A stretch of DNA of 32,358 nucleotides. Origin: an uncultured Spirochaetaceae bacterium (GTDB taxonomy: Bacteria > Spirochaetota > Spirochaetia > Sphaerochaetales > Sphaerochaetaceae). Location: NCBI GenBank assembly GCA_944389055.1, contig CALXKY010000005.1, forward strand, positions 1 through 32,358, read 5' to 3'. Of the stretch, positions 1 to 32,358 are shown piece by piece. The notes under the pieces were generated by a model. That model was not told where the DNA came from and made no database searches. It was given only the letters and a program-made list of their open reading frames with translations. A program made the position numbers and the translations under genes. Numbering within the stretch: the first letter of the stretch is position 1; every line of letters begins with the position of its first letter.

Positions 1-13
1 GTAGGAGTTCTGT

Positions 14-313
14 ATGAGACTGAAGAAAAATGACACAGTCAAGGTCATTGCCGGAAAGGATAAGGGCCGTACCGGCAAGATCGTTCAGATTGACCCAGAG
101 ACAGAGAGGGTCATCGTCCAGGGTGTCAACATGGTTTCAAAGACCATGAAGAAGAGAAATGCCCAGGATAAGGGCGGCATCATGGAAGTCGAAGCTCCAA
201 TCCACGTTTCTAATGTTCAGCTTGTCTCAAAGGACAAGGTGTCCAGAGTAGGATACAGGATTGAGAACGGCAAGAAGATCCGCTATGCAAAGAAGACAGG
301 AGAGGTGCTCTGA
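14..313 (+). CDS. rplX: 50S ribosomal protein L24
   Basis: Ribosomal protein L24, which binds 23S rRNA early in assembly of the large subunit. The 99-residue product begins with the KOW-type segment (residues about 4-32, including KDKGRTGKI) and keeps the conserved RNAQDKGG block near residue 48. Length is normal for the family. A GGAG ribosome-binding site sits 7 bases before the ATG. The TAG at bases 2-4 could be the stop codon of the preceding gene (rplN in a standard spc operon), but too little is present to prove it. rplE starts one base after the stop codon. Identification is secure from sequence and context. Confidence 0.97.
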
Positions 314-314
314 T

Positions 315-875
315 ATGGCAGAAGAGAAATTCGTACCAAATTTCAAGAAGAAGTACACAGAGACAGTTGCACCTCAGCTGATGAAGGACTTCGGCTTCAA
401 GTCGCCTATGCAGATCCCTAAGCTCGAGAAGATCACGGTCTCGGTAGGTGTCGGCGAGGCAACAACGAACAAGAAGCTTCTTGATGCAGCAGTCAAGGAA
501 CTCGAGCAGATCACTGGTCAGCATGTCGTGAAGACAAAGGCCCGCAAGTCCATCGCGAACTTCAAGGTACGCGAAGGCCAGGAGATCGGAGCGATGGTAA
601 CGCTCAGGGGAGACAATATGTGGTATTTCCTCGAGCGCCTTATCTGCATCGCTCTTCCCCGCGTCAAGGACTTCAGGGGAGTCAACCCGAATGCATTCGA
701 TGGTCATGGGAACTATTCGCTCGGCATCACTGAGCAGATCATCTTCCCTGAGATCGATTATGACAAGATCGAGAGGATCAGCGGCCTCAACGTCGCTATC
801 GTTACGACAGCTCAGAACGATGAGCAGGGCTATGCTCTTCTCAAGGCTCTCGGCATGCCGTTCGCTGCAAAGTAA
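315..875 (+). CDS. rplE: 50S ribosomal protein L5
   Basis: Ribosomal protein L5, which binds 5S rRNA and helps dock it on the large subunit. The product is 186 residues, close to the usual 179-185, with the N-terminal signature [14 protein letters not shown] and the later [15 protein letters not shown] block. The frame is open further upstream to 261, but the ATG at 315 gives the family N-terminus (MAEEKF) and has an AGGAG-like site inside the end of rplX. The gene follows rplX by one base, so translation is probably coupled. Identification is secure. Confidence 0.97.
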
Positions 876-886
876 GGAGCTTATAG

Positions 887-1072
887 ATGGCAAAGACGTC
901 ACTTATCGTAAAGTCAAAGAAGGAGCCCAAGTTCTCCACACGCAGGTACAACCGCTGCAGGATCTGCGGACGCCCGCGTGGATATATGCGCCAGTTTGAT
1001 ATGTGCAGGATCTGCTTCAGGAAGCTGGCTAGCGAGGGCCAGATCCCTGGCGTAACGAAGTCGAGCTGGTAG
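887..1072 (+). CDS. rpsN: 30S ribosomal protein S14 type Z
   Basis: Ribosomal protein S14 in its short zinc-binding form (61 residues), a component of the 30S head. Four cysteines (24, 27, 40 and 43) in CRIC and CRIC pairs form the zinc site seen in type Z S14. The longer zinc-free form is about 100 residues. An AAGGAG site lies a few bases upstream of the ATG. The gene stands in its usual spc-operon place between rplE and rpsH. Some bacteria swap this form for a zinc-free paralogue when zinc is scarce; no paralogue is visible in this window. Confidence 0.96.
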
Positions 1073-1081
1073 GAGTGAAGT

Positions 1082-1480
1082 ATGGCAGTTAGTGATCCAA
1101 TTGCAGATATGCTGACTAAGATCAGGAATGCTAGTCAGGCAAAGCATGAGAAAGTGGATGTGACAGCCTCCAATCTTAAGCTTCAGATCATCAAGATCCT
1201 TAAGAACGAGGGCTTCATCAAGAATTTCAAGAAGGTCACGAAGGATGATGTGACATACATCCGCATCTTCCTCAAGTACGGCGCGGATCAGTCCCCTGTG
1301 CTTCATGGCCTCAAGCGTGTCTCCACACCTGGCCGCCGTGTATACTGCGGTTACAAGGATATGCCGTCCGTCTACAACGGAATCGGTATCGTGGTAGTCT
1401 CTTCCTCGACAGGTGTCATCACCGGCAAGAAGGCCAAGGAGGCCAAGGTCGGCGGTGAGCTTCTGTGCACGATCTGGTAA
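1082..1480 (+). CDS. rpsH: 30S ribosomal protein S8
   Basis: Ribosomal protein S8, a primary 16S rRNA binder in the 30S platform. In E. coli it also represses the spc operon through an rRNA-like site in the mRNA; I could not identify that site here. The 132-residue product has the [13 protein letters not shown] start and the C-terminal signature around [18 protein letters not shown], ending LLCTIW. Length is normal. A TAGGAG ribosome-binding site precedes the ATG. It is followed closely by rplF. Confidence 0.97.
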
Positions 1481-1494
1481 TAGGGAGGCTGAAA

Positions 1495-2037
1495 GTGTCA
1501 AGAATCGGTAAGCTTCCGGTACAGATTCCGGAGAAGGTGCAGGTCAAGGTTGAGAATGGTCTCGTGACTGTCACGGGCCCCAAGGGAACACTCGAGCTGC
1601 AGACAAGGCCTGAGGTTGCCGTTGAGGTCAAGGGCAGCGAGGTTGTCGTCACAAGGCAGAACGACGAGAAGCTTTCAAGGAGCTATCATGGCCTTTACCG
1701 CCAGCTGATCAGCAACATGATCACAGGCGTTTCGGCAGGCTTCCAGAAGGTCCTTCTGATCAACGGAGTCGGTTACAGGGCAGAGGTGAAGGACAGGGTC
1801 CTCACACTCAACCTCGGCTACTCAATGCCTATCGAGTACATCATCCCAGAGGGAATCGCTATTGCAGCTGATGGACCGGCAAAGCTCACTATCAGCGGTA
1901 TCAGCAAGGAGAAGGTCGGCAAGTGTGCCGCTGAAATCCGCTCTCTGAGAGGACCTGAGCCGTATAAGGGCAAGGGCATCAAGTACGAAGACGAGACTAT
2001 CCGCCGCAAGGTTGGTAAGTCCGGTGGCAAGAAATAA
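1495..2037 (+). CDS. rplF: 50S ribosomal protein L6
   Basis: Ribosomal protein L6, located near the factor-binding region of the 50S subunit. The product is 180 residues, starting SRIGKLPVQIPEKV and ending with the family signature GPEPYKGKGIKYEDE near the C-terminus. I chose the GTG at 1495: it gives the expected N-terminus and has a GGGAGG site 5 bases upstream. An earlier ATG in the same frame at 1465 would overlap rpsH and add ten residues that do not fit the family. The GTG start is the only non-ATG start in the ribosomal block. Confidence 0.96.
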   Translation: MSRIGKLPVQIPEKVQVKVENGLVTVTGPKGTLELQTRPEVAVEVKGSEVVVTRQNDEKLSRSYHGLYRQLISNMITGVSAGFQKVLLINGVGYRAEVKDRVLTLNLGYSMPIEYIIPEGIAIAADGPAKLTISGISKEKVGKCAAEIRSLRGPEPYKGKGIKYEDETIRRKVGKSGGKK

Positions 2038-2050
2038 GGCGGTTTAGAGT

Positions 2051-2410
2051 ATGAACAGAATGATCGATAAGAACAGAAGGCATGCCAAGAGGAAGGCTCA
2101 CATCAGGAAGAGGATCTCCGGCACAGCCTCAAGACCGAGAATGACTGTTTTCAGGAGCAATTACCATATGTATGTCCAGGTCATCGATGACACAGTAGGA
2201 CACACACTGGTCTCTGCCTCAACCGTTGAAGCCGACCTCAGGAACATGAGGAATACGACAGCTGATGCTGAGAAGCTCGGCGAGATCGTCGGAAAGAGGC
2301 TCCTTGAGAAGAACGTTGACTCCGTGGTTTTTGACCGCAACGGCTATATCTACCATGGAATCGTGAAGAGCATCGCCGACGGCGCCAGAAAAGCTGGGAT
2401 CAAGTTCTAG
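2051..2410 (+). CDS. rplR: 50S ribosomal protein L18
   Basis: Ribosomal protein L18, which binds 5S rRNA together with L5. The 119-residue product has a basic N-terminus, the RISGTASRPRMTVFRSN block and the C-terminal VDSVVFDRNGYIYHGIVK segment of the family. The ATG at 2051 has an AAGGCGG site 8 bases upstream. A second in-frame ATG at 2060 is possible, but its spacing from that site is poorer. Length and position between rplF and rpsE are standard. Confidence 0.96.
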   Translation: MNRMIDKNRRHAKRKAHIRKRISGTASRPRMTVFRSNYHMYVQVIDDTVGHTLVSASTVEADLRNMRNTTADAEKLGEIVGKRLLEKNVDSVVFDRNGYIYHGIVKSIADGARKAGIKF

Positions 2411-2419
2411 GAGAGCGGT

Positions 2420-2926
2420 ATGGAAAAGGGAAAAGACAGAGAAGTCAAGGACGGATGCATCGAGAAGCTTGTCAAGCTCAACCGTGTTGCAAAGGTCGTC
2501 AAGGGCGGTAAGAGATTCTCATTCTCTGCTCTTGTCGTTGTCGGTTACGGCGACGGAAGGGTAGGCTATGGTTTCGGTAAGGCCAACGATGTATCCGACG
2601 CTATAAGGAAGGCTACAGATAAGGCAAAGGCCCATCTCATCACCGTTCCTCTCAGGGGAACGACAATCCCCCACGACATCGTCGGCAAGTACAAGAGCGC
2701 TTCCGTGCTCCTCAGGCCGGCTGTTCCTGGAACAGGTGTCAAGGCAGGTGGTGCTGTCCGTCTCGTCTGTGATGCGGCAGGTATCAGGGACGTTCTTTCC
2801 AAGTCTCTCGGTTCCAGGAATGGAATCAACACCGTAAAGGCGGCATTCGATGCTCTCGAGCACATGTTCGATGCAGCCGAGGTGGCAAAGGGCAGAGGAA
2901 AGACTCTGAAGGAAATGTGGAGTTAA
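2420..2926 (+). CDS. rpsE: 30S ribosomal protein S5
   Basis: Ribosomal protein S5, involved in decoding accuracy and the mRNA entry site. The 168-residue product has the N-terminal RNA-binding domain ([19 protein letters not shown], about residues 28-46) followed by the C-terminal domain with [15 protein letters not shown] and [11 protein letters not shown]. Length is normal. A GGAGAG site precedes the ATG. The stop codon is two bases before the start of rpmD. Identification is secure. Confidence 0.97.
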
Positions 2927-2928
2927 TC

Positions 2929-3114
2929 ATGGCAAAGCAGATCAAGATAACACTCGTAAAGGGGCTTGCAGGCACCCTTCCTGTGCAGAGAAGGACCATC
3001 AAGGCCCTCGGTCTCGGGAAGATCTCCAGCTCCGTCGTCCGTGACGCGGATCCGGTCAGCCTCGGCATGGTCCGCACAGTCTCGCACCTCGTGAAGGTTG
3101 AGGAGGTTCTGTAA
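2929..3114 (+). CDS. rpmD: 50S ribosomal protein L30
   Basis: Ribosomal protein L30, a small component of the 50S subunit. The 61-residue product carries the family pattern IKITLVKGLAGTLPVQRRT followed by KALGLGKISSSV. The ATG at 2929 gives the usual N-terminus (MAKQIKI). The frame is also open from an ATG four codons earlier inside rpsE, which is unlikely. The final A of the TAA stop is the first base of the rplO start codon (TAATG), suggesting reinitiation. Confidence 0.95.
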   Translation: MAKQIKITLVKGLAGTLPVQRRTIKALGLGKISSSVVRDADPVSLGMVRTVSHLVKVEEVL

Positions 3115-3545
3115 TGGCACAGATCGTTAAGCCGGCGGGAGCAACAACCCGCAAGACCATAGTGGGCCGCGGAAACGGTTCAGGCATCGGTCGCTCATGC
3201 GGCCGTGGCCATGATGGACAGAACAGCCGCTCAGGCGGCGGCGTCCGCCTCGGATTCGAAGGCGGCCAGATGCCGCTCTACAGGCGCATCGCAAGACGCG
3301 GTTTCTCCAATTATCCGTTCAAGGAGGAGAGACAGGCGATTTCGCTTGCTGTGCTTGAAGGCGTCTATGCTGATGGCGAGACAGTTTCCGATGAGACACT
3401 CCGCGAGAAGGGACTTCTTAAGGGGAAGATGGCAGCCAAGATCCTTGCAGATGGCGAGGTGACGAAGAAGCTTGTCATCGATGGGGTGAAGATCTCCGGC
3501 GCTGCATCTGAGAAGATCAAGGCTGCTGGCGGCGAGATCAGATAA
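3114..3545 (+). CDS. rplO: 50S ribosomal protein L15
   Basis: Ribosomal protein L15, a late-assembling 50S protein. The 143-residue product shows the glycine- and arginine-rich N-terminal extension (about residues 15-45, including GRGNGSGIG and GQNSRSGGG), then FEGGQMPLYRRIARRGFSN, and a C-terminal domain ending in a KIKAAGGEI-type helix. Length is standard. Its ATG overlaps the rpmD stop by one base. secY follows after 15 bases. Confidence 0.96.
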   Translation: MAQIVKPAGATTRKTIVGRGNGSGIGRSCGRGHDGQNSRSGGGVRLGFEGGQMPLYRRIARRGFSNYPFKEERQAISLAVLEGVYADGETVSDETLREKGLLKGKMAAKILADGEVTKKLVIDGVKISGAASEKIKAAGGEIR

Positions 3546-3560
3546 AAGAGAAGGATCATA

Positions 3561-4862
3561 ATGGCAAACACTCTGGTAGAAATGTTCAGAATGAAGGATA
3601 TAAGGAAGAAGGTCTTCTTCACTCTCGGAATCCTTGCGGTTACGAGGGTGGGGGCGGCTCTTCCTATCCCGGGTGTCAATCCGGGGGCTGTCCTCAGCTA
3701 TTTCGAGTCCAACTCGAATTCCTTCACAGAGTACCTGAACTTCTTCTCCGGCGGTGCCTTCGCGAATTTCTCTATTTTCATGCTTGGGGTCATGCCGTAC
3801 ATCAGCACTCAGATCATCATGCAGCTGCTGATGCTCGTCATCCCCTCGCTGAAGAAGCTTGCGCAGGATCCGCAGGGGTCTAAGAAGGTCCAGCAGTACA
3901 CACGCTATGGCACCATTCTCGTGGCAGCTATCCAGTCGCTCGCCGCATCGATGTATGCACGCAGCATCCCCGGTGCGCTTGCCATAGGACCTGCAGCGTT
4001 CACGATCGTCTCGATCATCACCGTGACAGCGGGCTCGATGCTCATGGTATGGCTTGGCGAGAGGATTACGCAGAACGGAGTCGGAAACGGTATCTCACTG
4101 ATGATCTTCGCAGGTATCGTCGCCCGCATCCCGTCTGCTTCCTATACGATGGTGAGGAGCATTGCCTCCGGTCTCATGAACCCGGTCTCGATCATCGTCG
4201 TCGTGATCATGTTCTTCTTCGTCGTTGCGCTTGTCGTCTATGAGGAGAAGGGACAGAGGAAGATCCCGGTACAGTACTCACGCCGTGTTGTCGGAAGAAG
4301 GATGTATGGCTCTCAGGGCTCGTTCATCCCGTTCAAGATCAACCCGTCTGGAGTCATCCCGGTCATTTTCGCTTCGACGCTGCTTTCGTTCCCGCTTCAG
4401 CTCGGCTACAACTCCAACATCGGTTGGCTCAGGGCCGTTGCGGATTTCCTCAATCCCCAGGGTGCGCCGTACCTCATCATCTATACTCTCCTGATCATCG
4501 CGTTCGCGTTCTTCTATACGCAGGTTACGCTGAACCCGATCGAGATGGCGAAGAATATAAGGGATAACGGCGGATCGATTCCTGGAGTCAGGAACGAGAA
4601 GCTGGAGGAGTATCTCACGAAGGTGCTTAACCGCATCGTTCTCCCGGGAGCGCTCTTCCTCGCTTTCATAGCCCTGATCCCGACACTGATCCAGATGTTC
4701 TTCTCATTCCCATCGAATGTTGCTATGCTGTTCGGCGGTACTTCGCTGATCATCCTCGTAGGTGTGGATCTCGAGACCATGAGGCAGCTTGACGGACTGA
4801 TGAAGATGCATCATCATGACGGTTTCGTGGATGCAAGGAAGCGTAGACTTAAGAAATTCTGA
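3561..4862 (+). CDS. secY: Preprotein translocase subunit SecY
   Basis: SecY, the channel-forming subunit of the Sec translocase in the cytoplasmic membrane. It passes unfolded proteins outward or into the membrane with SecE, SecG and SecA. The 433-residue product has about ten hydrophobic segments. The first SecY signature is at about residues 52-84 ([20 protein letters not shown]) and is followed by the [15 protein letters not shown] and [18 protein letters not shown] blocks. An AAGGA site precedes the ATG. It sits at the end of the spc operon as usual; adk, map and infA, which follow secY in many bacteria, are absent here. Confidence 0.98.
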
Positions 4863-4876
4863 TAGGAGTCTGGAAA

Positions 4877-4990
4877 ATGAAAGTCAGAGCAAGTGTAAAA
4901 CCTATTTGCGATAAGTGCAAAGTTATCAGACGTGCCGGTGTTGTGCGCATCATCTGCGAGAACCCGAAGCACAAGCAGAGACAGAAATAA
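4877..4990 (+). CDS. rpmJ: 50S ribosomal protein L36
   Basis: Ribosomal protein L36, the smallest 50S protein, at 37 residues. The sequence starts [15 protein letters not shown] and ends KHKQRQK. The zinc ligands are Cys11, Cys14, Cys27 and His32, so this is the zinc-binding form. A TAGGAG site lies upstream of the ATG. The gene lies between secY and rpsM, its usual position. Its small size makes it easy to miss, but the match is essentially complete. Confidence 0.97.
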
Positions 4991-5004
4991 TTAGGAGGCC
5001 GTGA

Positions 5005-5370
5005 ATGGCGCGTATAGCAGGTGTTGACCTGCCCAATAAGGCAGTAAAGATCGCACTGACATATATCTACGGAATCGGCAGGGTTTCCGCGATGCAGATC
5101 TGTCAGAAAACGAATATCGACCCGGATGTCAGGATCAACTCCCTCTCCAACGATGACCTCGCCCTTCTCAGGAAGGTCATCGAAGAGGAGTATAAGATCG
5201 AAGGACATCTCCGCACTGAGGTCGCCCTCAATATCAAGAGGCTGATGGATATCGGCTGCTACAGGGGACTCAGGCATAGGAAGGGACTTCCTGTCAGAGG
5301 CCAGAGGACAAAGACCAATGCCAGGACCAGGAAGGGCAAGAAGAAGACCGTTGCCAACAAGAAGAAGTAA
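5005..5370 (+). CDS. rpsM: 30S ribosomal protein S13
   Basis: Ribosomal protein S13, in the 30S head, where it contacts tRNA and forms an intersubunit bridge. The 121-residue product begins [20 protein letters not shown] and has the C-terminal signature [20 protein letters not shown], followed by a lysine-rich tail. A TAGGAGG ribosome-binding site precedes the ATG. It heads the alpha-operon group rpsM-rpsK-rpoA-rplQ. Identification is secure. Confidence 0.97.
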
Positions 5371-5386
5371 GGGCAGGTGAGAAGAA

Positions 5387-5761
5387 ATGGCTAGTGTAAA
5401 GAAAACCAAAAAGACCGTACTCGAAGGAAATGTCTATATCCAGGCAACCTTCAACAACACGATCATCACAGTTACCGATCTTGCCGGTAATGCCGTTTCC
5501 TGGGCATCAGCTGGTATGCTCGGGTTCCGCGGTGCGAAGAAGTCCACTCCGTATGCTGCTCAGACAACATGCGAGACAGCCGCTAAGAAGGCTATGGATT
5601 TCGGACTCAGGGAAGTCAATGTATTCGTGAAGGGACCAGGTGTCGGACGCGAGAGCGCTATCAGGACACTCGGAGTTCTCGGGCTCAAGGTCCGCTCGAT
5701 CAGGGACGTCACCCCGATTCCGCACAATGGATGCAGGCCGCGCAAGACACGCCGTGTCTGA
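5387..5761 (+). CDS. rpsK: 30S ribosomal protein S11
   Basis: Ribosomal protein S11, part of the 30S platform at the Shine-Dalgarno/anti-Shine-Dalgarno region. The 124-residue product has [35 protein letters not shown] and the C-terminal [18 protein letters not shown]. Length is normal. rpsD (S4) normally follows rpsK in E. coli but is missing here; the next gene is rpoA after 39 bases. Confidence 0.97.
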
Positions 5762-5789
5762 TTGATTCCGGCTCTAAGAGCTGCATAAT
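5762..5789 (+). promoter_or_regulatory. Possible internal promoter for rpoA-rplQ
   Basis: In the rpsK-rpoA gap, TTGATT (5762-5767) and CATAAT (5784-5789) are 16 bases apart and resemble -35 and -10 boxes. The gap also holds the AAGGAG ribosome-binding site of rpoA. The -10 box matches the consensus at five of six positions and the -35 box at four. The genes may equally be read only from upstream; this is a pattern call. Confidence 0.3.
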
Positions 5790-5800
5790 AAGGAGCGATA

Positions 5801-6862
5801 ATGGCTAGAAAAAATCTTCTCAAGGGATTCAAGAGACCTTCGGGAATCATCTCTGATCACACTGTCTCGACAGCTGACTACGGCAAGTTCGTTGCATACC
5901 CGTTCGAGAGGGGCTTCGGAACGACGGTTGGCAATACGCTCCGCCGCGTCCTCCTTTCCTCTATCCAGGGCTACGCAGTGACAGCCATCCGCTTCACGAC
6001 CTTCGGAACAGGCGAAGCTCATGAGGCACATATGGTTACATCCGAGTTCGAGCCGCTGAGGGGTGTGAAGGAAGATATCAACGATATCATAGCGGCCATT
6101 AAGAAACTGCAGATCTCCATGCCTGATGATTCGGAAGGCACAGTGCTCACCATCCCCTGCAAGGGACCTGGTGTCATCACCGGAAAGGATTTCGAGCGTG
6201 ATCAGGTCGTTGTGACGAATCCTGATCTCCCGATCTTCACGATGATGGATGACTGTGACCTCGAGATGGAAGTGCAGATCGACCTCGGAAGGGGCTATGT
6301 GCCTTCTGAGCTCAACGAGAAGTACTCGGAAGAGCCGGGAACGATCGCGATCGATGCTTTCTTCTCTCCGGTCAAGAGGGTTCTTTATTCGATTGAGCCG
6401 ACGCGTGTAGGCCAGAGGAATGATTACGAGAAGCTCACTCTCGAGATCTATACCGATGGCACCATAACACCGGAGAATGCTCTCGGCGAAGCAGCTAAGA
6501 TCGTCAAGGAGCATTTCACGATCTTCATCAACTTCGATGAGGGTCAGGTGTGCACGACCGAGGAGATCGATGAGGAAGAGGAGAGGATCAGGAAGCTTCT
6601 CGATACTCCTGTTGAGGAGCTCGAGCTGACTGTACGTTCCTCCAACTGCCTCAAGAATGCAGGCATCAAGACAATCGGTGATCTTGCCAGAAAGACTGAG
6701 GATGAGATTGCCAAGACAAGGAACTTCGGCAAGAAGTCGCTTTCTGAGATCAAGGATAAGCTCAGGGAGTGGGGCCTTACGCTTGGTATGTCCGACTTCA
6801 GTGTATTAAAGACGTCTATCAAAGTTCCAGAGAACAAGGAAGTAGAGAACAATGAAGCATAG
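5801..6862 (+). CDS. rpoA: DNA-directed RNA polymerase subunit alpha
   Basis: RNA polymerase alpha subunit, which dimerises to nucleate the enzyme and whose C-terminal domain contacts UP elements and activators. The 353-residue product has the N-terminal assembly domain ([20 protein letters not shown] near residues 32-51) and a C-terminal helix-hairpin-helix domain (about 270-340, with [17 protein letters not shown] and [11 protein letters not shown]). It ends in an acidic, Asn-rich tail. Length is slightly above the usual 315-340. An AAGGAG site precedes the ATG. Its last 11 bases overlap the start of rplQ. Confidence 0.98.
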
Positions 6863-7280
6863 GATCGGATTCAATGCGCTTTCGCGCAAATCCAGCGAAC
6901 GCAAGGCGCTTAAGCGCAACATGGTCACGTCACTCTTCAGATATGAGAGGATCGAGACCACGAAGGCAAAGGCTCTTGAAGTGAGAAGGATGGCTGAGAA
7001 GATGATCACTAGGGCTAAGGTTGATTCAGTTCACAACCGCCGCATGATTGCCCGTGATGTCTATGACGAAGCTGTCGTCAACAAGCTCTTCAAGGAGATC
7101 GCACCTCTCTTTGCTGAGAGGAAAGGTGGCTACACAAGGATCCTCAAGACTGGCAACAGGCTTGGTGATGCCGCAGAGATGGTTATTCTCGAGCTCGTCG
7201 AGAAGACGAAGAAAGAAGAGAAAGCCGCCGATAAGAAGGCTGACAAGAAAGCCGACAAGAAGGCTGATAAGAAGGCCTGA
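6852..7280 (+). CDS. rplQ: 50S ribosomal protein L17
   Basis: Ribosomal protein L17, near the exit of the 50S polypeptide tunnel. The core (residues 1-118) has the family start [20 protein letters not shown], the [16 protein letters not shown] block, and [19 protein letters not shown]. The protein then continues into a 24-residue charged tail with ADKK repeated four times, which is not part of the usual L17 fold. The ATG overlaps the end of rpoA by 11 bases, with AAGGAAG upstream. It is the last gene of the ribosomal cluster. Confidence 0.96.
7227..7274 (+). repeat. Four tandem 12-base units in the 3' end of rplQ
   Basis: Four in-frame 12-base units of the pattern GCY-GAY-AAG-AAR encode Ala-Asp-Lys-Lys four times in the C-terminal tail of L17. 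The units differ only at third codon positions. Such short in-frame repeats can expand or contract by slippage, so tail length may vary between related strains. That is an inference, not something visible here. Confidence 0.9.
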
Positions 7281-7283
7281 CAC

Positions 7284-7355
7284 GCTTTCCGGGACTGGGA
7301 AAGCACAGAGACAGACCGCAGTGTCTGAAGCCGTCACCGAGCGTGGCGGTTTTTT
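7284..7355 (+). terminator. Stacked hairpins and terminator after rplQ
   Basis: Three hairpins lie in a row after the rplQ stop. The first is GCTTTCC/GGAAAGC (7284-7290 with 7298-7304). The second is CAGAC/GTCTG (7312-7316 with 7323-7327). The third is CCGTCAC/GTGGCGG (7331-7337 with 7343-7349), a 7-bp stem with one G-U pair, followed at once by a run of six T. The last is a good intrinsic terminator for the ribosomal operon. The upstream two may protect the mRNA 3' end or regulate readthrough. Confidence 0.8.
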
Positions 7356-7430
7356 AATATCCTGAATCTGCTGTTTCGCGCAGAATTGTTTACTTAACCA
7401 TCACGCTGGGCTGTTATTTGCCTGACATTA

Positions 7431-7459
7431 TTGACACCTGTATATTATGTTGGGATAAT
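7431..7459 (+). promoter_or_regulatory. Sigma-70-type promoter of rny
   Basis: A consensus TTGACA (7431-7436) and a GATAAT -10 box (7454-7459) are separated by exactly 17 bases. A TG at 7451-7452, one base before the -10 box, gives an extended -10. Transcription would start near 7466, leaving a leader of about 30 bases with the AAGGAGG ribosome-binding site at 7481-7487. This is the best promoter match in the window. Confidence 0.75.
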
Positions 7460-7494
7460 GAATATCATTCTGGAATTCATAAGGAGGAATAATC

Positions 7495-9024
7495 ATGTCA
7501 ATAATTATTTCCCTCCTGTGTTTTGCCGCTGGTATCGCAATTGGTTTCGTATGCCGTTGGATATATGCTAAATCAAAGCTCACATCAGCCGAGCAGGCCG
7601 CAGAAAGAATCAGCGAGGAAGCTGTTTCAAGGGCTGAGGCGCAGGCTAAGGAGATTGAGCTTGAGACCCGTGACAGGCTTCTGCAGGAACAGCAGCAGCA
7701 GGAGCGGGAGGCTAGAGAGAGACGATTTGAACTGCAGAAATCTGAACGCAGGCTTCTGCAGAAAGAGGAAAATCTTGAACACAGGCAGCAGGAGCTTGAA
7801 GCAGTAAAGCGACAACTTGGAGAGAGGGACGCAGCGCTTGCAGCAAAGGAGAAGGAAGCCGAAGATAGGCACCTTCAGCTTACGGCGGAGCTTGAGAGAG
7901 TCGCAGCCATGACCCGTGAAGAGGCAAAGAATGCCATCATAGCGGAGATGCAGCGCGAGGCCGAGCATGACGGCCAGGTTTATATCAACAAGATTGAGCA
8001 GGAAGCTCAGATCCAGGCGGATAAGGTTGCCCGCGATATCATCGTGACATCCATACAGCGTCTGGCTACCGAGGTCTCGGGAGAGATCACGACGGCGTCG
8101 GTTTCGCTGCCAAGCGATGAGATGAAGGGACGCATCATCGGCCGGGAGGGCAGGAACATCCGTACCCTCGAGACGCTTACCGGCGTTGATATCATCATCG
8201 ATGATACACCTGAGGCTGTCGTCATCTCCTGCTTTGATCCTGTCAGGAAGGAGATTGCCAGGGTCGCTCTCGAGCGCCTTGTGCAGGATGGGCGCATCCA
8301 TCCGGCGCGCATCGAGGAGATGGTCAGCAAGGTTTCCAAGGAAGTCGGCCGGATCATCGTCGATGAGGGAGAGAAGGTTGTCTTCGATCTCGGATTCCAT
8401 AATATGGGGCCGGAGCTAATCAAAGCGCTTGGCAGACTCCATTTCAGGACAAGCTATGGACAGAACGTGCTTCTGCATTCGAAGGAAGTCGCAATACTTG
8501 CCGGCATGATTGCCTCGGAAGTAGGTGCGGATCCTGAAATAGCTAAGCGCGGCGGACTCCTGCATGATATCGGAAAGGGTGCTGAGACGGAGAGCGAGGC
8601 CAACCATGCTGAGCTCGGTGCTGAGCTGGTCAAGAGGCTTGGCGAGGATCCGCGTGTCGTCAACTGCGTGCTCGCTCATCACAACGATGTCGAGCCATCA
8701 TGCCCTGAAGCCATCATCGTGCAGATTGCCGATGCTATCTCCGCAGCGCGTCCCGGCGCTCGCCGTGAGAGCCTTGATAACTACATCAAGCGCCTCGAGT
8801 CGCTGGAGAATATCGCTAAGGGATTCGATGGCGTTGACAATGCATTCGCCATCCAGGCTGGCCGTGAGCTCAGGATCATGGTCAACAGTGATACGGTTTC
8901 CGATGAGAGCGCCAAGAAGATCGCAAGAGGAATCGCAGACCGCATAGAGGCGGAGCTGAGGTATCCTGGGAAGATCAAGGTCACCATCATCCGTGAGACC
9001 AGGGTCGTGGAGTACGCGAAGTGA
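7495..9024 (+). CDS. rny: Ribonuclease Y
   Basis: RNase Y, a membrane-anchored endoribonuclease that starts decay and processing of many mRNAs. The 509-residue product has one N-terminal membrane segment (about residues 3-20). A long charged coiled coil follows (about 30-190), then a KH RNA-binding domain with GRIIGREGR at 212-220, and an HD hydrolase domain with the metal-binding HD pair at 357-358 in LLHDIGKG. Length and domain order are those of the family. It has its own promoter and a strong AAGGAGG site. The stop codon overlaps the start of the next gene. A RicT-family protein, a known partner in Bacillus, is encoded later in the window. Confidence 0.98.
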
Positions 9025-9803
9025 GAGAACGTGTCCGTGTCCTCATGATCGGGGATGTATCAGGAAACGCAGGAATGGGAGCCCTTTTCGTAGGGCTCTC
9101 TTCGCTTGTCAGGGATGAGAAGGCGGATTTCGTCATCATCAACGGAGAGAATGCCGCTGGCGGATTCGGCATCACGATGCAGGATTATCAGACGCTTAAG
9201 AGCATGGGCGCCGATGTCATAACAAGCGGCAACCATATCTGGCAGAAGGACGAGATCTTCGAGGCGCTTGAGAAGAATGAGGATATTCTCCGCCCTCTCA
9301 ATTACCCCGAGCCATGCATCGGCCGCGGCTACACGGTGAGAACGAAGGGAAGCATCTCTGTGGCTGTGATCAATGCGCAGGGCCGCACGATGATGCCGCC
9401 TATCGATGATCCTTTCCGCCGCGTTGAGAAGATTCTGCGCGACATAAGGAAAGAGACACCGCTCATCTTCATTGATTTCCATGCTGAGGACACGCTCGAG
9501 AAGGAGGCTTTCGCTTTCGCTTTCGACGGTCGTGTCACCGCAGTTGCTGGAACGCATACGCATGTCCAGACAGCCGATGAGAAGATACTTCCCGGAGGGA
9601 CTGCATACATTACGGATCTTGGTCTTACCGGTGTCACCGATGCGGTAATCGGTTCGGACCCTCAGAAGAGCATCGAGCGCCAGCTGACGCAGCTTCCGAT
9701 GAAGAGCGAGATTGCTTCAGGTGAAGCCCACATACAGGGTGTTGTCATCGAAGCCGATCCAGAGACGGGAAAAGCGCTTTCGATAGAAAGATTCACGAGA
9801 TGA
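9021..9803 (+). CDS. YmdB-type metallophosphoesterase
   Basis: A calcineurin-like metallophosphoesterase of the YmdB family (260 residues). In Bacillus subtilis YmdB is a phosphodiesterase active on cyclic nucleotides, is encoded next to rny and affects biofilm gene expression. Metal-binding motifs are visible: GDVSGNAG (11-18), NGENAAGG (41-48), GNHIW (70-74), DFHAE (152-156) and [10 protein letters not shown] (177-186). The start is a GTG that overlaps the rny stop codon (GTGA), with a GGAG-like site upstream, so the two genes are probably translationally coupled. A strong terminator follows directly. The family is clear; the physiological substrate here is unknown. Confidence 0.93.
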
Positions 9804-9804
9804 T

Positions 9805-9843
9805 GGAAGGAGCCGGGAAGCCGGCTTCTTCCTTTCTGTTTTG
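9805..9843 (+). terminator. Intrinsic terminator after ymdB-like gene
   Basis: A 12-bp stem, GGAAGGAGCCGG with CCGGCTTCTTCC (one G-U pair), closes a GAAG loop and is followed by TTTCTGTTTT. It begins two bases after the stop codon. The end of the T-tract supplies the first bases of the TTGCTA box proposed for the ptsI promoter. Confidence 0.88.
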
Positions 9844-9871
9844 CTATTTCGCCCTTATTGTGCGATATTAT
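9841..9871 (+). promoter_or_regulatory. Candidate ptsI promoter giving a leaderless or near-leaderless start
   Basis: TTGCTA (9841-9846) is followed by GATATT (9864-9869, 17-base spacing) or TATTAT (9866-9871, 19-base spacing). With either -10 box, transcription should begin at about 9876-9878, inside the run of three ATG codons (9874-9882) that can start ptsI. No Shine-Dalgarno sequence precedes these ATGs. The boxes are imperfect, so the call is moderate. Confidence 0.5.
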
Positions 9872-9873
9872 CC

Positions 9874-11574
9874 ATGATGATGGAAAAGAGCGGCATAGGC
9901 ATATTCCCAGGCATCGTCGTCGGACGGGCTGCGGTATTCAATCACATGGTTCAGGACAGCGTGGAGCATGCGCTTGCCGATGATTCCTCTGCGGAACTCA
10001 GGAGCTTCGAGGAGGCACGGGAAAGCGTTCTTTCCTCAATCCGTTCGCTGAAGCCAGCCACCGATGAGGAGAAGGCAATGCTCGGCGTCTATGAGAGCAT
10101 GCTCTCTGATCCTGATTATCTTGCGCTCATCAGGGAGAATATAACCGAAAGGCGCTATACAGCTTCATGGGCCGTGGAAGCGGCAACGGAGAAGTACACT
10201 GCAGCGCTTGCAGCCCTCGGAGATGCATATTTCGCGGAGCGGATTGCGGATATAAAGGATGCGGAGAGCCGGCTGCTTGCAGCAATCTCAGGCATGGTGG
10301 CTGAGATCGCGGTCACGGAGCCTTCCATCATAATAGCTGACTATCTCATGCCTACAGAGCTCATGCAGATGGATAGGAAGCACGTTCTGGGCCTTCTTCT
10401 CGATGGAGGCGGTCCGACAAGCCACATAGCGATCCTCGCGCATTCCTATGAGATTCCTGCGATAGTAGGACTCGGAGATATCTCATCATCGGCAGATGAC
10501 GGCAGCATTGTCGCGATGGATGCAAAGGATGGCGTTGCCGTGCTGGATCCTGATGAGAAGACCGTGAGGAGCTTCCGTGCCCGCCGCGGCATTGCAATCC
10601 GAAACGAGGCGGAACTGAGGAAGGAGGCTGAGCATCCAGCCATCACTGCCGATGGTCACCGCATCCATCTGATGTGCAATATCGAAGGAACTGACGGTAT
10701 CGAGGGCGCTATAGCCGCCGGTGCGGAGGGAATAGGTCTTTTCAGGACCGAGTTCCTTGCCCTGAAGGATTTCGGATCCGAGGAAAGCCGTGCTGCGGTA
10801 TATGCTGAAGCCGCGAAGCGTATGGGGCCATATGGTCCTGTCACATTCCGTACATATGATCTCGGCGGGGACAAGATGGCCGATGGCATGGACAATGGCG
10901 AAGCGAATCCCATCCTGGGCTGGCGTGCGGTACGTTTCTGCATGGAACGCCGTGATATCTTCCGCAGTCAGCTCATGTCCATTCTCAGGGCGTCAGCTCT
11001 TTCCCCATCTGTCCGTCTCATGTTCCCGATGATCTCCGGTTCCGAGGAGCTTCTCGAGGTTCTGGCATTTCTCGAGGATGTGAAGGATGAGTGCAGGAAG
11101 AAGGGTATCGTATTCGATGAGAATATGAAGGTCGGGACGATGATAGAGGTGCCTTCTGCAGCCATCACCGCGGATATCATCGCGGATCATGTCGATTTCA
11201 TGTCCATAGGAACGAATGATCTCATACAGTATACGATTGCGGTCGACAGGGGAAACGAGAAGATCGCGCACCTCTACAGTCCCCTTCATCCTGCAGTGCT
11301 CAGGCTGCTGAAGTATGTGGCTGATTCAGCGAAGAAGAAAGGTGTGACTGTCTCTATCTGCGGTGAAATGGCAGGGCAGGCAGAGTATGCGCCTCTTCTT
11401 GTCGGTCTCGGCTTTGATGAGCTCTCCATGACTGCTCATTCAGTGCTTGAGGTCAGGAAGCGCATAAGGAGCCTTGACTGGGAGAGTTGCGCCGATTTTG
11501 CCGATAGGGTACTCTCTCTTCCCGATGCTACATCGATAGAGAATGCTCTGAGGGAATACAATGGAAAAGCTTGA
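9874..11574 (+). CDS. ptsI: PEP-protein phosphotransferase (PTS enzyme I)
   Basis: Enzyme I of the phosphotransferase system. It autophosphorylates from phosphoenolpyruvate and passes the phosphate to HPr in the cytoplasm. From the ATG at 9874 the product is 566 residues. It has the N-terminal HPr-binding region, then the phosphohistidine loop GGGPTSHIAILA (His184). A PEP-binding barrel follows with GLFRTEFL, NPILGWRAVR, SIGTNDLIQY and the active cysteine in SICGEMAGQ (Cys496). Two further ATGs follow at once (9877, 9880). The frame is open to a TTG at 9841, which lies within the probable promoter and is unlikely. No HPr or sugar-specific EII gene is nearby. Its end overlaps der by 14 bases. 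Confidence 0.95.
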   Translation: MMMEKSGIGIFPGIVVGRAAVFNHMVQDSVEHALADDSSAELRSFEEARESVLSSIRSLKPATDEEKAMLGVYESMLSDPDYLALIRENITERRYTASWAVEAATEKYTAALAALGDAYFAERIADIKDAESRLLAAISGMVAEIAVTEPSIIIADYLMPTELMQMDRKHVLGLLLDGGGPTSHIAILAHSYEIPAIVGLGDISSSADDGSIVAMDAKDGVAVLDPDEKTVRSFRARRGIAIRNEAELRKEAEHPAITADGHRIHLMCNIEGTDGIEGAIAAGAEGIGLFRTEFLALKDFGSEESRAAVYAEAAKRMGPYGPVTFRTYDLGGDKMADGMDNGEANPILGWRAVRFCMERRDIFRSQLMSILRASALSPSVRLMFPMISGSEELLEVLAFLEDVKDECRKKGIVFDENMKVGTMIEVPSAAITADIIADHVDFMSIGTNDLIQYTIAVDRGNEKIAHLYSPLHPAVLRLLKYVADSAKKKGVTVSICGEMAGQAEYAPLLVGLGFDELSMTAHSVLEVRKRIRSLDWESCADFADRVLSLPDATSIENALREYNGKA

Positions 11575-13111
11575 TATAAGGAACAAGGCGGATATCGACA
11601 CAGCACTTCCGCTCATCTCGATCATCGGACGGCCGAATGCCGGGAAATCGACGCTCTTCAATCGTCTCATAGGCAAGCGCCGTGCAATCACTGACCCGAC
11701 ACCAGGAGTCACCCGGGATCCGATTCCGGAGCGCTGGCTTCTGGGCAACAACCCTGTCACGCTCGTGGATTCCGGTGGCGTGAAGCTGGACAAGGAAGGC
11801 ATCGATTACGCTGTCACTGATAAATCGCTCTCGCTCCTTGATCAGAGCGATGCGATCATCTTCCTGATGGACTGCACCGATGTGACTGCGGAGGACCTGA
11901 TGCTCGTTGAGCGCCTGCGTCCTTATACCGAGAAAGTCGTGCTTGCAGTCAACAAGGTGGATGATCCTAAGCGCGATGACCTTGTGTGGAACTTCTTCTC
12001 CTACGGGTATCAGCGCGTTGTCGGCATCTCTGCCGCTCATGGAACAGGCATCGAGGATCTCGAGGATACGCTTCTCGGCATGCTCGATCTGGAGAGGACG
12101 GAGGAGGAGCCCGAGGAGCCAGAGACGATAAAGATCGCGGTGCTCGGCAAGCCGAATACGGGCAAGTCAACGCTCACGAACCTCCTTACAGGACGGGATA
12201 TATCCATCGTGAGCCCGATTGCAGGTACCACGCGCGATGTGATGAGGGGAACGTTCGTCTACAAGGGGACGGAGTATACCGTACTCGACACAGCCGGAAT
12301 CAGGCGCCGCTCGAAGGTTGAGGAGGATGTTGAATACTACTCGGTCAACCGTGCCATAAAGACAATAGATGAAGCCGATGTCGTGCTTCTCATGGTAGAT
12401 ATCCTCGAGGGAATCACGGAGCAGGACAAGAAGATCGCGGATCTCATCGTGCGCCGTGGCAAGGGCGTCATCATCGTCCTCAACAAAACTGATCTCCTAC
12501 GCGGCATCCCGAACGAAATCGATGCCATCAAGGACAGGGTGAGGTTCCTCTTCCCCGTGCTCTCCTTCGCACCATTGATGCCGATTTCTGCACTCAAAGG
12601 TGTGGATATAGGGAAGCTTCTTGATATGGTCTGGAGTGTCTGGAAGCAGCTTGGGAAGCGTATCGACACCTCCCAGCTCAATGCAGCGCTCAAGGAATGG
12701 ACGAGGGATAATGAGCCTCCGCGCGGAGCCGCAGGACACTACAAGGTTCTTTATGGGACGCAGGTGAGCGCAGCGCCTGTGCGCTTCCTCTTCTTCGTGA
12801 ACAGGATCCATGATTTCCCCGATTCCTACGTTTCATACCTGAAGAACATGATCAGACGTGACTTCGGCTTCACGTACATTCCTGTTGAGATATCCCTCAG
12901 GGAGAGGCGCCGCAATCCGAGCCTCAATGAGAACGGTCCGTCGAAGGCTGAGGCAAGGATCCAGGGCGTGATCAAGGCATCATCTGCGCCTAAGAAGAAG
13001 TCACCGAAGGGAACGGCCAGGAAGCCGGGTGGCAAGGCCCGGATGGGGAAGGCCCGTGAGAGGGCAGAGACCGTGATCAGGAACTCGAAGCAGAAGAAGG
13101 GCCATAAGTGA
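11561..13111 (+). CDS. der: Ribosome-assembly GTPase Der (EngA)
   Basis: Der, an essential GTPase with two tandem G domains that acts in maturation of the 50S subunit. The 516-residue product has G1 motifs GRPNAGKS (23-30) and GKPNTGKS (196-203), NKVD (131-134) and a second NKTD, and a C-terminal KH-like domain with FFVNRIHDFPDSYVSYL. The first G3 motif reads DSGG where DTGG is more usual. The last 45 residues (about 472-516) are a basic tail with 17 Lys or Arg, which makes the protein longer than the usual 440-490. Its start lies inside ptsI and its stop overlaps the next start, so it belongs to the ptsI operon. Confidence 0.96.
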   Translation: MEKLDIRNKADIDTALPLISIIGRPNAGKSTLFNRLIGKRRAITDPTPGVTRDPIPERWLLGNNPVTLVDSGGVKLDKEGIDYAVTDKSLSLLDQSDAIIFLMDCTDVTAEDLMLVERLRPYTEKVVLAVNKVDDPKRDDLVWNFFSYGYQRVVGISAAHGTGIEDLEDTLLGMLDLERTEEEPEEPETIKIAVLGKPNTGKSTLTNLLTGRDISIVSPIAGTTRDVMRGTFVYKGTEYTVLDTAGIRRRSKVEEDVEYYSVNRAIKTIDEADVVLLMVDILEGITEQDKKIADLIVRRGKGVIIVLNKTDLLRGIPNEIDAIKDRVRFLFPVLSFAPLMPISALKGVDIGKLLDMVWSVWKQLGKRIDTSQLNAALKEWTRDNEPPRGAAGHYKVLYGTQVSAAPVRFLFFVNRIHDFPDSYVSYLKNMIRRDFGFTYIPVEISLRERRRNPSLNENGPSKAEARIQGVIKASSAPKKKSPKGTARKPGGKARMGKARERAETVIRNSKQKKGHK

Positions 13112-13794
13112 TGGGATATGCTCGTTCCCACGGCATACGCGCTCTCTGTTTCGATATAGACGGGACCTTCTACCCGAAGCGCCAGATGCTGCTTCGTCTG
13201 TTCGCTTCGTCCGTCCTGCACCTGCCGTTCGCGCTGAAATACAATGCGATGAGGCAGCGGCTCAGGGAAGAGACAGGGGTTTCCGAAGGCGATACCTATG
13301 ACCTGGACTCGTTCAGGAAGAAGGAAGCCGCGATTGTCTATCCGGGACGGAGCGTGGAGTATTTCATCGCAAAGGAGGACCGCGTCTTCCGCCGTTCATG
13401 GGATAAGCTCTTCCGTTCCATAAAGCCGTATCCTGGGGTGCGTGAGGCGCTTGAGGCAGCGCATGCTGAGGGGTTCATGATCGCTGCTCTCTCGGATTTC
13501 CCGCTCGGCAGCAAGCTGGAAGCCCTTGGTATTGCCGATCTCGTGGATTATGCCGTATCCGCTGAGGATTACGGTTCCCTGAAACCTTCGGCAAGGCCTT
13601 TCAGGAGACTCCTTGAGGATATCGGGGTAAGCGCCGGGGAAGCACTTTATACCGGTGACAGCCGCAGTAAGGACATCGACGGGGCACGCAATGCAGGAAT
13701 GCACACGGCCCTTATCGCTCCGCGCGGCAGCGTGTATAATAGGGCAGACATCATCTTCTCCTCATGGGAGGAATTCAGGAAGGTGGTGCTGTAG
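13111..13794 (+). CDS. HAD-family phosphatase
   Basis: A haloacid-dehalogenase superfamily hydrolase (227 residues), probably a small-molecule phosphatase of the phosphoglycolate-phosphatase-like branch. Motif I is DIDGT (15-19) with the two catalytic aspartates. Motif II is the Ser in ALSDF, motif III the Lys in KPSARPF, and motif IV GDSRSKDIDGARNAG. A helical cap lies between motifs I and II. The ATG at 13111 overlaps the der stop (TGATG); a GTG one codon earlier is also possible. It sits between der and the coiled-coil gene. The substrate cannot be read from the sequence. Confidence 0.88.
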   Translation: MGYARSHGIRALCFDIDGTFYPKRQMLLRLFASSVLHLPFALKYNAMRQRLREETGVSEGDTYDLDSFRKKEAAIVYPGRSVEYFIAKEDRVFRRSWDKLFRSIKPYPGVREALEAAHAEGFMIAALSDFPLGSKLEALGIADLVDYAVSAEDYGSLKPSARPFRRLLEDIGVSAGEALYTGDSRSKDIDGARNAGMHTALIAPRGSVYNRADIIFSSWEEFRKVVL

Positions 13795-13802
13795 AGGTCG
13801 TT

Positions 13803-15650
13803 ATGCAGCTAGATTCCAATTCCCTTCTGTTCGGGGCTCTGATAATCGTTGTCTCATTCATCATAAACCTCATCGTTGTGCTTATTGTAAAGCGCAGCAT
13901 ACGCAATGACAGGATGTCAAAGATGATCACGATGCAGCAGGCTGCATTCCGTACGGAATCAGCTGCTACGCTTGACAGGATGAGGACATCCTCGAAGGAG
14001 TGCCAGCAGAATGTCGATGTATCCGTATCGCATGCAGAGGATATGGTACGTCAGATAAGCGATTCGCTGAGGACTCTGTCGGAATACCAGGAGGATCTCA
14101 CTGCGCTGCAGTCCGTATGCGCTGAATACAAGACCGCGCTTGAGAAGCTCAGGATATCAACCGATCAGGCAGAGGCCCGGATCTCCGCTGTGCAGGCGGA
14201 GGTGAGGAAGGTCGAAGCCGTCAACGACAAGATGGACAGCTTCCGTGCCGAGGCCGAACGCAGCATGAACCAGCTCCAGGATCTGAAGGCTGAGTATGTC
14301 CGCCTCGTTGCTTCTACCCAGGAGAGCCTGCGGTCCGCTTCCGAGACGCAGAAAAGCGATAACGAGGCTATGCTTGCTGCTTTCTCGCAGCAGATTGAAA
14401 GAGCGCGGGAGCTCTTCGGTTCCTTTGTTGCACAGGAGCGGATGGACTTCAAGGATTTCGCCGATGGCGAGATGAAGAAAGCCGAGGATCAGGCAATCGA
14501 TACGGAGAATAGAAGGGACAGCATCCTCCGCAGCCTCGAAGAGGGTAAGGCAGAGCTTGATGCATTCAGGGAGGATCTTTCAGGTGCTGTCTCCTCCCTC
14601 AGGGATCTCCGTGATGGGGTCAGGAAGGAATGCGAGGAAAGCGCGTCCGCATTCCGTGCTGATACGGCTCAGAGCCGCGAGGAGGCTGAGAAGGCTGTCA
14701 ATGAGGCCATTGAATCTGCCCGTACAGCCCTCAGCGAGTTCTCATCAGCGCTTTCAGAGGAGACCGAGAAGCAGAAGAATTCTCTCTCCGACAGTGCCGA
14801 TACGCTCTCTGGCCGCATCTCTGCAATGATGGAGGAAGAGAGGTCGAAGATGGATTCCTTCATCCGGACCAGAAAGGATGAGCTTTCATCGGACACGGAA
14901 GCGCTCGTCAGCCGTTTCAGCATCGAGAAAGAAGCTGCTGCTGCGGCTGCCGATGATGCCCAGAAGAAGAGGGATGAAGCGCTTGAGAATACGAACAGCG
15001 TCATTGCTGAAGCCCTTCGCTCTGTTGAGAATGCAAAGCTGGCGCTTGATGGCGACAGGAGTTCCTTCATTGAATCTTCCCGCGATGCACTCGTAAAGAG
15101 TTTCTCGGATATGCTTGAAGGCGTCAATCAGCGATATGACAGAATCAAGGGAGAGGCCGATGCATTCATCAGGGCCATAGCCGACCGCGTGAATGATACG
15201 CGTGAGACTATCACGCTCCTTACGCAGGGTGAGCAGGAGAGGATACAGGACAGCGTCGAAAGGCTCCAGGAGCTGGAGAGGAAGATCCGTGCCTCTGAAG
15301 AGCAGCTCCAGAAGCTCGGCGAAACCGTCACATCAACCCGTGAGGAGCTCTTTGCTGCCCAGCAGGAACGTGGAAGGCTCGACAGCGAGATCGAGGAACG
15401 CAGCAAAACGCTCGAGCGTCTCAACGATGACATGCAGAAGTCCAAGAGCGCCAGAATCAGCGAGGAGGCTGCGATAGTCCGTCTCAAGCTCCAGGTGTCA
15501 AGCCTTGAGAAGGAGCTTGAGAAAGAGAAGAACGCTCAGAAGAAGCCGGAGACGCCTCCGCAGAAAAAACCAGAGGATATGATCTCCGAATTCCCCGATG
15601 ATATCTTTACCGGCAATGTGGAGGAAGTCGATCTCGGAGATGATGACTGA
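13803..15650 (+). CDS. Membrane-anchored coiled-coil protein (SpiroCoCo-like)
   Basis: A 615-residue protein with one N-terminal membrane segment (about residues 8-30, rich in Ile, Val and Leu) followed by a basic stretch. It is then almost wholly charged heptad-like sequence to about residue 585, and ends with a Lys/Pro-rich linker and a very acidic C-terminus (ending VDLGDDD). Few prolines occur in the middle, which fits a long parallel coiled coil. It resembles proteins annotated as SpiroCoCo family in spirochaetes, from memory. Function is unknown; a scaffold or envelope-organising role is only a guess. The ATG at 13803 has AGAGG upstream. It is the last gene of the ptsI operon. Confidence 0.8.
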   Translation: MQLDSNSLLFGALIIVVSFIINLIVVLIVKRSIRNDRMSKMITMQQAAFRTESAATLDRMRTSSKECQQNVDVSVSHAEDMVRQISDSLRTLSEYQEDLTALQSVCAEYKTALEKLRISTDQAEARISAVQAEVRKVEAVNDKMDSFRAEAERSMNQLQDLKAEYVRLVASTQESLRSASETQKSDNEAMLAAFSQQIERARELFGSFVAQERMDFKDFADGEMKKAEDQAIDTENRRDSILRSLEEGKAELDAFREDLSGAVSSLRDLRDGVRKECEESASAFRADTAQSREEAEKAVNEAIESARTALSEFSSALSEETEKQKNSLSDSADTLSGRISAMMEEERSKMDSFIRTRKDELSSDTEALVSRFSIEKEAAAAAADDAQKKRDEALENTNSVIAEALRSVENAKLALDGDRSSFIESSRDALVKSFSDMLEGVNQRYDRIKGEADAFIRAIADRVNDTRETITLLTQGEQERIQDSVERLQELERKIRASEEQLQKLGETVTSTREELFAAQQERGRLDSEIEERSKTLERLNDDMQKSKSARISEEAAIVRLKLQVSSLEKELEKEKNAQKKPETPPQKKPEDMISEFPDDIFTGNVEEVDLGDDD

Positions 15651-15651
15651 T

Positions 15652-15683
15652 AAAAGAAGCGGACCGCGGTCCGCTTTTCTTTT
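15652..15683. terminator. Bidirectional terminator between coiled-coil gene and mscL-linked gene
   Basis: A 20-base perfect palindrome (15657-15676, core GCGGACCGCGGTCCGC) is flanked by AAAAG on the left and TTCTTTT on the right. Read from the plus strand it ends in CTTTTCTTTT; read from the minus strand it ends in CTTCTTTTAT. It lies between two convergent stop codons and overlaps the last base pair positions of the minus-strand stop, so it can serve both operons. Confidence 0.85.
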
Positions 15684-15898
15684 CAGTCTTCGCTGGCTTT
15701 CTTCTCTGCCGGGATTTCCTTGCGTCTCTCCTTGCAGAGCCTTGAAATCTCTGAAAGCGCCTTCCTTGCTCTTGCAGCTGAGGCCTTCACGCCTTTTTCC
15801 TGGAATTTCGCATTCCCTGCGATGCAATTCTCATCCATTGAGGGGATTCTGCGACAGAAAAAGCAGGGCCGGAACCCTGCCTTGTCTGCTGCCTTCAT
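15683..15898 (-). CDS. Small basic protein with CxxC motif, coupled to mscL
   Basis: A 71-residue protein I do not recognise. It has CFFC at residues 12-15, a third Cys at 25 and a fourth at 55. The C-terminal half is helical-looking and rich in Lys, Arg and Glu. It has no signal peptide or membrane segment. The cysteines might bind metal, but their spacing matches no zinc ribbon I know. The start codon overlaps the mscL stop (ATGA) and its stop is at the terminator, which supports a real, translationally coupled gene rather than a chance frame. Function unknown. Confidence 0.6.
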   Translation of the reverse strand: MKAADKAGFRPCFFCRRIPSMDENCIAGNAKFQEKGVKASAARARKALSEISRLCKERRKEIPAEKKASED

Positions 15899-16335
15899 CA
15901 GTTCTGCTTCCTGAGAAGATCCCTGATTTCCGTGAGAAGCTGGATATCTGCGGGAGGCGCTGCAGGAGCTGCGGGTGCTGCAGCCTTTGCTTCCTCTTCC
16001 TTCTTCTTCGCATTCTCCTTGAGTTTGTTGAAAGCCTTTACCATGAGAAAGAGGGCGAAGGAGATTATGATGAAGGAGATGATTGCATTGATGAAGAGTC
16101 CGTAGCGTATAGCTACTTCCGGAGTTGTCTCCGTTGCATGCCTGATGACAATCTGGAGATCCGAGAAATCCACACCGCCGATGAGAAGGCCGATGATCGG
16201 GTTGATGATGTCATTCACAAAGGAATTGACGATTGCCGTGAAAGCAGCGCCAGCTGCGATACCTACTGCCATATCGACGACATTGCCGCGCGATATGAAC
16301 TTCCTGAATTCTGCGAAGAACCCTGTATCTTTCAT
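15898..16335 (-). CDS. mscL: Large-conductance mechanosensitive channel MscL
   Basis: MscL, a homopentameric membrane channel that opens under high tension to release solutes during hypo-osmotic shock. The 145-residue product has the amphipathic N-terminus ([20 protein letters not shown]), TM1 (about 16-45, with the gate-lining [10 protein letters not shown]), a periplasmic loop, TM2 (about 78-102) and a cytoplasmic helix. An Ala/Pro-rich linker precedes a conserved-looking terminal helix, LLTEIRDLL. Length is normal. An AGAGAGG site precedes the ATG. It is followed by the small Cys-containing gene in the same unit. Confidence 0.96.
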
Positions 16336-16364
16336 GTTATACCTCTCTGACTGGTTTCAAGTGG

Positions 16365-16393
16365 AGTATATAGATACGCAATTGTCTTGAAAA
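16365..16393 (-). promoter_or_regulatory. Candidate mscL promoter
   Basis: On the minus strand, TTTTCA (16388-16393) and TATACT (16365-16370) are 17 bases apart, about 30 bases before the mscL start. The -10 box has one mismatch to consensus and the -35 box two. It overlaps the weak hairpin proposed as the terminator of the upstream dehydrogenase gene. Confidence 0.35.
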
Positions 16394-16423
16394 GTCCATG
16401 CCGGAATATACGCATTCCTGGAC
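16390..16423 (-). terminator. Weak hairpin after the dehydrogenase gene
   Basis: On the minus strand GTCCA pairs with TGGAC and, inside it, GGAAT with ATTCC, leaving a four-base bulge on the 3' side. TTTTC follows. The stem is imperfect and the T-tract short, so this may be a partial terminator between the dehydrogenase gene and mscL. Confidence 0.3.
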
Positions 16424-16481
16424 TTCTGCCATTTCCCGGGAAACATGCAGGATTCCTCATTGCCGCAATTCATCCGCCAGC

Positions 16482-17441
16482 TCATGGGCGGATGATGTTC
16501 TTCGGTGTGCCGATTACGAATGACACGAGATTGTCCAGCACGGAGTTCATCAGCCTTATCCTTGTTTCCTTTGCAGCCCATGCGATATGCGGCGTGATGA
16601 TGCAGCCCGGTGCAGAAAGCAGCGGAGAGCCATCGGATGGCGGCTCCTGGGCAAGCACATCGAGTCCCGCTCCGGCAATGGTTCCGTCGGTGAGGGCTTC
16701 CGCAAGAGCCTCCTCATCGATGAGAGCACCGCGAGCTGTGTTTATGAGTATTGCCGAACGCTTCATCATCCTGAGCGTGTCCCTGCTGATCATCTTTTCC
16801 GTATCAGGCGTCAGAGGAACATGGAGTGTGATGAAATCAGAGGTACGCAGAAGCTCTTCAGCCAGAAGAGGCCTGAAGCCTTTCCTCTCTGCCTCGGGCT
16901 TTGGGCTTCTTGATGAATAGACGACTTCCATTCCGAATGCATCTGCGATCTCCGCGGTCCTCATCCCTATATGCCCCATGCCTATGATTCCGATTCTCTT
17001 TCCGTGGATTTCCTGCAGGGGATAGTCCCAGAAGGTGAAATAACCGCAGCTTCCCCATCTGCCGCTCCTGACAAGTTCCGAATGCTCCGAGACGCGGTGG
17101 GTGAAGGCGAGGATGTGAGCGAATACGGATTCCGCAACGCCTTCGGTGCTGTATTCCGGGACATTGGTGACTGTGATTCCCATTTCATCGGCGGCCTTGA
17201 TATCGATGATATTGTATCCCGTGGCTGTGATGCCTATGTATTTCAGCTTCGGAAGCGCTTCCATCGTCTCCCTTGTGAAAGGAACCTTGTTCGTCAGCAC
17301 GGCATCCGCATCGATGCATCTCTGGATGATTTCATCCTTCCCCGTCCTGTCATATACCGTCAGCGTTCCGACGCTCCTGAAGTCATCCCAGGAGAGATCT
17401 CCCGGATTGAGCGCATGTCCATCAAGCACGACTATCTTCAT
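16482..17441 (-). CDS. D-2-hydroxyacid dehydrogenase (glycerate dehydrogenase-like)
   Basis: An NAD(P)-dependent D-isomer-specific 2-hydroxyacid dehydrogenase of 319 residues. The Rossmann motif GMGHIG is at 154-159. The catalytic Arg (NTARG, Arg237), Glu (QEPP, Glu266) and His (TPHIAW, His285) are all present. The TPHIAWA context resembles glycerate dehydrogenase/hydroxypyruvate reductase more than lactate or phosphoglycerate dehydrogenases. Phosphoglycerate dehydrogenases also often carry extra C-terminal regulatory domains, absent here. Substrate assignment is therefore a family-level inference. It is divergent from grpE, and mscL lies downstream on the same strand. Confidence 0.9.
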   Translation of the reverse strand: MKIVVLDGHALNPGDLSWDDFRSVGTLTVYDRTGKDEIIQRCIDADAVLTNKVPFTRETMEALPKLKYIGITATGYNIIDIKAADEMGITVTNVPEYSTEGVAESVFAHILAFTHRVSEHSELVRSGRWGSCGYFTFWDYPLQEIHGKRIGIIGMGHIGMRTAEIADAFGMEVVYSSRSPKPEAERKGFRPLLAEELLRTSDFITLHVPLTPDTEKMISRDTLRMMKRSAILINTARGALIDEEALAEALTDGTIAGAGLDVLAQEPPSDGSPLLSAPGCIITPHIAWAAKETRIRLMNSVLDNLVSFVIGTPKNIIRP

Positions 17442-17469
17442 GCTTCCAGTCTACATCGCCAAGGTGCGT

Positions 17470-17531
17470 TTGACCATTTCCTTTCATGCTGTTAACTTTC
17501 CATTGTGCCTCATTGAGGCGTTCATGCAATG
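17470..17531 (+). promoter_or_regulatory. grpE promoter and start-occluding hairpin
   Basis: TTGACC (17470-17475) could be a -35 box. The -10 region 16-17 bases on (TTAACT or TAACTT) is poor. Downstream, GCCTC (17507-17511) pairs with GAGGC (17515-17519), and the outer arms CATTG (17501-17505) and CAATG (17527-17531) can also pair. The GAGGC arm is the Shine-Dalgarno-like sequence for the ATG at 17529, and the outer pair covers that ATG. The fold could limit translation at low temperature. No CIRCE element is present. Confidence 0.35.
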
Positions 17532-18137
17532 AAGAAGAAAAACAGAAAAGATAAAAGAGGCTCTGCGATGGCTGAAGAGGAAATGAAGAAGGAGGAGGTG
17601 GCCCAGGCTGCCACCGAGGAAGAGAAGACGGCTTCTGCTGAAGAGAATGCTGAGGCTGAGGTGGATGTGCTCCGCGGCAAGGTGAAGGAGCTCGAGGATA
17701 CGATTGCGGATCTCCGCGACAAGGCTCTCAGGGAAGCTGCCGAGGTCGAGAACTACAAGAAGCGCCTCAGGCAGGAGAAGGAGAATGCCGTAAAGTATGC
17801 CAATGAGGCGCTGATCAAGGATCTTCTCGATCCGCTCGATAATTTCTCCAGGGCGATAGAGGCTTCGGAGAAATCGAAGGATTTCGATACGATCCGCACC
17901 GGCGTGGTGATGGTCGAGGACCAGCTTCACTCGATACTGAAGAACAACTGGGGCCTTGAGTCATATTCCCCGGAAGGCGAGGATTTCGATCCCTCTGACA
18001 TGGAAGCCTGCATGATGCAGGAAGCGGATGGAATCGACAAGGAGAAGGTGATGCAGGTATTCATGAAGGGCTACAAGCTTCACGGCAAGGTCATCAGGGC
18101 CGCGAAGGTTGCTGTCGGAAAGCCGAAAAGCAATTGA
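17529..18137 (+). CDS. grpE: Nucleotide exchange factor GrpE
   Basis: GrpE, the exchange factor that releases ADP from DnaK. The product is 202 residues from the ATG at 17529. A second ATG at 17568, with a clear AAGAGG site 7 bases upstream, would give 189 residues and may be the main start. The N-terminus is acidic and low in complexity. It is followed by the long dimerising helix (with RDKALREAAEVENYKKR) and the C-terminal beta domain (SYSPEGEDFDPSDMEAC, then KGYKLHGKVIRAAKVAVGKP). It heads the chaperone cluster and is divergent from the dehydrogenase. Confidence 0.95.
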   Translation: MKKKNRKDKRGSAMAEEEMKKEEVAQAATEEEKTASAEENAEAEVDVLRGKVKELEDTIADLRDKALREAAEVENYKKRLRQEKENAVKYANEALIKDLLDPLDNFSRAIEASEKSKDFDTIRTGVVMVEDQLHSILKNNWGLESYSPEGEDFDPSDMEACMMQEADGIDKEKVMQVFMKGYKLHGKVIRAAKVAVGKPKSN

Positions 18138-18162
18138 CGATAGGAGCACCCTTTATTATTTT
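18134..18162 (+). promoter_or_regulatory. Candidate dnaK promoter
   Basis: TTGACG (18134-18139) overlaps the grpE stop codon, and TATTTT (18157-18162) lies 17 bases downstream. A separate promoter here would let DnaK be made in excess of GrpE. The -10 box is only a partial match. Confidence 0.4.
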
Positions 18163-18171
18163 ACCACTGGA

Positions 18172-18190
18172 TACGGAGCGGGGCTCCGTA
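18172..18190 (+). promoter_or_regulatory. Hairpin in the grpE-dnaK gap
   Basis: TACGGAGC and GCTCCGTA form a perfect 8-bp stem with a GGG loop. No T-run follows, so it is not an ordinary terminator. It lies just after the candidate dnaK promoter and about 37 bases before the dnaK ATG, so it may stabilise the dnaK mRNA 5' end or mark a processing site. Confidence 0.55.
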
Positions 18191-18227
18191 CGATGCTTGA
18201 TGAGCAATATTATGGAGAGAAGATAAA

Positions 18228-20159
18228 ATGGGAAAGATCATAGGTATAGACCTTGGAACGACAAATAGCTGCGTTGCTGTGATGGAGGGCAGCGAGCCTG
18301 TCGTCATCGCGAACAGCGAAGGTGATAGAACCACTCCGTCTGTAGTCGGATTCACAGAGACTGACCGCCTCGTAGGAAAGCCTGCGAAGAACCAGATGGT
18401 CACGAATCCTGAGAATACGGTCTATTCGATCAAGAGGTTCATGGGAAGGAAGTTCCATGAGGTCTCCGAAGAGATAAAGATGGTGCCATACAAGGTTGTA
18501 TCCGGCGCCAATGATGAGATAAAGGTCTCCATCAGGGGCCACGAGTATTCCCCTCAGGAGATTTCGGCAATCGTTCTCCAGAAGATGAAGAAGACTGCCG
18601 AGGATTACCTTGGAGAGCCGGTGACAGAGGCTGTCATCACGGTCCCCGCATACTTCAATGACGCACAGCGCCAGGCAACGAAGGATGCTGGACGCATCGC
18701 TGGTCTTGAGGTCAAGAGAATCGTCAATGAGCCTACGGCTGCTGCTCTGGCATATGGCTTCGGCAAGGATAAGTCGGATAAGGAAGAGACGATTGCTGTC
18801 TACGATTTCGGCGGCGGTACATTCGATATCTCAATCCTTGAGCTCGGCGATGGTGTTTTCGAGGTCAAGTCCACCAATGGTGATACGCACCTTGGAGGAG
18901 ACAATATCGATCAGGTCATCATCGACTGGATGGTAGCTGACTTCAAGAAGAATACAGGCATTGACCTCTCGCAGGACAAGATGGCGCTTCAGAGGCTCAA
19001 GGAAGCAGCGGAGCAGGCGAAGATCGTGCTTTCGTCGTCCACTACGACTACTATCAACCTGCCGTTCATCACAGCTGATGCAACGGGCCCGAAGCACCTG
19101 CAGATGGAGCTCACGAGAGCTAAGTTCGAGCAGATGATCGCACCGCTCGTGGAGAGAACAAGGATTCCGTGCGAGAACGCGCTCCGCGATGCCGGTATCT
19201 CCGCATCTGGCGTTGATGAGGTCATCCTCGTCGGCGGCTCATCCAGGATCCCGTGCGTTCAGGCCCTCGTCAAGGAGCTTTTCGGCAAGGAGCCGCACAA
19301 GGGAGTAAACCCTGATGAGGTCGTTGCTGTAGGCGCATCCATCCAGGGCGGCATCCTCAAGGGAGACGTAAAGGATGTTCTTCTTCTGGATGTCACACCG
19401 CTTTCGCTCGGTATCGAGACGCTCGGCGGTGTCTGCACGAAGCTGATCGAGAGGAACACGACGATTCCTACCAGGAAGAGCCAGATCTTCTCCACGGCAA
19501 GCGATGGTCAGACAGCTGTGTCCATCCATGTTCTCCAGGGTGAGCGTGAGCTTGCTTCCCAGAACAGGACGCTCGGGACATTCAACCTTGAAGGTATCGC
19601 TCCTGCACCGCGCGGAGTACCTCAGATTGAGGTCACCTTCGATATCGATGCAAACGGCATAGTCCATGTATCGGCAAAGGATCTCGGCACAGGCAAGGAG
19701 CAGAAGATCAGGATCGAATCCTCCTCCGGCCTTTCTGAGCAGGAGATTGACAGGATGGTCAAGGATGCCGAGGCGCATGCAGCCGAGGATAAGAAGGCAA
19801 GGGATACCATCGAGGCCAGGAACAACGGTGAAAGCGTCGTCTACGCAACCGAGAAGGCTCTTAAGGATTATGGCGATAAGGTCTCTGCCGATGAGAGAAG
19901 CAGGATCGAGAGCGCTCTCCAGGAGCTCAAGGATGCTCTTGCAAACAGCAACGCAACCGCAGATGAGCTCAAGAGCAAGACGGAGAAGGTACAGCAGGCT
20001 TCTATGGAGCTTGGACAGAAGGTCTATGAGGCAGCGCAGCAGCAGAATGGCGGACAGAACGCCGCTGGCGGTGCATCCTCTGCCGGCAACCAGTCATCCT
20101 CATCTTCTTCCGGAAATGATGATGGCACGATGGACGCAAGCTACGAAGAGGTCAAGTAA
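18228..20159 (+). CDS. dnaK: Molecular chaperone DnaK (Hsp70)
   Basis: DnaK, the Hsp70 chaperone that binds exposed hydrophobic peptides in an ATP-driven cycle with DnaJ and GrpE. The 643-residue product has the nucleotide-binding domain (GIDLGTTNS at 5-13, [13 protein letters not shown], and [13 protein letters not shown]). The linker is [15 protein letters not shown], followed by the substrate-binding domain, a helical lid, and a Gly/Ser/Gln-rich tail ending YEEVK. Length is standard. GGAGAG precedes the ATG. It lies between grpE and dnaJ in a complete chaperone set. Confidence 0.99.
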
Positions 20160-20185
20160 CAGAGGGCCTCTGCAGAGTATCCGGG

Positions 20186-20209
20186 AAGCAGCATGGAAGC
20201 ATGCTGCTT
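20186..20209 (+). promoter_or_regulatory. Attenuator-like hairpin between dnaK and dnaJ
   Basis: AAGCAGCATG and CATGCTGCTT form a perfect 10-bp stem with a GAAG loop, followed by only TCTGCC. The stem is strong but the T-tract is poor, so it may terminate some transcripts or shield dnaK mRNA from 3' decay, lowering dnaJ relative to dnaK. A shorter CAGAGG/CCTCTG hairpin lies directly after the dnaK stop (20160-20172). Confidence 0.6.
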
Positions 20210-20229
20210 TCTGCCGTTGAGAGGGAGTT

Positions 20230-21342
20230 ATGGCTAAGAGAGATTATTATGAGGTGCTCGGTGTCTCCAAGACAGCTACCGAGGAAGAGATAAAGAAGGC
20301 GTACAGGAAGATAGCGCTGCAGAATCATCCGGATACGCATCCCAATGACAAGGATGCCGAGGAGAGGTTCAAGGAGGCCAGTGAAGCCTACGAGGTCCTT
20401 TCCGATCCGAAGAAGAGAAGCGCCTATGACCAGTTCGGATTCAGCGGCATGAATGATTTCCAGGGTGGAGCCGCCGGCAATTATTCGAACGTCTACCGCG
20501 ATTTCTCCGATATCTTCGGAGGATCCGGCTTCTCGGATTTCTTCTCATCCTTCTTCGGAGGCGGCGGAAGGGCGCAGCAGCGCTCTGGATACGGTGAGCC
20601 CGGCGCTTCCCTCAGGTATGACATAACCATAGACTTCAGTGAGGCTGTCAACGGATGCCGGAAGGAGATCACATTCGGCCACAAGGTGAAGTGCTCCTCA
20701 TGCGGAGGAACAGGCGGAACAGGCAGGAAGACATGTCCCACCTGCCACGGTTCTGGACGTGTGACGAGCGGCAACGGTTTCTTCCAGATGGCCTCCACCT
20801 GCCGCACCTGCGGAGGAACTGGTCATATAATCGAGAATCCGTGTGCCTCGTGCCACGGAACGGGAACGGAGACGAAGACCGAAAAGCTCATGGTCACGAT
20901 TCCTGCAGGCGTCGATAACGGGTCGCGCCTCACGCTCCGCGGCAAGGGCGATGCCGGTACGAACGGCGGAGCAGATGGTGATCTCATCCTTTTCATATCA
21001 GTCCGTCCCGATAAGTACTTCGTCAGGGAAGGCAGCGATGTCTACCTCCAGATACCTGTAGCGGTTACGCAGGCTGCGCTCGGTGCATCGGTCCTTGTCC
21101 CCACAGTCGATGGCGTGAACATCAAGGTGGATATACCAGCAGGCATACAGTCTGGTACAATGCTCCGTGTGAAGGGAAAGGGAATCCCGTCTCCGAGAGG
21201 GAACCAGCGCGGTGATATGTATCTCCGTATCCTGGTTGAGACGCCCAGACGGCTTTCCATGAAGGCAAAGGAGCTCATGAAGGAGCTCGCCAGGGAGCTT
21301 AAGGAGACCACGAGCCCCACACCGATGGAGTTCCAGGAATAA
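20230..21342 (+). CDS. dnaJ: Co-chaperone DnaJ (Hsp40)
   Basis: DnaJ, which delivers unfolded proteins to DnaK and stimulates its ATPase. The 370-residue product has the J domain (residues 1-70, HPD at 33-35) and a Gly/Phe-rich linker (about 75-120). Four zinc repeats follow: [24 protein letters not shown] and CASCHGTG. The C-terminal substrate-binding domains come last. All key residues are present, so this is a type I DnaJ. A GAGGGAG site precedes the ATG. The stop overlaps the start of rlmB (TAATG). Confidence 0.98.
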
Positions 21343-22088
21343 TGGGTGAGAAAGTTTACGGATACCATGCTATTGAAGAGGCCCTGAAGAAAGCAGGGAT
21401 GGGTTCTACGCTGTATATCCAGCGTCAGGGCGGAGAGAAGCTCGAGGCTCTTGCAAGGCAGGCGAAGCTTACCGGCAAGGTCGCTGTGAAGAAGCTTTCA
21501 CGCGAGGAGCTTGAGAGAATGCTTCCCGATGCGGATCTGAGGGGTGCCCTTCTTGATCTCGGAGGCCCCAGAAGGGGAGCCTCCCGCCTTATCGAGACGG
21601 ATGTCGAGGAGTTCTGCGCGAAGCTCGGCGAAGATGATGCGGCGCTTGTCCTCATTCTCGATGGCATCACCGATCCCCATAATCTCGGTGCGATTCTCCG
21701 CTCTGCAGATCAGTTCGGGGCTGATCTCGTGATGATTCCTGAGCGCCGTGCAGTGCAGGCGAATGAGACAGTGGTCAAAGTCTCATCCGGAGCTGCGCAG
21801 TATGTGCCGATCTCTGTGGTGACGAATCTGACCAGGGAGATCAAGGTGCTCAAGGATAACGGCTTCTGGATCTATGGCGCTGATATGGCAGGCGAGGAAA
21901 GCTATTCCATCTCATTTCCCAGGCGCACGGCCATCGTCATGGGATCGGAAGGCAATGGCATGTCCCAGCTTGTGAGGAAGAACTGCGATCATATCATCTC
22001 GATACCGATGCAGGGACACATAGATTCCCTCAACGTATCGGTCGCTGCAGGCATACTTCTCTACGAATTCAGACGCCCCAGGGCGTAA
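21342..22088 (+). CDS. rlmB: 23S rRNA 2'-O-methyltransferase, TrmH/RlmB family
   Basis: A SpoU/TrmH-family RNA 2'-O-methyltransferase of 248 residues, most like RlmB, which methylates a guanosine in the 23S rRNA peptidyl-transferase region. The N-terminal substrate-binding domain starts YGYHAIEEAL. The C-terminal knotted domain shows LDGITDPHNLGAILRSA, IVMGSEGNGMS and IPMQGHIDSLNVSVAAGI, the three family motifs. The ATG overlaps the dnaJ stop by one base, so it is probably read with the chaperones. Other TrmH-family targets cannot be ruled out. It ends two bases from the convergent purD-like gene. Confidence 0.9.
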   Translation: MGEKVYGYHAIEEALKKAGMGSTLYIQRQGGEKLEALARQAKLTGKVAVKKLSREELERMLPDADLRGALLDLGGPRRGASRLIETDVEEFCAKLGEDDAALVLILDGITDPHNLGAILRSADQFGADLVMIPERRAVQANETVVKVSSGAAQYVPISVVTNLTREIKVLKDNGFWIYGADMAGEESYSISFPRRTAIVMGSEGNGMSQLVRKNCDHIISIPMQGHIDSLNVSVAAGILLYEFRRPRA

Positions 22089-22090
22089 TC

Positions 22091-23350
22091 TCAGGAGAAA
22101 TAGGCGTTTCCTATGTCGTCTCTGTACCAGAGGCCCGGGAAGCGCTTTCTCTTTATGAGATCGTAAGCATTTCTGTTCGCCTCTCCGATGCTCTCTCCCT
22201 TGCCGACTACGGTGAAGTTCCTTCCTCCTGTCGTTATGGCCTTGCCGTCCTTCTCCTGGATTGCACCGCAGAATACGATCGGTCCATTGCTCAGCGGCTC
22301 GAGGAACATCGGCGTGATGCCTTCGATCTCGCGTCCTGTCTGCGGATGCAGCGGATAGCCTTCTGAAGCAAGAACGACAGCAACAGTGCTTTCATCCGTG
22401 GTAGAGAGCTCAACAGAGCTTACCTCATCCTTCTCCATGGCCCAGAGGATGGATATGAGATCAGTGTTTATGATCGGGATCATGGCCTGCGCCGCGGGGT
22501 CGTTGAAGCGTACATGATAATCCACGAGATACGGCTCCTTGTCCGGGGTTATCATCAGTGAGAGCGTGAGTATACCCTTGTAGGCAAGCTGTTCCACCTG
22601 CATGCCGTAGAGCGTCGGGTTTATGATCCGCTCGACAACCTTCTCCTTTATCTCGTCGATGATCGGCAGCGGGCAGAGAGCGCCCATTCCTCCCGTGGGC
22701 GTGTCATCATCGGAGGCTTTCCGCGTATAGTCGCTTGTAATCGGAAGCATCAGATATCCGTTCCTGTCGAGGAGGAGCGAGCAGCTTGCAGGCGTGCCTG
22801 AGATGAATTCCTCAAGGAGCACCGGTCCTTTCCTGAAGAGTATCTTCGAGTAGTCTACCAGGGCACCCGTGTCAGATGAGGAGAGCATTATCCTCGATGG
22901 CGTGACATAGTTGCTCTTTATCGTGAAATGCTCGCCGCTGTGGCGTTCAAGATATTTCGTGAGTCCCTCGATGTCACCGAAGAGGGAGCTATGCGGGATC
23001 GGTATGTTGTGCCGTCTGGTGAATGCCCTTGAGAATGATCTGTCGCCTTCGAGCTTCACCGATCCTTCCGGCGCTCCGAATGTGCGTATTCCTCTGTCAT
23101 TGAGGTATTTCACCACTCCGGTGAAGAGCGGGGCTTCCGTTCCGATGAATACATAATCGATATCATGTTCCCTGCATGCCTGATAGACCGCCTCCGGATC
23201 CGCGGGATCCACATCGGGCAGATTCGTGCACAGCCTTCCGGTGGCGAAATTCCCCGGAGCTGCAAACAGCCCGGAGAGATAGCAGCTTCTGCTGAACCAC
23301 CATGCAACAGCATGGTCCTTAGCTCCAGACCCAAGCAGTAGAACGCGCAT
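22091..23350 (-). CDS. purD: Divergent PurD-like ATP-grasp ligase
   Basis: A 419-residue protein colinear with phosphoribosylamine-glycine ligase (GAR synthetase, about 430 residues), the second step of purine synthesis. It keeps the N-terminal GSGAKDHA (7-14), APGN, IGTEAPL, LEEFISG and GGMGA (220-224). Several conserved motifs are changed. The KADGLAAGKGV block reads KSNYVTPSRIM (145-155), QDHKR reads SDYTR (206-210), and the metal-ligand EFN in EFNxRFGDPE reads DYH (277-279). It may be a fast-evolving PurD or an ATP-grasp enzyme with another substrate. AAAGGAG precedes the ATG. It lies downstream of dusB on the same strand. No other pur gene is in the window. Confidence 0.75.
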   Translation of the reverse strand: MRVLLLGSGAKDHAVAWWFSRSCYLSGLFAAPGNFATGRLCTNLPDVDPADPEAVYQACREHDIDYVFIGTEAPLFTGVVKYLNDRGIRTFGAPEGSVKLEGDRSFSRAFTRRHNIPIPHSSLFGDIEGLTKYLERHSGEHFTIKSNYVTPSRIMLSSSDTGALVDYSKILFRKGPVLLEEFISGTPASCSLLLDRNGYLMLPITSDYTRKASDDDTPTGGMGALCPLPIIDEIKEKVVERIINPTLYGMQVEQLAYKGILTLSLMITPDKEPYLVDYHVRFNDPAAQAMIPIINTDLISILWAMEKDEVSSVELSTTDESTVAVVLASEGYPLHPQTGREIEGITPMFLEPLSNGPIVFCGAIQEKDGKAITTGGRNFTVVGKGESIGEANRNAYDLIKRKRFPGLWYRDDIGNAYFS

Positions 23351-23423
23351 CAGTGACTCCTTTGATTAAAACGCTACCATACCGGAAGGTGAAAATCAAA
23401 GAAAATCGGAAAGGCTGAGAGCG

Positions 23424-24380
23424 TTAGCGGAGAAGCAGTCCAAGTGCCTCCGCCATCTCCTCTTCAGTGAGGGCCATGCCGATTGCATTCTTCGCTTTCG
23501 CGCTTCCCGGGATGCCCTTGATGTAGGCCATGAGATGCTTGCGCATTTCCCTGCAGCCGACATTCTCGCCGAAGTATCTGATCATGAGGCGGAGGTGCGT
23601 CATGGCCGTCCCGATCCGTTCCTCAAGCGATGGGACGGCATAGCTTCCTCTGGATGCAAGCTCCTTCGTCTCTCGGAATATGAATGGGTTCCCTATAGCG
23701 CCGCGCGCGAACATCACGCCATCGAGGCCGCAGCCATCCATAAGGGCGATTGCATCTTCCGGGGAGAATATATCCCCCGATCCGAATAGGAGGATCCCGC
23801 TGCCGCTGAAGTGCCGGGCGATTTCCCTGAACGCGTTCCTGTCTGCTTTGCCTGAGTATCCCTGGGCACGTGTCCTGGCGTGCAGCGTCAGCATCTCCGC
23901 ACCCGCTTCTGCCGCTTCATCAGCAAAAGCAAGGTAATTGATGGAATCAGAGTCCCATCCCAGGCGGAACTTCACCGAGACCGGTATATCTGTGTGCTTT
24001 TTTATCGTCTTTACGATCTTCCCGATAGCCCCGGGATTCCTCATCAGCGCGGAGCCTGCTCCTGTCTTCACGACCTTCGGTACAGGGCAGCCACAGTTGA
24101 TGTCGATTACGGCGGGATCATGCTGCAGGAGGCTTTCAATCGCACGTTCCACAGGATCCTCGGATGGCCCGAAGATCTGGATGATGAGCCTGTCCTCTCC
24201 TGGAAAGCGCTCGAGCAGGGCCTTTGTCTTGTCCCCGCCTCTGGCAAGTCCCTCTGCGCTCACCATCTCCGTTACTGCGGCATCCGCTCCCATTGAGCGC
24301 GCCACTTCCCTGAATGCCTTGTCCGTATAACCTGCAAGAGGGGCCAGTATGAATGGCCCTCCGATCGTCCCTATATTCAC
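23424..24380 (-). CDS. dusB: tRNA-dihydrouridine synthase (DusB-like)
   Basis: A flavin-dependent tRNA-dihydrouridine synthase, which reduces uridines in the tRNA D-loop using FMN and NADPH. From the GTG at 24380 the product is 318 residues. The FMN-binding barrel starts with APLAGYTDKAFR. The catalytic Cys is in INCGCPVPKV (Cys98), and LHARTRAQGYSG and FARGAIGNPFIF follow. The GTG gives the normal N-terminus (NIGTIGGPFILAP); a TTG nine codons earlier is open but less likely. No clear Shine-Dalgarno sequence precedes the GTG. The gene is divergent from ricT across 56 bases and upstream of the purD-like gene. Confidence 0.92.
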   Translation of the reverse strand: MNIGTIGGPFILAPLAGYTDKAFREVARSMGADAAVTEMVSAEGLARGGDKTKALLERFPGEDRLIIQIFGPSEDPVERAIESLLQHDPAVIDINCGCPVPKVVKTGAGSALMRNPGAIGKIVKTIKKHTDIPVSVKFRLGWDSDSINYLAFADEAAEAGAEMLTLHARTRAQGYSGKADRNAFREIARHFSGSGILLFGSGDIFSPEDAIALMDGCGLDGVMFARGAIGNPFIFRETKELASRGSYAVPSLEERIGTAMTHLRLMIRYFGENVGCREMRKHLMAYIKGIPGSAKAKNAIGMALTEEEMAEALGLLLR

Positions 24381-24436
24381 GCCACGATGATAGCATAGAC
24401 TTCCCAAATTGCCATCTGTGTGTTAGCTTTTCAGCT

Positions 24437-25474
24437 ATGAAGCAGAAAGCGGTCCATGATCATAGCGATGACTGGGCATATGTATATGTAATAAAGAATC
24501 CATCATACAACGATATATGCCTCTGCGCGTGGGACAGCGTCCTATACGCAGGGACTCCTGTCGTGTATGAGACACGCTTCGGGCTGGATCTGGGCCTTGT
24601 TGTCGGCCCCGCGCCTGTTCCCGGCAGCCATTATGTCCCCGGACATACGGAAGTCCATGGAGCCTGCCTCCATTTCGGTGATGAGAAGGAGGAGGATGAT
24701 GTCCGCTACAAGGCTGATGACAATGCCCATCAGTGCGATTCATGCTTTGCCTGCAGGATCACAAAGGATCCGGAGAAGATGCATGTGGACGGCAGCGTGA
24801 CCTGGATCGATCATCTCGCGACGCCTTCCGAGATGGCGAGGTACAGCGAGAACGAGGCAAAGGAAGAGGAAGCGCTCCGGATCTGCCGCGAGAAGATACG
24901 CAAGCATGGGCTAGGAATGAAGCTCGTTACCACGCATTTCCTTCTTGGCGAGCCGAAGGTCATATTCTTCTTCACAGCTGATGAACGCGTCGATTTCCGC
25001 GATCTCGTGAAGGATCTCGTCTCCGTCTTCCGCATGAGGATCGAGCTCAGGCAGATAGGCGTCAGGGATGAGTCGCACCTTCTCGGAGGTCTCTCCGTAT
25101 GCGGCCGCGACTACTGCTGCCATCTGATGACACGTGAGATGGATCCCGTCACGATAAAAATGGCGAAGGAGCAGAATCTCTCGCTGAACTCGATGAAGAT
25201 ATCCGGACCATGCGGGAGGCTCCTGTGCTGCCTTGCCTATGAATATGACTACTACATGGAGGAGAAGGCGGGATGTCCGCCGGAGGGAACGCGCATCAGG
25301 ATTGACCATGATCTCTGGAGGGTGAATGAGATCAATATACTTTCCAGGATGATCACTCTCACAGCCAGCGAAGGCCGCACCATCTCCGTTCCGTTCGAGG
25401 AAATCTCGCAGAACAGCGAGACGGGCTACTGGGAAGTGAGCGAGGAGTATCAGGAGGAGCTCTTCTCATCCTGA
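24437..25474 (+). CDS. ricT: PSP1-domain protein, RicT/YaaT-like
   Basis: A PSP1-domain protein of 345 residues. In Bacillus, RicT (YaaT) works with RicA and RicF in an iron-sulphur complex that directs RNase Y. The C-terminal core has GLSVCGRDYCC (Cys222, 227, 228), KMAKEQNLSLN and SGPCGRLLCC (Cys259, 264, 265), matching the family cysteines. The N-terminal part contains an extra CDSCFAC motif (Cys100, 103, 106) after an acidic stretch, and the protein is longer than the usual 270-280. The frame is open from 24353, but the ATG at 24437 suits the family better. There is no obvious Shine-Dalgarno sequence. Divergent from dusB. Confidence 0.88.
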   Translation: MKQKAVHDHSDDWAYVYVIKNPSYNDICLCAWDSVLYAGTPVVYETRFGLDLGLVVGPAPVPGSHYVPGHTEVHGACLHFGDEKEEDDVRYKADDNAHQCDSCFACRITKDPEKMHVDGSVTWIDHLATPSEMARYSENEAKEEEALRICREKIRKHGLGMKLVTTHFLLGEPKVIFFFTADERVDFRDLVKDLVSVFRMRIELRQIGVRDESHLLGGLSVCGRDYCCHLMTREMDPVTIKMAKEQNLSLNSMKISGPCGRLLCCLAYEYDYYMEEKAGCPPEGTRIRIDHDLWRVNEINILSRMITLTASEGRTISVPFEEISQNSETGYWEVSEEYQEELFSS

Positions 25475-25511
25475 AAAAAAGGGCGGGAGTAAAGCATTGC
25501 AAGGCAATGTG

Positions 25512-25538
25512 TTGACTCATGGTTTTCTTTATGATAAT
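25512..25538 (+). promoter_or_regulatory. Candidate rpsT promoter
   Basis: TTGACT (25512-25517) is followed after 15 bases by GATAAT (25533-25538). The spacing is short, but both boxes are good matches. It lies in the 138-base gap between ricT and rpsT, just after a CATTGC/GCAATG hairpin (25496-25510), and would give a leader of about 70 bases. Confidence 0.45.
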
Positions 25539-25547
25539 TTCTGTAAC

Positions 25548-25567
25548 GCTGTCAGCATGATGACAGC
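25548..25567 (+). promoter_or_regulatory. Hairpin in the rpsT leader
   Basis: GCTGTCA and TGACAGC form a perfect 7-bp stem with a six-base loop near the 5' end of the expected rpsT transcript, about 45 bases before the start codon. S20 limits its own synthesis in E. coli, so an autoregulatory leader is possible, though I see no clear 16S-like mimic. The GGAGGA ribosome-binding site lies downstream and unpaired. Confidence 0.45.
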
Positions 25568-25612
25568 TGTCTGATTGAATAAATAAACGATTGGAATTGT
25601 TTGGAGGAATAA

Positions 25613-25873
25613 ATGGCTAACAAGTCCGCAGAGAAGAGAGAACGCCAGGAAGAAAGACGCCGTCTCCGCAACCGCATGGCAAAGAGCACGATGCGCACCG
25701 CAATCAAGAAGTTCGATGCAGCAGTAGCTGCTGGTGATAAGGATGCCGCAGTCAAGGCACTTGCTGAGAGCAGCAAGCTCCTCGATACGGTTGCTGGTAA
25801 GGGTATCATCCACAGGAATACTGCCGCAAGGAAGAAGAGCAGGCTCGCACACGCATACAACAAGATGGCTTAA
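25613..25873 (+). CDS. rpsT: 30S ribosomal protein S20
   Basis: Ribosomal protein S20, a three-helix bundle bound to the bottom of the 30S subunit. The 86-residue product begins MANKSAEKRERQEERRRLRN and has the family blocks STMRTAIKKF and KGIIHRNTAARKKSRLA. Length is normal. A TTGGAGGAA site precedes the ATG. It has a probable promoter of its own and is followed by the HU gene after 18 bases. Confidence 0.97.
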   Translation: MANKSAEKRERQEERRRLRNRMAKSTMRTAIKKFDAAVAAGDKDAAVKALAESSKLLDTVAGKGIIHRNTAARKKSRLAHAYNKMA

Positions 25874-25891
25874 CAGCTTGAGGTGTGCGCT

Positions 25892-26206
25892 ATGGAACAG
25901 AAACTTACAAAGGCTGCTATCATAGAGAGCCTTCATGCTAAGCTTGGCATCAACCGCACGGACATCCACTCGGTCATCGATGAGCTTTTTGAGGAAATCA
26001 AGGACGGCCTGAAGGATAACCGCGTCATTGAGCTCCGCGGGTTCGGCACGTTCGAGGTGCGCATCCGCAAGGGCAGGGAGAAGGCCCGCAATCCGAAGAC
26101 CGGTGATGTCGTTGCCGTGGATAAGCATGGCGTTGCCATCTTCCGCCCCGGCAAGGAGCTGAAGGATTTTGTCTGGGATATCACTTCCGGACCTAATGAG
26201 GAATAA
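25892..26206 (+). CDS. HU/IHF-family DNA-binding protein
   Basis: A histone-like DNA-binding protein of 104 residues that bends and compacts DNA as a dimer. The N-terminal helical dimer region (LTKAAIIESLHAKLGINRTD) is followed by the family signature GFGTFEVRIRKGREKARNPKTGD and the arm and C-terminal helix with FRPGKELKDFV. Length exceeds the 90-residue HU core, with an extension at the C-terminus. The ATG at 25892 has GAGGTG six bases upstream; an in-frame GTG at 25883 lies inside that site. Whether it acts as general HU or as a site-specific homologue is unclear. lnt begins inside its last codons. Confidence 0.94.
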   Translation: MEQKLTKAAIIESLHAKLGINRTDIHSVIDELFEEIKDGLKDNRVIELRGFGTFEVRIRKGREKARNPKTGDVVAVDKHGVAIFRPGKELKDFVWDITSGPNEE

Positions 26207-27893
26207 CAGCTTGGAAGCCAGAATCAGGAAAACTTCCGGAAGAAGCCTCAGGACCACAGGTTCTGAGGTTCTTGTTTTAACAATATCCGCTTTCGTATAC
26301 TCGATTGCATTCCCGGGTTTCATGTCGGCTGGCGGCATCGGACCTATCGCGCTTGTCGCACTCATTCCCGTTTTCGCTGTCATCCGCAGCACATCGTGGA
26401 AACATGTCTGGTGGTATGGGTTTCTCTTCGGATTCGCCTTCTACATCTTCTTCGCATACTGGCTGAAGAGCTTCCATGCTCTGGCCATCGTGCTCATCCC
26501 TGTGATAAAAGCCTTCGAGATGATGCTCTGCTTCGTGGCCCTTAAAGCCGCGGACAGCTTCTTCAGACGTTATTCATATCTGGTGCAGGCCATCGTATGG
26601 GTTGCCTATGCATATCTTTCCGAGAGCTGGTTCGCGGGTTTCTCATACGGAAACATCGCCTATGCATTCTACAGGATGACTCCATTCGTGCAGATTGCGG
26701 ATATCACGGGACTCTGGGGAATCGTCTTCCTTGCTATCCTTCCGCAGGCATTCCTCGGCCGCTATCTGGCGGACTATGCGAGGGGCAATGATCCCGGATT
26801 CAGAAGCTATGTGATGAAGAATATCGCCATCATCGCGGGCTATGCCCTCCTGGTGATAGCCTCTCTGATCTATGGCTTCGTGAGGATTGCCGAATGGAGG
26901 GACAAGGAGCCGGATAGGACATGGGACGTAGTCGCTGTCCAGCATAACCATGATTCATGGGAAGGCGGCTACTATACTTATCTCCATAACTTCAACAACC
27001 TGAGGCGCATCACGCTTGAGGCGCTTTCGCAGACCGACCCGGATCTCGTCATATGGAGCGAGACAGCGTTCATTCCGTCCGTTGCCTGGCATACTGCGTA
27101 TTCTACGGATGGATCGGGCTATGAGGTGACAGCCGCGCTTGTTGACGAATTCGTGCGTTTCGGAGAGAACCTCGGAGTGCCGCTCCTGACAGGGAATCCT
27201 GAGGGGGTGATCGAGGATCCGTCGCTTCCTCCGATCCTTCCGGATGGCTCCACGAACAGGGTCGATTACAATACCGTCATCCTCTTCGATGATGGAAGGA
27301 TAGTGGAAACGTACCGCAAGCAGCATCTCGTGCCGTTCACGGAGTACTTCCCCTATGAAAAGCAGCTTCCGTGGCTTTACAATCTCCTTCTTGCCAATGA
27401 CTACAACTGGTGGCTCCAGGGAGAGGAAAGCGTTGTCTTCGACTCCGATGGCGTGCGTTTCTCCACCCCGATCTGCTTCGAGGATAACTTCGGCTATCTC
27501 TCTGCGGAATTCGTCGCATCCGGAGCGGATGTCATCGTGAACATGTCCAATGACAACTGGTCGAAGAAGGTGAGCGCTGAGATGCAGCATGCAGCCATGG
27601 GCGCCATGCGCTCTGTCGAGACACGCAAGTCCACCGTGCGCGGAACCAACAGCGGCATCTCATGCCTTATAACTCCCGAGGGAACGATCCATGAGAAGAT
27701 GGAGCCTTTCGCTATGGGATGGCATCTCTACCAGGTGCCGGTCTACACCCATGAGAGCAACCCTGATACATTCTACGTCCGCCATATAGATCTTTTCGCC
27801 CATGCTGCCGTGTGGGCGGGGTGGATCCTCCTTGGGGCGGTGGCTGTGATGAAGATAGTCTCTGCTGTCAGAAGAAGGTCCGATGAAAGCTAG
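26196..27893 (+). CDS. lnt: Apolipoprotein N-acyltransferase
   Basis: Lnt, the inner-membrane enzyme that adds the third acyl chain to the N-terminal cysteine of lipoproteins. From the ATG at 26196 the product is 565 residues. Several N-terminal membrane segments are followed by a periplasmic nitrilase-fold domain and a last membrane helix (about 525-550). The catalytic triad is visible: Glu289 in WSETA, Lys375 in YRKQHLVPF and Cys427 in PICFED. The start overlaps the HU gene by 11 bases; a TTG at 26211 with GAGGA upstream is an alternative. The gene indicates a diderm lipoprotein pathway. cinA overlaps its end by 11 bases. Confidence 0.95.
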   Translation: MRNNSLEARIRKTSGRSLRTTGSEVLVLTISAFVYSIAFPGFMSAGGIGPIALVALIPVFAVIRSTSWKHVWWYGFLFGFAFYIFFAYWLKSFHALAIVLIPVIKAFEMMLCFVALKAADSFFRRYSYLVQAIVWVAYAYLSESWFAGFSYGNIAYAFYRMTPFVQIADITGLWGIVFLAILPQAFLGRYLADYARGNDPGFRSYVMKNIAIIAGYALLVIASLIYGFVRIAEWRDKEPDRTWDVVAVQHNHDSWEGGYYTYLHNFNNLRRITLEALSQTDPDLVIWSETAFIPSVAWHTAYSTDGSGYEVTAALVDEFVRFGENLGVPLLTGNPEGVIEDPSLPPILPDGSTNRVDYNTVILFDDGRIVETYRKQHLVPFTEYFPYEKQLPWLYNLLLANDYNWWLQGEESVVFDSDGVRFSTPICFEDNFGYLSAEFVASGADVIVNMSNDNWSKKVSAEMQHAAMGAMRSVETRKSTVRGTNSGISCLITPEGTIHEKMEPFAMGWHLYQVPVYTHESNPDTFYVRHIDLFAHAAVWAGWILLGAVAVMKIVSAVRRRSDES

Positions 27894-29121
27894 CATCATT
27901 GTCATAGGAACGGAACTCACCAGGGGTATCATCCAGGATAAGCATGGAAGCCTGATCAGCCGTGAGCTGACTGCGCTCGGCGTCCATGTATCAGAGATAG
28001 TGGCTGTCCCTGATGACGGTACGATCAAGGGAATCCTCGGAGCTCTCATGAGGTCATCGGACCTCGTGATCATCACGGGAGGGCTTGGTCCTACAAGCGA
28101 TGATATGACGCGATCCGTGATAGCGGAAGCTGCGGGAAAGCGCCTGGTGCGCGATGAGGCTTCATGGGCCTTCCTTCTAGGCAGGCTGGGGGATAAAGCC
28201 TATGGCGCCAATGCCCGCCAGGCCATGATCCCGGAAGGATTCACCGCAATACCAAACAGCAACGGCACCGCTCCCGGCTTCTATGGCTATGGCTCCGGCA
28301 CGCTCCTTGTATCTCTCCCCGGGCCTCCCAGGGAGATGGATCCGATGTTCTATGATCATGTGCTGCCGCTTATCCGGCAGAAGCTCGATCTCCCCGATGC
28401 CGAGCGTGATGAATACTCATCATTCATAACAGCGGAGGCAAAGCTCGAGGAGCTCTATGAATCCGTCGACCCTGAGCTTGAGTGGGGGACGCGCTTCCAG
28501 GATTACAGGATATCGCTGTATGTGTCGGGAAAGACGAAAACGGAGAGGGATGAGGCAATCTCCAGACTGAGGGCACTTGTCGGCGTCCACCGCATTGAAT
28601 CGGGGTCTTCCGAAGCTCTCGATATCGCGATCGGAGCTCTCAGGTCGCATGGAGCTACGGTATCTGCGGCAGAGAGCTGCACCGGAGGCCTTATCTCGCA
28701 GCTCCTCACTTCCAGGCCCGGATCATCTGATTTCATGCTGGGTGCAGTCACATCCTATGCTGCTTCGGTGAAGGAGAACGTGCTTGGCGTAAAGCGGGAA
28801 ACGGTCGAAGCATACGGTACTGTCTCTGCAGAGTGTGCCCGTGAGATGGCAGATGGCGTGAGACGCCTCACAGGCTCCGATTACGCTGTTTCCGTCACAG
28901 GTGTCGCAGGACCTTCCACCGATGAGGGTAAAGCCGTCGGTACGGTGTATCTCGGGTTCTCGGGACGTGGCATGAAGACGGAAAGCGTCCTTCTGGAATT
29001 CTCATCCTGGGGCCGTGATTCCATCAGGAGAAAAGCCGCAGTCGCCTCGTTCCTTCTTCTGGCCGCTTACATCAATGGCGAGGATCCTGCTTCCGCCGCA
29101 GGGAGCTGGAAGCATATCTGA
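27883..29121 (+). CDS. cinA: CinA-family protein (nicotinamide-nucleotide amidase)
   Basis: A two-domain CinA protein of 412 residues. The N-terminal domain (1-170) is molybdopterin-binding-like with IGTELTRG and GGLGPTSDD (66-74) and in other species acts as an ADP-ribose pyrophosphatase. The C-terminal domain (about 250-400) is the PncC-type NMN deamidase with AESCTGGLIS, TSYAASVKENVLGV and VTGVAGPS. Together these functions recycle pyridine nucleotides. Length is normal. Its ATG overlaps the end of lnt by 11 bases. A terminator about 40 bases after the stop ends the rpsT-HU-lnt-cinA unit. Confidence 0.94.
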   Translation: MKASIIVIGTELTRGIIQDKHGSLISRELTALGVHVSEIVAVPDDGTIKGILGALMRSSDLVIITGGLGPTSDDMTRSVIAEAAGKRLVRDEASWAFLLGRLGDKAYGANARQAMIPEGFTAIPNSNGTAPGFYGYGSGTLLVSLPGPPREMDPMFYDHVLPLIRQKLDLPDAERDEYSSFITAEAKLEELYESVDPELEWGTRFQDYRISLYVSGKTKTERDEAISRLRALVGVHRIESGSSEALDIAIGALRSHGATVSAAESCTGGLISQLLTSRPGSSDFMLGAVTSYAASVKENVLGVKRETVEAYGTVSAECAREMADGVRRLTGSDYAVSVTGVAGPSTDEGKAVGTVYLGFSGRGMKTESVLLEFSSWGRDSIRRKAAVASFLLLAAYINGEDPASAAGSWKHI

Positions 29122-29158
29122 GATACAGGTTCCCATGGAAATCATGGATTCACAGGGA

Positions 29159-29188
29159 GAAAGACAGCCTTATGGTGTCTTTCTTGTT
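29159..29188 (+). terminator. Intrinsic terminator after cinA
   Basis: GAAAGACA (29159-29166) pairs with TGTCTTTC (29176-29183). The stem continues as CC/GG with one bulged G around a TTAT loop, and TTGTT follows. Its last Ts form the start of the TTGACT box of the rho promoter. Confidence 0.75.
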
Positions 29189-29216
29189 GACTATTCTTCG
29201 GTGATGGCAATATTAT
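29187..29216 (+). promoter_or_regulatory. rho promoter
   Basis: TTGACT (29187-29192) and TATTAT (29211-29216) lie 18 bases apart. Transcription should start near 29223, giving a leader of about 75 bases before the rho ATG with CGGAG as the ribosome-binding site. rho is autoregulated through its leader in other bacteria; I see no strong structure here. Confidence 0.6.
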
Positions 29217-29297
29217 CGGGAGTACGGATCGATGCCTTCATAGAACAGAGAAGGCACAATACTTTTCAGAAATCAGCAATTTCTTTTCGGAGTATCA

Positions 29298-31064
29298 ATG
29301 TCAGATTTATTAGAAGAAGCCGGTGTGCAGGAAATACCTGCAGAGGCTGAGGCAAAGCCCGCAAAAAGAAGACCGGGACGTCCGCGTAAAGTCCGCACGG
29401 AAGGTGAGAGCGAGGCAAAGCCGCGCGTAACGATAAAGAAACGCACCCGCGTAACTGTCAAAGCTGCAGAGGAGGCTGAGCTGCCTCTGCTCTCTGAGCC
29501 TGAAGCGGTGCCGCAGCCGGCTGCAGCGGAGCCGGAGACATCGGAGACGGATGTGCCGGCAGCTGGTCCGGAGGTTCCTGCCGGGACAGAGGAGAGTGTT
29601 CCTCAGGCCGGCGAGGCGGCAGAGGGCGATGATGGACGCAGCTATGGACCGAGGCGCTATGATGACAGATTCCATGGCGGCAGGCGCGACAAGCGCATGA
29701 AGAGCAATGGAAAGAGACGTCCGCAGGAAGAGTATCAGCCGGAGATCAGCCTCGATGAGAATCCCGATGCTCCCCAGCTCTTCATATCCGTGCTTACAGC
29801 TCTTCATATCGATGAGCTCAGGGACAGGGCAAGACAGCAGGGAATCCCTGAGGACGTTGTCCTCGACAGCAGGAAGCCTGAGCTCATTGCCAGGATGCTC
29901 CGCCTGCATTCCGCAAACGGCGGTGCGCTCCTTGCAGAGGGAACGCTCGAGGTCCTCCAGGAAGGCAGCTTCGGATACCTCCGGTATGGCGTCAACAACT
30001 ATCTTGCAGGCTCCGAGGATGTATATGTATCGGCATCGCTCATCAAGGCCATAGGCATGAAGACCGGTGATACCGTCTATGCCCAGATCAGGGCACCGCG
30101 CGAGAATGAGAAGAGCGCTGCAGTTGTCAGGGTTCTCCGCGTGAATGGCGAGGAGCCGAAGATGGCTAAGATCAGGGCACCGTTCGATACGCTCACGCCG
30201 CTTTTCCCCGATGAGAGGCTTCACCTCGAGGTCATAACCGATCCTGATAAGCCCTCTGATCTCTCCACGCGCGTCACTGATCTCTTCTGCCCGATCGGGA
30301 AAGGACAGCGCTCGCTTATCGTAGCACCTCCCCGCACCGGAAAGACCGTTCTGATGCAGAAGATCGCCAATGCCATAACCACCAACCATCCGGAAGTGAC
30401 GCTCATCGTGCTCCTTGTCGATGAGAGGCCTGAGGAGGTCACTGATATGAGGCGCAATGTCAAGGCCGAGGTCATTGCCTCCACATTCGATGAGCAGGCA
30501 CAGCACCATGTGCAGGTTGCGGAGATGGTGATTGAGAAGGCGAAGAGGCTTGTCGAGTACAAGAAGGATGTCGTTATCCTCCTCGATTCGATAACCCGTC
30601 TCGCAAGGGCATACAACCAGACAGTGCCGGCATCGGGCAAGATCCTTTCCGGCGGTGTCGACTCTAATGCGCTCCACAAGCCAAAGAGGTTCTTCGGAGC
30701 TGCAAGGAACATAGAGCAGGGAGGATCGCTCACGATCATCTCCACAGCCCTCATCGAGACTGGTTCCAGGATGGACGAGGTCATCTTCGAGGAGTTCAAG
30801 GGAACGGGAAACAATGAGATCGTCCTTGACCGCAAGATGGCGGACAACCGCAAGTTCCCGGCTATCAACATAAAGAAGTCCGGAACACGCAGGGATGATC
30901 TCCTGCTTCCTGCAGATGTGCTCTCGCGTGTCTTCCTTCTGCGCTCAGCTTTCGGCAATCTCGACGATGTCGACATGTCCGTGGCTCTGATTGACAAGAT
31001 GAAGAAGACAAACAATAATAAGGAGTTCCTCGACTCGATGAATACTCCATCGGCTGCGAGGTAA
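29298..31064 (+). CDS. rho: Transcription termination factor Rho
   Basis: Rho, the hexameric RNA helicase that ends transcription of untranslated RNA. The 588-residue product has a canonical core: an N-terminal helical segment (about 163-205), the RNA-binding cold-shock fold ([15 protein letters not shown] from 215), Walker A APPRTGKT (343-350) and Walker B VVILLDS. The secondary RNA-binding Q and R loops follow ([39 protein letters not shown]). Before the core is an unusual extension of about 155 residues that is rich in Pro, Ala, Glu, Gly and Arg. It contains KRRPGRPRK at 23-31, which resembles an AT-hook. A promoter precedes the gene; rpmE follows after 60 bases. Confidence 0.97.
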
Positions 31065-31124
31065 TGGTGATATCGCCCGTCTGTGAAAGCAGATGGTTAA
31101 ATACATAGAACCGGAGGAAACGAA

Positions 31125-31331
31125 ATGAAGAAGAATATCCATCCTGAGTACACTCTCCAGGAAATCCATTGCTCCTGTGGCAATGTGATCACGACCAAGT
31201 CCACGTCCAAGAACCTCCATGTCGAAATCTGCTCGGCATGCCATCCGTTCTTCACGGGTACGCAGAAGCTCGTCGATACGACAGGACGTGTTGAGCGCTT
31301 CAACAAGAGATACCACAGAGAGTCCAACTGA
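31125..31331 (+). CDS. rpmE: 50S ribosomal protein L31
   Basis: Ribosomal protein L31 in its zinc-binding form (68 residues), which bridges the two subunits. The sequence starts [20 protein letters not shown] and has [20 protein letters not shown], the family signature. Zinc ligands are Cys16, Cys18, Cys36 and Cys39. CCGGAGG precedes the ATG. It follows rho, an arrangement I recall from other spirochaetes, and is closed by a strong terminator. Confidence 0.97.
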
Positions 31332-31348
31332 GGACTGGGATCCATCAC

Positions 31349-31381
31349 AAGGCCGAGGTTCGTCCCCGGCCTTATTTTTTT
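31349..31381 (+). terminator. Intrinsic terminator after rpmE
   Basis: AAGGCCG (31349-31355) pairs with CGGCCTT (31367-31373), with an inner GG/CC extension, and is followed by A and seven Ts. The T-tract runs directly into TTGACA, the -35 box of the next gene. Confidence 0.92.
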
Positions 31382-31412
31382 GACAAAAACCGGGGTTTTG
31401 TTCTACTATAAA
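31380..31412 (+). promoter_or_regulatory. Promoter with operator-like dyad before the galactokinase-like gene
   Basis: A consensus TTGACA (31380-31385) is followed by TACTAT (31404-31409, 18-base spacing), with TATAAA (31407-31412) as an alternative -10 box. Between the boxes, AAAACC and GGTTTT (31386-31391 and 31394-31399) form a perfect dyad around a GG centre. A repressor bound there would cover the promoter spacer. The leader to the ATG would be short, about 20 bases. Confidence 0.5.
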
Positions 31413-31434
31413 CGGGAATCGGATCAGTGGGATT

Positions 31435-32358
31435 ATGAAGGGAATCGTCAATGTACATAAAGCCGAATACGGGGTTGAGCCGGAGGTTGTCGTCGAGGTA
31501 CCGCAGGTAACGACGCTCCTTGGTGCTTTCTCCGATTTCTGTTCGGGCTATGCTCTGATGAGCACCAATACGCAGGGGCTCCGCGTTGCCATATCGAGGC
31601 GCAGCGACAGCCAGGTTCACGTATTGAATTCAACGAAGAAGGAGCGGAAGAAGTTCCAGCTCGTTGCAGTGAAGGCTCGTAAGGAAGACAGGTGGTGCAC
31701 TCCTGTCAAAGCCATCTGTGCGACGCTGCAGTCTTCGGATTACGCTGTGCCTGGCTTCGACCTCACGATCAAGGGACAGAGCGCCGTAGCCGATCAGCCG
31801 GCTATCACGGCAGCCATCACATCTGGCTTGCTCTGTGCTCTCAATAAGCTTCTCGGCTATGGCCTGGATGCAAATGGCATGGTTCGCATCGCGTACAGTG
31901 CCAACCGCTTCTCCGATACGTTCAAAGCCAGGCTCAGGGATCTCATTACGATATTCTCCGCTGAACCCGGCCGGATGATCCGCTTCGATCTCGAGACATA
32001 CAGCTATGATTTCTTCCCGTACCCATTCACTCCAGAAAGCGGTATGTGCTCGTGGTTCATAGACTGCTCGCTTCCTGCCGATGAGCTTGCTGAGGAGGTC
32101 GCCATATTCCGCGATGATGCCAAGGAGGCATTCACCGCTCTCCGTACGGAGCTTCCCCGGAGCGCAAGGGTGAGGAATCTTCCGCGCAAGGAGATCATCC
32201 AGAGCAGCACGCTTACAGAGGACTGGAAGAGGATAGTCTGCTTCGTTATCGAGGACTCTGCTACTGCCGAGAAAGGATATCAGGCTCTGATTGCAGGGGA
32301 TGCCAGGACGCTGGGCCGTCTTCTTTCATCGGAGCAGCAGAATATAGCGCAGCTGGCT
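31435..32358 (+). CDS. Degenerate galactokinase-like GHMP protein (partial)
   Basis: The first 308 residues of a protein that runs off the window. It aligns along its length with galactokinase by pattern: LLGAFSDFCSGYAL (28-41) lies where NLIGEHTDYNDGFVL is expected. A later segment (KRIVCFVIEDSATA, then ALIAGDARTLGRLL) matches the C-terminal helices. The catalytic features are gone. The GEHTDYN motif is altered, the GLSSSA phosphate loop reads ADQPAITAA (119-127), and the position of the catalytic Asp in GIMDQ appears to hold Arg168. It is probably a non-enzymatic paralogue, perhaps a sugar or nucleotide sensor. The ribosome-binding site is weak (GTGGGA). Confidence 0.65.
   Translation, partial: MKGIVNVHKAEYGVEPEVVVEVPQVTTLLGAFSDFCSGYALMSTNTQGLRVAISRRSDSQVHVLNSTKKERKKFQLVAVKARKEDRWCTPVKAICATLQSSDYAVPGFDLTIKGQSAVADQPAITAAITSGLLCALNKLLGYGLDANGMVRIAYSANRFSDTFKARLRDLITIFSAEPGRMIRFDLETYSYDFFPYPFTPESGMCSWFIDCSLPADELAEEVAIFRDDAKEAFTALRTELPRSARVRNLPRKEIIQSSTLTEDWKRIVCFVIEDSATAEKGYQALIAGDARTLGRLLSSEQQNIAQLA

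Follow-up and report, generated by a model that had tools for sequence, protein, structure and literature searches.

Locus and protein

The window is the whole stretch of DNA analysed here, 32,358 nucleotides from an uncultured Spirochaetaceae bacterium. It carries a gene for a variant form of PurD (GAR synthetase), referred to below as PurD*, in the following setting:

21342..22088, forward strand: rlmB-type SpoU rRNA methylase gene, convergent, the right-hand anchor of the locus
22091..23350, reverse strand: PurD*, an open reading frame of 419 aa in which the ATP-grasp, glycine and metal motifs are rewritten
23424..24407, reverse strand: dusB (Pfam Dus), directly upstream of PurD* and co-directional, with 73 bp between them
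24353..25474, forward strand: PSP1-domain (RicT-like) gene, divergent, the left-hand anchor

PurD* matches the Pfam models GARS_N (1-101), GARS_A (102-286) and GARS_C (322-415), all above cut-off and nearly full-length, and scores 303.5 bits against NCBIfam TIGR00877 (purD), just above the cut-off of 288; the three-domain GARS architecture thus extends across the full length of the protein. The 11 solved structures found to be homologous are all PurD/GAR synthetases, with 2yw2 the best match (E 2.4e-65). The AlphaFold model (mean pLDDT 80.2, pTM 0.79) has a predicted ATP-grasp fold that closely follows 2yw2 (Foldseek TM 0.88; structural alignment Z 44.0, rmsd 2.8 over 407 residues). An earlier note on this DNA had called the protein PurD-like and colinear with GAR synthetase, and these matches bear that description out. 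In comparison with PurD (TIGR00877; 2yw2, 1gso), PurD* shares the full-length fold, the three GARS domains, the order of motifs, the near-universal C-domain residues, TGGMG, Lys145, Glu180 and Arg281. PurT (1kj8) and PurK (3v4s), ATP-grasp enzymes that act on phosphoribosyl substrates, have the same superfamily fold (Z 28.6 and 27.2), but identity in the structural alignment is about 14%, and neither Pfam nor NCBIfam gave a PurT or PurK family match. Two further candidates were rejected: PADLOC returned no anti-phage system match, and the 62 plasmid records that match PurD* are all below 60% identity (five listed at about 33-34%), which argues against a plasmid-borne source. The titles and abstract openings searched contained no report of the variant.

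The locus compared with purine operons of relatives

The closest relatives with canonical motifs, here termed A-type PurDs, lie in a locus of the order tatD-dusB-purF-purM-purN-purD, facing rlmB. A dusB search in relatives with a canonical-motif PurD placed dusB upstream of purF, purM and purD in several of them. Our map covers 13 A-type loci. In five of them (L058, L060, L064, L066, L069), tatD, dusB, purF, purM and purD follow in order on one strand, with rlmB, dnaJ and dnaK convergent on the other side; in L069, 3 kb separates dusB from purF. In three more (L062, L067, L070), tatD, purF, purM and purD are present but no dusB was recognised, and L070 lacks rlmB as well. The remaining five depart from the full ancestral order: L061 and L063 are cut short upstream, L059 shows just purM and purD, L065 is rearranged, and L068 has nothing recognised upstream. 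A convergent rlmB lies downstream in 11 of the 13 loci, and purN was found between purM and purD in all four loci tested.

Loci of the variant lineage read (tatD)-dusB-purD*, usually facing rlmB. None of 66 contains purF or purM. dusB immediately precedes purD* in 55 of 63; in the other eight it is not within 400 bp, although three of these have dusB further up on the same strand. A convergent rlmB lies within 600 bp in 45 of 60 loci and not in the other 15. In other members tatD stands between the PSP1-domain gene and dusB, and none was seen there in the genus loci examined. In two genomes, G056 (L151) and G042 (L154), tatD-dusB directly faces rlmB, and none of the old purine genes, purD included, is left at this place.

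The variant locus therefore corresponds to the two ends of the A-type locus with the middle missing, and PurD* appears to be the only purine gene left from an operon that was deleted. From these end states we infer deletion as the path. Because the ancestral operon accounts for the adjacency of dusB, this neighbour offers no clue to the function of PurD*, and tRNA modification was dropped as a functional lead on this ground. The earlier note was right about the adjacency but took it as incidental, while it marks an ancestral dusB-purF-purM-purN-purD operon.

Active-site residues

The three rewritten blocks that the earlier note had pointed out are all present in the protein:

22886..22918, reverse strand: KSNYVTPSRIM, residues 145-155, in place of the glycine-rich loop KADGLAAGKGV, with the first Lys retained
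22721..22735, reverse strand: SDYTR, residues 206-210, in place of QDHKR/ADFKK, with the ATP-contacting Lys214 of A. aeolicus PurD replaced by Thr209
22493..22522, reverse strand: DYHVRFNDPA, residues 277-286, with the metal pair Glu/Asn replaced by Asp277/His279, Arg281 retained and the glycine-contacting Glu replaced by Ala286

A study of A. aeolicus PurD names Glu100, Lys103, Lys143, Glu185, Glu192, Asp212, Lys214, Arg287 and Glu292 as charged active-site residues; Glu192 and Lys214 contact ATP, and glycine is bound by Asp212, Arg287 and Glu292, the last of these contacting it (PMC8880213). When PurD* is aligned with this enzyme, five of the residues named there are retained (Glu100, Lys143, Glu185, Asp212 and Arg287 as Glu101, Lys145, Glu180, Asp207 and Arg281), Lys103 corresponds to Arg104, and Glu192, Lys214 and Glu292 are replaced by Pro187, Thr209 and Ala286, leaving the glycine-binding set partly retained. 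Glu283 and Asn285 of the A. aeolicus enzyme, which we take to be the metal ligands as in ATP-grasp enzymes, align with Asp277 and His279, in agreement with the exchange of Glu/Asn for Asp/His proposed earlier. PurD* accordingly has no E-x-N before R-F-G-D-P-E, and where the glycine-rich loop of PurD ends in G-K-G it reads S-R-I.

These replacements were counted over all 66 distinct variants and 43 canonical PurDs, copies shorter than 380 aa (L019, L053 and others) being left uncounted; the motif tables cover 61 of the 66. K11 and H279 occur in all 66 variants and in no canonical PurD. S152 and D277 are each present in 63 variants and again in no canonical row, the three exceptions being basal rows of the family-level group f25. 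Lys145 is found in 66 of 66 and Arg281 in 65, with a basal f25 row as the exception. The metal pair reads D-x-H in 63 variants, E-x-H in two and S-x-H in one, against E-x-N in 43 of 43 canonical PurDs. Among the 63 non-basal variants, Lys145, Arg281 and the Asp/His pair are each invariant, and the loop has S in 63 and R in 61 (G152S, K153R), whereas all 43 canonical rows carry G and K at these positions. For the residues named in the A. aeolicus study, the equivalents of Glu192 and Lys214 are lost in PurD* and in all 63 non-basal variants, the Glu292 position is Ala or Ser in all 63, D or E stands at the position of Asp212, and Arg287 is retained. One clade-wide residue pattern in 66 distinct proteins means that the replacements are not noise from a single organism.

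The quoted motifs had been described as nearly invariant in the PurD family. The spirochaete pur-operon PurDs, the nearest canonical relatives, mostly read ADFKK and EYN, however, not QDHKR and EFN; some of the divergence from E. coli PurD therefore predates the variant clade. Similarly, GGMGA and APGN had been listed as kept; TGGMG is indeed shared with PurD, but APGN varies across the clade, where ARGN, APAS and others occur.

Phylogeny and selection

For the trees, the 66 variants were thinned to 48 (quick tree) or 31 (careful trees). In the tree of 66 rows, 31 of them variants, the variants form one clade (support 100/100) nested among the A-type PurDs, with other PurDs as outgroup. This is not an artefact of convergent active-site columns, as support was still 99/97 after their removal. 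The nearest group is that of the A-type pur-operon PurDs (L058, L064, L066), which occupy the same dusB/rlmB slot as PurD*; unlike PurD*, they adjoin purF, purM and purN and retain the glycine-rich loop, a DFKK-like motif and EYNVRFGDPE. The three f25 rows are basal. Two of them are nearly identical sequences, and support for the position of the third, L116, is weak (85/35). All have the His and the rewritten loop, and two of the three still carry Glu and GDPE. The Glu-to-Asp and Glu-to-Ala changes thus probably came later than the Asn-to-His change and the rewriting of the loop, an order that depends on the f25 rows.

Column statistics were taken from 45 of the 48 thinned variants, with the three f25 rows set apart. 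The variants have lost 33 of the 69 columns that are near-universal in PurD, and 10 of these 33 have been re-fixed at a frequency of at least 95%. By domain, the losses amount to 7 of 16 columns in the N-domain, 25 of 40 in the ATP-grasp domain and 1 of 2 in the linker. The C-domain has none: it keeps 11 of 11 columns, compared with 15 of 40 in the ATP-grasp domain (Fisher p 2.6e-4). Fifteen sites are fixed differently between variant and A-type PurDs, 11 of them in the ATP-grasp domain. Median dN/dS, computed only from pairs with dS<2.5, is 0.108 for the variant (94 of 214 pairs), 0.122 for dusB (62 of 210), 0.077 for rlmB and 0.083 for dnaJ. dN is slower in the variant than in dusB (median ratio 0.77 over 193 pairs), and no internal stop was present in any listed variant match. 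The gene is thus under purifying selection.

Distribution and purine pathway genes

In a search of 394 Spirochaetia genomes, 87 of the 92 genomes of its family gave a PurD* match at E<=1e-100, most of these matches being recognised as the variant by similarity alone. The five without such a match are G208, G231, G375, G388 and G381; dusB lies near a contig end in G375 and G388, where the apparent absence of the gene may reflect incomplete assembly. All 36 genomes of the genus, including that of the window, have the variant, in two fragments in G015 and as a partial match in five others (G005, G010, G012, G021, G030). Matches of 41-49% identity that bear variant-type motifs were found beyond the family too, in the family-level groups f3, f4, f17 and f25. 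Named records among the close relatives are Candidatus Ornithospirochaeta and uncultured Spirochaetaceae, Spirochaetales and Sphaerochaetaceae. G208 and G231, 1.2-Mb genomes of the genus coded g32, have a strongly diverged PurD-like protein (L131, L132) on a contig other than that of dusB, with Asn/Lys as the metal pair and neither D277 nor H279. Whether these copies belong to the variant clade is unsure; a branch length of 2.58 makes their placement uncertain, and they were therefore excluded from the careful trees and the variant counts.

The genome of the window, 87.7% complete, yielded no purM, purF or purC above cut-off, which speaks against a complete purine pathway, and the GARS_A and purD models recovered PurD* alone, leaving no second canonical PurD. 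The same holds across much of the genus: 26 of 36 genomes, the window's included, have the variant without a canonical PurD and without purM, purF or purC above cut-off. Thus, the remark that no other purine gene was in sight extends beyond the window to its own genome and 25 other genus members for these three genes, and PurD*, unlike PurD, occurs in many genomes without the purine pathway. Below the cut-off, the 26 genomes give partial purF matches of about 28 to 98 bits, putatively other glutamine amidotransferases or phosphoribosyltransferases.

In some species PurD* coexists with a second PurD encoded in a separate purine operon. A canonical second PurD was found in 10 of the 36 genus genomes, and purM was above cut-off in the same 10; purF and purC were also above cut-off in nine of them, with weaker matches in G026. 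Family-wide, purM (E<=1e-95) is present in 36 of 92 genomes, and 53 have the variant without purM. Among 27 purM-bearing family genomes outside the genus, 25 have a canonical PurD elsewhere, G358 has a second PurD match besides the variant, and G354 has none. Fusion to PurN is seen in several of these canonical PurDs. The variant was not encountered as the only PurD of a complete pathway, the arrangement that the earlier note regarded as decisive against its reading, but four genomes (G092, G037, G051, G354) had purM with the variant as the sole PurD found. In G092 the canonical PurD is a GARS_C-formyltransferase fusion piece at a contig edge, followed by purH. The other three are fragmented assemblies (about 440, 200 and 270 contigs), with purM on short contigs in G037 (4.4 kb) and G051 (3.5 kb).

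Two side observations concern other purine genes. Only the later, AICAR-transformylase part of PurH was matched in 32 of 36 genus genomes (for example G013:C16:15969-17153), 22 of which lack purM and purF above cut-off; this match may be to another remnant purine enzyme or to a salvage enzyme. The canonical PurDs of several Spirochaetia include fusions with a PurN-like formyltransferase in both domain orders, with the formyltransferase before PurD in L135:1093-3003 and after it in L142:1432-3459, L138:835-3105, L140:865-3207 and L178:1-852.

Origin and possible function of PurD*

Taken as a whole, we consider it reasonably probable that PurD* is a stranded operon PurD that changed function once, has been kept by selection and now acts as a modified ATP-grasp enzyme, the history being much firmer than the mechanism. 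The ancestral tatD-dusB-purF-purM-purN-purD operon would have lost purF, purM and purN in one spirochaete lineage, leaving dusB-purD. The orphan PurD would then have changed function once, with the Asn-to-His metal-site change and the loss of the glycine loop coming first and the Glu-to-Asp change and the loss of the glycine-binding Glu later, and would since have been maintained under purifying selection. PurD* is very probably no longer a GAR synthetase. Its remodelled D-x-H metal site and S-R loop may serve to activate another acid or to engage another phosphoribosyl or nucleotide partner.

The change of substrate suggested earlier is supported indirectly, by new residues fixed at active-site positions, low dN/dS and the presence of the gene without the purine pathway. 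As to what the protein does now, we lean towards an active ATP-grasp enzyme with other substrates rather than a sensor or pseudoenzyme, at a confidence just short of even, in view of the retained Lys145, Glu180 and Arg281, the metal-capable Asp/His pair and the conserved C-domain. In PurD-like enzymes the C-domain helps bind the ribose-phosphate substrate. With the equivalents of Glu192, Lys214 and Glu292 lost, catalysis may be gone altogether. A pseudoenzyme or sensor, keeping the fold and a ribose-phosphate or nucleotide site while having lost phosphoryl transfer and, for example, reporting purine or PRPP state, is a lesser though real possibility. It would fit a protein that has lost the glycine loop and the counterparts of Lys214 and Glu192 while keeping all 11 near-universal C-domain columns, as well as the occurrence of PurD* in genomes without the tested pathway genes; but Lys145, Arg281 and the metal-capable Asp/His pair, each in 63 of 63 non-basal variants, are not obviously needed for pure binding, and we know of no partner.

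It is very unlikely that PurD* still makes GAR despite its rewritten site, with phosphoribosylamine from another source. The TIGR00877 score, the retained Asp207 (D or E), Arg281 and C-domain, and the three genomes with purM and no other PurD found are in its favour, but 26 of 36 genus genomes lack purF, purM and purC above cut-off to supply its substrate or use its product, all 10 purM-bearing genus genomes have a separate canonical PurD, and the apparent exception G092 has the fusion piece at its contig edge. A functionless, decaying leftover of the deleted operon is scarcely credible: PurD* is an operon remnant, two reduced g32 genomes have strongly diverged copies and purD is missing between dusB and rlmB in G056 and G042, but the low dN/dS, a dN slower than that of dusB, the lack of stops in the listed matches and the re-fixation of ten lost columns oppose it, so that loss of function by decay, the other outcome raised in the earlier note, is unsupported for the variant clade and only the two g32 genomes carry a strongly diverged copy.

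Returning to the preferred reading, PurD* may represent a new enzyme family derived from the remnant of a lost pathway, a D-x-H ATP-grasp enzyme with a new phosphoribosyl or nucleotide substrate that is near-universal in one spirochaete family, which we put forward tentatively. The main new result looks to be the origin of PurD* from a deleted purine operon, followed by exaptation. Pathway loss and then exaptation of a single enzyme can be seen here with unusual clarity, since the full operon, the stripped operon and the purD-less locus are all visible in related genomes, and the basal forms hint at the order of the active-site changes. Because PurD* passes the purD equivalog cut-off, annotation would call a purine gene where the pathway seems absent; the protein probably does a new job even though annotation software would name it a purine enzyme, and its near-universal retention in the family makes that function testable.
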